Assembly (NCBI RefSeq): GCF_001422735.1
Contig: NZ_LMLZ01000002.1
Coordinates: 1-64,000, forward strand
Length of the DNA: 64,000 bases
Source of the DNA: Acidovorax sp. Leaf78
Lineage (GTDB): Bacteria; Pseudomonadota; Gammaproteobacteria; Burkholderiales; Burkholderiaceae_C
Direction of reading: 5' to 3'
Under the pieces are notes generated by a model. It made no database searches. It was given only the letters and a program-made list of their open reading frames with translations, and was not told the origin of the DNA. Both the position numbers and the translations under genes were made by a program. Of the stretch, positions 1-64,000 are shown one piece after another; the first letter of the stretch is position 1, and each line of letters starts with the position of its first letter.

Positions 1-48
1 CGATGATAGTGCGGGTTCCCGTGTGAAAGTAGGTCATCGTCAGGCTCT
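1..48 (+). rRNA. rrf: 5S ribosomal RNA, 3' end (partial)
   Basis: The first bases match the conserved 3' part of a beta-proteobacterial 5S rRNA (GTTCCCGTGTGAAAGTAGG followed by TCATCGTCAGGCT). The gene starts before the window, so only about the last 40-48 bases are present, and the exact mature end is uncertain by a few bases. A strong terminator follows, so this is the end of an rRNA operon. Confidence 0.85.
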
Positions 49-60
49 TACAGCCCAGAA

Positions 61-90
61 AACCCCAGTCAGCAATGACTGGGGTTTTTT
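61..90 (+). terminator. Rho-independent terminator of the rRNA operon
   Basis: A perfect 10-bp stem (AACCCCAGTC at 61-70 with GACTGGGGTT at 77-86) encloses a 6-base loop and runs into a T tract to 90. It lies directly behind the 5S rRNA end. Confidence 0.9.
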
Positions 91-309
91 GCTTTGGGCA
101 ATTCAAAGATGGAAATTGCGAAAGCTAAAGGCCTTGTAATAGGCAAGCGCTGACGAAGTCACACCGCATGTGAATGACGAGCACATGTACCGCTGTGTTA
201 CACCCTTCCAAAATTGGAGTGGCGTTTTGGGCCAGGCCGGCTGTTGGCGTGCAATCGTGGTCAACAGAACGCCACAAAGTGCCCCACCTTCCCAGCGCAG
301 CAGAGGATG
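91..309. other. Intergenic stretch, no gene seen
   Basis: About 220 bases between the rRNA terminator and the stop of the leftward hydrolase gene. The only recognisable element is a weak, degenerate resemblance to repeat family A (AATAGGCAAGCGC near 138-150). No convincing ORF, RNA or promoter was seen. Confidence 0.4.
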
Positions 310-1395
310 TCAACCCGCAGTACGGTGTCTGAATCGATGAACTCCGTCTGAGTCCAGCCAGCGATCCATCTGTCCCCCAAGCCACAGATAGTGCAAATGG
401 GCCAACGCTTCGCCCATCGCGAACGTCATCTGGTGAGCATCCAGCGTTCGCTTGAACAGAATAGGCAGGATGTCCGCTGCTGACAGACCCGTTGCACTGG
501 CCGCGTCTGCGTCCATGATGTCATTGAGGCGATCTCGGTGGTGATCTTCCAGTTGCTGTATCCGCTGATGCAAGCCGATAAAAGGTTTGCCGTGCGATGG
601 CAGTACCAGGGTATCCAGTGGTAGATCGAGGTACCTGGTGAGCGACGTCAAAAACAGCCGCAAGGAGTCGGCCTCAGGCTCCGTCGCATGAACGCTCACG
701 TTGGTGGAAATGCGAGGCAGCACCATGTCGCCGCTCAGCAGAATGCCCAACTCCGGGCAGTACAGCGCGATGTGCTCCGGGGCGTGGCCGTACCCACTGA
801 TGCACTGCCAGGCCCAGCCCCCAATGTCGACAGTGCCCCCGTCCAGCAGTCTGCGATACGCGGACGGCAGCGCCGGGACCAGGGTCCAAAAATAAGACAC
901 GCGCGTGCGGACATGCTGCAGGAACTCCTCGTCCCGCATGCCGTGCAGCGCATAGAAGTCTGCGTTCGCTTCGCCGCCGAAGCCGTCGCGGTCATACACA
1001 GCGACTCTGGCGGTGTGATAGTCCGTGGCGCTGATCCACAGGCGCACCTGCCACCGCTCGCAGATCCAGTGCGCCAGACCGATGTGGTCCGGGTGCATGT
1101 GCGTGACGATCACGCGCAACACGGGAAGTCCTTCCAGACAGTTTGCAAAGACCTGCTCCCACTGCGCGCGCGTCGTGGCGCTGTCGATGCAGCAGTCCAC
1201 CACCGTCCAGCCGTCGACCAGATGACCGTGCACATCAGGCTGCCGGTCGCGCAGCAGCCAGAGGTTGATGTGGTCCAGCGCGAACGGCAGCCCCATCCGT
1301 ATCCATCGAATCCCCGGTGCGACCTCCAGCACGGAGCCCTCGCCGGGCAGCGTGTCGCCCAACGGGTAGTGGATTTGGTGTTCAAGAGGATTCAT
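310..1395 (-). CDS. MBL-fold metallo-hydrolase
   Basis: A 361-residue metallo-beta-lactamase-fold hydrolase. The zinc-binding motif THMHPDH lies at residues 98-104 (H99, H101, D103, H104). Further family ligands appear as GYGHAPEH, SGDMVLP and a C-terminal SHGKPF. The C-terminal extension with many H, D and R residues is typical of the glyoxalase II-like/lactonase-like branch. I chose the ATG at 1393-1395 because the protein then begins just before the conserved core; the reading frame stays open upstream but lies over the regulator gene. It is divergent from the MerR regulator and shares its operator at 1419-1439, so it is probably part of the LiuR regulon, perhaps as a thioester or ester hydrolase. 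The substrate is unknown. Confidence 0.85.
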   Translation of the reverse strand: MNPLEHQIHYPLGDTLPGEGSVLEVAPGIRWIRMGLPFALDHINLWLLRDRQPDVHGHLVDGWTVVDCCIDSATTRAQWEQVFANCLEGLPVLRVIVTHMHPDHIGLAHWICERWQVRLWISATDYHTARVAVYDRDGFGGEANADFYALHGMRDEEFLQHVRTRVSYFWTLVPALPSAYRRLLDGGTVDIGGWAWQCISGYGHAPEHIALYCPELGILLSGDMVLPRISTNVSVHATEPEADSLRLFLTSLTRYLDLPLDTLVLPSHGKPFIGLHQRIQQLEDHHRDRLNDIMDADAASATGLSAADILPILFKRTLDAHQMTFAMGEALAHLHYLWLGGQMDRWLDSDGVHRFRHRTAG

Positions 1396-1418
1396 GGCGG
1401 CTACCGGATGAGTTAGCA

Positions 1419-1439
1419 TTGACGTTAACGTAAACGTCA
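1419..1439. promoter_or_regulatory. Probable LiuR operator 1 (divergent)
   Basis: A near-palindrome with arms TGACGTT/AACGTCA around an ACGTAA core lies between the hydrolase start (1395) and the regulator start (1519). It shares TTGACGTT and ACGTAAACGT with the site at 1922-1943. This is the type of site known for LiuR-family MerR regulators in proteobacteria, so it probably controls both divergent genes. Confidence 0.75.
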
Positions 1440-1518
1440 TGCATCCAGGCATTGTAGGGATTGGCGGCCGACGGGCTGTCTCCTGGGCGAAACCACCTGC
1501 GCTGCATTCCACAAGCAC

Positions 1519-1914
1519 ATGGCCAACACCTACAGCATCAGCGACCTCGCCAAAGAGTTCGACCTCACCACGCGGGCCATCCGGTTCTATGAAGACATGG
1601 GCCTGCTGCAACCGGAGCGCACTGGCGCCGCAGGCCGCAACCGGGTGTACAGCGCGCGGGATCGTACCCGGCTGCGGCTGACCTTGCGCGCCAAGCGCCT
1701 GGGCCTCTCGCTCACCGAGGCCAAGGAGATCATCGACCTTTACGACAGCCCCCGCGATACAGGTGTGCAACTGCGCAAGTTCCTCGACGTGCTGGTGGTG
1801 CACCGCAAGCAGCTGGAAGAGCAAATGGCCGACCTGAAAGCCAATCTCGAAGAGGTGCAAGACCACGAGAGCGACGCCCGGGCCCTGCTGATGAAGCTCG
1901 AAAAACAAAAATGA
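1519..1914 (+). CDS. liuR: MerR-family regulator of leucine/isovalerate catabolism (LiuR type)
   Basis: A 131-residue MerR-family transcription factor. The winged-helix HTH covers residues 4-34 (YSISDLAKEF, then TRAIRFYEDMGLL), followed by the second MerR helix motif NRVYSARDRTRL. A long dimerisation coiled coil from about residue 75 to the end (RKQLEEQMADLKANLEEV) has no effector-binding domain and no metal-binding cysteines. That architecture and the adjacent isovaleryl-CoA dehydrogenase match LiuR, the regulator of branched-chain amino acid breakdown. Two palindromic operators flank it (1419-1439 and 1922-1943), which implies autoregulation and control of the downstream operon. The effector is probably a pathway acyl-CoA or acid; that part is inference. 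Confidence 0.85.
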   Translation: MANTYSISDLAKEFDLTTRAIRFYEDMGLLQPERTGAAGRNRVYSARDRTRLRLTLRAKRLGLSLTEAKEIIDLYDSPRDTGVQLRKFLDVLVVHRKQLEEQMADLKANLEEVQDHESDARALLMKLEKQK

Positions 1915-1921
1915 TCCATAA

Positions 1922-1943
1922 TTGACGTTTACGTAAACGTAAA
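1922..1943. promoter_or_regulatory. Probable LiuR operator 2, upstream of the liu operon
   Basis: Contains a perfect 16-bp palindrome, ACGTTTACGTAAACGT (1925-1940), within TTGACG...GTAAA. It sits between the regulator stop (1914) and the thioesterase start (1956), only about 13 bases upstream of that start, so a bound regulator would overlap the promoter or leader of the catabolic operon. Confidence 0.8.
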
Positions 1944-1955
1944 TCTGGAGACCGT

Positions 1956-2417
1956 GTGACCACGACCCCTTTCGAGCCCCGCAACGCCGAGTACGCCGCC
2001 CGAGTGCGCGAAAGCTTTGCACTCCAGGGTGCCATGCAAACGCTGGGCGCCAGCCTGGGCCATATCGCTCCAGGCGCGGTGGACATCGAACTGGCCTGGG
2101 CCGCGGCCCTGACCCAACAGCACGGATTTCTGCACGCCGGCATGGTGGCCACGGCGCTGGATTCCGCCTGCGGCTATGCCGGCTTCACCTTGATGGCCGC
2201 CGACGCTGCCGTGCTCACCATCGAATTCAAGATCAACCTGCTGGCGCCTGCCAAAGGCGAGCGCTTTCGCATGGAAGGCCGCGTGCTCAAGCCCGGCCGG
2301 ACCATCACGGTGTGCGAGGGCAGGGCCTTCGCCATCGACGGCGGACAGGAAAAACTGGTCGCCACTATGGGCTGCACGCTCATGGCGGTCACTGGCCGCG
2401 ACCACATCCAGGGCTGA
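1956..2417 (+). CDS. PaaI-family thioesterase (hotdog fold)
   Basis: A 153-residue hotdog-fold acyl-CoA thioesterase. The characteristic [20 protein letters not shown] segment contains the catalytic-region HAGM motif, and the C-terminal half has the beta strands [13 protein letters not shown] and [10 protein letters not shown]. It begins with GTG at 1956, right after the LiuR operator. No better ATG lies upstream of the conserved core. It is the first gene of the rightward leucine-catabolic run and precedes the dehydrogenase by 38 bases. It may release free CoA when isovaleryl- or methylcrotonyl-CoA accumulates; the substrate is inferred only from context. Confidence 0.85.
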
Positions 2418-2455
2418 TCACAAGCCTTTTGCCCTTCACCTTTGAGGAGACATCC

Positions 2456-3646
2456 ATGAGCATTCCCGCCAACCTTCCCGGCCTGAACTTCCAGCTGGGC
2501 GAAGACATCGACGCGCTGCGCGACGCCGTGCGCGACTTTGCCCAAGCCGAGATCGCCCCGCGCGCGGCAGAGATCGACCGCAGCGACCAGTTCCCCATGG
2601 ACCTGTGGCGCAAGATGGGTGACCTGGGCGTGCTGGGCATCACCGTGTCCGAGCAGTACGGCGGCGCGTCCATGGGGTACCTCGCGCACATGGTGGCGAT
2701 GGAGGAAATCTCCCGCGCCAGCGCCTCGGTCGGCCTGTCCTACGGTGCGCACAGCAACCTGTGCGTGAATCAGATCAACCGCAACGGCAACGAAGCGCAA
2801 AAGTCCAAATACCTCCCCAAGCTCATCAGCGGCGAGCATGTGGGCGCCCTGGCCATGAGCGAGCCGGGCGCAGGTTCCGACGTGATCAGCATGAAGCTCA
2901 AGGCCGAGGACAAGGGCGGCTACTACCTGCTCAACGGCAACAAGATGTGGATCACCAACGGCCCCGACGCCGACACGCTGGTGGTCTACGCCAAGACCGA
3001 GCCCGAGCTGGGCGCCCGCGGCGTCACCGCCTTCCTGATCGAAAAAGGCATGCCGGGCTTCAGCATTGCGCAAAAGCTCGACAAGCTGGGCATGCGCGGC
3101 AGCCACACCGGCGAGTTGGTGTTCAACAACGTCGAAGTGCCAGCGGCCAACGTGCTCGGCGGCCTCAACCAGGGCGCCAAAGTCCTGATGAGCGGCCTGG
3201 ATTACGAACGCGCGGTGCTCACCGGCGGGCCGCTGGGCATCATGCAGTCCGTCATGGACAACGTGATCCCGTACATCCACGACCGCAAGCAGTTCGGTCA
3301 GAGCATCGGTGAGTTCCAGCTCATCCAGGGCAAGGTGGCAGACATGTACACCGTGCTGCAGGCCGGGCGCTCGTTCGCCTACACCGTGGCCAAGAACCTC
3401 GACATGCTGGGCACCGACCACGTCCGCCAGGTGCGCAAGGACTGCGCCAGCGTCATCCTGTGGTGCGCCGAAAAAGCCACCTGGATGGCCGGCGAGGGCG
3501 TGCAGATCTACGGCGGCAACGGATATATCAACGAGTACCCCCTGGGCCGCCTGTGGCGGGATGCGAAACTCTACGAGATCGGCGCCGGCACCAGTGAGAT
3601 CCGCCGCATGCTGATCGGTCGCGAGCTGTTCGCCGAGACCTGCTGA
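2456..3646 (+). CDS. liuA: Isovaleryl-CoA dehydrogenase
   Basis: A 396-residue acyl-CoA dehydrogenase that oxidises isovaleryl-CoA to 3-methylcrotonyl-CoA and passes electrons to ETF. It has the family signatures [12 protein letters not shown] and [10 protein letters not shown] and a C-terminal [13 protein letters not shown]. The catalytic base appears to be E251 in LDYERAV (helix G), with GAGTSE instead of YEGTS in the later loop. That placement is diagnostic of isovaleryl-CoA dehydrogenase rather than straight-chain enzymes. The ATG at 2456 follows GAGGAGACATCC, a strong ribosome-binding site. The gene lies in the LiuR-controlled run and is followed by carbonic anhydrase. Confidence 0.95.
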
Positions 3647-3697
3647 GCCCGCCGCCCCGGCCACTCCGGGTGGCACGTTGACGACTTCAAGGACCCC

Positions 3698-4357
3698 ATG
3701 ACGACCTCCATCGACGACCTCTTCGTACACAACCGCGCCTGGGCCGCCCAGATGGAGCGCGAACGCCCCGGCTTCTTCACCGGGCTGCTGGCTCAGCAAA
3801 AGCCCAAGTACATGTGGGTGGGTTGCTCGGACAGCCGCGTGCCGGCCAACCAGATCACGGGCCTCGAGCCCGGCGAAGTGTTCGTGCACCGCAACGTGGC
3901 CAACGTGGTGGTGCCCACCGACCTCAACTGTTTGTCCACCATCCAATACGCGGTGGACCAGTTGCGCATCGAGCACCTCATGGTCGTGGGCCACTACGGC
4001 TGCGGCGGTGTGCTGGCGGCGTTGGAAGGTATCCGCGTAGGCCTGGCGGACAACTGGATTCGCCACGTGCAGGACGTGCGCGACCGCCACCGTGACCTCA
4101 TCGCGTCGGTGGCGCCGCAGTGGCGCCACGATGTGCTGTGCGAGCTCAACGCCATCGAGCAGGTCGTCAACATCGCGCAGACCACCGTCATGCTCGACGC
4201 CTGGGGCAGCGGCCAGAAGGTCACGCTGCACGGCTGGTGCTACGGCCTCAAAGACGGCCTCATCAACAACCTGCACATGACGGTGGACAGCACCGAAGGC
4301 CTGGACGCGATCTACAAGGCCGCCATCGCCGGCGTTGCCGCCACGCGCCGCGAATAA
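3698..4357 (+). CDS. can: Beta-class carbonic anhydrase
   Basis: A 219-residue beta-carbonic anhydrase interconverting CO2 and bicarbonate. Zinc ligands and the catalytic dyad are visible: C43, D45 and R47 in GCSDSR, H99 and C102 in GHYGCGG. Length is normal for the Can group. The start ATG (3698) is preceded by CAAGGACCCC, a usable Shine-Dalgarno. Its place between isovaleryl-CoA dehydrogenase and later carboxylase genes suggests that it supplies bicarbonate to the biotin-dependent methylcrotonyl-CoA carboxylase. That role is inference from context. Confidence 0.93.
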
Positions 4358-4407
4358 ACCGGCCCAGCCAGGCACAAAAACCGTCCACCAGCCAGCCCAG
4401 GCGCGCC

Positions 4408-6246
4408 ATGTTTCCCCAGCGGCTCGATGCCCCCGAGGCCTACGGCATCGCCAAGGCGATGATGGACGGCTTCAACCGCCACTACCGGCTGTTCCGCACC
4501 GAGTCCGCGCGCGCCAAGCACCGCTTCGAGACAGCCGACTGGCCGGGCCAGCAGCGGGCGCAGCGCGAACGTATCGAGTTCTACGACCTGCGCGTGAAGG
4601 AGTGCGTGCGCCGGCTTGAAAAGGAGTTCAGCGCCGGCTCGCAGCCCATGGATGTGTGGCACCAGATCAAGCTCCACTACATCGGGCTCCTGGTCAACCA
4701 TCACCAGCCCGAGCTGGCCGAGACCTTCTTCAACTCGGTCACCACCAAGATCCTGCACCGCACGCACTTCCACAACGACTTCATCTTCGTGCGCCCGGCC
4801 GTCAGCACCGAGTACATCGAAAACGACGAGCCCGCGGCGCTGCCCACCTACCGGGCGTACTACCCCTCGCGCAGCAACCTGCACAGCACGCTGCAGGCCG
4901 TCATCGACAACTTCCGGCTGCAGCGCGAATTCGAAGACCTCGCGCGCGACACCGCCCAGGTGCTGGCCGCCATCGAGCCGCGCATCGCACACATGACGCT
5001 GCGCGCCAACTTCCAGATCCAGGTGCTGGCCAGCCTGTTCTACCGCAACAAGGGCGCGTACGTGGTGGGCAAGATCATCAACGGCTTCAGCGAAGTGCCC
5101 TTCGCGCTGCCCATCCTGCACACCGACAGCGGCAAGCTCGCCATCGACGCCGCCCTGTTCGGCGAGGACGACCTGCTCGCGCTCTTCAGCTTTGCGCGCG
5201 CCTACTTCATGGTCGACATGGAGATCCCGAGCGCCTACGTGCAGTTCCTGCGCAGCCTCATGCCGCGCAAGCCGCGGGCCGAGATCTACAACGCCCTGGG
5301 CCTGGCCAAGCAGGGCAAGACGCTGTTCTACCGCGACTTCCTCTCGCACCTCAAGCACTCCAGCGACAAGTTCCGCATCGCGCCGGGCATCAAGGGCATG
5401 GTGATGCTGGTGTTCGACCTGCCGAGCTTTCCGTTCGTGTTCAAGCTCATCAAGGACTTCTTTCCGCACCAGAAGGAAACCACGCGCGAGCAGATCAAGG
5501 GCAAGTACCTGCTGGTCAAGCAGCACGACCGCGTGGGCCGCATGGCCGACACGCTCGAATACAGCGAGGTCGCGTTCCCGCGCGACCGCTTCGACGATGC
5601 CCTCATCGCCGAGATCGAAAAGTTCGCCCCCAGCCAGCTCGAGATCAGCGACCGCGACGGCGACGGCCAGACCGAAGTGATCATCAAGCACCTGTACATC
5701 GAGCGCCGCATGGTGCCGCTCAACATCTACCTGCAGGAAGCCTTCGACGCAGGCCTGTCCGACCCGCGCGCCCACCAGCGGATGGAGCGCAGCGTGATCG
5801 AATACGGCAACGCCATTAAGGACCTGGTCGCCGCCAACATCTTCCCGGGCGACATGCTCTGGAAGAACTTCGGCGTCACCCGCAACGGCAAGGTCGTGTT
5901 CTACGACTACGACGAGATCGAATACCTTACCGACTGCCACTTCCGCCGCGTGCCCGCGCCGCGCAACGAAGAAGAAGAGATGAGCGGCGAGGTCTGGTAC
6001 AGCGTCGGCCCGCGCGACGTGTTCCCCGAAACCTTCGGCCCCTTCCTGCTGGGCAACGACGCCGTGCGCGAGGTCTTCATGAAGCACCACGCGGACCTGC
6101 TCGATGCCGCGTTCTGGCAGTCGCACAAGGAGCGCATCCAGGCCGGCCACATGCTCGACGTCTTTCCGTACGACAGCGACCGGCGCTTCGACCACAACGT
6201 GCCCGCCGTGCCCATCGCGCCCACCATACCCGCAGTGCAAGCCTGA
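4408..6246 (+). CDS. aceK: Isocitrate dehydrogenase kinase/phosphatase
   Basis: A 612-residue AceK, the bifunctional enzyme that phosphorylates and dephosphorylates isocitrate dehydrogenase and so sets the split between TCA cycle and glyoxylate shunt. The hallmark [18 protein letters not shown] lies near residues 327-344, and the kinase-like C-terminal half includes [17 protein letters not shown]. It is slightly longer than the roughly 580-residue enterobacterial protein because of the C-terminal tail. The ATG at 4408 was chosen because the conserved N terminus ([18 protein letters not shown]) follows it directly; the frame is open further upstream over the carbonic anhydrase gene. Placement in a leucine operon fits control of acetyl-CoA use. 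Confidence 0.95.
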
Positions 6247-6324
6247 CGCCTCCGGCGCTGCAGACTGCCATTCAACGCGTTTCATCATCCACCCCATACA
6301 GACAGCAACCCAGGAGATCACACC

Positions 6325-7518
6325 ATGACTTCATCCACGCAAGACCCCATCGTCATCGTCGGCGCAGCGCGCACCCCCATGGGGTCGCTGCAGGGCGATT
6401 TCTCGAGCCTGTCCGCCCATGACCTGGGCGGCGCCGCGATCAAGGCGGCCATGGACCGCGCAGGCGTGTCGCCCGACGCCGTGGGCGAAGTGCTGTTTGG
6501 CAACTGTCTGATGGCCGGCCAGGGCCAGGCGCCTGCGCGCCAGGCGGCCTTCAAGGGCGGCCTGCCCAAGGGCGCGGGCGCGGTCACGCTGTCGAAGATG
6601 TGCGGCTCCGGCATGAAGGCCGCGATGATGGCGCACGACATGCTGCTGGCCGGCACGCACGATGTCATGGTGGCCGGCGGCATGGAGAGCATGACCAACG
6701 CACCCTACCTGCTGCAAAAGGGCCGCGGCGGCTACCGCCTGGGCCACGACCGCATCTTCGACCACATGATGCTCGACGGCCTGGAAGACGCCTACGAGGC
6801 CGGTCGTTCCATGGGCACGTTTGGCGAAGACTGCGCCGCCAAGTACCAGTTCACCCGCGAGCAGCAGGACGCCTTCGCCACCGCCAGCGTGCAGCGCGCC
6901 AAGGCCGCCACCGAGTCCGGCGCGTTCGCGGCCGAGATCGTGCCGGTGACCGTCAAGACCCGTGCGGGCGAGACCGTGGTATCGACCGACGAAGGCCCGG
7001 GCAAGGTCAAGCTCGAGAAGATCGCGACCCTCAAGCCCGCCTTCAAGAAGGACGGCACCATCACCGCCGCGTCCAGCTCCAGCATCAACGACGGCGCGGC
7101 CGCGCTGGTGATGATGCGCGAGTCCACGGCCCAAAAACTCGGCGCCACGCCCCTGGCCCGCATCGTGAGCCACGCCACCCACGCGCAAGAGCCCGAATGG
7201 TTTGCGACCGCCCCGCTGGGCGCCACGCAGAAGGCTTTGGCCAAGGCCGGCTGGCAGGTCGGCGACGTACAGCTGTGGGAGATCAACGAAGCCTTTGCCG
7301 TGGTGCCCATGGCGCTGATGAAAGAGCTGGACCTGCCCCACGACAAGGTCAACGTCAACGGCGGTGCCTGTGCTCTGGGCCACCCCATCGGCGCAAGCGG
7401 CGCCCGCATCATGGTCACGCTGATGTACGCCCTCAAGGCCCGCGGCCTGACCAAGGGCCTGGCCACGCTGTGCATCGGCGGCGGCGAGGCCACGGCCGTG
7501 GCGCTGGAACTCGTCTGA
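6325..7518 (+). CDS. Acetyl-CoA acetyltransferase (thiolase)
   Basis: A 397-residue thiolase II, which cleaves acetoacetyl-CoA or condenses two acetyl-CoA. Active-site residues are C93 (LSKMCGSGMK), H353 (GHPIGASGAR) and C383 (LCIGGGEA), and the INEAFA motif is present. A clear ribosome-binding site (CAGGAGATCACACC) precedes the ATG at 6325. In this setting it would process acetoacetyl-CoA arising from the HMG-CoA lyase product acetoacetate. Its stop overlaps the next start (TGATG at 7516-7520), so the two are translationally coupled. Confidence 0.93.
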   Translation: MTSSTQDPIVIVGAARTPMGSLQGDFSSLSAHDLGGAAIKAAMDRAGVSPDAVGEVLFGNCLMAGQGQAPARQAAFKGGLPKGAGAVTLSKMCGSGMKAAMMAHDMLLAGTHDVMVAGGMESMTNAPYLLQKGRGGYRLGHDRIFDHMMLDGLEDAYEAGRSMGTFGEDCAAKYQFTREQQDAFATASVQRAKAATESGAFAAEIVPVTVKTRAGETVVSTDEGPGKVKLEKIATLKPAFKKDGTITAASSSSINDGAAALVMMRESTAQKLGATPLARIVSHATHAQEPEWFATAPLGATQKALAKAGWQVGDVQLWEINEAFAVVPMALMKELDLPHDKVNVNGGACALGHPIGASGARIMVTLMYALKARGLTKGLATLCIGGGEATAVALELV

Positions 7519-8609
7519 TGGCGGCGCCCGCATCGCCCGAGATCACCGCGTTCTGGGCAGAGTTCAGCGCCGCGCAGCCCACGCTGCAGGCGCTGCCGCT
7601 GCGCGACCGCGTGGAAGAGGCCAACACCATTCTCGAGCGCCACCTGGAAGGCCTGGCGCTCGAGATGTCCGGCGGCGACGATGACCCCGTGGTGGACCTG
7701 ATCGCCACTGCGCACGGCAGCGTGGAGAACTTTCCGCTGCTCATGCATCTGGTGGCCGCAGCGCCGACGCTCGCGCACTACCGGCTGCGCGCTTTCCGCG
7801 AACGCACCACCCAGCCCGACTTCCCCATCGGCATGGACGGCTTCGAACTGGAGACGTCCGACGTGCTGGTGGCCTGCGGCCGCGATGACGGCCAAGCCGC
7901 GCTGGAGATCCGATTCGGCCGCGAGATCCCGAGCGACTACCAGGACCACGCGCGCAACATGGCGTTCATCATGCTCGACCATGTGCTGGGCGAGTACGAC
8001 TTTGCGGTGAAGGTGGGCGCGGTGGACTTCGTCGAGATGCCGCAGGACCCCGACGCGCAGTGGACCCCGCTCAGCCAACTGCCTCCGGTGTTCGACCGCC
8101 ATTGGATCAATTTTCTGGGCCGCACGGGAGAGTTTCCCCAGGGCGAGCACGACTGGGCAGGGATGACGCTCGCCTTCGGCCCAGGCGCCGACGGCAGCGG
8201 CGACGAGGATGAAGAGATCGACGGCGAAAGCGAGAGTGAAAGCGACGGCGACTCCGACGACACCGCCATCGTCATGGTCAACCGCAGCGCGCAGCCCGTC
8301 GCGATGCGGGCCGACCTCGCCTACGCGCTCGAGCTGGACCTGGCTGTCGAAAACCGCGACGAACTGGCCGCCGTGCAGGCCTTGCAGGACCAGGCCGCCA
8401 CCTTGCTCGAACTGCCGCAGCTGGGCATCCTGGCCTACACCATGACACGCGCCGGCCGCCGCAAGGCCGTGTACTACGTGGGCGACACGCAGATGGCACG
8501 CCAGGCACTCGCGCCGCTGCTGCTGCGCGACGAAGCCGCCTCGCTGGAGCTGACCACGCGCTTCGACCCCACGTGGTCGGGCTACTTCGAATTCGCCGTG
8601 CACCTGTAA
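7518..8609 (+). CDS. Hypothetical protein with acidic linker (DUF695-like C-terminal part)
   Basis: A 363-residue protein of unknown function, overlapping the thiolase stop by one base. There is no signal peptide or membrane segment. Residues 1-210 form one region rich in conserved-looking hydrophobic strands, a highly acidic low-complexity linker (about 221-250) contains GDEDEEIDGESESES, and a C-terminal domain of about 110 residues ends in FDPTWSGYFEFAVHL. The C-terminal part resembles DUF695-type proteins by eye, an assignment I hold only loosely. Coupling to the thiolase suggests co-expression, but nothing shows a catalytic role. Confidence 0.7.
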   Translation: MAAPASPEITAFWAEFSAAQPTLQALPLRDRVEEANTILERHLEGLALEMSGGDDDPVVDLIATAHGSVENFPLLMHLVAAAPTLAHYRLRAFRERTTQPDFPIGMDGFELETSDVLVACGRDDGQAALEIRFGREIPSDYQDHARNMAFIMLDHVLGEYDFAVKVGAVDFVEMPQDPDAQWTPLSQLPPVFDRHWINFLGRTGEFPQGEHDWAGMTLAFGPGADGSGDEDEEIDGESESESDGDSDDTAIVMVNRSAQPVAMRADLAYALELDLAVENRDELAAVQALQDQAATLLELPQLGILAYTMTRAGRRKAVYYVGDTQMARQALAPLLLRDEAASLELTTRFDPTWSGYFEFAVHL

Positions 8610-8635
8610 AACGTGGCTTTGTACAACGCGCCATC

Positions 8636-8694
8636 TGCATTGCTATTAATTCAATAGCTGCTTGCGCTTGTCCATCAAGCGGTAGAGCCCTGAA
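8636..8694 (+). repeat. Palindromic repeat family A, copy 1
   Basis: Contains GCTATTAATTCAATAGCTGC followed by TTGCGCTTGTCCATCAAGCGGTAGAG. It matches the copy at 58497-58556 over most of its length (AGCTGCT, GCGCTTG, ATCAAGCGGTAGAG), with a central GCGCTTG...CAAGCG inverted repeat. It lies in the short gap between two genes. Confidence 0.8.
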
Positions 8695-8705
8695 AGGTCT
8701 TGAAA

Positions 8706-9374
8706 ATGAAGTCCATCCTCATCATCGGCGCATCGCGCGGCATCGGGCTGGAGCTGGTGCGCCAGTACACCGACGCGGGCCGCCGCGTGATCGCCACCGT
8801 GCGCGACGACGCAGGGCGCGAGCGGGTGCAGGCCCTGGGGGGCGAGGTGCTGACCATCGACGTGGCCGACCCCGCCAGCGTGAGCGGCCTGGCCTGGCAG
8901 CTCGACGGCGAAAAGATCGAGACCGCCTGGTACGTTGCCGGCGTCATCCGCCGCCCCAACGCCACCACGCCGCCCACGCAGGAAGACTTCGACGCCGTCA
9001 TGCACGCCAACGTGCTGGGCGCCATGCAGACCCTGCCGCAGGTCGCGCCCCTGGTGGCCGACGCACAGGGCGTGTTCGCGTTCCTGTCTTCGTCCATGTC
9101 GCAGATCGGCAGCGTGCCCGACAGCGGCTCCTGGCTGTACCGCACCAGCAAGGCTGCGTTGAACATGGCCGTGGCGTCGGCGCAGCACGACTACCCCGGC
9201 GCCACCCTCATCACCATCGACCCCGGCTGGGTGCAGACCGACATGGGCGGCGAAGGCGCTGCGCTCAAGGTGCAGGACAGCGTGCGCGGGCTGCGGGCCA
9301 CCGTGGCGGGCGTCACGGCCGCCGACAAGGGCCGCCTGCTGCACCACGACGGCCGCCGCGCCGCCCACTGGTAA
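8706..9374 (+). CDS. Short-chain dehydrogenase/reductase
   Basis: A 222-residue classical-type SDR. The NAD(P)-binding motif GASRGIG sits at residues 8-14 and the catalytic YRTSK at Y145/K149, preceded by serines in SSSMSQIGS. It has a normal Rossmann-fold length with a shortened substrate region. The ATG at 8706 was preferred over an in-frame TTG at 8700. Palindromic repeat family A ends just upstream, within about 12 bases. It sits between the leucine-type genes and an acyl-CoA dehydrogenase, so an acyl or hydroxy-acyl substrate is possible but unproven. Confidence 0.85.
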   Translation: MKSILIIGASRGIGLELVRQYTDAGRRVIATVRDDAGRERVQALGGEVLTIDVADPASVSGLAWQLDGEKIETAWYVAGVIRRPNATTPPTQEDFDAVMHANVLGAMQTLPQVAPLVADAQGVFAFLSSSMSQIGSVPDSGSWLYRTSKAALNMAVASAQHDYPGATLITIDPGWVQTDMGGEGAALKVQDSVRGLRATVAGVTAADKGRLLHHDGRRAAHW

Positions 9375-9415
9375 TTCTTTCGACCGAACACAACGACCTC
9401 CGGAGACAACCCCCG

Positions 9416-10546
9416 ATGCTGCTGACCCAAGACCAGGAAATGATCCGCGACGCGGTGCGCGACTTTGCCCAGGAACAGATCTGGCCCCACGCCGCCCGCT
9501 GGGACAAAGAGCACCACTTCCCCCACGACGTGCACCAGGGCCTGGCCGCCCTGGGCGCCTACGGCATCTGCGTGCCCGAAGAGTTCGGCGGCGCCAACCT
9601 CGACTACCTCACGCTCGCCCTGGTGCTGGAAGAGATCGCGGCCGGCGACGGCGGCACCAGCACCGCCATCAGCGTGACCAACTGCCCCGTCAACGCCATC
9701 CTGATGCGCTACGGCAACGCCCAGCAAAAGCGCGACTGGCTCACGCCGCTGGCCCGCGGCGAGATGCTGGGCGCCTTCTGCCTGACCGAGCCGCATGTGG
9801 GGTCCGACGCGTCCGCACTGCGGACCACGGCGGTGAAGCAGGGCGATGAATATGTGATCAACGGCGTCAAGCAGTTCATCACCAGCGGCAAGAACGGCCA
9901 TGTGGCCATCGTCATTGCCGTCACCGACAAGGGCGCGGGCAAGAAGGGCATGAGCGCCTTCCTTGTGCCCACCAACGCCCCGGGCTACGTGGTGGCGCGG
10001 CTCGAAGACAAGCTGGGGCAACATTCCAGCGACACCGCGCAGATCAACTTCGACAACTGCCGCATCCCTGCAGAGAACCTCATCGGCGCCGAGGGCGAGG
10101 GCTACAAGATCGCCCTGGGTGCGCTCGAAGGCGGCCGCATCGGCATCGCCGCCCAAAGCGTGGGCATGGCGCGCAGTGCCTTCGACGTGGCGCTCGCGTA
10201 TTCGAAGGAGCGCGAGAGCTTCGGCACCGCCATCTTCAACCACCAGGCGGTGGGTTTCAGGCTGGCCGACTGCGCCACGCAGATCGAGGCCGCCCGCCAG
10301 CTCATCTGGCACGCCGCTGCATTGCGCGACGCCGGCAAGCCCTGCCTGAAAGAAGCCGCCATGGCCAAGCTCTTCGCCAGCGAGATGGCCGAGCGCGTGT
10401 GCAGCGCCGCCATCCAGACCCTGGGCGGCTATGGTGTGGTCAACGACTTTCCGGTGGAGCGCATCTACCGCGACGTGCGCGTGTGCCAGATCTACGAAGG
10501 CACGAGCGACGTGCAGAAGATCATCATCCAGCGCGCGCTGGCGTAG
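9416..10546 (+). CDS. Acyl-CoA dehydrogenase (second, generic type)
   Basis: A 376-residue acyl-CoA dehydrogenase with FCLTEPHVGSDAS, FITSGKNG and a C-terminal TLGGYGVVNDFPVERIYRD. The catalytic glutamate is E361 in IYEGTSDVQ, the usual position for short- and medium-chain enzymes. This differs from the isovaleryl-type gene at 2456, so the two are not functional duplicates. The ATG at 9416 follows CCGGAGACAACCCCCG. Short branched acyl-CoAs or fatty acyl-CoAs are likely substrates. It ends 22 bases from the convergent next gene. Confidence 0.92.
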   Translation: MLLTQDQEMIRDAVRDFAQEQIWPHAARWDKEHHFPHDVHQGLAALGAYGICVPEEFGGANLDYLTLALVLEEIAAGDGGTSTAISVTNCPVNAILMRYGNAQQKRDWLTPLARGEMLGAFCLTEPHVGSDASALRTTAVKQGDEYVINGVKQFITSGKNGHVAIVIAVTDKGAGKKGMSAFLVPTNAPGYVVARLEDKLGQHSSDTAQINFDNCRIPAENLIGAEGEGYKIALGALEGGRIGIAAQSVGMARSAFDVALAYSKERESFGTAIFNHQAVGFRLADCATQIEAARQLIWHAAALRDAGKPCLKEAAMAKLFASEMAERVCSAAIQTLGGYGVVNDFPVERIYRDVRVCQIYEGTSDVQKIIIQRALA

Positions 10547-10568
10547 GCCGTCCTCTTCGGCGGCTTTG

Positions 10569-11756
10569 TCAGGCGGCCTTGCGCAGCTCCCGCTCCAGCA
10601 TGGCCAGGCGCTCGGGCTCTGCGTGGTGGCGGGCCACAGGCTGCACGCCGGCAAACGCCTCTCGCGCCTGCCGTGCGTGCCCTGTCCAAGCCAGCGCCAG
10701 GGCGTAGTCGCAGGTGCACACGGCCAGCGAAGGCCACGCACCGGGCGCCTTGCGCACCAGGCCCAGGAACTGTTCGCACGCGCTGCCCAGGTGCCGCGCC
10801 GCATCGCCGGCAAGCGCCGGGTCGCGCAGCGCCACCATGCCCCGCACCCAGTCGATGAAGGCCTGCCCATGGGGTGGCAGCAGCTCGGGCTTCAGCGCAT
10901 CCAGCAGCCGCGTGGCCTCCTCGGTGTGACCGGCGCGGGCCTCACCCAGCGCCAGGTCCATCTGCAGCGTGGGCTCTCCAGGGCGTTGCGCCAGCAGTTC
11001 GCGCAGGCGTGCGATGAAACCCGGGTGGTCGCCAGTGGCCAGCGGCAGGGTGTAGGTGCGCGCCAAAAAATCGGCGTCGTCCGCAGGCCGCAGTGGGTGG
11101 ATGCGCAGCCGCAAAATGGCAGCCTCCGCGCCTTCGGTGCGTGCCTCGAACCACGCCACGCGCACGGCCGCATCCCAGCCCGGCTGGACGAGGAACTTGT
11201 GCCGCTGCGCGGCGCTGGCCAGCTGCTCTGCCAGCGAGCGCAGGCGCGCCTGGTCTCCGGTGGCGTGCGCATGCAGCACGTTCTGGTACATCCGCTGGAA
11301 CCGGTGCATGTAGGCAAACAACGCAAAGGGCACGAGCAGGGCCGCGACCAGCCCGCCCACCACCCAGGAACTCCAGTCGAACCACACAGCCACTGCGATC
11401 AAGGCCGCGCAGGCGAGCAGCCAGCCCCGGTTGTTGCGCAGCAGCTGGCGCAAGGTCGTCCACACGCCGGGACTTTCCAGGTTCTCGATCTGGTCGCGCG
11501 CGAGTTGGCGCAGGGCTTTCACGTCCAGCGGGCCCATCACATCGTCCAGCATCTCGGTCATGGCCCGCGCATGGAGACTGGACGTGTGCAGCTGGACCTG
11601 GCTCAGGGGCGGCTGCTGCGCCGCGATCGCCTGGAGTGCTTCTTCGGCCGTGGCGGCATGGACGAACCCTTCGGTGGGCTGCCCGCGGACGTCCTGGGCC
11701 TGGTACAGCCAACGGGGCTGGTGGCTTGGTGGTTGGGTGGGTGGGGCTGTGTTCAA
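10569..11756 (-). CDS. Membrane protein with GspF-like N terminus and helical-repeat C-terminal part
   Basis: About 395 residues, function unknown. The N terminus (RWLYQAQDVRGQPTEGFVHA, then ATAEEALQAI) resembles the small N-terminal module of GspF/PilC-type proteins. Two membrane segments follow around residues 120-165 (WLLACAALIAVAVWFDW and VVGGLVAALLVPFALFAY). The remaining roughly 230 residues are alpha-helical and TPR-like (ATRLLDALKPELLPP). No ATG is suitably placed. I chose TTG at 11756 because AGGGAG lies seven bases upstream, but the exact start is uncertain. It is convergent with the acyl-CoA dehydrogenase gene. Confidence 0.7.
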   Translation of the reverse strand: MNTAPPTQPPSHQPRWLYQAQDVRGQPTEGFVHAATAEEALQAIAAQQPPLSQVQLHTSSLHARAMTEMLDDVMGPLDVKALRQLARDQIENLESPGVWTTLRQLLRNNRGWLLACAALIAVAVWFDWSSWVVGGLVAALLVPFALFAYMHRFQRMYQNVLHAHATGDQARLRSLAEQLASAAQRHKFLVQPGWDAAVRVAWFEARTEGAEAAILRLRIHPLRPADDADFLARTYTLPLATGDHPGFIARLRELLAQRPGEPTLQMDLALGEARAGHTEEATRLLDALKPELLPPHGQAFIDWVRGMVALRDPALAGDAARHLGSACEQFLGLVRKAPGAWPSLAVCTCDYALALAWTGHARQAREAFAGVQPVARHHAEPERLAMLERELRKAA

Positions 11757-12020
11757 CGCGCGACTCCCTAGGCGCCGACATGGCGGTTCGTGCGGGGCCT
11801 CACTGTGCAGGATTTGCGGCTGCGCATCGCTGTGCGCCGGACAGTCGGGCTTTAGCCCTTGACGGCCGGCACAGGGCTTTGTGGCATGGGAGCGTCCAGC
11901 CAGTGTCCCGGCCCGGCACGCGGTTCTTCCATACTGCAGGCCCCGCCCCGCCACGGCGACAGCCCCGACTGCCGGAAGCCAGAGCCATGACTCTGGCCGA
12001 TAGCCCCCTCGGGCAGCGGT

Positions 12021-12500
12021 TCAGTCCTGGGAGTCCCGCCGCCGCAGCACCACCGTGATCTGCCCATTGGTCTCGATGGTGGCGCGCTCCACCTCGTGCA
12101 CATGCAGGCAGCCCCCAGCGCGCAGGGCTGCTTCCAGGTCCTCGGCCGAGAGCAGCTCCTTGTGCATCAGCGTCTCATTCACTTGGCCGTTGCGCACCAG
12201 CACCTGGGGCGTGCCGTCGATCAGGCGCTCCAACCATCGGACGCGAAAGGTCATCTGCGCCAGCACCACATGGCAGGCAATGAGCGTGGTGGCGGACACC
12301 AGCCCGCCCACCAGCGAGTTGTCGCCCGCGTTCATCGAGTTCTGCACCGCGTTCGACAGGATGAGCAGCAGCACCAGGTCGAAGGGCGCGAACTGGCCCG
12401 TCTGCCGCTTGCCGGTCAGTCGCAGGAAGATCAGCAAAAACACATACACCACCACCCCGCGCAGCACGAACTCCCACCAAGGCACGCTTGTTGTCCACAT
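12021..12500 (-). CDS. DUF421 (YetF/YcaP-type) membrane protein
   Basis: A 159-residue DUF421 protein. Hydrophobic segments at residues 12-30 and 45-62, and about 70-90, form the membrane part. The conserved signatures RLTGKRQTGQ, FDLVLLLILSNAVQNSM and a C-terminal soluble domain (DGTPQVLVRNGQ, ending in IETNGQITVVLRR) identify the family. The ATG at 12500 has AAGGAGTGAGGCC just upstream. The biochemical function of the family is not established. It stands alone, with about 264 bases of non-coding DNA on its 3' side. Confidence 0.85.
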   Translation of the reverse strand: MWTTSVPWWEFVLRGVVVYVFLLIFLRLTGKRQTGQFAPFDLVLLLILSNAVQNSMNAGDNSLVGGLVSATTLIACHVVLAQMTFRVRWLERLIDGTPQVLVRNGQVNETLMHKELLSAEDLEAALRAGGCLHVHEVERATIETNGQITVVLRRRDSQD

Positions 12501-12670
12501 GGCCTCACTCCTTATTGCAGTTGCCGCCAGATCGTAAACAGGTTCGCCACAGCGCGCGTAGGTGAAAATCGGCTTTGGCGACACGTGTCCGCCAGAGCGA
12601 GCGCGCCACACCACCGTGGGTGCCGCCGCCCGGCGCACCGCCACCCCCTTCATCCTGAAAGAACCTTCAC

Positions 12671-13378
12671 ATGCTGCGTCGCCAGTTTCACCATGCCACC
12701 GCGGCCACCCTGGGCGGGCTCCTGCTGCTGGCCGCCCACCAGCGCGCGCTGGCCCTGTCGCTGAGCGACCTCACCAGCGCCGATGCGTCCAGCGGCCTCA
12801 AGGCTGCGCTCGGGCAGGGCGCCCAGGCTGCCGTGGCACTGCTGGGCCGGCCCGACGGCTTCCTGGGCAACCCCCAGGTGCGTATCAGCTTGCCGGGCTA
12901 CTTGGCCGATGCCGCCAAGGTCATGAAGTCCCTGGGCCAGGGCAAGCGCATCGACGAGCTCGTCACTTCCATCAACCGCGCCGCCGAGGCCGCCGTGCCC
13001 ATGGGCAAGGACCTGCTGGTGGGCGCGGTGCAGAACATGACGGTGACCGATGCCAAGAACATCCTCACCGGCGGCAGCACCTCGGTCACGATGTTCTTTG
13101 CCGACAAGACGCGCGCTCCGCTGGGCGAGCGCTTCTTGCCCGTGGTGAACCAGGCCACCGAAAAGGTTGGCCTCACGCAGAAGTACAACGCGTTCGCGGG
13201 CAAGGCCGCGGGCTTCGGCCTGCTCAAGCCCGAGGAGTCCAACCTCGCGCAGTACGTGACCGGCAAGACGCTCGACGGCCTGTACTTCATGATCGGCGAA
13301 GAAGAGCGCCGCATCCGCCAGGACCCGGCCAGTGCCGGCAGCGCCATCGCCAAGAAGGTGTTCGGCGCACTGAAGTGA
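12671..13378 (+). CDS. DUF4197 family exported protein
   Basis: A 235-residue protein with an N-terminal signal-like sequence ([22 protein letters not shown]), followed by a mature domain starting [19 protein letters not shown]. The LSLSDLT...GLKAAL start, [21 protein letters not shown] and the C-terminal [19 protein letters not shown] are typical of DUF4197. It is probably periplasmic. No catalytic motif is apparent and no function is assigned to the family as far as I know. Confidence 0.85.
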
Positions 13379-13403
13379 CGCCCCGCCACGGCGCAGCCAT
13401 CCC

Positions 13404-13835
13404 ATGCCTTTGAAGAACACCGACCCCTGCCTCTGCGGGCGCACCCAGGCCACGCCTGGCCAGGGCGCCAGGGCGGCGGCCTTGCCGTATGCCCACTGCT
13501 GCGGACGCTACCTCGACCACTGGGACGCCGCCACCGCGCCCGACGCCGAGAGCCTCATGCGGTCGCGCTACACCGCTTTCGTCCTGGAGCGTGGCGACTA
13601 CCTGCAGGCCACATGGCATGCCAGCACCCGCCCGGCCACGATGGATTTCGAGCCCGGCACGAAGTGGCTGGGCCTGGACGTGCGCAGCCACCGCACCACC
13701 GGCGGCGACCGCGCTGAGGTGGAGTTCGTCGCCCGCTACCGCATCCGTGGCCGCGCCGTGCGCCTGCACGAGACCAGCCGCTTTGTGCGCGAGCAGGGCC
13801 GGTGGTTCTATGTGGATGGGGATGTTTCTCCATGA
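13404..13835 (+). CDS. YchJ family (UPF0225) protein with SEC-C-like zinc motif
   Basis: A 143-residue UPF0225/YchJ-type protein. The zinc-binding cysteines appear as DPCLCG near the N terminus and HCCGRYL about 25 residues later. Signature segments include [18 protein letters not shown] and a core ending in [15 protein letters not shown]. It is compact and cytosolic, 25 bases behind the DUF4197 gene. The family is thought to bind metal or act around nucleic acids/ribosomes, but the role is not established. Confidence 0.87.
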
Positions 13836-13909
13836 GTGCATTGCCGCTGTAGCCACTACGCTTGCACGCCCAGTGCGGCGATGCCTGCGGGGACGTTCAT
13901 TCGCCTCAT

Positions 13910-13962
13910 TTTTAAGTCAAAACAACCTCTACCGCTTGATAGGCAAGCGCAAGCAGCTATGA
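13910..13962 (-). repeat. Palindromic repeat family A, copy 2 (reverse orientation)
   Basis: CCTCTACCGCTTGATAGGC followed by AAGCGCAAGCAGCTAT is the reverse complement of the family A core seen at 58497-58556. Its last bases supply the start codon of the HAD gene at 13959. Confidence 0.85.
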
Positions 13963-14612
13963 AATTTGAAGCGATCCTTTTCGACTGCGACGGCGTCCTG
14001 GTCGACAGCGAGCCCATCACCAACGGCGTGCTGCGCGACATGCTGGCCGAGGCTGGCTGGGCGCTGACGTCCGAGGAGTGCATGCGCATCTTCATCGGCA
14101 AGACGGTGCGCAGCGAAGCCGCCCGCATCGAGGCGCACACCGGGCGGCCGCTCACCAATGCGTGGATGGCCGACTTCTATGCCCGGCGCAACACCGAGCT
14201 GAACCTGCGCCTTACCGCCATCGAGCACATCCACGGCACCATCGAGCGGGTGCATGCGCACCACGGCGGGCGCATTGCCTGTGCGTCGGGGGCCGACCGG
14301 CACAAGGTGGAGCTGCAGCTGGCCAAGGTGGGGCTCACGCCGTACTTCGAAGGCCGCATCTTCAGCGGCCACGAAATGCCGCGCACCAAGCCCGCGCCGG
14401 ACGTGTACCTGGCGGCAGCGGCTGCCCTGCAGACCGATCCCCTGCGCTGTGCGGTGGTGGAAGACACGGTCACCGGAGTGACGGCGGGCGTGGCTGCGGG
14501 CGCCACAGTGTTTGCCTACGCGCCGCTGGACGATGGCGAGGCCCTGCTGGCCGCGGGCGCCACGCAGGTGTTTCGCAGCATGGCCGATTTGCCAGCGCTG
14601 CTGGGTTGCTGA
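13959..14612 (+). CDS. HAD-superfamily phosphatase (beta-phosphoglucomutase-like)
   Basis: A 217-residue HAD hydrolase. Motif I is FDCDGVLVD (nucleophile D9, acid D11), motif II is the serine of ACASGAD, the motif III lysine is in RTKPAPDVY, and motif IV is VVEDTVTG. The alpha-helical cap matches the beta-phosphoglucomutase/phosphoglycolate phosphatase branch. The ATG at 13959 sits at the very end of a family A palindromic repeat, and no clear Shine-Dalgarno is present, so repeat DNA forms the whole immediate leader. The substrate cannot be read from sequence. Confidence 0.88.
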   Translation: MKFEAILFDCDGVLVDSEPITNGVLRDMLAEAGWALTSEECMRIFIGKTVRSEAARIEAHTGRPLTNAWMADFYARRNTELNLRLTAIEHIHGTIERVHAHHGGRIACASGADRHKVELQLAKVGLTPYFEGRIFSGHEMPRTKPAPDVYLAAAAALQTDPLRCAVVEDTVTGVTAGVAAGATVFAYAPLDDGEALLAAGATQVFRSMADLPALLGC

Positions 14613-14636
14613 ATTTCCCACCCCACAGGACGCACC

Positions 14637-16088
14637 ATGACCCAGCCCATGCCCCCGCACAGCAGCCACCACTTGCCGCGGTGGCTGCGGCGCTGCGCTG
14701 CATTCGCCGCATTGGGCGTGCTCATGGGCTGCTCGTCGGTGCGCCCCTGGATCAACCAGCCGCTGCCGCCCGAGGACCAGAACATCCCGGTGCGCAAGTC
14801 CGAGCGCGATCCGACCATCCTCGTGGCCGTCACGCTCTCGGGCGGCGGTGCGCGTGCAGCTGCCTTCGGCTTTGGTGTGCTGACGGAGATGCAGCAGACC
14901 CGCTTCCAGTGGAACGGCCGGGACACCACCCTGCTCGATGCCACCGACGTGGTGAGCGGCGTCTCGGGCGGCAGCATCGTGGCGGCGTACTTCGCGGCGC
15001 ATGGCATCGACGGGCTGCCGCGCTTCGAGCACGACTTCCTGCGCCAGAACTTCCAGAACAGCCTCATCACCCAGGCCCTGCGCCCCGGCAACCTGGTGGA
15101 CCTGACCTCGCCCTGGCTGGGCCGCACGCACCTGCTGGCGCGGCGGCTCGACGACCTGTATGGCGGGCTGACCTTCGGCGATGTGGAGCGGCGCCCGCGC
15201 CACCCGCAGCTGTTCATCACCGCCACCGACATGTCGCTGGGCACGGGCTTCGAGTTCACCTGGGAGCAGTTCTCGCTGATCTGCTCAGACCTGCGCAAGG
15301 TGCCGCTGTCGTTTGCGGTGGCGTCCTCGTCGGCCGTGCCATTGCTGCTCAGCCCCATGACGCTCAAGAACTACGCAGACCAGTGTCCGGCGCACCGCGC
15401 GGCGTCCACGGTGGGGGCGCGCGCCGCCGCGGGCGACTACCGCGCCCGGCTGTACCGCGCCCACGAGCTGAGCTACACCGACGCGCAGCGCAAGCCGTAC
15501 ATCCATTTGGTCGATGGCGGCCTGGCCGACAATCTGGGCGTGCAGCGCCTGCTGGACCGGGCCCTGGCCGGCGGCGGCCTGCGCCAGACCTTCAGCGAGG
15601 TGGGCATACCGCCCGCCACCATCCGCAAGCTGGTGTTGATCACCGTGAACGCCGAGCGCGATCCGTCGGTCAACATCGACATGAGCGACCAGGTGCCCAA
15701 CATGGCGCAGGTGGTGGACTCGCTGCTCTTTGGCACCGGGGCACGCGCCACGCGGGAGACGCAGGAGTTCTTGCGCGACATCACCCGCCAGTGGCGCCAG
15801 TCGCTGGCCGAAGGCTCCAAGGGCGATAGCGATGCGTTCGCGCCCGATGCGGAGATCCATGTCATCCCCGTGAACCTGCGCGACGCACCGGACGATGTGG
15901 CGCGCCGCCGCCTGTTGCAGGTGCCCACGGCGTTCTCGATTGCGCACGAAGAGGTCACGGATTTGATCGAGGCGGGCGGCAGTGTGCTGCGGCATTCGCC
16001 GGAGTTTCGGGCGCTGGTGCAGTCGCTGCTGCGCAGTGCACCGCAGCCATCTTCCCCATCGGCCCAGCCGCTGCCGTCGTCGCAGTAA
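14637..16088 (+). CDS. Patatin-like phospholipase lipoprotein
   Basis: A 483-residue patatin-family lipid hydrolase. It has the oxyanion loop SGGGARA (68-74), the nucleophile S110 in GVSGGS and the catalytic D293 in VDGGLADN. The N terminus has positively charged residues, a hydrophobic stretch and a lipobox LMGC, so it is probably an outer- or inner-membrane-anchored lipoprotein acting in the periplasm. The start ATG (14637) is close behind the HAD gene stop, with weak AGGACG upstream. The function is probably phospholipid or lysophospholipid turnover; the natural substrate is unknown. Confidence 0.88.
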   Translation: MTQPMPPHSSHHLPRWLRRCAAFAALGVLMGCSSVRPWINQPLPPEDQNIPVRKSERDPTILVAVTLSGGGARAAAFGFGVLTEMQQTRFQWNGRDTTLLDATDVVSGVSGGSIVAAYFAAHGIDGLPRFEHDFLRQNFQNSLITQALRPGNLVDLTSPWLGRTHLLARRLDDLYGGLTFGDVERRPRHPQLFITATDMSLGTGFEFTWEQFSLICSDLRKVPLSFAVASSSAVPLLLSPMTLKNYADQCPAHRAASTVGARAAAGDYRARLYRAHELSYTDAQRKPYIHLVDGGLADNLGVQRLLDRALAGGGLRQTFSEVGIPPATIRKLVLITVNAERDPSVNIDMSDQVPNMAQVVDSLLFGTGARATRETQEFLRDITRQWRQSLAEGSKGDSDAFAPDAEIHVIPVNLRDAPDDVARRRLLQVPTAFSIAHEEVTDLIEAGGSVLRHSPEFRALVQSLLRSAPQPSSPSAQPLPSSQ

Positions 16089-16160
16089 CGGGCGTTGGCC
16101 TGTATCCGTGGGCGTAGCGCCGCCCACCTCATAGCGCGGGCGGGCCTTGTCAGCGGTGCA

Positions 16161-16841
16161 TCAAGGCCGCGTGTCGGGTGCCGGGGTCGTAGGCACGTCC
16201 TGGTCCTCGGCCGCCTCGATCTGCGCGGCGTGGGCCCGCTGGTAGCCCGGGCGTTCCTGCAGCCGCTGCCAATAGGACTGGGTGGCCTCGCCGAACTGCG
16301 GCTCCAGGCCCAGATGATCGGCCAGCAGCAGTGCATAGCCCACGGACACGTCGGCTGCGGTAAAGCGGCCTGCGCACAAGTAGTCCTGGCGGGCGACGGC
16401 GGCCTCTACCGCCCGCAGGCGGGCCAGGAACCAGCGGCTGTAGTCCTCCACCACCTGGGGTTGCTTGCGGTCCGCGGGCTCGAAGCGGCCATAGCGCAGC
16501 ACCAGTGTCTGCGGAAAGGTGAGCGTGGCCTCGCCCAGGTGCAGCCAGTTCAGGTAGGCGCCAAACGCCGGGTCTGCGGGGCGCACCTCCAGCCCCGCAT
16601 CGGGGTGCGCAGCGGCCAGGTACTGGCAGATGGCGGCCGACTCGGTCATGCGCACCTGGCGCTGGCCCTCGCCCTGCACCAGCAGGGGCACGGTGCCCAG
16701 CGGGTTCTCTTCCAGAAACCAGCGCGCCTTGGCGCGCGGCGGGAACGGCATCATGTGCAGCGTGTACGGCAGGCGCAACTCTTCGAGCATCCACAAGGGG
16801 CGAAAAGACCGGGCGCTGACGCAGTGGTAGAGATGGATCAT
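16161..16841 (-). CDS. Glutathione S-transferase family protein
   Basis: A 226-residue GST. The N-terminal thioredoxin-like domain (MIHLYHCVSARSFRPLWMLEE) contains the beta-alpha-beta fold, the cis-proline VPLLV and the MTESAAICQYLA glutathione-contact motif. The C-terminal all-helical domain includes FTAADVSVGYALLLADHL. The start at 16841 places the first beta strand at the N terminus; a longer upstream frame adds low-quality sequence. It is convergent with the patatin gene. The substrate cannot be predicted. Confidence 0.88.
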   Translation of the reverse strand: MIHLYHCVSARSFRPLWMLEELRLPYTLHMMPFPPRAKARWFLEENPLGTVPLLVQGEGQRQVRMTESAAICQYLAAAHPDAGLEVRPADPAFGAYLNWLHLGEATLTFPQTLVLRYGRFEPADRKQPQVVEDYSRWFLARLRAVEAAVARQDYLCAGRFTAADVSVGYALLLADHLGLEPQFGEATQSYWQRLQERPGYQRAHAAQIEAAEDQDVPTTPAPDTRP

Positions 16842-16985
16842 GGGCAGGGCGGGCCCGCCGGGGCGGCAGGCAGTGGTCGGGCGAACAAGTGGACTGCAGT
16901 TTAGTGGCGCACCGCCGCCAGGGCTGTCGGACAGGTGCCACGCAGGGTGCACATCATGCCGAGCACCGCGTCCGCCCAACTGGTG

Positions 16986-18068
16986 TCAGGCATCGCGGGA
17001 CTGCCGGCGAAACTCCGCGGGCGAGTGCCCCGTCCAGCTGCGGAACGCGCGGATGAAGCTCTTTTCGTTGACGAAGCCCGCCGCCTCGGCCACTTGCTTG
17101 ATGGGGCGGTCGGTGCGGTGCAGCAGGTCCACCGCGCGGCTTTGGCGCACCTCGTCCTTCAGGCCCTGCAGCGTGGCGCCTTCTTCCTTGAGCTGGCGGT
17201 GCAGGGTGCGCGGCGACACGTGCAGCAGCGCGGCCAGCGACTCGGCACTGTGCTGTGCCAGCGCGGGCGCGGCGTGCCCTGCCACTGTGGCGCCCAGCAG
17301 TTGCCGCACGCGCTGCACCAGCAGGCGGTCGCGCCGGTACTGCAGCACCGTGAGCGGCAGCGCGTGCTGCAGCATCTGCCGCAACGCGGACTCGTCGCGC
17401 CGCAGCGGCAGGCTCAAGTAGCGCGCATCGAAGTGGATCGCCGTCTGCGCCGCGCCAAAGGCCACCGGGCCGCGGAACAGCACCGCATAGGCATCGGCAT
17501 GCGGCGGCGCGGCAAAGGCAAACTCCGCCGCGGTCAGCGGTATGCGCGAGTCCACCAGCCAGCAGGCCAGTCCGTGCGCATTGCGCAGCACCGACACCAG
17601 GCAGAACTCGCGCAGCGCACCCAGGTCGCGCGCCTCGGTGATGCGCAGCGTGGCGGTGTCGCCCTCGGTGGTCAGGTGCAGTGCGATGTCGTCCGCCAGC
17701 AGGCCGTGGTGCCGGCACCAGCGCGCCAACGCCACGCCCAGGTGCGGCGAGCTGATCGATGCGCGTGCCAGCATGCCGTAGCTGCCCCAGGGCAGGCGGC
17801 GGCTGAACCAGCCCAGGGCCTCGTCGTCCAGCTCCTGCATGGCGGCGTCCGAGATGCGCTCCATCTGCCAGGCCGTGATGCGCGCCTGGTCGTCGTGCAG
17901 CAGCTGCGGCGCAATCTGTGCCTGCGCCAGGGCCTGGTCGGGGCGCAGGCCGCGCTGCTCGTACGCCAGTACGATGGCCCGTACGAACGCGATCGGCGTG
18001 ACCGCTGGGGCGGCGGTGGGGGGCAAGGCCTGCCAGGCGGGCTCAGGGGTCGGTGCAAGGGATTTCAC
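16986..18068 (-). CDS. AraC-family transcriptional regulator
   Basis: A 360-residue AraC/XylS regulator of the type with an N-terminal Arabinose_bd-like domain ([17 protein letters not shown]), found near lipid and fatty-acid genes. The C-terminal double HTH carries [20 protein letters not shown] and a second helix pair ending in [19 protein letters not shown]. It is divergent from the acyl-CoA synthetase gene (18233) with about 165 bases between, so it may regulate that gene, which is inference. Confidence 0.87.
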
Positions 18069-18232
18069 GCGGGCCAGTGTGCCCCAGGCGTGGCACGATT
18101 TGCAACCATTGTGGCAACCCGGGGCGGGTTGGCGCTTCTATGCTTACGGATCGCAGCCCGGTCCACGGGCGCCACCGCCTGCCGCCGCTTGTCGCCACAT
18201 GGACCGCGCAGGCCCCGCAAGGAGACACAAGG

Positions 18233-19969
<1,737 letters not shown>

Positions 19970-19977
19970 ACCTATGA

Positions 19978-20066
19978 CCCCCCTGAGCCGCTTCGCGCCT
20001 TCCCCCGAGGGGGACGCCGCCCCTGGCCCGGCAAAGCCGGTTCCACGGCGGCACGCGCATGGCCTG
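19978..20066 (+). repeat. Intergenic repeat family C, copy 1
   Basis: CCCCCCTGAGCCGCTTCGCG, then CCTTCCCCCGAGGGGGACGC and a CCGGCAAAGCCGG hairpin. It matches copies at 51943 and 61245 and lies between the acyl-CoA synthetase and liuB genes. Confidence 0.8.
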
Positions 20067-20137
20067 CTCCGCGGCCTTCAGTGCCACCGGCCAGCCGGTG
20101 GCACCACACCACCCATACGACATTCGACGGAGCCTGC

Positions 20138-21742
20138 ATGATTCTTGACACCCAACTCAACGCCCGCTCGGCGGACTTCCTGGCCAACGCCGCGGCCATG
20201 CGCACGCTGGTCGACGACCTGCGCGCCCAGCTCGACAAGGTCGCCCAGGGCGGCGGCGAAGCCGCCCGCGCCAAGCACACCGCCCGCGGCAAGCTGCTGC
20301 CACGCGAGCGCGTGCAGATGCTGCTGGACCCGGGCACACCGTTCCTGGAGCTGGCGCCGCTGGCCGCGCTTAACATGTACAACAACGATGCGCCCAGCTC
20401 GGGGCTGATTGCCGGCATCGGCCGCGTGAGCGGAGTGGACTGCATGATCGTGTGCAACGACGCCACGGTGAAGGGCGGCACCTACTACCCGCTCACCGTC
20501 AAGAAGCACCTGCGCGCGCAGGAAGTGGCGCAGCAGAACCACCTCACCTGCATCTACCTGGTGGACTCGGGCGGTGCCAACCTGCCCAATCAGGACGAGG
20601 TCTTTCCAGATCGCGACCACTTCGGCCGCATCTTCTTCAACCAGGCCAACATGAGCGCCATGGGCATCTCGCAGATCGCCGTGGTCATGGGCAGCTGCAC
20701 GGCGGGCGGCGCCTACGTGCCGGCGATGAGCGACGAGTCCATCATCGTCAAGAACCAGGGCACCATCTTCCTGGGCGGCCCGCCGCTGGTCAAAGCCGCC
20801 ACGGGCGAGGTCGTCACGGCCGAGGACCTGGGCGGTGGCGACGTGCACACGCGCTTGTCGGGCGTGGCCGACCACCTGGCGCAAAACGACCTGCATGCGC
20901 TGCAGCTGGCCCGCAATGCGGTGCGCAATCTGAATAAAAACAAGGCTCCGGCGCCCGCAGATCAAGCGCCAGAAGCTCCTAAATTTGTAGCGGAAGAACT
21001 CTACGGCGTGATCCCGGTGGACACGCGCAAGCCCTTCGACGTGCGCGAGATCATCGCCCGCATCGTCGATGGCAGCGAGTTCGACGAGTTCAAGGCCCGC
21101 TACGGCACCACGCTGGTCACGGGCTTTGCGCGCATCGAGGGGATGATGGTCGGCATCATCGCCAACAACGGCATCCTATTCAGCGAGTCGGCGCTCAAGG
21201 GCGCGCACTTCATCGAACTGTGCTGCCAGCGCAAGATCCCGCTCGTGTTCCTGCAGAACATCACCGGCTTCATGGTCGGCCGCAAGTACGAGAACGAAGG
21301 CATCGCGCGCAACGGCGCCAAGATGGTCACGGCCGTGGCCACGGCGGCAGTCCCCAAGTTCACCATCATCATCGGCGGCAGCTTTGGCGCTGGCAACTAC
21401 GGCATGTGCGGCCGCGCGTACAGCCCCCGCTTTTTGTGGATGTGGCCCAACGCGCGCATCAGCGTCATGGGCGGCGACCAGGCGGCGGGCGTGCTGGCCA
21501 CCGTCAAGCGCGACGGCATTGAGGGCAAGGGCGGCCAGTGGAGCGCCGAGGAGGAAGAAGCCTTCAAGGCCCCCATCCGCCGCCAGTACGAAGACCAGGG
21601 CCACCCCTACTACGCCACCGCGCGCCTGTGGGACGACGGCGTGATCGACCCGGCCGACACCCGCCGCGTGCTGGCGCTGGGCCTGGCCGCCACGCGCAAT
21701 GCGCCCATCGAAGACACCAAGTTCGGCCTGTTCCGCATGTGA
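20138..21742 (+). CDS. liuB: Methylcrotonyl-CoA carboxylase, carboxyltransferase (beta) subunit
   Basis: A 534-residue carboxyltransferase subunit transferring CO2 from carboxybiotin to 3-methylcrotonyl-CoA. Both halves of the crotonase-like fold are present: [35 protein letters not shown], and later [15 protein letters not shown] and [16 protein letters not shown]. These are characteristic of methylcrotonyl- rather than propionyl-CoA carboxylase. The ATG at 20138 is preceded by GGAGCCTGC. Residues about 265-288 ([16 protein letters not shown]) read as an insertion that looks like a degenerate family A repeat in frame. It is followed within 18 bases by the DinB-like gene. Confidence 0.94.
20929..20990 (+). 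repeat. Degenerate family A palindromic repeat inside liuB
   Basis: AATAAAAACAAGGCTCCGGC, then GCCCGCAGATCAAGCGCCAGAAGC, aligns with the family A copy at 58497-58556 (AATATAGCTGCTAGCGC, then ATCAAGCGGTAGAG). Agreement is partial (AAAAA, GGCTC/AGCTG, GCGC, ATCAAGCG, AGA). It is in frame and encodes a Pro/Ala-rich loop. Confidence 0.55.
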
Positions 21743-21759
21743 CCGTGCCGGGAGCCGCC

Positions 21760-22269
21760 ATGGACGCCGTCGCCCACTTCACACAGCTCGCACGCTACAA
21801 CGTGTGGGCCACGGCGCGCCTGCTCGACGCCGTGCGGGCGCTGCCTGAAGAGGCCTATCGGCGCGATGTGGGCCTATTCTTCAAAAGCATCCACGGCACG
21901 CTCAACCACCTGCTGGTGGGCGAACACCATCTGTGGTTTGTGCGGTTTGCCGAAGGCACCTCGCCCAAGGTGGCGCTGGACGCCGAGCAGGAGAGCGACC
22001 GCGCGCAACTCGATGCCCGCTTGCGCGCGGGCGCTGCCCGCTGGGCACCGTTGATCGCCTCGTTGCCGGCAGACCGGTGGAACGGCACGCTCGACTACAC
22101 CACCATGCGGGGCACGCAGGCATCGTTGCCGTTTGCCGCCACGCTGGCGCATGTGTTCAATCACGGCACGCACCACCGGGGCCAGATCACCGCCGCATTG
22201 ACCGCCCTGGGCCAGCCCAGCCCCGAGCTGGACCTTGTCTACTTCCTGCAAAACCCGCCCACGCCATGA
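21760..22269 (+). CDS. DinB-family putative metalloenzyme
   Basis: A 169-residue DinB/YfiT-type four-helix-bundle protein. Helix motifs are YNVWATARLLDAV, GTLNHLLVGEHHLW and HVFNHGTHHRGQI. The conserved histidines (LNH, and HGTHH) form the usual metal-binding triad, normally nickel or zinc. The start at 21760 was chosen because CGGGAG lies just upstream; a GTG a few codons earlier is possible. Members act in thiol-dependent detoxification or are uncharacterised. It sits inside the liu cluster, overlapping liuC by ATGA, so a role linked to CoA or thiol chemistry is possible. Confidence 0.85.
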   Translation: MDAVAHFTQLARYNVWATARLLDAVRALPEEAYRRDVGLFFKSIHGTLNHLLVGEHHLWFVRFAEGTSPKVALDAEQESDRAQLDARLRAGAARWAPLIASLPADRWNGTLDYTTMRGTQASLPFAATLAHVFNHGTHHRGQITAALTALGQPSPELDLVYFLQNPPTP

Positions 22270-23051
22270 GCCAGAACCTGTCCATCACCTACATCGGCGC
22301 CGTGGCGCGCATCACGCTCACGCAGCCCGAGATCCGCAACGCCTTCAGCGACGAGGTCATCGCCGAGCTGACGGCGGCCTTCACCGAAGTGGGCGCGCGC
22401 GCCGACGTGCGCGCCGTGGTGCTGGCCGCAGAGGGCCCCGCGTTCTGCGCGGGCGCCAACCTCAATTGGATGCGCCGCATGGCCGACTACACCCGCGACG
22501 AGAACGTGGCCGACGCGGGCAAGCTGGCCGAGATGCTGCGCGTGATCTACGAATGTCCCAAACCCACCATCGCGCGTGTGCAGGGCGATGTGTACGCCGG
22601 TGGCATGGGCCTGGTGGCCGCGTGCGACATGGCGGTGGCGGTGGACACGGCGGGCTTTTGCCTGAGCGAGGTGAAGCTCGGCCTCATCCCCGCCACCATC
22701 AGCCCCTACGTGATCCGCGCCATGGGGCCCCGCGCAGCGCACCGCTACTTCCTCACGGCCGAGCGCTTCGGCGCGGCCGAGGCGTTGCGCACCGGCTTCG
22801 TGCACGAGGTGGTGTCTGCAGACCAGCTTGACGCCAAGGTCGACGAATTGCTCAAGGCCCTGACCAGCGCCAGCCCCCACGCCGTGCGCGCCTGCAAGAA
22901 GCTGGTGCTGGACGTGGCCGAGCGCGAGATCAATGCGGGGCTGATCGCCGCCACCGTGCAGGGCATCGCCGACATCCGCGCCAGCGACGAGGGCAAGGAA
23001 GGCGTGCAGTCGTTCCTGAACAAACGCAAACCGGCATGGCTTCTGGCCTGA
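22266..23051 (+). CDS. liuC: Methylglutaconyl-CoA hydratase (enoyl-CoA hydratase family)
   Basis: A 261-residue crotonase-fold enzyme, predicted to hydrate 3-methylglutaconyl-CoA to HMG-CoA. The oxyanion-hole segments are PAFCAGANLNWMRRM and a YAGGMGLVAACDMAVA stretch, and the CDMAVAVDTAGFCLSEVKLGLIP region is intact. NWMRRM after CAGANL is typical of the LiuC group. It overlaps the preceding stop (ATGA at 22266-22269), so it is translationally coupled to the DinB-like gene. Confidence 0.9.
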   Translation: MSQNLSITYIGAVARITLTQPEIRNAFSDEVIAELTAAFTEVGARADVRAVVLAAEGPAFCAGANLNWMRRMADYTRDENVADAGKLAEMLRVIYECPKPTIARVQGDVYAGGMGLVAACDMAVAVDTAGFCLSEVKLGLIPATISPYVIRAMGPRAAHRYFLTAERFGAAEALRTGFVHEVVSADQLDAKVDELLKALTSASPHAVRACKKLVLDVAEREINAGLIAATVQGIADIRASDEGKEGVQSFLNKRKPAWLLA

Positions 23052-23070
23052 CGTCTGAGGACACACGAAC

Positions 23071-23790
23071 ATGGACCAGCTCTGGCTCAACATCGTTCAG
23101 TGGCTCCACACGCTGGGGCTCCACGTGGATGGCGGCACGGCGCGCGCGGTGGGCGATGCGGCGGCCACGGCCACCGCGCGGCTCGACATGCCCAGCCTGC
23201 TGGCGCTGGCCGCCGCGCTGGGCTGGGCCAGCGGATTCCGTCTGTACGCGGTGGTCTTCATCGTCGGCGGGATGGGGGCCCTGGGCTGGATGCCCTTGCC
23301 CCCCGGTCTGCACGTGCTGCAGAACCCGCTGGTGCTGCTGGTGGCGGGCGGCCTGATGCTGGTCGAGTTCTTTGCGGACAAGGTCCCGTGGATCGACAGT
23401 GCCTGGGACGCCGTGCACACCGTCATCCGCGTGCCCGGCGGGGCCCTGCTGGCCGCGGGCGTGTTCGGCGCCGATAACGCCACCATGGGCGTGGTGGCGG
23501 GCTTGCTGGGCGGGTCGCTGGCCGCCACGTCGATGGCCACCAAGATGACCACGCGCGCGGCGGCCAACACCTCGCCCGAGCCGTTCTCCAACTGGCTGCT
23601 GTCCTTCTTCGAAGACGGCCTGGTGGTGGCCGTGGTATGGCTGGCCACGCAGCACCCGGTGGCCTTTGGCATCGCGCTGGTGCTGATGGTGGCCATGTCG
23701 GTGCTGCTGCTAGTGGTGCTGTTCAAGTTTCTGCGCGCCGTGGTGCGGCGCTTGTCTTCTTTCTTTTCTGGTTCTGCCAAGGTGGCCTAA
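23071..23790 (+). CDS. DUF4126 membrane protein
   Basis: A 239-residue integral membrane protein with about five hydrophobic segments. The DUF4126 core reads GWASGFRLYAVVFIVGGMGALG, then a middle stretch LMLVEFFADKVPWIDSAWD, and a glycine-rich helix starting at GALLAAGVFGAD. Function is unknown. It lies between liuC and liuD, and its stop (23790) directly abuts a truncated liuD-like start. It may have a role in the same metabolic setting, but nothing in the sequence shows this. Confidence 0.85.
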   Translation: MDQLWLNIVQWLHTLGLHVDGGTARAVGDAAATATARLDMPSLLALAAALGWASGFRLYAVVFIVGGMGALGWMPLPPGLHVLQNPLVLLVAGGLMLVEFFADKVPWIDSAWDAVHTVIRVPGGALLAAGVFGADNATMGVVAGLLGGSLAATSMATKMTTRAAANTSPEPFSNWLLSFFEDGLVVAVVWLATQHPVAFGIALVLMVAMSVLLLVVLFKFLRAVVRRLSSFFSGSAKVA

Positions 23791-23913
23791 ATGTTCAAAA
23801 AGATTCTGATTGCCAATCGCGGTGAAAACGGCTGCGCAGCAGACGTTTCTGCAAATTGCGTGGCACGCGCAGCGTGCGCAAGCGATCTCGCCGCGGGAGG
23901 GCGCCATGTTTAA
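23791..23913 (+). pseudogene. Truncated duplicate of the liuD 5' end
   Basis: ATG at 23791 immediately after the DUF4126 stop encodes MFKKILIANRGE, the same twelve residues as liuD, with synonymous differences (AAA/AAG, ATT/ATC, GGT/GGC). The following sequence is unrelated to the carboxylase in this frame and stops at TAA 23911-23913, giving 40 codons. It overlaps the true liuD start (23906) in a different frame. It reads as a broken copy, not a functional gene, though it could be translated as a leader peptide. Confidence 0.7.
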
Positions 23914-23949
23914 GAAGATCCTGATCGCCAATCGCGGCGAGATCGCTTG
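23879..23949. repeat. Perfect 17-bp inverted repeat around the liuD start
   Basis: CAAGCGATCTCGCCGCG (23879-23895) is the exact reverse complement of CGCGGCGAGATCGCTTG (23933-23949). The 37-base loop holds the GGGAGG ribosome-binding site, the ATG (23906) and the first nine codons of liuD. It could fold in the mRNA leader. Confidence 0.85.
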
Positions 23950-25942
23950 TCGGGTCGCGGCGACCGCTAAACGCCTGGGCGTGAAGACCGTCGCCGTGTA
24001 CTCCGATGCCGACGCCAATGCCAAGCACGTGGCCGTGTGCGACGAGGCCGTGCACATCGGTGGCAGCGCGCCCAAGGACAGCTACCTGCGCTGGGAGCGC
24101 ATCATCGAAGCCGCCCAGGCCACGGGCGCACAGGCCATCCACCCGGGCTACGGCTTCCTGTCCGAGAACGAAGACTTCGCCCACGCCTGCGCGGCAGCAG
24201 GCCTGGTCTTCATCGGCCCGCCACCCTCGGCCATCAAGGACATGGGCCTCAAGGCCGAGTCCAAGCAGCTCATGGAAAAAGCGGGCGTGCCTCTGGTGCC
24301 CGGCTACCACGGCAGCGACCAGGACCCGGCGCTGCTGCAGCGCGAGGCCGACCGCATCGGCTACCCCGTGCTCATCAAGGCCAGCGCCGGCGGTGGCGGC
24401 AAAGGCATGCGCGCGGTGGACAAGAGCGAGGACTTCGCCGCCGCGCTCGCATCCTGCCAGCGCGAGGCGATCAACAGCTTTGGCGACGACGCGGTGCTGG
24501 TCGAAAAGTACGTGCAGCGCCCCCGGCACATCGAGATCCAGGTGTTCGGCGACACGCACGGCGACGTGGTGTATCTGTTCGAGCGCGACTGCTCCGTGCA
24601 GCGCCGCCACCAGAAGGTGCTGGAAGAAGCCCCCGCCCCCGGCATGACGCCCGCGCTGCGCCAGCAGATGGGCGAGGCCGCCGTCGCCGCCGCCAAGGCG
24701 GTGAACTACGTGGGCGCCGGCACGGTGGAGTTCATCGTGGAGCAGCCGGGTGGCTACGAGCGGCCCGACCAGATGAAGTTCTACTTCATGGAAATGAACA
24801 CCCGCCTTCAGGTGGAACACCCGGTGACCGAGGCCATCACCGGCCTGGACCTGGTGGAGTGGCAACTGCGTGTGGCGTCTGGTGAACCGCTGCCGGTGAA
24901 GCAGCAAGACCTGCGCATCACCGGCCACGCCATCGAGGCCCGCATCTGCGCGGAGAACCCCGACAACAACTTCCTGCCCGCCACGGGCGCACCCAACGTG
25001 TATGCGCTGCCCGAGTGCGTGACGTTCGAAAGGGGCGCGGTGCGCGTGGACTCCGGTGTGCGCCAGGGCGATGCGATCAGCCCGTTCTACGACTCCATGG
25101 TGGCCAAGCTCATCGTGCACGGCGACACGCGCGAGCAGGCGCTGGCGCGGCTCGACGAGGCCCTGGCGCAGACGCACATCGTGGGCCTGGCGACCAACGT
25201 GCAGTTCCTGCGCCGCGTGGCGCGCACCGGCGCATTTGCCAGTGCCCAGCTCGACACCGCGCTGATCCCGCGCGAGCAGGCGGTGCTGTTCCACCAGGAG
25301 CCGGTCGGCCTGCCGCTGGCTGCTGCCGCCGCCGTGGCGCAGACCCTCCTGAACGAGCGCGCCAGCGAAGGCGCAGACCCCTTCAGCCGCCGCGACGGCT
25401 TTCATTCGCACGCGCTCACGCGCCGCCGCTTCGAGTTCGAGTTCGGCGGCGAGCACGCCAAGGCCTGGCTCACCTATGAACGCGATGGCACGCTGCACTT
25501 GGCGGTGGAAAGCTGGAAGGAAGGACAGGGCGATGCGGCCGTGGCCGGTCCGCTGACCTTCGCCGCGCAGGGTAACGGCATCGAACTGCAGTTCGCCGGT
25601 CAGCGCACCCGCGCTGCGGTGTACACCCAGGGCGAGGTGGACCATGTGTTCACGCCCCGCGGCGCGACGCAGATCACCGCCATTGACCTGCTGGCGCATG
25701 CGGGCGAGGCTGCGGCCGAGGGCGGGCGGCTCACGGCCCCCATGCCCGGCAAGGTGGTGTCGTTCGCGGTGAAGGCGGGCGATGCCGTCACCAAGGGCCA
25801 GCCGCTGGCGGTGATGGAAGCCATGAAGATGGAGCACACCATTGCCGCGCCCGCCGACGGCGTGGTGCAGGAGCTGCTGTATGCGCCCGGGGACCAGGTG
25901 ACGGAAGGCGCGGAGCTGCTCAAGCTGGCGGTCGCGGCGTAA
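23906..25942 (+). CDS. liuD: Methylcrotonyl-CoA carboxylase, biotin carboxylase/carrier (alpha) subunit
   Basis: A 678-residue biotin-carrying subunit. The biotin carboxylase domain spans about 1-445 (KKILIANRGEIACRV, the ATP loop KASAGGGGKGMR, then HIEIQVFGD, and the FMEMNTRLQVEHPVTE motif). A middle barrel domain follows, then a biotinyl domain with K641 in VMEAMKMEHT. The ATG at 23906 is preceded by GGGAGGGCGCC. The start lies in a 17-bp inverted repeat and next to a broken copy of its own first codons, so translation initiation may be structured. It ends the liu block; an intergenic repeat region follows. Confidence 0.95.
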   Translation: MFKKILIANRGEIACRVAATAKRLGVKTVAVYSDADANAKHVAVCDEAVHIGGSAPKDSYLRWERIIEAAQATGAQAIHPGYGFLSENEDFAHACAAAGLVFIGPPPSAIKDMGLKAESKQLMEKAGVPLVPGYHGSDQDPALLQREADRIGYPVLIKASAGGGGKGMRAVDKSEDFAAALASCQREAINSFGDDAVLVEKYVQRPRHIEIQVFGDTHGDVVYLFERDCSVQRRHQKVLEEAPAPGMTPALRQQMGEAAVAAAKAVNYVGAGTVEFIVEQPGGYERPDQMKFYFMEMNTRLQVEHPVTEAITGLDLVEWQLRVASGEPLPVKQQDLRITGHAIEARICAENPDNNFLPATGAPNVYALPECVTFERGAVRVDSGVRQGDAISPFYDSMVAKLIVHGDTREQALARLDEALAQTHIVGLATNVQFLRRVARTGAFASAQLDTALIPREQAVLFHQEPVGLPLAAAAAVAQTLLNERASEGADPFSRRDGFHSHALTRRRFEFEFGGEHAKAWLTYERDGTLHLAVESWKEGQGDAAVAGPLTFAAQGNGIELQFAGQRTRAAVYTQGEVDHVFTPRGATQITAIDLLAHAGEAAAEGGRLTAPMPGKVVSFAVKAGDAVTKGQPLAVMEAMKMEHTIAAPADGVVQELLYAPGDQVTEGAELLKLAVAA

Positions 25943-26000
25943 GCCGCTTGCGAGTCACCTCTGGGTCTTCCCCCGATAAAAACCCGTTCATCCTAAAAAC

Positions 26001-26060
26001 CCGTTCACGCTGAGCTTGTCGAAGCGCCGCGCAAGGCTTCGACAAGCTCAGCCCGAACGG
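26001..26060. repeat. REP-like palindrome family B, copy 1
   Basis: CCGTTCACGCTGAGCTTGTC...GACAAGCTCAGCCCGAACGG forms a long imperfect hairpin around GAAGCGCCGCGCAAGGCTTC. It is the commonest repeat in the window (eight copies). It follows liuD. Confidence 0.9.
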
Positions 26061-26196
26061 TATTGAGCGGGATTGAATGCTCGAATGCTCGAATGGTTGA
26101 ACGCAAGCCAGCAAGAGGGGATGTCGTTCCGTGCTCGCTGGAGCCCGTCCCCTGCCCGCCGCAGCCCGCCTCCTGCGCGTCTGCGGCCTCCCCCAA

Positions 26197-26274
26197 CCGT
26201 TCGGGCTGAGCCTGTCGAAGCCAGGGCGTGTGGGTGCGGATGCGATGGCCCTTCGACAAGCTCAGGGTGAACGG
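26197..26274. repeat. REP-like palindrome family B, copy 2
   Basis: CCGTTCGGGCTGAGCCTGTC opens and TTCGACAAGCTCAGGGTGA then ACGG closes the element; the loop is longer (about 35 bases) than in the other copies. Together with copy 1 it fills the 424-base gap between liuD and ghrA; the rest of that gap has no gene or RNA that I can see. Confidence 0.88.
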
Positions 26275-26366
26275 AGGGTCGGGTCGCACAGCGGGTGCGC
26301 CCTGACGCAGGCCGTGCAGGCCATAGGTGACACCCAGCCAGCGCCAATGCAGTTACCCTTGACCGC

Positions 26367-27287
26367 ATGAACATCACCCTTTGCTGTACCGACACCAAGA
26401 TCGAGCCCTGGCTGCAGGGGCTTGCCGCTGCCTTGCCCCATGCCCACATCAGCGTGTGGCAGCCGGGGGCACCGCAGGCCGACTACGCCGTGGTCTGGGC
26501 GCCGCCCCAGCAGTTTCTGGATGAGCAGCCTGCCTTGCGGGCGCTGTTCAACATCGGCGCCGGGGTGGACGCGCTGCTCAAGCTGCGCATGCCGCCGGGC
26601 TGCCAGATCGTGCGCATCGACGATGGCGGCATGGCCGTGCAGATGGCCGAATACGTGTGCCACGCCGTGGTGCGCCATTTTCGCGAGCTGGACGCGTACG
26701 AGGGCGACATGCGCGCCGGCCGCTGGGGCTTTCGCCGGCCGCGGGTGCGATCGGAGTTTCCGGTGGGCGTGATGGGCCTCGGTGTGCTGGGCGAGCGCGT
26801 GGCGCGGGCGCTGGCGCATTTCGACTTTCCGGTCAACGGCTGGAGCCGGTCTCCCAAGGTGGTGGACGGCGTGCGCGGCTTCAGCGGCGCAGAGGGCTTT
26901 CACGATTTCCTGGCCGCCAGCCGCGTGCTGGTCAACCTGCTGCCGCTCACGCCCGACACGCAGGACATCATCAACCGCGACACGCTGTCGCGCCTGCAGC
27001 CGGGCGGCTATGTGATCAACGTGGCGCGGGGCGCGCACCTGGTCGAAGAGGATCTGCTGGCGCTGATCGACAGCGGGCACATCGCAGGCGCCACGCTGGA
27101 TGTGTTTCGCACCGAGCCTTTGCCGGTCGGGCACCCGTTCTGGACCCACCCGCGGATCACCGCCACGCCCCACACTTCGGCCCGTACCATGCGGGAAGAG
27201 AGCATTGCGCAGATCACGCGCAAGATGGCGGCGATGGAGCGCGGCGAGGCGGTGGCAGGCACCGTGGACCCCGGGCGGGGGTACTGA
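26367..27287 (+). CDS. ghrA: Glyoxylate/hydroxypyruvate reductase A (D-2-hydroxyacid dehydrogenase)
   Basis: A 306-residue NAD(P)H-dependent 2-hydroxyacid dehydrogenase. The nucleotide-binding motif is GVMGLGVLGERVA, the substrate-region arginine is in INVARGAHLVEEDLL, then DVFRTEPLP, and the catalytic histidine region is ITATPHTSA. GhrA-type enzymes reduce glyoxylate and hydroxypyruvate. It follows a repeat-filled gap and seems independently expressed. Confidence 0.88.
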   Translation: MNITLCCTDTKIEPWLQGLAAALPHAHISVWQPGAPQADYAVVWAPPQQFLDEQPALRALFNIGAGVDALLKLRMPPGCQIVRIDDGGMAVQMAEYVCHAVVRHFRELDAYEGDMRAGRWGFRRPRVRSEFPVGVMGLGVLGERVARALAHFDFPVNGWSRSPKVVDGVRGFSGAEGFHDFLAASRVLVNLLPLTPDTQDIINRDTLSRLQPGGYVINVARGAHLVEEDLLALIDSGHIAGATLDVFRTEPLPVGHPFWTHPRITATPHTSARTMREESIAQITRKMAAMERGEAVAGTVDPGRGY

Positions 27288-27329
27288 CCCGCTGGTGCGT
27301 TGGCAGCATCAACCCCCACAATCGCAGGC

Positions 27330-27788
27330 ATGCGCTCCACATCCTTTCGCCGGTTTTTCGGCCTTCTCGGCTGGCTGCTGCTGGTGCCCGGCGCACTGAC
27401 TGCGGTGGCCGCCAGCTGGCTGCTGGCCACGAGCTTGCATCTGGTGGGCGACACGCGCAGCGCCAAAGGCCGCGTGGTGGCGCACGAAAGCGTGGTGACA
27501 GGGGCCTCAAGCCGGCAAGCCCATGGCAAGAAAAGCGTCGTCGAGTTTGTGGCGAACGATGGCCGCACCGTGCGGTTCACGGACTCGCTGGTGCGGCAGC
27601 TGCAGGCGGTGCACGAGGTGGGTGACACCGTCACCGTGCGCTATCCCGCCAATAGCCCTTCGCGGGCTGAGATCAGCAGCTCCAATACCCTGAAGATTTT
27701 CTTGGGCGCTGTGTGGCTGCTGTTCAGCGCCGTGGGCATGGCGGCGGGCTGGCTGCTTCTGCGCCTGCGACCCAGCGTTCCCGCCTAG
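27330..27788 (+). CDS. DUF3592 membrane protein
   Basis: A 152-residue protein with an N-terminal membrane helix (LLGWLLLVPGALTAVAASWLL), a soluble domain carrying the DUF3592 pattern (AKGRVVAHES, VVEFVANDGRTVRF, GDTVTVRYPANSPSRAEI) and a C-terminal membrane helix (IFLGAVWLLFSAVGMAAGWLL). The ATG at 27330 is chosen because the hydrophobic segment follows shortly; upstream codons in frame add only ten residues. Function is unknown. Confidence 0.8.
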   Translation: MRSTSFRRFFGLLGWLLLVPGALTAVAASWLLATSLHLVGDTRSAKGRVVAHESVVTGASSRQAHGKKSVVEFVANDGRTVRFTDSLVRQLQAVHEVGDTVTVRYPANSPSRAEISSSNTLKIFLGAVWLLFSAVGMAAGWLLLRLRPSVPA

Positions 27789-27897
27789 ATATCGCCAGGC
27801 GCCGCCTGCGCCTGCGCCTGCAAGATGCCAGCATGGCGTGCAGCAGTGGGGTGCACGGCACCTCGCAACACCCGACGCGCAACGCCCGCGGCCTCAG

Positions 27898-28950
27898 TCA
27901 ATCCATCGTCACGCCCGCATCGCGCACCAGCTTGCCCAGGCGCTGCGCGTCGGATTTGATCAGCGCGCCGAAGTCCGCGGCCGTGCCTGCCACCACCGGC
28001 GTGCCGATGGCCTCCCACTTGGCGCGGAACGCGGGCTCCTTGAAGATCGCATTCACCGTGGCGTTGAGCTTGTCCACGATGGACTGCGGCGTGCCCGCAC
28101 GCACGGCGATGCCGTGCCAGCCGGTGATCTGGTAGCCGGAGACGCCCGCCTCGGCCATGGTGGGCACGTTGGGCAGCACCTTGGCGCGCTCGGCCGAGGT
28201 GACCGCCAGCGGGATGAGCTTGCCCGACTGGATGTGCGGCAGCGAGCTACCCATGATGTCGAACATCACGTTCACCTGCCCGCCCAGCAGGTCGTTGAGC
28301 GCCGGTCCCGCGCCGCGGTACGGGATGTGACCCATCTTCACGTGGGCCATGGTGTTGAACAGCTCGCCCGCCAGGTGCTGCGGCGTGCCATTGCCGGCCG
28401 ATGCAAAGCTCAGCACCGGCTTGCCCGCCTTGGCCAGGGCCATCAGCTCCGGCAGGGTCTTCACGCCCAGCGAGGGGTGCACCTCCAGCACCAGCGGAAA
28501 GGCCGACAGCTGCACCACGGGCACCAGGTCGGTCAGTGGGTTGAACGGCATGCTGGCGTACAGCGACGGGTTCACCGCCATCGGGCCGCTGGCGGCCAGC
28601 AGCAGGGTGTGGCCGTCGGCGGGCGCCTGCTTGGCCACCTCGGCACTGCCGGAGTTGCCGCCCGCGCCGCCCTTGTTGTCCACCACCACGGTCACGCCCA
28701 GCCGGCTTTGCAGCTCGGGCTGCAGCATGCGCGCCATCAGGTCGGTGGGACCGCCGGGCGGGTAGGGCACCACGAAGCGGATGGTCTTGGTGGGGAAGGC
28801 GGCCGGGGCCGTCTGGGCCACGGCGTGGCCTGCCGTGCCCAGGGCCAGGCCCCAGGTGGCGGGCACGGCAAGCGCCAGGCGGATGGCCGTGCGCCGCGTG
28901 GCCCGTCGGGCCTGGGGTACGGGGGCGTGGGCGGTGGGGTGTTGTTGCAT
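27898..28950 (-). CDS. Bug-family tripartite tricarboxylate transporter binding protein
   Basis: A 350-residue extracytoplasmic solute-binding protein with an N-terminal signal (RRTAIRLALAVPATWGLALG...AVAQ) and the Bug family patterns RFVVPYPPGGPTDLMARML, VVDNKGGAGGNSGS and PYRGAGPALNDLLGGQVNVMF. No membrane TctA/TctB genes are nearby, as is common for orphan Bug proteins in this lineage. It is the last gene of a leftward operon after the dehydrogenase and BKACE genes, so it may bind the acid those enzymes degrade. The ligand is unknown. Confidence 0.9.
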   Translation of the reverse strand: MQQHPTAHAPVPQARRATRRTAIRLALAVPATWGLALGTAGHAVAQTAPAAFPTKTIRFVVPYPPGGPTDLMARMLQPELQSRLGVTVVVDNKGGAGGNSGSAEVAKQAPADGHTLLLAASGPMAVNPSLYASMPFNPLTDLVPVVQLSAFPLVLEVHPSLGVKTLPELMALAKAGKPVLSFASAGNGTPQHLAGELFNTMAHVKMGHIPYRGAGPALNDLLGGQVNVMFDIMGSSLPHIQSGKLIPLAVTSAERAKVLPNVPTMAEAGVSGYQITGWHGIAVRAGTPQSIVDKLNATVNAIFKEPAFRAKWEAIGTPVVAGTAADFGALIKSDAQRLGKLVRDAGVTMD

Positions 28951-29037
28951 GGTGTCTCCTGCGGATGGATGAAGGCCCGTCTGGCGCGGGCTGATGGGTT
29001 TGATGGGTGCTGAGGAAGTGCAGAGCCGGGCGAGGGC

Positions 29038-29901
29038 TCAGCCTGCGCCGAACCGCTGGCGAATGCCCTGCGCCGTGGCCAGCGGTCGCCCCAGCGCGGC
29101 CGCGGCCTCGACCGCCTGGCGCACCAGGGCCGCGTTGTCCGGCGCGGTGCTGCCGTCCTTGCGCAGCAGGTTGTTCTCAAAGCCCACGCGGGCATGCCCG
29201 CCGAAGGCCGCGGAGGCGGTGATGCAGGTGTTCTCGGCGGCGCCGAACGCGCACACGGCCCAGGGTTCGGGCCCGTCGTGGGCGGCCAGAAAGGGCAGCA
29301 GGTCCCGCGGGCTCGATGTCTGGCCCGCGCTGTAGCGGCCCAGCACGAAAAGCAAAAACCACGGCGCATCCGGCACCACGCCGCTGGCGCGCAGCGCCTG
29401 CCAGCGGCGCAGGTCGGCCACGTCGTACAGGATGACCTGCACCATGCAGCGGCGCTGCACCAGGCCCGTGAAGAAGCGCTGCAGTCCGGGCTCGCCGATC
29501 TCGGGCTGGTCGATCTCGCGCAGGCCGATGGACACGGCCTCGGGCTGCAGCGCCTCGACCATCGCGATCTGCGCCGGGGCACGGTACACGCCTGCCGCTT
29601 CGCTGGTGATCTGCACCACCATCGCATCGCCCACGGCGTGCTGCACCACGCGCCGGGCTTCACGGTAGCCCTCCACGTCCAGGCTGTGGCGGCCCTGGGC
29701 GTCGCGGATGTGCATGTGGATCATGGCCGCGCCCGCCTCCAGGCAGGCCTTGGCGGTGGCGGCCAGCGTGGCTGGTGTGGTGGGCACGGCGGGGTGGTCG
29801 CTCGGCAGTTTGTACGCGCCGTTGGGCGCCACAGTGACGATCAGCGGATCGGGCCATTGGCTGGGCGCACTGGCAGCGGTGGGCATGGGGTGGGTGCTCA
29901 T
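29038..29901 (-). CDS. BKACE-family beta-keto acid cleavage enzyme (DUF849)
   Basis: A 287-residue DUF849 protein. The metal site is H62/H64 in MIHMHIRDAQGRHSLD, and further motifs are VQITSEAAGVYR, QVILYDVADLRRW and VGFENNLLRKDG. BKACE enzymes condense a beta-keto acid with acetyl-CoA, giving acetoacetate plus a new acyl-CoA. Its start (ATG, 29901) overlaps the dehydrogenase stop (ATGA), so the two are translationally coupled. The dehydrogenase probably forms the beta-keto substrate by oxidation of a 3-hydroxy acid. Confidence 0.9.
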   Translation of the reverse strand: MSTHPMPTAASAPSQWPDPLIVTVAPNGAYKLPSDHPAVPTTPATLAATAKACLEAGAAMIHMHIRDAQGRHSLDVEGYREARRVVQHAVGDAMVVQITSEAAGVYRAPAQIAMVEALQPEAVSIGLREIDQPEIGEPGLQRFFTGLVQRRCMVQVILYDVADLRRWQALRASGVVPDAPWFLLFVLGRYSAGQTSSPRDLLPFLAAHDGPEPWAVCAFGAAENTCITASAAFGGHARVGFENNLLRKDGSTAPDNAALVRQAVEAAAALGRPLATAQGIRQRFGAG

Positions 29902-30878
29902 GGCGCGGCTCCAGGGGTAGCCTGCGCAGTGGCGGGCTCGATGGTGGGTAGCTCGCTGGCCAGCAGGGCCAGCCCTTGGCGCAGTAGCGCGTCGTAGCGG
30001 GCGCGCTCGGCACGCTTGCGGTCCTCGGGCCAGTCGAAGAAGCCCTTGCCGGTCTTCATGCCCAGCTCGCCGTTGGCCACGCGGTCGCGCAGCGCCTGGG
30101 CGGGCACGTTGGTGTTGGACAGCGTGGGGTACATGGTGGCCGCAGCCGCGCAGTGCACCTCGATGCCCGCGTGGTCGCGCTGCAGCACCGGGCCTGCGGC
30201 CAGAAAGCGAAAGCCGAAGCCAAAGCGCACGGCGGCGTCCACGTCTTCGGGCGACGCGATGCCTTCGTCGATGAGCGCAAAGGCCTCGCGCGACAGCGCA
30301 TGTTGCATGCGGTTGGCCAGAAAGCCCGGCTTGTCCTTTTTCACCAGCACCGGCACGCTGCCGCAGCGCCGCATGAAGCCGTGCAGCCACTGGCCCAGCG
30401 TGGGGTCGCTGCGCTCGCCCAGCACCACTTCCACCAGCGGCACCAGGTGCGCCGGCATGAAGAAGTGCAGGCCCAGCATGCGCTGCGCGGTGGGCAGGCC
30501 GTGCGCAATGGCGCTGATCGGAAAGCCCGAGCTGTTGCTGGCCAGCACCGCGCTGGCCGGCGCCAGGGCCACCAGCTCGCCAAACAGATGCTGCTTGGCG
30601 GCCAGTTGCTCGGTGATGCATTCGACCACCAGCACCACGCCGTCCCAGGCCACGTCCTGCAGGCTGGCGCACACCTCCACAGGGCCTGCGCCCGCGGCCA
30701 GGCCGGCGGCGTCGAGCTCGGCGGCAATGTGCGGCAAGAGCAGGTCGCGCCGCGCGGTGTGCGGGTCCACCACCGTGACCCGGGCGCCGCCACGGGCCAG
30801 GACCACGGCCACGTCCGCACCCATGGTGCCCCCGCCCACGACCACCGTGCGTGCATTGCGCGGCGAACAGATGTCCAT
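29898..30878 (-). CDS. 3-hydroxyacyl-CoA dehydrogenase family (3-hydroxyacid type)
   Basis: A 326-residue NAD-dependent dehydrogenase. The nucleotide-binding motif GGGTMG lies at 15-20, the HFFMPAHLVPLVEVV catalytic-histidine region follows, and a C-terminal FGFGFRFLAAGP plus GKGFFDW complete the fold. It is a stand-alone enzyme without a hydratase domain. Together with the coupled BKACE gene it resembles carnitine-type catabolism (hydroxy to keto compound, then cleavage), but the substrate here is unknown. The ATG at 30878 has GGAGACAACAG directly before it. It is divergent from the LysR gene. Confidence 0.88.
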   Translation of the reverse strand: MDICSPRNARTVVVGGGTMGADVAVVLARGGARVTVVDPHTARRDLLLPHIAAELDAAGLAAGAGPVEVCASLQDVAWDGVVLVVECITEQLAAKQHLFGELVALAPASAVLASNSSGFPISAIAHGLPTAQRMLGLHFFMPAHLVPLVEVVLGERSDPTLGQWLHGFMRRCGSVPVLVKKDKPGFLANRMQHALSREAFALIDEGIASPEDVDAAVRFGFGFRFLAAGPVLQRDHAGIEVHCAAAATMYPTLSNTNVPAQALRDRVANGELGMKTGKGFFDWPEDRKRAERARYDALLRQGLALLASELPTIEPATAQATPGAAP

Positions 30879-30966
30879 GCTGTTGTCTCCTTGTGTTGTC
30901 TTGCGGTGCAGTCTAGGCAGGCCGCATTGCGCGGTCCAGACGTATTTTTCGATAGACTGATCGGCC

Positions 30967-31878
30967 ATGAAGATCAATTGGTCGGCCCGCGAGGTCGATG
31001 TGTTCCTGGCGCTGGCCGACACGCTGAGCTTTCGGCGCACCGCGCTGCAGATGCACCTGTCGCAGTCGGCGGTGTCGGGCACGCTCGCGCGGCTCGAAGA
31101 GATGCTGGGCGCGCGCCTGTTCGATCGCACCACGCGCACGGTGCAGCTCACGCAGGCGGGCGAGGTGTTTGCCGAGCAGGCCCGCTTTCTACGCCACCAG
31201 ATGGATGAGACGGTGCGCCGCGTGCAGGCCGTGGCGCAGGTGCAGGTGGGGCGGCTCGCGCTGGCGGCGCTGCCGTCGCTGGCGGCGGGGGTGGTGCCCC
31301 GCGCGTTCGCGCGGTTTGCGGCGGGGCACCCGGGCGTGCACCTGGAGCTGTTCGACAGCCTGGCGGGCCCGGCGTTCGACATGGTGCGCGCAGGGCGCGT
31401 GGACTTCGCGCTCACCGCCGCCAACCCCGCGTATGCCGACCTCGACTACACCCCGCTGTCGTCCGACCGCTTCGTGCTGCTGCTGGCCCGCGCCCACCCG
31501 CTGGCGCGCGGCCGCGGTGCGCTGGCCTGGGCCGATGTGGCAGACCTGCCGCACATCTCCATGCCCGCCGGCACCAGCGTGCGCCAGTACGCCGACGAGG
31601 CGCTGCTCACGCACCGCATCCGCTTTGCGCCGCGCTACGAGGTGGAGCACCTGGCCACCATCGCGGCCATGGTGGCCGCGCAGCTGGGCGTGAGCGCGCT
31701 GCCCGAGCTGGCCGCGCAGGTGGTGCGCCGGCCCGAGGTGGTGACCCGGCCGCTCAAGCAGCCGTCGCTGCGCCGGCCCATCGGCCTCGTGACGCTGCGG
31801 GGGCGGCGCCTGTCGCTGGCGGCGGTGCAGATGGTGGCGCTGCTGCGCCAGGAGATGGACGAAGGGGCTGGTGCGTAG
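30967..31878 (+). CDS. LysR-family transcriptional regulator
   Basis: A 303-residue LysR regulator. The HTH is LSFRRTALQMHLSQSAVSGTL then LARLEEMLGARLFDR, and the C-terminal substrate-binding domain covers about 90-300. It is divergent from the dehydrogenase/BKACE/Bug operon with 88 bases between the starts, so it very likely controls those genes in response to their substrate. It is on the opposite strand and shares the intergenic promoter region. Confidence 0.9.
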   Translation: MKINWSAREVDVFLALADTLSFRRTALQMHLSQSAVSGTLARLEEMLGARLFDRTTRTVQLTQAGEVFAEQARFLRHQMDETVRRVQAVAQVQVGRLALAALPSLAAGVVPRAFARFAAGHPGVHLELFDSLAGPAFDMVRAGRVDFALTAANPAYADLDYTPLSSDRFVLLLARAHPLARGRGALAWADVADLPHISMPAGTSVRQYADEALLTHRIRFAPRYEVEHLATIAAMVAAQLGVSALPELAAQVVRRPEVVTRPLKQPSLRRPIGLVTLRGRRLSLAAVQMVALLRQEMDEGAGA

Positions 31879-32082
31879 TGGCTGCGCCGGGGTGCCGCAA
31901 TGGCACGAGCGGAGAGTGGTCTGGCAGGATATGAGGTGGTGCCGCACCGCCGAAGCCCGGACAATGGGAGGCGTCCGCCCGGCCCCCACCCCGACCCTGC
32001 TGTCGGGCCTCGCGCACAGCGCGCTGCGGGTGCCGGCCCAGGCCCGCACCGCTCCACGTCCTTTTTTTCAGGTAGCCCCACC

Positions 32083-32991
32083 ATGAGCATTCCTTCCCGC
32101 GTCAAACTCATCGATGTCGGCCCGCGCGACGGGCTGCAGAACGAGAAATCGCCCGTGCCCGCCGAGGTCAAGATCGCGCTGGTGCACCGCCTGCAGGACG
32201 CGGGCCTCAAAGAGATCGAGGTCACGAGCTACGTGAGCCCCAAGTGGGTGCCGCAGATGGCCGACAACCACGAGGTCATGCAGGGCGTGAACCGCGTGGC
32301 TGGCGTGCGTTACTCGGTGCTCACGCCCAACCTCAAGGGCTATGAAGCCGCGGTGGCGGACCGGCCTGACGAGATCGTGGTCTTCGGCTCGGCCAGCGAG
32401 GCGTTCAGCCAGAAGAACATCAACTGCTCCATCGCCGAGAGCATCGAGCGATTCGCGCCCGTGGTCGAGGCGGCGCTGGCGGCGGGCATCGGCGTGCGCG
32501 GCGCGATGAGCTGCACCGTGGGCTGCCCGTACGAGGGCGAGATCGCCCCCGAGCGCGTGGAGTACCTCGCCGGCCTGCTCAAGGGCATCGGCGTGCAGCG
32601 CGTGGACGTGGCCGACACCATCGGCGTGGGCACGCCGCGCAAGGTGCAGCGTGCGCTCGAAGCCACGCTGAAGCATTTCGGCATCGACGATGTGTCGGGC
32701 CACTTTCACGACACCTACGGCCAGGCGCTGTCCAACACGCTGGCCGCGCTGGAGCTGGGGGTGTGGAACTACCAGTCGTCCGTGGCCGGCCTGGGCGGCT
32801 GCCCCTACGCCAAAGGGGCCACCGGCAACGTGGCGACGGAGGACGTGGTCTACATGCTGCACGGCATGGGCATCGAGACGGGCATCGATCTTGATAAGCT
32901 CATCGATGCGGGGGCCTACATCAGTGGGTTCCTGAACCGAAAACCCAACTCCCGCGCGGCGAATGCATTGCTGACGAAACGCGCGGGATAG
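32083..32991 (+). CDS. liuE: Hydroxymethylglutaryl-CoA lyase
   Basis: A 302-residue HMG-CoA lyase, cleaving HMG-CoA to acetyl-CoA and acetoacetate, the last step of leucine degradation. Signatures: VGPRDGLQNE (12-21), EVTSYVSPKWVPQMAD, the metal-binding GHFHDTYGQAL and the catalytic cysteine C240 in GLGGCPYAKGATGN. The ATG at 32083 follows GGTAGCCCCACC. It is separated from liuD by about 6 kb of unrelated genes, so the pathway is split between at least two transcription units. Confidence 0.95.
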   Translation: MSIPSRVKLIDVGPRDGLQNEKSPVPAEVKIALVHRLQDAGLKEIEVTSYVSPKWVPQMADNHEVMQGVNRVAGVRYSVLTPNLKGYEAAVADRPDEIVVFGSASEAFSQKNINCSIAESIERFAPVVEAALAAGIGVRGAMSCTVGCPYEGEIAPERVEYLAGLLKGIGVQRVDVADTIGVGTPRKVQRALEATLKHFGIDDVSGHFHDTYGQALSNTLAALELGVWNYQSSVAGLGGCPYAKGATGNVATEDVVYMLHGMGIETGIDLDKLIDAGAYISGFLNRKPNSRAANALLTKRAG

Positions 32992-33008
32992 CGCCATCGG
33001 CGCAGGAG

Positions 33009-33545
33009 ATGACGACCGTGTGTGGAGCTGAACTGAAGAACCTTCCCGAGGGCGTGCAGCGCGTGGCTGCAGCGCTGCAGACCTTGAACCACCCCCACAT
33101 GCCGCAGATGCTGGACGACGCCGCGCGCACCGCGCAGCAGGCGGCCGACGCGCTGGGCATCCTGGTGGGGCAGGTGGCCAAGAGCATCATCTTTCGGCGC
33201 AAGAGCGACGACGTGGCCGTGCTGGTGGTCACCTCGGGCGACAGGCGCGTGGACGAGAAAAAGGTCGAGGCCCATGTGGGTGGCAAGATCGGCCGGGCCG
33301 ATGCCGACTTCGTGAAGTCGCGCACCGGCTTTTCCATCGGCGGCGTCTCGCCCGTGGCGCACGCCACGCCGCCCGTCACGCTCATCGACCAGGACCTGCT
33401 GCGCTTCGACGTGGTGTGGGCCGCGGCTGGGCACCCGCACAGCGTGTTCCCGCTGCACCCCAGCGACCTGCAGCGGCTGACGGGCGCACCCGTGGTGGAC
33501 GTGGTGCAGGCGCCTGTGGAAGCCAGCGCACTGCACGCGGCATGA
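33009..33545 (+). CDS. YbaK/ProX-type aminoacyl-tRNA deacylase
   Basis: A 178-residue YbaK/EbsC-family protein. The fold signatures include ALGILVGQVAKSIIFRRKSD and the conserved pattern DRRVDEKKVEAHVGGKI, and a C-terminal segment starts VVWAAAGHPHSVFPLHP. These proteins hydrolyse mischarged aminoacyl-tRNAs such as Cys-tRNA(Pro). It starts 17 bases behind HMG-CoA lyase with AGGAG nearby, and its TGA overlaps the next ATG (33542-33545). Confidence 0.88.
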   Translation: MTTVCGAELKNLPEGVQRVAAALQTLNHPHMPQMLDDAARTAQQAADALGILVGQVAKSIIFRRKSDDVAVLVVTSGDRRVDEKKVEAHVGGKIGRADADFVKSRTGFSIGGVSPVAHATPPVTLIDQDLLRFDVVWAAAGHPHSVFPLHPSDLQRLTGAPVVDVVQAPVEASALHAA

Positions 33546-33835
33546 ATGCTATAGATTTACTAGCTATTCGCGCCCGGCAGGCAAGCGGTAGCGGCTATTT
33601 TGATTCAAAGAGTCAAGAAGTCGTGCCGTCTCCTTGCATCTCGGTGTGCCGCCTGTCGCTCGACCACACGCACTGCGAAGGCTGCTTTCGCACGCTCGAC
33701 GAGATCCGTATCTGGTCCGGTGCCGATAGCGACACGCGCCGCCGCATCTGGGCCGGGTTGCTGGGGCGTGCCGGGATCACGCTGACAGCGCCGCCCCCGC
33801 AGTCCACACCCTCCGCGCAGGAAACGACGCCATGA
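33542..33835 (+). CDS. DUF1289 family protein
   Basis: A small protein of 97 residues if the overlapping ATGA start is used. The DUF1289 core, SPCISVCRLSLDHTHCEGCFRT with four cysteines (CxxxC and CxxC) and a TLDEIRIW segment, starts at about residue 31. The first 27 residues (MNAIDLLAIRARQASGSGYF) are encoded by a family A palindromic repeat (33545-33608). A GTG at 33623, in the same frame after the repeat, is an alternative start giving about 70 residues. The core is probably a metal-binding motif; the function is unknown. Confidence 0.75.
   Translation: MNAIDLLAIRARQASGSGYFDSKSQEVVPSPCISVCRLSLDHTHCEGCFRTLDEIRIWSGADSDTRRRIWAGLLGRAGITLTAPPPQSTPSAQETTP
33545..33608 (+). repeat. Palindromic repeat family A, copy 4
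   Basis: TGCTATAGATTTACTAGCTAT followed by CGCGCCCGGCAGGCAAGCGGTAG resembles the 58497 copy (GCTATTAAAAATATAGCTGC, CAAGCGGTAG). It lies at the junction of the YbaK and DUF1289 genes and is read in frame if the upstream start is used. Confidence 0.75.
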
Positions 33836-34485
33836 AGCGCATCACGTTCTACCTCGACTTCGTCTCCCCCTACGCCTGGCTCGCGTTCGAGCGCCTGCCC
33901 GAGGTGCTGGAGGGCCTGAGCTACAGCGTGGCCTACAAGCCCGTGCTGCTGGGCGCGCTGCTGCAGCAGCATGCCAACCCGGGCCCCGCCGGCATCGCCC
34001 CCAAGCGCGACTGGACCTACCGCCACGTGACCTGGCTGGGCCATGCGCAGGGCACGCTGCTGCAGATGCCCGCGCGGCACCCGTTCAACCCGCTGCCCCT
34101 GCTGCGCACGGCGCTGGCGTGCAGCGACGACGGGCACATCAATCGCTTCGTGGCGGGCACGGTGCTGCGCCACGTGTGGCAGGGCGGGCACGACGCGCTC
34201 GATGCCGCGCGCCTGGCCGACCTGGCCACGCAGCTCGCGGACCAGCTGCGTCCCGGCGAGGATGCGGCCAGCGACAGCCCCAAAGCCCTGCTGCGCGCCA
34301 ACACCGAAGCCGCGCAGGCGGCGGGCGTTTTTGGCGTGCCGGCGTTCGAGGTGGACGGCAAGCTGTTCTGGGGGCTCGACGGCCTGCCGATGCTGCGCGC
34401 GTACCTCGATGGCGATGCGTGGTTCGACGGTCCGGGCTGGGATGCTGTCAGCCAGCTCCCATCGGGTTTACCCGGCAAGGCGTGA
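33832..34485 (+). CDS. 2-hydroxychromene-2-carboxylate isomerase/DsbA-like family protein
   Basis: A 217-residue thioredoxin-fold protein of the DsbA/kappa-GST type without the CxxC motif. S12 in YLDFVSPYAW occupies the catalytic position of 2-hydroxychromene-2-carboxylate isomerases, and the C-terminal part has GVFGVPAFEVDGKLFWG. It overlaps the DUF1289 stop by four bases. Isomerisation of an aromatic breakdown intermediate, with glutathione as cofactor, is the usual function; the substrate here is unknown. Confidence 0.85.
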   Translation: MKRITFYLDFVSPYAWLAFERLPEVLEGLSYSVAYKPVLLGALLQQHANPGPAGIAPKRDWTYRHVTWLGHAQGTLLQMPARHPFNPLPLLRTALACSDDGHINRFVAGTVLRHVWQGGHDALDAARLADLATQLADQLRPGEDAASDSPKALLRANTEAAQAAGVFGVPAFEVDGKLFWGLDGLPMLRAYLDGDAWFDGPGWDAVSQLPSGLPGKA

Positions 34486-34657
34486 GCGATTTCCGGATGC
34501 TGAAAGGGGCCCTGCGGGTTTCACCCTAAGTTGTCAGAGAGCGGTCAGTTTGGTGAAAGCTCGTGTTGGTTTGGCGTCAGAGCGTGGTCAGTGCCATCTC
34601 CAAGAATGCGTACAGCCCGCCAGAGCGCGGTCTGCAAAACCAACAGGAGACACACAC

Positions 34658-36319
34658 ATGGCAACCGTTCATCCCGCACCGCGGCCGATGTCGCCCGAAG
34701 AGAGGAAGGTCATCTTCGCGTCGTCGCTCGGCACTGTTTTCGAGTGGTACGACTTTTATCTGTACGGCTCGCTCGCGGCCATCATCGCCAAGCAGTTCTT
34801 CAGCGGTCTGGATGCCGGCTCGGCGTTCATCTTCGCGCTGCTGGCGTTTGCCGCGGGCTTCATCGTCCGTCCGTTCGGCGCCATCTTCTTCGGCCGCCTG
34901 GGCGACATGATCGGCCGCAAGTACACCTTCCTGGTCACCATCCTGATCATGGGCCTGTCGACCTTCATCGTCGGCATCCTGCCCACGTATGCGCAGATCG
35001 GTGTGGCCGCTCCGGTCATCCTGATCGTGCTGCGCCTGCTGCAAGGCCTGGCCCTGGGCGGTGAATACGGCGGTGCCGCCACCTACGTGGCAGAGCATGC
35101 TCCGCACGGCCGTCGCGGCGCCTACACGGCCTGGATCCAGACCACCGCCACGCTGGGTCTGTTCCTGTCGCTGATGGTCATCCTGGGTACCCGCACGGTC
35201 ATGGGCGAAGAAGCCTTTGGCGACTGGGGCTGGCGCATTCCGTTCATCGTGTCGATCCTGCTGTTGGCCATTTCGGTCTGGATCCGCCTGTCGATGAACG
35301 AGTCGCCTGCATTCCAGAAGATGAAGGCCGAGGGCAAGACCTCCAAGGCGCCGCTCAAGGAATCGTTCGGCGAGTGGAAGAACCTCAAGATCGTGATCCT
35401 GGCACTGGTGGGCCTGACCGCCGGCCAGGCCGTGGTCTGGTACTCGGGCCAGTTCTACGCGCTGTTCTTCCTGACGCAAGCGCTCAAGGTCGATGGCGCC
35501 ACCGCCAACATCTTCGTCGCGATCTCGCTGTTGATCGGCACGCCGTTCTTCATCGTGTTCGGTGCGCTGTCCGACAAGATCGGCCGCAAGCCGATCATCC
35601 TGGCAGGCTGCCTGCTGGCTGCGGTGACGTACTTCCCGGTGTTCGGCGCGCTGACCAAGGCGGCCAACCCCGCCCTGGCCGAAGCGCAGGCCAAGAACCA
35701 GGTGGTCGTGACGGCCAACCCCGACGAGTGCTCGTTCCAGTTCAACCCCACCGGCACCACCAAGTTCACCAGCTCGTGCGACATCGCCAAGCAGGTGCTG
35801 GCTGGCGCTTCGGTGAGCTATGAGAACGCCACGGCCGCTGCCGGCACGCCCGCCACGATCAAGATTGGCGAGACGGTCATCACGTCTTACACCAGCAAGG
35901 GCCTGCCCGCTGACGAAGCCAAGAAGAAGGACGGCGAGTTCAAGAAGGCCGTGGCCGATGCCCTGAAGGCTGCCGGCTACCCCACCAAGGCAGACCCTGC
36001 CCGCATCGACAAGGTCATGGTCGTTGTGATCCTGACTTACCTGGTGCTGCTGGTGACCATGGTGTACGGGCCTATCGCCGCCATGCTGGTGGAAATGTTC
36101 CCGACCCGCATCCGCTACACGTCCATGTCCCTGCCGTACCACATCGGTAACGGCTGGTTCGGCGGCCTGCTGCCCACCACGGCGTTCGCCATCGTGGCCC
36201 AGACCGGCAACATGTACAACGGTTTGTGGTACCCCATCATCATTGCCGGCGCGACGGTGGTGATCGGTGGCCTGTTCATCAAGGAAACCAAGGACGTCGA
36301 CATCTACGCCAACGACTGA
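34658..36319 (+). CDS. MHS-family major facilitator transporter
   Basis: A 553-residue MFS symporter of the metabolite:H+ family (SSLGTVFEWYDFYLYGSLA; the loop signature GRLGDMIGRK; and GGEYGGAATYVAEHAP). Between two late membrane segments lies an extra soluble loop of about 130 residues (from residue 345) with two cysteines, CSFQFNP and SSCD, probably a periplasmic disulfide-bonded module. This makes it longer than the roughly 430-440-residue norm. Base use (GTC, CTG, ACC, GGC dominant) suggests high expression. The ATG at 34658 follows CAGGAGACACACAC. The ligand is unknown; organic acids such as proline, shikimate or ketoglutarate are typical for the family. Confidence 0.9.
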   Translation: MATVHPAPRPMSPEERKVIFASSLGTVFEWYDFYLYGSLAAIIAKQFFSGLDAGSAFIFALLAFAAGFIVRPFGAIFFGRLGDMIGRKYTFLVTILIMGLSTFIVGILPTYAQIGVAAPVILIVLRLLQGLALGGEYGGAATYVAEHAPHGRRGAYTAWIQTTATLGLFLSLMVILGTRTVMGEEAFGDWGWRIPFIVSILLLAISVWIRLSMNESPAFQKMKAEGKTSKAPLKESFGEWKNLKIVILALVGLTAGQAVVWYSGQFYALFFLTQALKVDGATANIFVAISLLIGTPFFIVFGALSDKIGRKPIILAGCLLAAVTYFPVFGALTKAANPALAEAQAKNQVVVTANPDECSFQFNPTGTTKFTSSCDIAKQVLAGASVSYENATAAAGTPATIKIGETVITSYTSKGLPADEAKKKDGEFKKAVADALKAAGYPTKADPARIDKVMVVVILTYLVLLVTMVYGPIAAMLVEMFPTRIRYTSMSLPYHIGNGWFGGLLPTTAFAIVAQTGNMYNGLWYPIIIAGATVVIGGLFIKETKDVDIYAND

Positions 36320-36358
36320 CCGGTGCTGATGAAGAAGATCGTCATGAATTGACGGGTG

Positions 36359-36391
36359 CACAGGGCCCGCCCGCAAGGGACGGGCCCTGTG
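36359..36391 (+). terminator. Hairpin downstream of the MFS gene
   Basis: CACAGGGCCCG (36359-36369) pairs with CGGGCCCTGTG (36381-36391) around CCCGCAAGGGA. There is no good T tract, so it may act as an mRNA-stabilising hairpin or weak terminator. Confidence 0.5.
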
Positions 36392-36512
36392 TTCCATCAA
36401 GGGGCTTGTGCCACACAGCACAACCTACAACGCAGCGCCCAGGCTCCTTGATTGAACAAACCCAAACTCAAACCCAAACCCCCACCCGCCCGCGGGAACC
36501 AAGGAGATATTT

Positions 36513-36713
36513 ATGTGGAAGATTGCTGTTGGCTTCGTTTTGTTCGCTGCCCTGTCGATGTACGTCATCATCAAGGCGGGCGACAAGGCCGACATGGGCG
36601 GTGAAAAGCATGGTGCCGATGCGGTACACGTGCCTGAAACACCCGCCAGCGCACCGGCACCCGTGGTGGCGCCTGCCGCTTCGGCACCAGCGTCGGCTGC
36701 CAGCGCGCCATGA
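36513..36713 (+). CDS. Small predicted membrane protein with Pro/Ala tail
   Basis: A 66-residue protein with one membrane helix (VGFVLFAALSMYVIIKAG, residues 6-23) and a low-complexity tail (APAPVVAPAASAPASAASAP). AAGGAGATATTT gives a strong ribosome-binding site before the ATG at 36513, and a classic terminator follows. It could assist the upstream transporter, but there is no direct evidence for a function. Confidence 0.72.
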   Translation: MWKIAVGFVLFAALSMYVIIKAGDKADMGGEKHGADAVHVPETPASAPAPVVAPAASAPASAASAP

Positions 36714-36784
36714 TGCTGGTTTGAAGGACCGCAGGGGGCAGCGGCGTGTAGCGCCGGTGCCCCTGCAAGAAAGCTTCAAAGACA

Positions 36785-36818
36785 AAAAGCCCGGGCCATG
36801 GTGGCACCGGGCTTTTTT
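36785..36818 (+). terminator. Rho-independent terminator
   Basis: AAAGCCCGG (36785-36793) pairs with CCGGGCTTT (36807-36815), then a T tract. It ends the small membrane-protein transcript. The A run on the other side would also let it work for the leftward binding-protein genes. Confidence 0.85.
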
Positions 36819-36896
36819 GTTTGTTGGCTGGGCGTTCTCACCCTGTCGGCTGCATCTGCCGCATCGGCCTCATCGGCCTCATCCCCCCGCCATTCC

Positions 36897-38021
36897 TCAG
36901 CGCTTGAACCGCCCGTCGCTGCCGATGATGGACAGGTCCGAAAAATCCAGCCCGCTGTGGTCCGTGGGGCTGTAGCTCAGCTCCAGGCCGCCCAGGTCCC
37001 ATTTCTTGATGCCTTCCAGGCCCGCCTGCAGTTTGGCGCGGTCGGGCTTGGGGCCGGCGCGCTTGAGGCCTTCGACCAGTACCTTGGCGGTCACGAAGCC
37101 CTCCACCATGGCGGGAGTGAGGTCGGCGATGTTCTTGGCGCGGGCGAGGTCCATGGCCTCCTTGATGACCGCGTAGTTCAGCGACCGCTCGGACGGAAAC
37201 ACCTGCGTGACGACCACGCCGCGCGCCTGTTCGCCCAGCGCCTTCACAAAGCCGCCCGAGGCGTTGTTGGACAGCGTGACGATCTGGCCCGTGACGCCCG
37301 CGCCGCGCAGTGCCTTGATGCCGTCGACCACCGCAGCGCCGGTGCCGATGAAAATGACGGCCTGCGGCTGCTTGCCCGCCACGCGCGGTGCGATGGCGCT
37401 GTAGTCGGGCTTGGCGCGGTCGAACTTCTCGACGAAGGCGGCTTCGAGGTTATTGGCCTTGAAGCCGATCTGCGCACCGGCCAGGCCGTCGGCGCCGAAG
37501 GTGTCGTCCACATGCACCACGCCGATGCGCTTGATGCCCAGTGTGTTCAGGTGCGTGATGGCTTTTTCGACTTCGCGCTGGTAGGGCGCGCGCACGTTGA
37601 AGATGTACTTGCTGACCGGCTGGTGAAGCGCGATGGCGCCGGTGGACGGCCCCACCAGCGCCACGCCGTGCTGCTCCAGCAGCGGGATGATGCCCTGCGT
37701 GTGCGGCGTGCCGCGGGTCATGAACAGGCCGACCACATTCTTCTGCTCGATCAGCGTTTTCGTGTTCTCCAGCGTGAGCTTGGGGTCGAACTTGTCGTCC
37801 AGCAGCACCAGCTCCACCTTCTGCCCGCCCACGCCGCCGCGCGCGTTGACGTGGTCGATGTACAGGGCGGCCCCTTGGGTGGACTCGGCCACGGTGGCGG
37901 CGGCCGAGCCGGTCACCCCCACGGTCTGGCCGATGAGGATCTGTGCGTGCGCAGCGTGGGCGATGCCCAGTGCCAGGGCCAGCAGGGCCGCGCGCTTCGC
38001 CAGGGGGCCGGGGACTGTCAT
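36897..38021 (-). CDS. Branched-chain-amino-acid-type ABC substrate-binding protein 1
   Basis: A 374-residue periplasmic binding protein (LivJ/LivK-like fold, peripla_BP_6 type). It has an N-terminal signal (KRAALLALALGIAHAAHAQ, cleaved after AHA) and family motifs ILIGQTVGVTG, LDDKFDPKLTLENTKTL and VRAPYQREVEKAI. It is about 60% identical by eye to the next gene, with matching blocks along the whole length, so the pair arose by tandem duplication. No permease or ATPase genes are near. A 145-base gap without clear features separates it from the upstream copy. The ligand is unknown. Confidence 0.9.
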   Translation of the reverse strand: MTVPGPLAKRAALLALALGIAHAAHAQILIGQTVGVTGSAAATVAESTQGAALYIDHVNARGGVGGQKVELVLLDDKFDPKLTLENTKTLIEQKNVVGLFMTRGTPHTQGIIPLLEQHGVALVGPSTGAIALHQPVSKYIFNVRAPYQREVEKAITHLNTLGIKRIGVVHVDDTFGADGLAGAQIGFKANNLEAAFVEKFDRAKPDYSAIAPRVAGKQPQAVIFIGTGAAVVDGIKALRGAGVTGQIVTLSNNASGGFVKALGEQARGVVVTQVFPSERSLNYAVIKEAMDLARAKNIADLTPAMVEGFVTAKVLVEGLKRAGPKPDRAKLQAGLEGIKKWDLGGLELSYSPTDHSGLDFSDLSIIGSDGRFKR

Positions 38022-38166
38022 GGTGTGCCTCTTTCTTGTGAGGGTGCCGAGTTTAGGGACGGGCCATGGCAGGGCATCTGTAGAAACGCGTAGTGGCGGC
38101 ATTCCATGCTGCGCGCCTGGCCGTAGCCGTAGCCTTGGCCCCAGTGGCAGCTGCCCCGGCAGCCCG

Positions 38167-39285
38167 TCACCGCCTGAACTTGCCGTCCGTGCCGATGATG
38201 GACAAATCGGCAAAGTCCAGGCCCGTGTGGTCCTCGGGGCTGTAGCTCACCTCCAGCCCGCCCAGGTCCAGCTTCTTGATGCTCTCCAGGCCCGCATGGA
38301 GCTTCTCGCGCGTGGGCTTGGGGCCGGCGCGCCTGATGCCTTCCACCAGCACCTTGGCGGCCGCATAGCCTTCCAGCATGGCCGGGGTGATGTCGCCCGC
38401 GCCCTTGGCCTTGGCCAGCTCCTGCGCTTCCTTGACCATGGGGTAGGTCACGGCCCGCTCGTTGGGGTAGACCTGCGTCACGATCACGCCGCGCGCGTTG
38501 GCGCCCAGGCTCTTGATGAAGCCGCCCGAGGCATTGTTCGACAGCGTCACGATCTGCGCGGCCGAGCCCGCGGTGCGAAAGGCGGTGTTGGCCTCCACCA
38601 CAGTCGAGCCAGACGCGATGATCAGAACGGCCTGCGTATCGGCCTTGGCCACCTTGGCGGCGATGGCCGTGAAGTCCGGCTTGGCGCGGTCGAATTTTTC
38701 CAGCGCCACGGGCGTGAGCTTGGCGCCCGCCAAGCCCTTTTGCGCACCCGCCACGCCGTCGGCGCCGAAGCTGTCGTCCGCGTACACGACTGCAATGCGC
38801 GAGATGCCCATAGAGGCCAGGTGGGTCATGGCTTTTTCGGCCTCGCGCTGGTAGGTGGCGCGCACGTTGAAGATGTACTTGCGCACCGGCTGGTGCAGCA
38901 CCATGGCGCCGGTGGAGGGCGCCACCAGGGCCACGCCGTGCTTTTCCAGCAGAGGGATCATGGCCTCGGTGTGCGGCGTGCCCCGCGTGAGAAACAGCGC
39001 CAGCACGTTGTTGTCTTCGATGAGCTTGCGCGCGTTCTCGGCCGCGATCTTGGGGTCGAACTTGTCGTCCAGCGAGGTCAGCTCGATCTTCTGACCGTTG
39101 ATGCCACCCTTGGCATTGACCATGTCGATATAAAGCTTGGCGCCGTCGGTAGTCTCCTTCACGCCCGCGGCCACCTGGCCCGAGAAGCCCGCGGTCTGCC
39201 CGATGAGGATCTGCGCATGGCCGGCCGTGGCCATGCCGAGTGCCAAGGCGGTCGCTCCTGCCCACTGAATGTGCCATCGGTTCAT
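38167..39285 (-). CDS. Branched-chain-amino-acid-type ABC substrate-binding protein 2
   Basis: A 372-residue close paralogue of the preceding protein with signal (GATALALGMATAGHAQ), ILIGQTAGFSG, LDDKFDPKIAAENARKL and a C-terminal SPEDHTGLDFADLSIIG shared with the paralogue. Its ATG at 39285 has GGAGACAACC just upstream. As an orphan binding protein it would need to share a membrane partner encoded elsewhere, or to act as a sensor component. Confidence 0.9.
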   Translation of the reverse strand: MNRWHIQWAGATALALGMATAGHAQILIGQTAGFSGQVAAGVKETTDGAKLYIDMVNAKGGINGQKIELTSLDDKFDPKIAAENARKLIEDNNVLALFLTRGTPHTEAMIPLLEKHGVALVAPSTGAMVLHQPVRKYIFNVRATYQREAEKAMTHLASMGISRIAVVYADDSFGADGVAGAQKGLAGAKLTPVALEKFDRAKPDFTAIAAKVAKADTQAVLIIASGSTVVEANTAFRTAGSAAQIVTLSNNASGGFIKSLGANARGVIVTQVYPNERAVTYPMVKEAQELAKAKGAGDITPAMLEGYAAAKVLVEGIRRAGPKPTREKLHAGLESIKKLDLGGLEVSYSPEDHTGLDFADLSIIGTDGKFRR

Positions 39286-39501
39286 GGTTGTCTCCTGTTT
39301 GTGTCTTTGCGTAAGAGTTCAGTCTAAGCGCATGTATTTGAAGCGTTTAAAGGGTTTGTCCGAGAAAAACACCCCTTTGCCAAGGGCTTTTTCGCCTTGT
39401 CAAACCGGCGCGCATCGCGTTCCGGGGGTAATCCGGGCCGCCCGGCAGACCCGGCTCCGCGTCCCTAGAATGTTCCGCCTTACCCCAGAAAGACTGCCTC
39501 C
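39286..39501. other. Divergent intergenic region upstream of uvrA
   Basis: About 216 bases between the two divergent starts. It holds a short hairpin, CCCTTTGCCAAGGG then CTTTTT (39370-39392 area), which could terminate transcripts in either direction. I found no SOS/LexA-type box (CTG-N10-CAG) close to the uvrA start, so SOS control is not supported by sequence. Confidence 0.4.
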
Positions 39502-45429
<5,928 letters not shown>

Positions 45430-45659
45430 GCATCGGCGGCTCACGGTGCCGTCCCAGGCAGAGCCGTAAAGCGTTGTGCGGATGTTCTGCGTGCACAGCC
45501 CGCCGTGGCGTACGTCACTGTCGGGCTGTGTCCTACGCACGGCGCAGAATATTGCGCACGTTGGGTGGGGAACCGATTTTTTAGGATGCGATGCAGGGCT
45601 TGCCGCCAGTGCGCGAAGGCCCCCAGCACTTCCACCAAATCCTACGGACATCCATCACC

Positions 45660-46160
45660 ATGAAATCATTGCTCAAGACCTGTGTTGCCCTCGCGGCCAC
45701 TTCTGTACTGCTGGTCGCTTGCGGCGGCGGCAACGACGACGATCCGACGCCCAGCAATGAGCCCGGTGTTCTGACCGTGACGGGTGCGAGCGTGGATGCG
45801 CTCAACGGCGTTTACGGCAATGGCACGATCAATCTGACCGATGTGGACAAGCGCAACCCGGTCGGCTCCGTGCCCGAACTGTGCTCGTTCAAGTTCGATG
45901 GCCTTGGCAAGGTGGGCTCGGCAGCACTGGCCTTCGGCGACATCCGCTATCGCCCGGACGCCACCGGCCTGCACCAGGTCTTCGTCACGTTCGACGGCAA
46001 GGAATACGGCAGCGGCGAGCCTACCGACACCGCTGTGGTGCGCGACAGCAACCAAGTCCGTTTCAGCAACAAGGTCCTGACCGCCTCCGATGGCTCCAAT
46101 GCCACGCTGCGCGTGAACGGCGTCATCCCCATGCGCCCCAACCGCCCCTTCGGCTGTTAA
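45660..46160 (+). CDS. Putative lipoprotein, unknown function
   Basis: A 166-residue protein with a lipoprotein signal (MKSLLKTCVALAATSVLLVA, lipobox LVAC, then GGGNDDD). The mature part has Thr/Asn/Asp-rich beta-type sequence (GNGTINLTDVDKRNPVGSVPEL) and two late cysteines (ELCSFKF and the C-terminal C). No family is recognised. The ATG at 45660 follows ACATCCATCACC without a strong ribosome-binding site. Confidence 0.75.
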   Translation: MKSLLKTCVALAATSVLLVACGGGNDDDPTPSNEPGVLTVTGASVDALNGVYGNGTINLTDVDKRNPVGSVPELCSFKFDGLGKVGSAALAFGDIRYRPDATGLHQVFVTFDGKEYGSGEPTDTAVVRDSNQVRFSNKVLTASDGSNATLRVNGVIPMRPNRPFGC

Positions 46161-46465
46161 GCGCGTGACCCACCCTCGCGACCTGCCCCACAAGCAGGGC
46201 TGGTCGCGGGGCGTGGGCCTCCGAGTTTTTGTGTAGCTCGTCTCCCTCCCCCCGGCCCTTGGGCCGGATTTGGCCCTGCGGCTTTGTCTGCATGGGCCTT
46301 TTTTGCGTCTGCAGTGTGGGTGTGTGCGGGCAGGGCGCAGCACCCACAGCATCGCTGAATCGATGTGCGAGCGCGCGGGTTACAGCCGCGCACAAAGTGT
46401 TTGCCGCATATTCACATGCGAAATCATGCGTTCGCAGCTGGAGCGCCGCGTCTTAGTCTGGCGGC
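46161..46465. other. Intergenic region between lipoprotein and sigma-54 activator
   Basis: About 305 bases. It contains a terminator-like hairpin at 46171-46213 and, before the activator, dyad-like short sequences (CATATTCACATGCGAAATCATGCG) split over 46410-46433. No gene is visible in this gap. Confidence 0.45.
46171..46230 (+). terminator. Terminator-like hairpin after the lipoprotein gene
   Basis: CCCTCGCGACC (46173-46183) pairs with GGTCGCGGGG (46202-46211); a T run (GAGTTTTT) follows about 12 bases later. The fold is imperfect, so this is a tentative call. Confidence 0.4.
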
Positions 46466-47638
<1,173 letters not shown>

Positions 47639-47731
47639 GTCCGTTGCCACCGGGGCGATCGCGCCATGCGCCGCCGCCCCGCTGAAGCCCACCCCACAAC
47701 GACACACCACAACACACCAGGGAGTTTGCCA

Positions 47732-49528
47732 ATGAGCACATCGGATTCACACCACACCGCCCAGCCACCCGGCGCCCCGCGCAGTACGCCGCGCCGCCAC
47801 TTCCTGGGCCAGGCAGGTGCCGGGCTGGCGGGTATGGCCGGTGGCGCCACGGTGGCGCCGGCGCTGCTCGGCGCCAGCGCAGCGGCGCAGGCGCAGCAGG
47901 GTGGTGCCTCGGCGGCTGCAGGCTACGACGCACAGTTTGTGCGCCGCGCCGAGCAGCTGCGCATTGACCTGGCGCGCGCCAGCGCTGCGGTGCCGATCCC
48001 GCCGCACCCCGTCAATGGCGACGATGCGCTGTACCCGAACAAGATCGGCTCGGACACGCGCGGCCTGCCCCACAACGCGCGCGGCGAGGTGGACCTTTCG
48101 GCATGGAACCTGGCCACCGCCGCCTTCGCCTCGCGCGAGCCGGCGGACTTCGAGAAGATCGTGCTGGGCGGAGCGCGCAAGCTGGTCAACCCCATCGGCA
48201 CGCTGGCGGTCAGCCTGGACGGGCTCAACGCCGCGCAGTTCGCGCTGCCGCCCGCGCCCACGCTGGCCGGCACGCAGCGCGCGGGCGAGGCCACCGAGAT
48301 CTACTGGGTGGCGCTGCTGCGCGACGTGCCCTTCAGCGAATTCCAGGACGGCACGCGGCACCCCGACGTGATCGCCGCCGCCGACGAGCTCAGCCGCGCT
48401 CCAGACTTTCACGGCCCCAAGGTCAATGGCCGGGTAACACCGCAGACGCTGTTCCGTGGTGCGGCCTGGTACGTGGATGGCAACGACCGCAGCGGCCGCA
48501 CCGGGCGCTGGGCCACGCCGCCGGGTGTGACGGATGGACCCTACATCTCGCAGTTCTTGTACCGCGACGTGCCGCTGGGCCCGCAGTCGCTGTCGGCGCG
48601 CATTCGCACCTACACGCCGGCCAACGAGTTCCTCACGCAGTACGACGAGTGGCTGAACGTGCAAAACGGCAAGGCCCCGGCCGGGCGCATTGCGTTCGAC
48701 CCCACGCTGCGCTACATCGCCACCACGCGCGACCTGGCGGCGTATGCCCATGCGGCAGTGGCCTTCAGCTTTGCGGCCAACCAGCTGCTGGGCACGCCTC
48801 TGTCGGCCACGCAGCCGGGCTATGGCGGGATCTACGCGGGCGACAAGAGCCTGGCACCCAGCAACCCGTACCTGAAGCTCAAGACCAGCGGAGGGGCGTC
48901 GGGCACGTTCGGGCCGGCGTATTTCCAGTCGCTGCTGTCGCTGGCCAGCTCGCTCGCCATCCGCGTCAACTACTACCAGAAGTGGTACGAGCAGCGCATC
49001 CTGCGGCCCGAGGCATTCGGCGGCCTGGTGCACCACCGGCTGGCGAACCGTGTCACCGAATACCCTATCCACGAGTCCTTCCTGGGCTCGCAGGCGCTCG
49101 AGCGCAGCCGCGCCAAGAACGGCAGTTATCTGCTGCCGCATGTGTACCCGGAGGGCGCGCCCATCCATTCGTCGTACCCCGGTGGCGCCGCCATCATTGC
49201 GGCGGTGACGGCTACGCTGCTCAAGGCCTTCTACGACGAGTCGCTGGTCATCCCGAACCCGGTGCAGCCCGACCCCAGCGACCCGACCCGCTTGGTGCCG
49301 TACCAGGGGCCGCCGCTCACCGTGGGCGGCGAGCTCAACAAGTTCGCGCTCAACTACGGCTCGGGCCGCACCGCCGCGGGCATCCACTGGCGCTCCGACG
49401 CCGCCGCGGCCTATGCGCAGGGCGAGGCGCTGGTCATCAGCCTGCTGCGCGAGCAAAAGCAGACCTTCCGCGAGCCGTTCGAGAGCTTTGCGTTCACCGG
49501 CTTCGACGGCCGCCGCATCGTCATCTGA
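47732..49528 (+). CDS. Vanadium haloperoxidase-like protein with altered active site
   Basis: A 598-residue protein of the PAP2/vanadium bromoperoxidase fold. It begins with a Tat-type signal (RRHFLGQAGAGLAG...AAAQA), so it is exported folded. Retained vanadate-pocket residues are K417 and R425 (KWYEQRILRPE) and R546 and H552 (GRTAAGIHWRSD). However, the usual PSYPSGH block reads HSSYPGGAA: family S becomes G484 and the acid-base H becomes A486. Catalysis in known haloperoxidases needs that histidine, so this may be a pseudoenzyme, a binding protein or a new activity. The start (ATG 47732) follows GGGAGTTTGCCA. It is between the activator and LLM monooxygenase genes. Confidence 0.8.
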   Translation: MSTSDSHHTAQPPGAPRSTPRRHFLGQAGAGLAGMAGGATVAPALLGASAAAQAQQGGASAAAGYDAQFVRRAEQLRIDLARASAAVPIPPHPVNGDDALYPNKIGSDTRGLPHNARGEVDLSAWNLATAAFASREPADFEKIVLGGARKLVNPIGTLAVSLDGLNAAQFALPPAPTLAGTQRAGEATEIYWVALLRDVPFSEFQDGTRHPDVIAAADELSRAPDFHGPKVNGRVTPQTLFRGAAWYVDGNDRSGRTGRWATPPGVTDGPYISQFLYRDVPLGPQSLSARIRTYTPANEFLTQYDEWLNVQNGKAPAGRIAFDPTLRYIATTRDLAAYAHAAVAFSFAANQLLGTPLSATQPGYGGIYAGDKSLAPSNPYLKLKTSGGASGTFGPAYFQSLLSLASSLAIRVNYYQKWYEQRILRPEAFGGLVHHRLANRVTEYPIHESFLGSQALERSRAKNGSYLLPHVYPEGAPIHSSYPGGAAIIAAVTATLLKAFYDESLVIPNPVQPDPSDPTRLVPYQGPPLTVGGELNKFALNYGSGRTAAGIHWRSDAAAAYAQGEALVISLLREQKQTFREPFESFAFTGFDGRRIVI

Positions 49529-49561
49529 TGCACCCCCATTCTCACGACAGGAGAGCCTGAC

Positions 49562-50914
49562 ATGACCCAACGACAACTGCGCCTGGGCGCCTTCATCATG
49601 GCCACGGGCCACCACATCGCCGCCTGGCGCCACCCGGGCGCGCAGGCGGATGCGGGGGTGAATTTGCAGCACTACATCGCGCTGGCCCAGACGGCCGAGC
49701 GCGGCCTGTTCGACCAGGTGTTCGTGGCCGACAGCCCCGGCGTGCAGAACCACGGCAACGACGAGTCGCTGAGCCGCCAGGGCCGCCTGTCGTACTTCGA
49801 GCCGGTCACGCTGTGGTCCGCACTGGCGGCGGTGACCAAACACATCGGCTTTGTCGCCACCGCGTCCACCACGTATGAAGACCCGTACCTGCTGGCGCGC
49901 AAGTTCGCCTCGCTCGACCACATCAGCGGCGGCCGCGCAGCCTGGAACGTGGTGACCACCGGGGCCGACAACGTGTTCGGCAACTTCGGCCTGCAGGCCC
50001 ACCCCGACCCCGCCGTGCGCTACGAGCGCGCCACCGAGTTCGTGGATGTGGTGAAAGGGCTGTGGGACAGCTTCGACGACGATGCGCTCATCCGCGACAA
50101 GGCCAGCGGCGTGTACCTGGACCCGGCCAAACTGCACACCCTGAACCACGTGGGCAAGCACTTCCGCGTGAAGGGCCCGCTGAACCTGGAGCGCCCGCCG
50201 CAGGGCTACCCGGTCATCGTGCAGGCCGGCTCGTCCGAGGACGGCAAGGAGCTGGCCGCCGCCACGGCCGAGGCCATCTTCACCGCCTGGACCAGCCTGG
50301 CCGAGGCGCAGGCGTTCTACAGCGACGTGAAGGGGCGCCTGGCCAAGTACGGCCGCCGGCCCGAACAGCTGCTGGTGTTGCCTGGCATCTCGCCGGTGAT
50401 CGGCCGCACCGAAGAAGAGGCGCAGGCCAAATGGGCCGAGTTGCAGGCGCTGATCCACCCCGCCGTGGGCCTGGCCACGCTGGCCCCGTTCTGGCCGGGC
50501 GAAGACCTGGCGCGCTGGGACCTGGATGCGCCGCCACCGTACATACCCACGCCGCCCAGGGGCATCAACAGCCGCGCCCACGTGGTGCTGGAGCTGGCCC
50601 GGCGCGAGCAATTCACCGTGCGCCAGCTCTACGAATACCTGGCCGGCGCGCGCGGCCACTGGGTGGTGGTGGGCACGCCGCAAACCATTGCCGACCGCAT
50701 GCAGGAATGGTTCGAGAACGGTGCGGCCGACGGCTTCAACGTGATGCCACCAGTGCTGCCGCAGTCGCTCGACGAATTCGTGGACCTGGTGGTGCCCGAA
50801 CTGCAGCGCCGCGGCCTGTTCCGCACAGCGTACGAGGGCACCACGCTGCGCGAGAACCTGGGCCTGCAGCGCCCGCCCAGCCGCTATGCGCAGGCCGCCC
50901 GCAAGGCCGCCTGA
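49562..50914 (+). CDS. FMN-dependent LLM-class monooxygenase (NtaA/SnaA/DmoA family)
   Basis: A 450-residue flavin monooxygenase of the luciferase-like class. Signatures include RLGAFIMATGHHIAAWRHP, DHISGGRAAWNVVTT, GNFG and YPVIVQAGSSEDGKELAA. Enzymes of this subgroup oxidise nitrilotriacetate, dibenzothiophene sulfone, dimethyl sulfide or other organosulfur compounds using reduced FMN supplied by a separate reductase. No reductase gene is visible here. It is 33 bases behind the haloperoxidase-like gene with GGAGAGCCTGAC before the ATG. Confidence 0.92.
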   Translation: MTQRQLRLGAFIMATGHHIAAWRHPGAQADAGVNLQHYIALAQTAERGLFDQVFVADSPGVQNHGNDESLSRQGRLSYFEPVTLWSALAAVTKHIGFVATASTTYEDPYLLARKFASLDHISGGRAAWNVVTTGADNVFGNFGLQAHPDPAVRYERATEFVDVVKGLWDSFDDDALIRDKASGVYLDPAKLHTLNHVGKHFRVKGPLNLERPPQGYPVIVQAGSSEDGKELAAATAEAIFTAWTSLAEAQAFYSDVKGRLAKYGRRPEQLLVLPGISPVIGRTEEEAQAKWAELQALIHPAVGLATLAPFWPGEDLARWDLDAPPPYIPTPPRGINSRAHVVLELARREQFTVRQLYEYLAGARGHWVVVGTPQTIADRMQEWFENGAADGFNVMPPVLPQSLDEFVDLVVPELQRRGLFRTAYEGTTLRENLGLQRPPSRYAQAARKAA

Positions 50915-50989
50915 TCCGCAGACCGCACTGCTACCGCAGCAAGTCACCCACCCCGGCACATGCCCGTTTTCTCTACGCAAGGAGTTCCC

Positions 50990-51937
50990 ATGAGCACCGT
51001 CCTCGCCGAAAGGCCCCGCCATCTCTCCCTGACCACCACGCCTGGCACCGCAGCACTTGCCACCGCAGCACCTGGCGCAGACTGGTCGATCCGCCCGCTC
51101 GATGCGCCGCTGGGCGCCGAGGTGCACGGCATCGACGCGTCGCAGCCGCTCACGGCCAGCCAGGTCTGGGCGCTCAAGCAGGCATTGAAGCAGCACCACA
51201 TCCTGCTGCTGCGCGGCCAGCAGCTGGAGGACCCGCAGTTCCAGCGCTTCACCAGCTACTTCGGCAGCGTGTTCCGTGCGCCGACCAACGTGCCGGTGCT
51301 GGGCTCGTCGGACCCGTACGGCGGCGACACACCCGACATCGTCAAGGTGGCGAACGTCGATGATGGCGTGCTCGGTAATCAGGAGCTGTCGGCCCATGCG
51401 GACCACCACTGGACGCCCGTGCCGTCGTCGGGCTCGCTGCTGTACGCGCTGGAAGTACCCCGCGCCGGTGGCGACACCACCTGGGTCAACCTGGCCGCCG
51501 CCTACGACACGCTGGATGCCGCCACGCGCGCCGAGATCGACGCCCTGCAGCTCATTACCTACAACCCCTTCCTGCGCCGCCTGAAGCCGTTGGCGGGCGG
51601 CCATGCAACCTACCGCACGCCCGACATCGAGCCGGTGACACCCTTCGAGGTGCACCCGCTGGTGCGCACCCACCCCGAGTCCGGCCGCAAGATCCTGTAC
51701 CTGGGCGAGGCCACCGAGGTGGAAGTGGTGGGCGTGGACCCGGCCTACGGCGCCGCGCTGGTGGCCCGGCTGCGCGCGCACCTGCTGCAACCGCGCTTTG
51801 CCTACACCCACCGCTGGCAGGTGGGCGACATCGTGTACTGGGACAACCAGGCCACGCTGCACGCGCGCACCGCGTTCGACGCGGCGGACCGGCGTTTGCT
51901 CAAGCGCATCAGCCTGTCGGGCAGCCGGCCGTTTTGA
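50990..51937 (+). CDS. TauD-family Fe(II)/2-oxoglutarate dioxygenase
   Basis: A 315-residue TauD/TfdA-family dioxygenase. The iron-binding H-x-D is HADHHW and the distal histidine plus the 2-oxoglutarate arginine are in the C-terminal ATLHARTAFDAADRRLLKRIS. The N-terminal TauD core is LGAEVHGIDAS. It releases sulfite from a sulfonate or sulfate ester by hydroxylating the adjacent carbon. AAGGAGTTCCC gives a strong ribosome-binding site before the ATG at 50990. It co-locates with LLM monooxygenase, consistent with oxidation of organosulfur compounds. Confidence 0.9.
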   Translation: MSTVLAERPRHLSLTTTPGTAALATAAPGADWSIRPLDAPLGAEVHGIDASQPLTASQVWALKQALKQHHILLLRGQQLEDPQFQRFTSYFGSVFRAPTNVPVLGSSDPYGGDTPDIVKVANVDDGVLGNQELSAHADHHWTPVPSSGSLLYALEVPRAGGDTTWVNLAAAYDTLDAATRAEIDALQLITYNPFLRRLKPLAGGHATYRTPDIEPVTPFEVHPLVRTHPESGRKILYLGEATEVEVVGVDPAYGAALVARLRAHLLQPRFAYTHRWQVGDIVYWDNQATLHARTAFDAADRRLLKRISLSGSRPF

Positions 51938-51942
51938 AGTGA

Positions 51943-52036
51943 ACCCCCCTGAGTCGCTTCGCGCCTTCCCCCGGAGGGGGACGCACCCGGTGGCCTGGCA
52001 AGCCAGTTCCACGGGTGCACTGGCCTGGGCCGCGCC
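51943..52036 (+). repeat. Intergenic repeat family C, copy 2
   Basis: CCCCCCTGAGTCGCTTCGCG, then CCTTCCCCCGGAGGGGGACGC, GGTGGCCTGGCAAGCCAGTT and CACTGGCCTGGG. It starts eight bases after the TauD-like stop and is highly similar to copy 1. Confidence 0.85.
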
Positions 52037-52105
52037 CGTTTCATGCGTCGTGGGTGGCGCGCAGCGAATGGATTGCGGATACCCATTGCTTTCAAAAATA
52101 CAAAG

Positions 52106-52188
52106 CCGTTCACGCTGAGCTTGTCGAAGCGCCGCGCGGGGCTTCGACAAGCCTGTCCTGAGCCCGCCGAAGGGCTCAGCCCGAACGG
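52106..52188. repeat. REP-like palindrome family B, copy 4
   Basis: CCGTTCACGCTGAGCTTGTC on the left and GGCTCAGCCCGAACGG on the right. The right arm carries an extra CTGTCCTGAGCCCGCCGAAG segment, so this copy is longer, as if two right arms had merged. Confidence 0.88.
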
Positions 52189-52263
52189 CATTGAATGATG
52201 GAACGCAAATCCGCATGCGTTCCCACCGGTCCAGTCGAACCCCTTCTCCCGAGGAGATCCGTA

Positions 52264-53919
52264 ATGCCTGAACACATTGACCTCCACCGCGCCGAGCGCC
52301 TGGCAGCGCCCACCCACGACACCGACGTGCTGGTGATCGGCGGCGGCCCCGCCGGCACCTGGGCTGCCATTGCCGCCGCAGCCCGCGGCGCGCGCGTCCT
52401 GCTGGTGGACAAGGGCTTTTGCGGCACCTCGGGCGCCACCGCACCGTCGGGCACCGGCACCTGGTGGGTGCCGCCCGACCTGCAGGCCCGCACCGCCGCC
52501 AAGGCGCAGCGCGAGGCTGTGGGCGGTTTTCTGGCCAGCCACGAATGGATGGACCGCGTGCTGGACCAGACCTGGCACAACCTGCAGCAACTGGCCGACT
52601 GGGGCTATCCCTTTCCGGTGGACGATGCGGGCAACGAGCGGCGCAATTCGCTGCAGGGCCCCGAGTACATGCGCCTGATGCGCAAGCGGGTGAAGGCGGC
52701 GGGCGTGCGCATTCTTGACCATCACCCCGCGCTCGAACTGCTGGTGGATGACCACGGCCAGGTGCGTGGTGCAACGGGCGTCGCGGAGCCGGGCGATGTG
52801 CCCTGGGCCATACACGCCGGCGCCGTGGTGCTGGCCAGCGGTGGCTGTGCTTTTTTGAGCAAGGCGCTGGGCACCGATGTGCTGACCGGCGACGGCCACC
52901 TGATGGCGGCCGAGGCGGGCGCGGTGTTCTCGGGCATGGAGTTTTCAAGCGCCTATGGCCTGGGGCCCACGTTCTCGAGCGTGACGAAATCGCTGTTCTA
53001 CAACTGGGCGAGTTTTCGCGACCCGGGCGGTGCCGTCATCGACGGAGCAGGCTCGTCGCAGGGCCGCAGCATCATCGCGCGGCGCCTGATCAGCGAGCCG
53101 GTGTTTGCCGTGCTCGACAAGGCCGACGGCGCCGTGCGCGCCTGGATGCGGCAGGCGCAGCCCAACTTCTTTTTGCCCTTTGACCGGCTGGGGCTGGACC
53201 CGTTCACCCAGCCGTTTCCCATCACCTTGCGGCTGGAAGGCACGGTGCGCGGCACCGGCGGCCTACAGCTGCAGGGGCTCGATGGCGCCACGCGCGTGCC
53301 GGGGCTGTACGCCGCTGGCGACGTGGCATCGCGCGAGCCGATTTGCGGCGGCTTTACCGGCGGGGGCAGCCACAACGCGGCCTGGGCGCTGTCCACCGGG
53401 TTCTGGTCCGGCGCGGGTGCGGCCGACCACGCGCTGGCGCACCGCAGCACGCCCGCCGCTGCGCCGGTGTGGCGTGCGGGGCAGGTGGGGCTGGCGGCGC
53501 GCACGGTGGCCAGCGCTGGCGCAGCCACTGAGCGCATCGATCCGCAGGCCCTGGTGGCGGCGGTGCAGGCCGAAGTCTTCCCGCTGGAGCGCAACTGGTT
53601 TCGCAGCCGCGACGGGCTGGAGCCCTCGCTGCAGCGCCTGGACGCCCTGTGGGCGCAGGCCGAGCGCTGTGCCCCGGCCTTGCCCGAGGCACAGCGGCGC
53701 ACCCGCCAGGCCGTGGCCCTGCTGGCGCATGCGCGGTGGATGTACCGCAGCGCGTTGGCGCGCACCGAGACGCGGGGCATGCACCGGCGCACCGACTTTG
53801 CGCAGTTGGACCCGGTCCAGCAGCACCATGTGGTGGTGGGCGGGCTGCAGCAGGTGTGGACAGCGCGGCACCCGGCGGGCGATGGCGCTGCCGTGCAGCG
53901 CGAGGCGGTGGCCGCATGA
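52264..53919 (+). CDS. FAD-dependent oxidoreductase (fumarate reductase/AprA-like flavoprotein)
   Basis: A 551-residue flavoprotein. The FAD-binding dinucleotide motif is DVLVIGGGPAGTWAAIAAAA, the domain continues with a SGATAPSGTGTW segment, and the second FAD region is LYAAGDVASREPICGGFTGGGSHNAAWA. It resembles the flavoprotein subunit family that includes fumarate reductase and adenylylsulfate reductase AprA. Its stop overlaps the ferredoxin start (ATGA at 53916-53919). Such two-gene modules usually form an electron-transfer complex. The substrate is unknown; an organosulfur compound is suggested by neighbours. Confidence 0.87.
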   Translation: MPEHIDLHRAERLAAPTHDTDVLVIGGGPAGTWAAIAAAARGARVLLVDKGFCGTSGATAPSGTGTWWVPPDLQARTAAKAQREAVGGFLASHEWMDRVLDQTWHNLQQLADWGYPFPVDDAGNERRNSLQGPEYMRLMRKRVKAAGVRILDHHPALELLVDDHGQVRGATGVAEPGDVPWAIHAGAVVLASGGCAFLSKALGTDVLTGDGHLMAAEAGAVFSGMEFSSAYGLGPTFSSVTKSLFYNWASFRDPGGAVIDGAGSSQGRSIIARRLISEPVFAVLDKADGAVRAWMRQAQPNFFLPFDRLGLDPFTQPFPITLRLEGTVRGTGGLQLQGLDGATRVPGLYAAGDVASREPICGGFTGGGSHNAAWALSTGFWSGAGAADHALAHRSTPAAAPVWRAGQVGLAARTVASAGAATERIDPQALVAAVQAEVFPLERNWFRSRDGLEPSLQRLDALWAQAERCAPALPEAQRRTRQAVALLAHARWMYRSALARTETRGMHRRTDFAQLDPVQQHHVVVGGLQQVWTARHPAGDGAAVQREAVAA

Positions 53920-54281
53920 TCGAGTTGATCGATGCGGCCCGCTGCACCGGCTGCAACATCTGCGTGGCGGTATGCCCGACACGGGTGTTCGATGCCGCGC
54001 CGCCACTGGAGGCTGGTGTGGGCTCGGCTGGCCTTCTGCCCGTCATTGCCCGGCAGTCCGACTGCCAGACCTGCTTCATGTGCGAGCTGTACTGCCCGGT
54101 GGATGCGCTGTACGTGGCGCCGCAGACGGTGTCGGTGGCAGCGCTCACCGAGGCCGGGCCCGCGCAGCCTGCGGCCCCTTTGTGGGGCAGCTACCGCCGT
54201 GCCGTGGGGTGGGATGTGCGGGACGGCAGCACGGCTCGGCTGGACCAGAGTTACCACCTGCTGGGTGCTGCGCAACGTTGA
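53916..54281 (+). CDS. 4Fe-4S dicluster ferredoxin (AprB-like partner)
   Basis: A 121-residue ferredoxin with two cysteine motifs, CTGCNICVAVCP and CQTCFMCELYCP, each able to hold a [4Fe-4S] cluster. The C-terminal roughly 40 residues (GSYRRAVGWDVRDGSTARLDQ) lack cysteines and resemble the tail of AprB-like subunits. It is translationally coupled to the flavoprotein gene, so both probably form one enzyme. Confidence 0.87.
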   Translation: MIELIDAARCTGCNICVAVCPTRVFDAAPPLEAGVGSAGLLPVIARQSDCQTCFMCELYCPVDALYVAPQTVSVAALTEAGPAQPAAPLWGSYRRAVGWDVRDGSTARLDQSYHLLGAAQR

Positions 54282-54327
54282 GCAGGGGCAAGTCCATGGT
54301 CGTTACCGGCTGCGTTTTCTTCATCCC

Positions 54328-54871
54328 CCGTTCGGGCTGAGCCTGCCTAAACCTCGCGCGGCGCTTCGACAGGCTCAGCGTGAACGGTTGGGGGTTGTGA
54401 CGGGGTGAACAAGGGAGGCCACTGCGGTTGCGCGCAGTGGCCTTGTTTTTGGTGATGCCTGGTGCGGGTTGCGTTCGATGCATCCCCACCGTTCGGGCTG
54501 AGCTTGTCGAAGCCTTGCGCGGCGCTTCGACAAGCTCAGCGTGAACGGGTGGGGGTATGCGGATGGTGAAGAAAAAAGGCCACTGCGTTTGCGCGCAGTG
54601 GCTTTTGTTTTTGGTGATGGCTGGTACGGATTGCAATCGATCCATCCCGACCGTTCGGGCTGAGCTTGTCGAAGCCTCGCGCCGCGCTTCGACGGGCTCA
54701 GCGTGATCGGGTTGGAGCATGTGGATGGTGAAGAAAAAAGGCCACTGCATTTGCGCGCAGTGGCCTGGGTGTGGGTGATGGCCGGCACGGGCTGCGTCCG
54801 ATCCATTCCCACCGTTCGGGCTGAGCCTGTCGAAGCCTTGCGCGGCGCTTCGACAGGCTCAGCGTGAACGG
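54328..54871. repeat. Tandem array: 161-bp unit, 3.4 copies
   Basis: Four family B palindromes begin at 54328, 54489, 54651 and 54812 (spacings 161, 162, 161). Between them are three hairpins of the GGCCACTGCG-N6-CGCAGTGGCC type at 54417, 54578 and 54740, with TTTTTGGTGATGG- or TGGGTGATGG-type tails. Each unit is therefore palindrome, short spacer, hairpin, T-rich spacer, and a CATCC-C-ACC end. The array fills the gap between the ferredoxin stop and the convergent permease stop. The T-rich hairpins may act as terminators for both directions. Confidence 0.92.
54417..54442. terminator. Hairpin 1 within the tandem array
   Basis: A GGCCACTGCG stem, GTTGCG loop and CGCAGTGGCC stem, followed by TTGTTTTTGG. 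It is terminator-like on the + strand, first behind the ferredoxin gene. Confidence 0.7.
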
Positions 54872-54881
54872 CAAAGGGATC

Positions 54882-55742
54882 TCAGCGCGCCACCCCCTGC
54901 CACGCCGTGAAGTGCCGCTCCAGCCGCTGCAGCGCATAGTTCAGCGTCACGCCGATGGCCGTGATCGCGATGATGCCGAAGTACATGTCGCCGATCAAGA
55001 AGCTGTACTGCGCATAGATGATGAGGTAGCCCAGCCCGGCCTTCGCGCCCACCATTTCCGCGGCGATCAGCACCAGCATGGCCGACGCGGCAGCCAGGCG
55101 GATGCCGACGAAGATCGTGGGCACCGACGCGGGCAGGATGACCTTGACGAACAGCTGGCGCGGCGTGGCGCCCATGGTGCGGGCGGACTTGACCAGCAGC
55201 GGGTCCACCTGCCGCACGGCGGCGATGGTGTTGAGCAGCAGCGGCCAGGCGCAGGCATAGACCACGATGGACAGCTTGGACACTTCGCCGATGCCCAGCA
55301 GCAGCAAGAACACCGGCAGCAGCGCCAGCGGCGCGGTGTTGCGCAGCAGCTCGATCAGCGGGTTGAGCGCCTGGCCCAGCCGCTGGTACCAGCCGATGGC
55401 CAGGCCCAGCGGAATGGCGGCCACGATGGCGATCGACAGGCCGCCGAGCGAGCGCGCCAGGCTGATGGAGGTGTGCTCCCACAGCTGGCCGTTTTGCGCC
55501 AGCACCCAGCCCGCAGCCAGCACTTCGGTCAGGGGCGGCAGGAAGGTCGGGTCGGTCAGGCCCAGGCGGGGCGCCAGCTCCCACAGCACGGCCAGCGCCA
55601 GCACCAGGCCGGAGCGCCAGGCGCCGTTGGCCACGCGGCGGGCCAGGCGCAGCCACAGGGTGGGCAGCGCCTGTGCGGCATGGGGCAGGGCGGTTGCGGG
55701 TTGCTGTTGCGCAGCGTGCGCGGGCAGGGCGATGTCAGACAT
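54882..55742 (-). CDS. SsuC-type ABC transporter permease
   Basis: A 286-residue inner-membrane permease of the sulfonate/taurine/nitrate importer group. About six membrane segments are evident (SGLVLALAVLWELAPRLG, SLGGLSIAIVAAIPLGLAIG, LALLPVFLLLLGIG and the C-terminal block). The EAA loop reads ARTMGATPRQLFVKVILPASVP. It is the last of three leftward genes and overlaps the ATPase gene by 8 bases (start 55742 against ATPase stop 55735). Confidence 0.92.
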   Translation of the reverse strand: MSDIALPAHAAQQQPATALPHAAQALPTLWLRLARRVANGAWRSGLVLALAVLWELAPRLGLTDPTFLPPLTEVLAAGWVLAQNGQLWEHTSISLARSLGGLSIAIVAAIPLGLAIGWYQRLGQALNPLIELLRNTAPLALLPVFLLLLGIGEVSKLSIVVYACAWPLLLNTIAAVRQVDPLLVKSARTMGATPRQLFVKVILPASVPTIFVGIRLAAASAMLVLIAAEMVGAKAGLGYLIIYAQYSFLIGDMYFGIIAITAIGVTLNYALQRLERHFTAWQGVAR

Positions 55743-56634
55743 GGTGGGACTCCTTGATCACGGGTTGGGCGGCGATGCGGCTGCGGCGTTCGTGGCGCGC
55801 GGACGCGACCTCGTCGTGCAGCAGGCCCCAGATGCGGTGGCGCAGCTCGCCGAAGAGCGGCAGCGAGCGGATGTCGTCGGTCTCTGCGCGCAGCGATTCG
55901 GGGATGTCCACGATTTCCTTGATGCGGCCGGGGCGGGTGGTCATCACCGCCACGCGCTGGCCCAGTACCACGGCCTCGTCGATGCCGTGGGTGATGAACA
56001 CGATGGTCTTGCCGGTGCGCTGCCAGATGTCCACCAGCTCTTCCTGCAGCGTCTCGCGGGTCTGCGCGTCCAGTGCGGCGAAGGGCTCGTCCATCAGCAG
56101 CACCTGGGGCTCGTAAGCCAGGCTGCGGGCAATCGCCACGCGCTGCTTCATGCCGCCCGACAGTTCGTGCGGATAGCGCTGCGCGAAGTCGGACAGCCCC
56201 ACCAGCTGCAGGTAGTGCGCGGCCTTCTCGCGGCGCTCGCGCTTGCCCAGGCCCGCGACTTCGAGGCCGAAGGCCACGTTGTCCAGCGCAGTGAGCCAGG
56301 GGAACAGCGCGTACTGCTGGAACACCACGCCCCGGTCCCGCGCGGGGCCGGTGATGGCCTTGCCGTCGATGAGCACCTGGCCGCTGGTGGGCGGCGTGAG
56401 GCCCGCGAGCAGGTCGAGCAGGGTGGACTTGCCGCAGCCGCTCGGGCCCACCAGCACCAGGAACTCGCCGGGGCGGATGTCGAGCGTCACGTCCTGCACG
56501 GCGACAAAGCGCTTGGACGGGCCGCCGTCGTCCGCACGCACGGTGAACTCCTTGGTCACGTGCTCGAAGCGGATCTTGGCCGGCGCGTTGGTCGCGGCAG
56601 TGGCCGCGGTGTGGGGATGAATGGCGCTGGTCAT
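55735..56634 (-). CDS. SsuB/TauB-type ABC transporter ATPase
   Basis: A 299-residue ATPase. Walker A is GPSGCGKST, the Q-loop is FQQYALFPW, the signature is LSGGMKQR, and Walker B/D-loop reads VLLMDEPFAALD; the H-switch is FITHGIDEAV. The N terminus carries a leader of about 20 residues and the C terminus a 45-residue tail. It overlaps the binding-protein gene stop by 4 bases. It energises organosulfur uptake with the neighbouring permease and binding protein. Confidence 0.92.
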   Translation of the reverse strand: MTSAIHPHTAATAATNAPAKIRFEHVTKEFTVRADDGGPSKRFVAVQDVTLDIRPGEFLVLVGPSGCGKSTLLDLLAGLTPPTSGQVLIDGKAITGPARDRGVVFQQYALFPWLTALDNVAFGLEVAGLGKRERREKAAHYLQLVGLSDFAQRYPHELSGGMKQRVAIARSLAYEPQVLLMDEPFAALDAQTRETLQEELVDIWQRTGKTIVFITHGIDEAVVLGQRVAVMTTRPGRIKEIVDIPESLRAETDDIRSLPLFGELRHRIWGLLHDEVASARHERRSRIAAQPVIKESHHV

Positions 56635-57653
56635 TTGCTGGCCGCCAGTTTGTCCACGCCGCCGTTGGCATACGGGTTGAACGCGTTGGTGTACAGGTCG
56701 GCGGCCTTGAGCTGGCCGGGCTTGACCACCTCGTCCTTCACCAGCCAGTCCACCCAGATCTGCAGTTCCTTGTCGGTGATGAGGCCGCCCTTGCCGGCCA
56801 CGCCGGTGCTCTTCCAGTACTGGATGGCGTCGGCGGTCTCGGCGCGTTTGCGGCCTTCGATGATCTTGGTGTAGCGCGCCCGCACTTCAGCCGGTGGTGT
56901 GTTGCGCGCCCATTCGATGGAGCGGGCCAGGGCCGACACCAGGTGACGGCTGGTGTTGGGGTTCTGCTCGATGAACTTGTTGTGCAGCACCAATGCGCCG
57001 CCGGTGAAGTTGCCGAACAGGTCGCGGTCCTTGAACAGCGGGCGGATGCCGCCGCGCTCCAGCGCCTTGTCGCGCAGCACGCCGCCGAGCGTGGAGACTT
57101 CGACATGCCCCTGGCGCAGCGCCTGTTCGCCGGTGACGGGCGGCGTGGCCACCAGCGTGACCTGCTTGGCCTCGGCGTTGGTGAGTTTGCCGCGCTCCAG
57201 GTACTCGCGCAGCATGAACTCGTGGTGCGCGCCCAGCGTGTTCACCGCGACCTTCTTGCCGATGAGGTCGCGCGGGCCCTTGATGGGGCTGTCGTCCTTG
57301 ACGTAGTAGCCGTTGTAGGTGTTGTCGTCCGAGCCGTAGTAGCCCAGCACGGCCTTGACCGGCGCCTTCTTGGCCGCGAGCTTGATGATGGCGCCGTAGA
57401 AGGCGCCGCCGATGTCCACATCGCCGGTCACCACGGTCTGGATGTCCTGCGGGCCGCTGATGGTGTTGCCCACCCACTTGGACTTGAGCGGTGCGAGGTA
57501 GCCCAGGTCTTCGGCCAGTTCGATCCAGACCACCTGGCCGGCCCAGCCCTGGTAGCGGATTTCGGATTTCTCCAGGTTCTGCGCGGCGGCAGGGGCCGCC
57601 AGGCCCAGCGCCAGCGCGGAGACCAGCAGGAAGCGTTTCGACAGATCGAGCAT
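56631..57653 (-). CDS. SsuA-type ABC transporter substrate-binding protein
   Basis: A 340-residue periplasmic binding protein with signal LVSALALGLAAPAAAQ and a mature sequence starting NLEKSEIRYQGWAGQVVWIELAEDLG, a form typical of SsuA/TauA-like proteins (NMT1/SsuA superfamily). Motifs include GPQDIQTVVTGDVDIGG, GKKVAVNTLGAHHEFMLREYL and TPPVTGEQALRQGHVEVS. It is first in the importer operon, downstream of a consensus sigma-54 promoter. The substrate is inferred as an organosulfonate or ester. Confidence 0.9.
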   Translation of the reverse strand: MLDLSKRFLLVSALALGLAAPAAAQNLEKSEIRYQGWAGQVVWIELAEDLGYLAPLKSKWVGNTISGPQDIQTVVTGDVDIGGAFYGAIIKLAAKKAPVKAVLGYYGSDDNTYNGYYVKDDSPIKGPRDLIGKKVAVNTLGAHHEFMLREYLERGKLTNAEAKQVTLVATPPVTGEQALRQGHVEVSTLGGVLRDKALERGGIRPLFKDRDLFGNFTGGALVLHNKFIEQNPNTSRHLVSALARSIEWARNTPPAEVRARYTKIIEGRKRAETADAIQYWKSTGVAGKGGLITDKELQIWVDWLVKDEVVKPGQLKAADLYTNAFNPYANGGVDKLAASK

Positions 57654-57757
57654 GGGGAGTTCCTTCGTTGCAGTGGTTCAGTGAGGTGTGCAGTGCAGTG
57701 CGTGTGCATTCACTCAGGCCGGGCGCCGTTACCGCGGCCTGAGACCCCCTGCCTTCC

Positions 57758-57772
57758 GCAACCCGCGTGCCA
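57758..57772 (-). promoter_or_regulatory. Sigma-54 (-24/-12) promoter for the importer operon
   Basis: On the minus strand the sequence reads TGGCACGCGGGTTGC, with exactly ten bases between the GG and GC cores, matching the sigma-54 consensus. It lies about 105 bases upstream of the binding-protein start (57653) and gives a leader of about 90 bases. Confidence 0.85.
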
Positions 57773-57946
57773 TGGCGTCGATGCTGCTTATGCGGAAATC
57801 GCGCATGGCGCCGGGGTGCTGCGTGGGCGCCGCCTGTGCGCTGCGTCGCCGGGATAAACGCACCCTGCAGCGTTGACGCGTATGGCAACTGACAGCAGCC
57901 GGGGGCGCCACGGCTGAGGTGCGAGCGGCTGTGCGCGGCTGCTGGG

Positions 57947-58027
57947 TTTGCAGCAGCGCGTGCGCGCTTCGTCGTTCGTTGCTGCAAAGTCAGCAGCGGC
58001 TGCGGGGCGCTGCAAAGCGATGCAGCG
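57947..58027. promoter_or_regulatory. Candidate upstream activator sites (inverted repeats)
   Basis: TTTGCAGCAGCG (57947-57958) and CGTTGCTGCAAA (57977-57988) are inverted copies with one mismatch, and CGCTGCA/TGCAGCG (58008-58014 and 58021-58027) is a second, perfect inverted pair. They lie about 175-270 bases upstream of the sigma-54 promoter, the usual place for enhancer-binding sites. Confidence 0.6.
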
Positions 58028-58072
58028 TTGTGGTGGATGCTCAGGGCGGCGGGCGGTCGGCACAATGGCGCG

Positions 58073-58417
58073 ATGACGACCCCACCCTCGCGCCACGCCG
58101 TGGTCTGGCTGCAGGCCGACGCGCCGCCCAAGCCGGCCGTGGGCGCGCCCTGCAACGGCTGCGGTTTGTGCTGCCTGGCCGAGCCCTGCCCGCTGGGCAT
58201 GCTGGTGTCGCGCCGCCGCCGTGGGGCCTGCGTGGCGCTGCGGTGGGACGAAGCGCACGCCCGGTACCTGTGCGGCATGGTGGCCGACCCGGGCGAGGTG
58301 ACGGGCCTGCGGCAGCGCTGGTTGACGGCACCGCTGGCCTGGCTGGCTCGGCGCTGGATTGCGGCGGGCGTCGGGTGCGATGCGGATGTGGCGACCACCG
58401 ACGTGCCGCGCCCGTGA
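58073..58417 (+). CDS. YkgJ-like cysteine-cluster protein
   Basis: A 114-residue protein with the cysteine pattern CNGCGLCCLAEPCPLGM and later C residues (RGACVAL, YLCGMV, GVGCDAD), like the small zinc- or iron-chelating proteins of the YkgJ group. There is no signal peptide. Function is unknown. It diverges from the importer operon, sharing its upstream region with the candidate activator sites. Confidence 0.7.
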   Translation: MTTPPSRHAVVWLQADAPPKPAVGAPCNGCGLCCLAEPCPLGMLVSRRRRGACVALRWDEAHARYLCGMVADPGEVTGLRQRWLTAPLAWLARRWIAAGVGCDADVATTDVPRP

Positions 58418-58496
58418 GCTGGGTGGTGACTTGCCAGGGAACTGTTGGCGGGATGGGGCGGCAGGCGGTGCGCTACGCAGCGCTTGGAAGGTGATT

Positions 58497-58556
58497 GCTA
58501 TTAAAAATATAGCTGCTAGCGCTTGCCTATCAAGCGGTAGAGGGGTTTTTTAATCA
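58497..58556 (+). repeat. Palindromic repeat family A, reference copy
   Basis: GCTATTAAAAATATAGCTGC, then TAGCGCTTGCCTATCAAGCGG and TAGAGGGG. This is the cleanest copy: the CGCTTG...CAAGCG inverted repeat lies at its centre. It is followed by a T/A-rich hairpin. Confidence 0.85.
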
Positions 58557-58564
58557 AAAACCCC
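58542..58564. terminator. Bidirectional hairpin terminator
   Basis: GGGGTTTTT (58542-58550) pairs with AAAAACCCC (58556-58564) around a TAATC loop, giving T runs on both strands. It lies between the rightward CxxC protein gene and the leftward ctlX gene and could end both transcripts. Confidence 0.65.
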
Positions 58565-58621
58565 CAGTGTCTACGCAGCGCGGCAGCAACGTCGTCTACT
58601 GGCCCACTGCGCTGTGGGCTG

Positions 58622-59578
58622 TCAGTGGGGCCGGGCGTCCGCCATGCTGCGCCGAGCCAGGTGCACGCCCGCCAGCATGCAGCGCACCGACCCGCCCGCC
58701 AGTTCGATGGTCGGCACGGCCAGCGGCAGCAGCGTGGCGCTGCGCTCGATGACGGCCTTCTGCGCCGCGGTCAGGCTGGCGGCGGCGCGCGCCGACAGGG
58801 CCAGCACACGACCCCGGGCGCCGGTCAGCTCCAGCGCATTGCCCGCGAATTCGCCGATCTGGTGGGCGCTCAGTTCGATGACGTCGCGGCCGGTTTCGCG
58901 CAGGCGGCTTCGCACAGCCTCACGTCGCAAGGGGTCGGTGATCAGGTGGAACCCGCCCAGCGCGAAGTCGGTGCCCACGCAGAGCATCACGTTGGTGTGA
59001 TAGCACGGCCGGCCCTCTCCATCGGCCGTGGCAAAGGCCATGGGCTCGTAGTTGAAGTGGGTGCAGAACCGCTCCAGCGCCACCGGGTCGGCGCGGTTCG
59101 ACTGCGCGGTGTAGGCGATGCGGCCGATGTGGTCGAGCACCATCGCGCCGGTGCCTTCGAGGAACATGTTGTCGGCCTCCAGCCCCGAGTAGTCGATCAC
59201 GTCCTGCACCCGGTACTCGGCCTTGAGCAGGTCCAGCACGTCGCTGCGGCGCTCGCGCCGCCGGCTCTGTGCGTACATCGGGTACACGGCCACGTGGCCG
59301 CCGGCGTGGGTGGAGAACCAGTTGTTGGGGAAGACCGCATCGGGCGCGTGGCGCTCGCCCAGGTCGTCGAACAGGTGCACGCGCACGCCGGCGGCTTCGA
59401 GTTTCGCTGCGGCCTGGGTCACCTCGGCGTATGCCTTGCGCGCGATGTCGTCCGGGGCGGCGGTGGTGGTTACGGACTGAAAGGCGTTGTCGTGCGCGGT
59501 GTCCGGGTTGGGGTGAAAGCGATGGGGGCGGACCATCACGACGGCGGAGGGGGCTTGGGCGGATGCGGGGGAGGGCAT
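58622..59578 (-). CDS. ctlX: CtlX-type citrulline/amidino hydrolase (arginine deiminase superfamily)
   Basis: A 318-residue amidino-hydrolase. Motifs: MVRPHRFHPNPDTAHDNAFQ (substrate region), FPNNWFSTHAGGHVAVYPM, the catalytic HTNVMLCVG region, and the nucleophile C300 in GGSVRCMLAG. It is divergent from an Lrp/AsnC regulator, the usual CtlX arrangement. The start is chosen as the ATG at 59578; an in-frame ATG at 59620 would add 14 residues and neither has a strong ribosome-binding site. It likely hydrolyses citrulline or a related ureido/guanidino compound. Confidence 0.85.
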   Translation of the reverse strand: MPSPASAQAPSAVVMVRPHRFHPNPDTAHDNAFQSVTTTAAPDDIARKAYAEVTQAAAKLEAAGVRVHLFDDLGERHAPDAVFPNNWFSTHAGGHVAVYPMYAQSRRRERRSDVLDLLKAEYRVQDVIDYSGLEADNMFLEGTGAMVLDHIGRIAYTAQSNRADPVALERFCTHFNYEPMAFATADGEGRPCYHTNVMLCVGTDFALGGFHLITDPLRREAVRSRLRETGRDVIELSAHQIGEFAGNALELTGARGRVLALSARAAASLTAAQKAVIERSATLLPLAVPTIELAGGSVRCMLAGVHLARRSMADARPH

Positions 59579-59710
59579 GGCGGTCAGTGGTTGGAAGATG
59601 GCGGCAAGGTGGCGGTGCATGAATTTTCCGGACAGTGCCAGCCAACCAACAGACTTCAAACTGATCGAAATGCAGCAAAATCTGGCGTTCTGATCACCCA
59701 GAGGCCCACT

Positions 59711-60142
59711 ATGAACAGGCTGGACGACACCGACCGCGAAATCCTCAGCATCCTGCGGGCCGACGCGCGCACGCCCGTGGCCACACTGGCGCTCAAACTG
59801 CGCGTCTCGCGCGGCACCGTGCAGAACCGGCTGCACAAGATGGAGGAAAGCGGCGTCATCGTGGGCTACACCGTGCGCCTGCGGCCCGACTCCGAGCCCC
59901 AGCGCATCCGCGCCTGGATGAGCATCGCGGTGGAGGGCAACGCCGCGCCCGAGGTGATCCGCGCGCTGCGCGGCGAGCCCATGGTGGGCACGCTGCACAC
60001 CACCAATGGCCGCTGGGACATCGTGGCCGAAGTGCGCGCCGAGAGCCTGGAGGCCTTCGACGCGGCGCTGGGCCGCATCCGCCTGACGCCCGGCATTGCG
60101 AACACCGAGACGAGCATCCTGTTGTCGACGTACAAGGCCTGA
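59711..60142 (+). CDS. Lrp/AsnC-family transcriptional regulator
   Basis: A 143-residue Lrp-type regulator. The HTH is LDDTDREILSILRADARTPV then VSRGTVQNRLHKMEE, and the C-terminal RAM domain carries GTLHTTNGRWDIVAEVRAES. Divergent placement from ctlX with 132 bases (or 90 with the longer start) between them suggests that it regulates ctlX in response to an amino acid. Confidence 0.9.
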   Translation: MNRLDDTDREILSILRADARTPVATLALKLRVSRGTVQNRLHKMEESGVIVGYTVRLRPDSEPQRIRAWMSIAVEGNAAPEVIRALRGEPMVGTLHTTNGRWDIVAEVRAESLEAFDAALGRIRLTPGIANTETSILLSTYKA

Positions 60143-60276
60143 TGCCGGTGCGCCTGCGGGGCGGAAGGTGCACTGGCACCTGTGCGACACCGGCTAGGGG
60201 GTTTCCGCAAGACCCCTGAGGAGTCGGTTGAAGTCCAATGGCGAAGTCTTTGTTTTTGCTATTGAGGAGCCCCGCC

Positions 60277-61239
60277 ATGCAACGTCGCCAGATCATCCAA
60301 TGGGGAGCCGCCGGCCTCGCCGCCCCCGCTTTCATGGCGCAGGCCCAGAGCTTTCCGAACAAGCCCATCAAGCTCGTGATCGCCTTCCCGGCGGGCGGCC
60401 CCACCGACATCACCATGCGTTCGCTGGCCGACAGCGCCGGCAAGATCCTGGGCCAGCCGGTCATCGTGGAGAACAAGCCCGGCGCCGGCGGCACGCTGCC
60501 CGCGCAGGCGCTGCAGGGCGCTGCGGCCGACGGCTACACCGTGGCGCAGATTCCGCTGGGCGTCTTTCGCCTGCCCTACACCACCAAGATCAACTGGGAC
60601 CCGGTCAAGGACATCAGCTACGTGCTCAACGTCACCGGCTATGCGTTCGGGCTGGTGGTGCCGGCCGACTCGCCGCTCAAGACCTGGACGCACTTCGTGG
60701 CCTGGGCCAAGGCCAATCCCGGCAAGCTGAGCTACGGCTCCACCGGCACCATGACCAGCCCGCACCTGACGATGGAGCTGATCGCCCAGCAACTGGGGCT
60801 GGAGCTGCTACACGTGCCCTACAAGGGCAGTGCGGACCTGATGCAGTCCATCCTGGGCGGGCAGATCATGGCGGCGGCCGACTCCACCGGCTTTGCGCCG
60901 CAGGTCGAGGCCGGCAAGCTGCGCGTGCTCAACACCTGGGGCGCCGAGCGCCTGGCCAAGTTCCCGGACGCACCCACGCTCAAGGAGCTGGGGCTGAACC
61001 TGGTGCAGAACTCGCCCTTCGGCATCGGCGCGCCCAAGGGCACACCCGATGCGGTGGTCAAGCGCCTGCACGATGCCTTCAAGCAGGCGATGGAGCAGGA
61101 CAGCTACAAGACCGCGCTGGCCCGCTACGACATGGTGCCGATGTACATGAGCACGTCGGCGTACAAGAAATTCGCGCAGGACACCTTCACGCGCGAGAAG
61201 GCGCTGGTGGAAAAACTGGGCCTGGCCAAGCCGAGTTGA
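60277..61239 (+). CDS. Bug-family tripartite tricarboxylate transporter binding protein
   Basis: A 320-residue Bug-type periplasmic binding protein with a Tat-like or Sec signal (QRRQIIQWGAAGLAAPAFMAQA) and family motifs KLVIAFPAGGPTDITMRSLAD, VIVENKPGAGGTLPAQALQ and HVPYKGSADLMQSILGGQIM. The ATG at 60277 follows TTGAGGAGCCCCGCC. An upstream ATG (60238) is possible but has no such site. It is an orphan: no TctA/TctB genes are nearby. It ends 6 bases before a family C repeat. Confidence 0.9.
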   Translation: MQRRQIIQWGAAGLAAPAFMAQAQSFPNKPIKLVIAFPAGGPTDITMRSLADSAGKILGQPVIVENKPGAGGTLPAQALQGAAADGYTVAQIPLGVFRLPYTTKINWDPVKDISYVLNVTGYAFGLVVPADSPLKTWTHFVAWAKANPGKLSYGSTGTMTSPHLTMELIAQQLGLELLHVPYKGSADLMQSILGGQIMAAADSTGFAPQVEAGKLRVLNTWGAERLAKFPDAPTLKELGLNLVQNSPFGIGAPKGTPDAVVKRLHDAFKQAMEQDSYKTALARYDMVPMYMSTSAYKKFAQDTFTREKALVEKLGLAKPS

Positions 61240-61244
61240 AGTGA

Positions 61245-61383
61245 GCACCCCCTGAGCGGCTGCGCCGCTTCCCCCTCTCTCGCTGCGCTGCGCTGGCGGG
61301 AGGGGGACGCCCCCAGCGCACGGAAGTGAAGCGCCGCAAGCGGCTTGGCGGCCCTTGCGCGGGGGCACTGGCCCGGGACGCGC
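61245..61383 (+). repeat. Intergenic repeat family C, long copy
   Basis: CACCCCCTGAGCGGCTGCGC, then CGCTTCCCCCTCTCTCGCTG, AGGGGGACGCCCCCAGCGCA and GGGGGCACTGGCCCGGGACG. It is an enlarged variant of copies 1 and 2, starting six bases behind the stop codon at 61239. Confidence 0.75.
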
Positions 61384-61529
61384 CAGTCACGACGTTTCGC
61401 TGGCAAACTTTTCTCACTGAAGGTCCGCCCTCACGCTATTCATCGGTACCGCGACATGGCCTCCGGAGGGGCGTATGGCGTTCCGTGTGATGATCCGTCC
61501 CAACATTGAACGGAATACCGCGAGCATTT

Positions 61530-63215
61530 ATGGCATCCCCCTCCGACAACAGCATCAGCATGGCCCTGTTCTGCGACTTCGAAAACGTCGCCCTGGGCGT
61601 GCGCGATGCGCAGTATGAAAAGTTCGACATCAAGCCCATCCTGGAGCGCCTGCTGCTCAAGGGCTCCATCGTGGTCAAGAAGGCCTATTGCGACTGGGAG
61701 CGCTACAAGGGCTTCAAGGCCACCATGCACGAGGCGAATTTCGAGCTGATCGAAATCCCCCATGTGCGGCAGTCGGGCAAGAACTCGGCGGACATCCGCC
61801 TGGTGGTGGACGCGCTGGACCTGTGCTACACCAAGTCGCACGTGAACACCTTCGTGATCATCAGTGGCGACTCGGACTTCTCGCCGCTCGTGTCCAAGCT
61901 GCGCGAGAACAACAAGCAGGTGATCGGCGTGGGCGTGAAGCAGTCCACGTCGGACCTGCTCATCGCCAACTGCGATGAATTCATCTTCTACGACGACCTG
62001 GTGCGCGAGAACCAGCGCGCGATGGCCCGGCGCCAGAACCCCGGCTCGGCCCCCGCGCCGCGTCGCACGCCCGAGGAAGAGCGCCATCGCAAGGAAACCC
62101 AGGACGTGCGCCGCACCCAGGGCGTGGAGCTGGCGGTGGAGACCTTCGAGGCGCTGACCTCCGAGCGCGGCGACAGCGGCAAGATCTGGGCGTCGGTCCT
62201 CAAGGAAGCCATCAAGCGCCGCAAGCCCGATTTCAGCGAGAGCTATTACGGCTTTCGCACCTTTGGCAACCTGCTGGAGGAAGCGCAAGCACGCGGCCTG
62301 CTGGAGTTCGGCCGTGACGAGAAGTCCGGCGCGTATGTGTTCCGCTCGCTGGGCGGCGGAGTGGGCGCAGGCAGTGCCGATCCCTCGGGCCGCGCCGACG
62401 CACCGGCCGAGCGGCAGGGGGGCGCAGCGGGTCACGTCCGCCACGATTTCCATGCCGTGGCTTCGGTGCCGGACACCTCGGCAGGCCAGGGCGAAGGCGG
62501 CGGCGGCAATGGCCGCGGTGGCCGCTCGCGCGGGCGCCGGGGCGAAGGCGCTGGGCGCTCGTCGGCACCGCAGCACGCAGAGATGCGCCGCGATGGGCAG
62601 GCAGAGGACCATGGCGACCAGCAGCCCGACTTCGGCGTGGATGCTCACGATGGCCGTGATTCGCGTGACTCCCGCAATTCACGTGAGGCTCGAGATGCTC
62701 GTGACACGCGGGACACGCGCAATGCGCAGGATGACGATCAGCCGGAGCGTCCGACCCGCAGCTACTTCAGTCAGCCGGCGGCCGCACCAGCGCCTGCACC
62801 CGCTGCGGTCGACGCCCCGCCGCGTCGCGATGCCGTGTTGAATGATGACGACTACCAGTCCGGCGCTCCAGCTCAGCAGTGGGGTGCCGACGATGACCAC
62901 CAGGCCTCAGCGCCCGCGATGGTCGAGGCACCCGATGAAGCAGCCGAAGAGTCCAGCGCCCCTGCACCCCGCAGCCGCCGCGCCGGATCGGCAGCGCGCA
63001 AGACCAGCGGGCGCAAGGCAGCAACGGGCGACTCGGAGGCACCGGCGGCCGCATCGCAACCCGCGCCAGCGCCCAAGCCACGAACAGCATCGGCCAAACC
63101 CAAGGCCGCCGCGGCTGCTGCAACAGCAGCAACTCCAGAGGCCGCTGCAAAGACCCCAGCGCCCCGCGCCCGCAAGCCGCGCAGCACAGGCAAAACCACC
63201 AAGCCCGCTGAGTGA
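61530..63215 (+). CDS. NYN-domain protein with LOTUS/OST-HTH domain and low-complexity tail
   Basis: A 561-residue protein. Residues about 8-165 form an NYN (PIN-like) nuclease domain: FCDFENVALG, GKNSADIRLVVDALD and ISGDSDFSPLVSKLRENNK carry the acidic residues. A LOTUS/OST-HTH domain follows at about 200-270 (SGKIWASVLKEAIKRRKPDF). The rest is disordered: Gly/Arg-rich, then an RD/RDT/RNS repeat (DGRDSRDSRNSREARDARDT) and an A/P/K-rich end. The ATG at 61530 was chosen over an in-frame TTG at 61506. Such proteins are thought to act on RNA. A 290-base gap upstream holds only a family C repeat. Confidence 0.88.
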   Translation: MASPSDNSISMALFCDFENVALGVRDAQYEKFDIKPILERLLLKGSIVVKKAYCDWERYKGFKATMHEANFELIEIPHVRQSGKNSADIRLVVDALDLCYTKSHVNTFVIISGDSDFSPLVSKLRENNKQVIGVGVKQSTSDLLIANCDEFIFYDDLVRENQRAMARRQNPGSAPAPRRTPEEERHRKETQDVRRTQGVELAVETFEALTSERGDSGKIWASVLKEAIKRRKPDFSESYYGFRTFGNLLEEAQARGLLEFGRDEKSGAYVFRSLGGGVGAGSADPSGRADAPAERQGGAAGHVRHDFHAVASVPDTSAGQGEGGGGNGRGGRSRGRRGEGAGRSSAPQHAEMRRDGQAEDHGDQQPDFGVDAHDGRDSRDSRNSREARDARDTRDTRNAQDDDQPERPTRSYFSQPAAAPAPAPAAVDAPPRRDAVLNDDDYQSGAPAQQWGADDDHQASAPAMVEAPDEAAEESSAPAPRSRRAGSAARKTSGRKAATGDSEAPAAASQPAPAPKPRTASAKPKAAAAAATAATPEAAAKTPAPRARKPRSTGKTTKPAE

Positions 63216-63290
63216 ACGGTGCCAGCCGCCGGCCGGGCTGAACGCCTGCCGCACGGCTGACACGCGCCGCCAGCCAATGCAACCCTGGCC

Positions 63291-64000
63291 TTATGCGGCG
63301 GCTGCCTGTACGGCGGACGCGCCCGCCTGCGCGGCGAGCCGCTGGCGCACCGTGTCGTAGCGGGGCGGCACGCAGCCCACCTGCTCCACGCAATGGCTGG
63401 CACTGGCGAGCGCATGCCACAGCACGGCGTGCAGCCGCTCGGTAGCCAGCGGGGCCACCAGGCCCCCGGGGCGCTCGCACAGGGCCTCCTGCCCCCGCTC
63501 CGGCCCCGCCAGCAGCGCGGTGATGAGACCGGCCAGAAAACAATCTCCCGCCCCCACGGTGTCGGCCACGGCCAAGGGCGCGTGCTCTTGCGCATGCACG
63601 GCCTGGCCGTCGCGCTGCAGCAGCCACGCGCCGCCGGGCCCCAGCGTCAGGGCCAGCCACTGGGCGCGGGTGTGGTCCAGCAGGTGCCGGGCGCGCTGCA
63701 GTGCGGTGCCGCCCGGCACGGCCAGTGCCTCCAGGTCGTCGTCGCTCACCTTGATGAGGTGGGCGTGCTGCAGCGCGGCCATCACGTTGGCCCGGTAGGC
63801 GGGCACGTCGTCTACCGCTGACAGGCGCAGGTTGGCATCGACCACCACCATGCGCCCGGCGGCACGCTGGGCTGCAAGCCACGGCAGGTAGATGCCTGCG
63901 TCCTGCGCCACCAGCGCGAGGCAGCCGGTGGCCACCACCTGCAGGCCGGGCAGGGCGGTGCAGGCGGCGATCAGCGCGTCGCCCGTGGCCTGGCGGTCGG
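63291..64000 (-). CDS. PfkB-family carbohydrate kinase (partial, cut by window)
   Basis: The C-terminal roughly 236 residues of a ribokinase/fructokinase-type sugar kinase; the 5' end lies beyond the window. Visible are VVVDANLRLSAVDDV, the anion-hole and catalytic motif ADTVGAGDCFLAGL, and IKVSDDDLEAL (substrate region). The frame is open to base 64000. Fructokinase is the likeliest role, but sugar specificity cannot be fixed from this part. Confidence 0.88.
   Translation of the reverse strand, partial: DRQATGDALIAACTALPGLQVVATGCLALVAQDAGIYLPWLAAQRAAGRMVVVDANLRLSAVDDVPAYRANVMAALQHAHLIKVSDDDLEALAVPGGTALQRARHLLDHTRAQWLALTLGPGGAWLLQRDGQAVHAQEHAPLAVADTVGAGDCFLAGLITALLAGPERGQEALCERPGGLVAPLATERLHAVLWHALASASHCVEQVGCVPPRYDTVRQRLAAQAGASAVQAAAA

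Follow-up and report, generated by a model that had tools for sequence, protein, structure and literature searches.

A single-origin clade of exported vanadium-bromoperoxidase-fold proteins with alanine in place of the acid-base histidine, and its possible link to organosulfur scavenging

Introduction

The PAP2 signature comprises motif 2, PSGH, and motif 3, R-x5-H-x3-D. PAP2 phosphatases use the histidine of motif 2 as their general acid, and the same histidine aids peroxide activation in haloperoxidases. Its replacement by alanine in the Curvularia chloroperoxidase CiVCPO (H404A) is said to remove nearly all of the chlorinating activity.

In the known vanadium-dependent haloperoxidases (VHPOs), vanadate is bound to an axial histidine and is held by a lysine, two arginines, a serine and a histidine, as described in excerpts of PMC10278073. 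The deposited CiVCPO structures named in excerpts of PMC8407142 include an apo form with sulfate (1VNS) and H404A with vanadate (1VNG). The cradle is therefore able to hold sulfate, and loss of the histidine alone does not abolish vanadate binding. The H404A enzyme thus has, by laboratory mutation, an alanine at the same acid-base position as the protein described here, but it belongs to a different branch (Z 11.2, 14% identity) and retains the serine. A precedent for other chemistry on this fold is NapH3 (8cxl), a VHPO homologue that carries out an alpha-hydroxyketone rearrangement; it lies in a distant chloroperoxidase-like branch (Z 13.2, 12% identity).

The closest described systems are the vanadium bromoperoxidases (VBPOs) of Ascophyllum (1qi9, 5aa6), Corallina (1qhb, 1up8) and Acaryochloris (5lpc), which share their full-length fold (Z 30-37) with a protein encoded in Acidovorax sp. 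Leaf78. The gene lies in a 64,000-nucleotide stretch of contig NZ_LMLZ01000002.1, the whole of which is referred to here as the window. The cradle residues and the axial histidine are common to both, whereas S416, H418 and the R396/W338 position of the bromoperoxidases are replaced by Gly, Ala and Tyr. Unlike the bromoperoxidases, part of the clade to which this protein belongs has sulfur-type gene neighbours. Those in the window comprise an ABC transporter, a binding protein, a monooxygenase, a flavoprotein and a ferredoxin, and may in this resemble the ssu/asf clusters (asf as given in excerpts of PMC4267179). The asf clusters have the LysR-type regulator AsfR; the regulator adjoining our gene is sigma-54 dependent, and the scan for regulators covered part of the neighbouring open reading frames.

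No occurrence of haloperoxidase was found in two papers on sulfonate utilisation (PMC4267179 and PMC2864759), and haloperoxidase was not found together with sulfonate and sulfate starvation in open-licence PMC text. The combination of VHPO, sulfonate, monooxygenase and ABC transporter gave a sole match in that text, which is unrelated by its title, and no mention of the clade was found in excerpts of PMC4926216 and PMC13102585.

The gene, its export signal and its fold

The gene (47732..49528, + strand) is a real open reading frame of 598 amino acids, with an AGGGAG sequence located eight bases 5' of the ATG at 47732; an alternative in-frame ATG at 47666 would give 620 residues. Residues 21-25 (R21-R22-H-F-L, 47792..47806, +) form part of a Tat-type signal. 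This RR motif was found in all 16 clade members, in line with the Tat export given in the initial annotation. The motif also occurs in 7 of 20 other homologues (the fragment L007 being counted in the 20), so export does not set the clade apart. A second VHPO was not found in the same genome at E <= 0.001, where the gene is the single match.

A phmmer search of PDB sequences (E <= 1) gave ten distinct matches, all of them vanadium bromoperoxidases or a named haloperoxidase. Ascophyllum 1qi9 was the best match (E 9.6e-56), followed by 5aa6, 1qhb, 1up8, 5lpc and mutants. The Pfam PAP2 profile (PF01569) scored 12.4 bits, below its cut-off of 27.2, which is weak evidence as only one of eight other homologues scanned passes; the NCBIfam profiles gave no match to the 598-residue protein at E <= 0.01. 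An AlphaFold2 model built from 17 sequences (pLDDT 68.6, pTM 0.74) was used, and an earlier one built from 11 close sequences (pLDDT 34) was set aside. The model superposes on 1qi9 with Z 37.0 and rmsd 3.1 over 485 aligned residues, as against Z 11-13 for the bacterial chloroperoxidase, NapH3 and PAP2 acid phosphatases; the comparison (VIA-align) covers Foldseek-ranked chains, and families outside that ranking may also be similar. Residues 473-483 have pLDDT under 50 and the block 481-490 has a mean of 66, and because of this low confidence around the altered loop we make no claim on its geometry.

The altered active site

Residue numbers of 1qi9 were counted on the phmmer alignment. The first two cradle residues, K417 and R425 (48980..49006, +), stand on K341 and R349, while G485 stands on G417, R546 on R480 and H552 on H486. 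R546, H552, which occupies the position of the axial vanadate ligand or nucleophile, and D556 are encoded at 49367..49399 (+). As had been claimed, K417, R425, R546 and H552 are kept at these positions; together with D556 they are invariant in all 16 clade members. G485 of the oxyanion cradle is also kept, and R546, H552 and D556 follow the motif 3 pattern in 16/16.

The altered loop, H479-SSYPGGAA487 (49166..49192, +), stands on H411-P-S-Y-P-S-G-H-A of 1qi9, which places H479 on H411, G484 on S416 and A486 on the acid-base residue H418. The PSGH of motif 2 reads PGGA and its histidine is absent. The sequence Y-P-G-G-A was observed to be common to all 16 distinct clade relatives; position 486 is Ala in 16/16 of them and His in 19/19 other homologues, and no charged or nucleophilic residue occurs there in the clade. 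The proposed loss of the acid-base histidine is thus confirmed for the whole clade. The initial annotation had also pointed to loss of the family serine. G484 does stand on S416, but this is not special, since the serine position is occupied by Ala in 18 of the 19 His-bearing homologues and by Ser in one; serine loss was therefore rejected as a diagnostic change. H479 is invariant in both groups (16/16 and 19/19). Being equally kept where the acid-base histidine is present, H479 is ancestral and did not arise as a replacement, although it may assist catalysis.

Other positions also separate the clade from the 19 His-bearing homologues. Tyrosine is found at position 414 in 16/16 clade members (others Trp 12, Arg 6, Tyr 1), Ala at 476 in 15/16 (others Ser 17, Cys 2), Ser at 480 in 15/16 (others Pro 18, Ala 1) and Asp at 108 in 16/16 (others Phe 15, Tyr 4). 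The clade also has extra residues around 247-263. By alignment, position 414 corresponds to R396 of the Corallina pilulifera VBPO, where the R396W mutant (7qvw) has Trp. Replacement of the equivalent Arg by Ser in the Acaryochloris enzyme gave efficient chlorination, according to excerpts of PMC11871015.

Distribution, phylogeny and selection

The genome counts are of samples, each at the E limit used. Among genomes of the same family (E <= 1e-20), matches were found in 7/399, of which six carry the GGA block and the seventh has His. Matches occur in 3 of 47 genus genomes (all GGA), in 14 of 369 class genomes (GGA in the own genome only) and in 3 of 398 phylum genomes (two GGA). For genome G791, the corresponding values are 7/248 in its family, three of these being GGA, and 1/289 in its class. 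A pattern search of genome contigs gave ten loci, all GGA, where the patterns were derived from the query and so reach close relatives only. Plasmid records gave five matches, the best being from Microvirga ossetica and carrying GGA. Removal of duplicates (L008, L009, L004, L002, L003, L017 and L026) and of the fragment L007, which keeps the His, left a final set of 16 GGA genes and 19 His-bearing genes. The search for homologues with the same G-G-A block that had been suggested for this locus brought the set to 16 distinct genes, that of the window among them.

With P0001 as query, no relative was found in viral contigs. Wider alignments gave distant His-bearing VHPO relatives only (L063-L074, IMG/VR), which were kept out of the 19. 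By motif scan, the HPSYPAGH block is intact in five of six distinct viral proteins, L071 giving no motif match, and one of the VHPO-encoding viral contigs is 618,736 bases long, the size of a giant virus.

In a maximum-likelihood tree of the 35 genes, which is unrooted, the GGA genes form one side of a branch with support of 100/100 and a stem length of 0.93. The same branch was recovered with the motif columns removed (SH-aLRT 100), and none of 500 label shuffles was as clustered as the GGA label. The GGA genes have one origin and form a clade; the block is neither a one-off nor a product of chance. We take the His form to be ancestral as all the solved bromoperoxidases matched carry His. Furthermore, dN/dS was found to be 0.061-0.271 over seven pairs by NG86, with the first 65 codons excluded, and 0.011-0.20 for six of those pairs by YN00. 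The clade is under purifying selection.

The gene of Bradyrhizobium sp. SSUT77 groups with betaproteobacterial genes, apart from the other Bradyrhizobium genes, a placement that suggests horizontal transfer. This copy (L014) is 68% identical to that of the window, those of L015 and L016 being about 55% identical. The NtaA/DmoA-family monooxygenase near the L014 gene is only 48% identical to that of the window. These values suggest that the gene was transferred and was separately paired with NtaA/DmoA-family genes.

Gene neighbourhood

In the window, an NtrC/NifA-type sigma-54-dependent activator (46466..47638, +) is located 93 bases 5' of the VBPO-fold gene, and homologues of this activator adjoin the gene in L050, L051, L011 and L012. 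A strict pattern found no sigma-54-like site before the window's gene. Of 13 upstream regions, three (L011, L012 and L006) carry such a site 82-97 bases 5' of the gene, as against 0.03 expected per region from the window density, L011 and L012 being sister species.

An NtaA/DmoA-family FMN monooxygenase (49562..50914, +; TIGR03860 over cut-off) follows 33 bases 3' of the gene. Its PDB relatives include YtnJ, DszA and DmoA, and the family also works on sulfur-free compounds. Only five such monooxygenases exceed the cut-off in the whole genome, so that one adjoining the gene by chance is unlikely. A TauD/AtsK-type dioxygenase (50960..51937, +; PF02668) begins 45 bases after the monooxygenase; 2,4-D dioxygenases are found among its PDB relatives beside TauD and AtsK, and it falls under the NCBIfam taurine dioxygenase cut-off. 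An FAD flavoprotein resembling fumarate reductase or NadB (52195..53919, +) is found 257 bases after the dioxygenase, and a 4Fe-4S ferredoxin gene (53916..54281, +) overlaps its stop. We presume these two to be possibly AsfA-like and AsfB-like, respectively. On the opposite strand are an ABC transporter permease (54882..55742, -), an ABC transporter ATPase (55735..56634, -) and an NMT1/SsuA-like substrate-binding protein (56631..57653, -), which passes the PF09084 cut-off and scores 64.4 bits with the sulfonate profile TIGR01728, under the cut-off of 163.5. The substrates of these organosulfur-type neighbours, as read from the sequence, are uncertain.

Other features of the window include several copies of a short repeat (one frame reads LSLSKRRARLRQAQPER) at about 54300-54900, between the ferredoxin and permease genes. 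A 1975-residue tandem double UvrA is encoded at 39502-45426 (+), with UvrA matches along both halves, and the product of 58625-60190 (-) contains a domain of the dimethylarginine dimethylaminohydrolase type (PF19420).

The 15 other clade loci were searched for marker genes with tblastn, and counts out of 16 add the window; the His-bearing comparison consists of ten loci with wider flanks. A sulfonate-type ABC transporter (binding protein, permease and ATPase) was found in 9/16 clade loci as against 1/10 His-bearing loci (L061), an NtaA/DmoA-type monooxygenase in 6/16 against 0/10 and a TauD-type dioxygenase in 5/16 against 0/10. For the transporter, with L013 excluded for its 6.8-kb contig, 9/15 against 1/10 gives a Fisher p of 0.016, which is optimistic given the relatedness of the loci and the choice of markers from within the clade. 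The initial annotation described the gene as encoded with organosulfur genes, and organosulfur-type neighbours are present in 9 of the 16 loci but not in the Bradyrhizobium/Microvirga branch (L039, L048, L049, L015, L016 and L035), where tblastn found no sulfur-type marker in any of the six. None was found on the L013 contig, and the monooxygenase and TauD markers were not found in L050 and L051. TauD-type neighbours in the other loci are only 31-32% identical to that of the window. In addition, a sulfatase and a divergent O-acetylhomoserine sulfhydrylase adjoin the gene in L037, and the same sulfhydrylase lies about 2 kb from the gene in L013.

Discussion

The protein is an exported member of the VBPO fold from a single-origin clade, in which the acid-base His is replaced by Ala and the serine position by Gly while the cradle, H552 and D556 are kept. 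We consider it probable from these residues that the clade protein is not a working haloperoxidase, and the neighbours and the signal together lean towards a role in extracytoplasmic organosulfur scavenging. Our preferred reading, to which we give a probability of roughly 0.4, is that the clade is a non-haloperoxidase branch whose oxyanion cradle has been co-opted for extracytoplasmic scavenging of organosulfur compounds. The initial annotation had left the choice between a changed enzyme and an oxyanion binder. The invariant cradle and axial His and the clade-wide loss of the acid-base His are in line with this, but the serine argument offered with it does not discriminate.

Under the organosulfur reading, the two absent apical side chains would free room for the organic part of R-O-SO3 or R-SO3, and the cradle would now hold an organosulfur oxyanion in place of vanadate. 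H552 would attack the organosulfur group as a nucleophile, the chemistry being either sulfuryl transfer or a hydrolysis in which the leaving group requires no protonation, and the product would then be imported by the adjoining transporter. PAP2 enzymes rely on this histidine as general acid, so that its loss should handicap hydrolysis too. It is only speculatively that we propose a conversion of the vanadate pocket, through loss of the acid-base side chain and the adjacent one, into the active site of a new exported class of sulfuryl-transfer, sulfate-ester or sulfonate-processing enzymes acting upstream of SsuABC-like uptake.

The main rival explanation, which we regard as doubtful, is that vanadate is still carried on H552 for peroxide-driven oxidation, for example of a thioether to a sulfoxide or sulfone that is cleaved by the adjoining monooxygenase. 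Sulfoxidation by VBPOs is known, DszA and DmoA are among the PDB relatives of that monooxygenase, and of the vanadate contacts only the Ser and the acid-base His are missing. However, as the lost His aids peroxide activation, oxidation should suffer, and L050 and L051 are without the monooxygenase marker. Vanadate binding as such is compatible with an alanine at this position, as the CiVCPO H404A structure in excerpts of PMC8407142 indicates.

The second rival, an unlikely one, takes the protein as a pseudoenzyme, that is, a periplasmic non-catalytic binder or sensor of oxyanions. This would agree with a retained binding cradle from which the catalytic His is gone, and loci with sulfur-type neighbours do carry transporter genes. 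Yet the transporter loci already encode their own binding protein, and a mere binder has no obvious need for the invariant H552 and D556.

It is more improbable still that the protein remains a haloperoxidase in which the acid-base work is done by H479 or Y414. H479 is invariant, and Y414 is clade-specific and stands at the R396 site of the Corallina pilulifera VBPO. However, H479 is equally invariant alongside the acid-base His elsewhere, so it already serves a different function, and halide oxidation would leave the sulfur-type neighbours unexplained. Gene decay or an error in sequencing was rejected as next to impossible: nothing was found in its favour, 16 distinct genes have intact frames and share the block, and NG86 dN/dS over seven pairs is 0.061-0.271.

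The clade constitutes a natural experiment on the role of the acid-base histidine and on the re-use of a vanadium oxidase pocket. The annotation 'vanadium-dependent haloperoxidase' on such genes may misstate their chemistry. Scavenging of sulfonates and sulfate esters is a main sulfur route in soil, and if the sulfur link is true, the clade would add an exported step to this bacterial scavenging.
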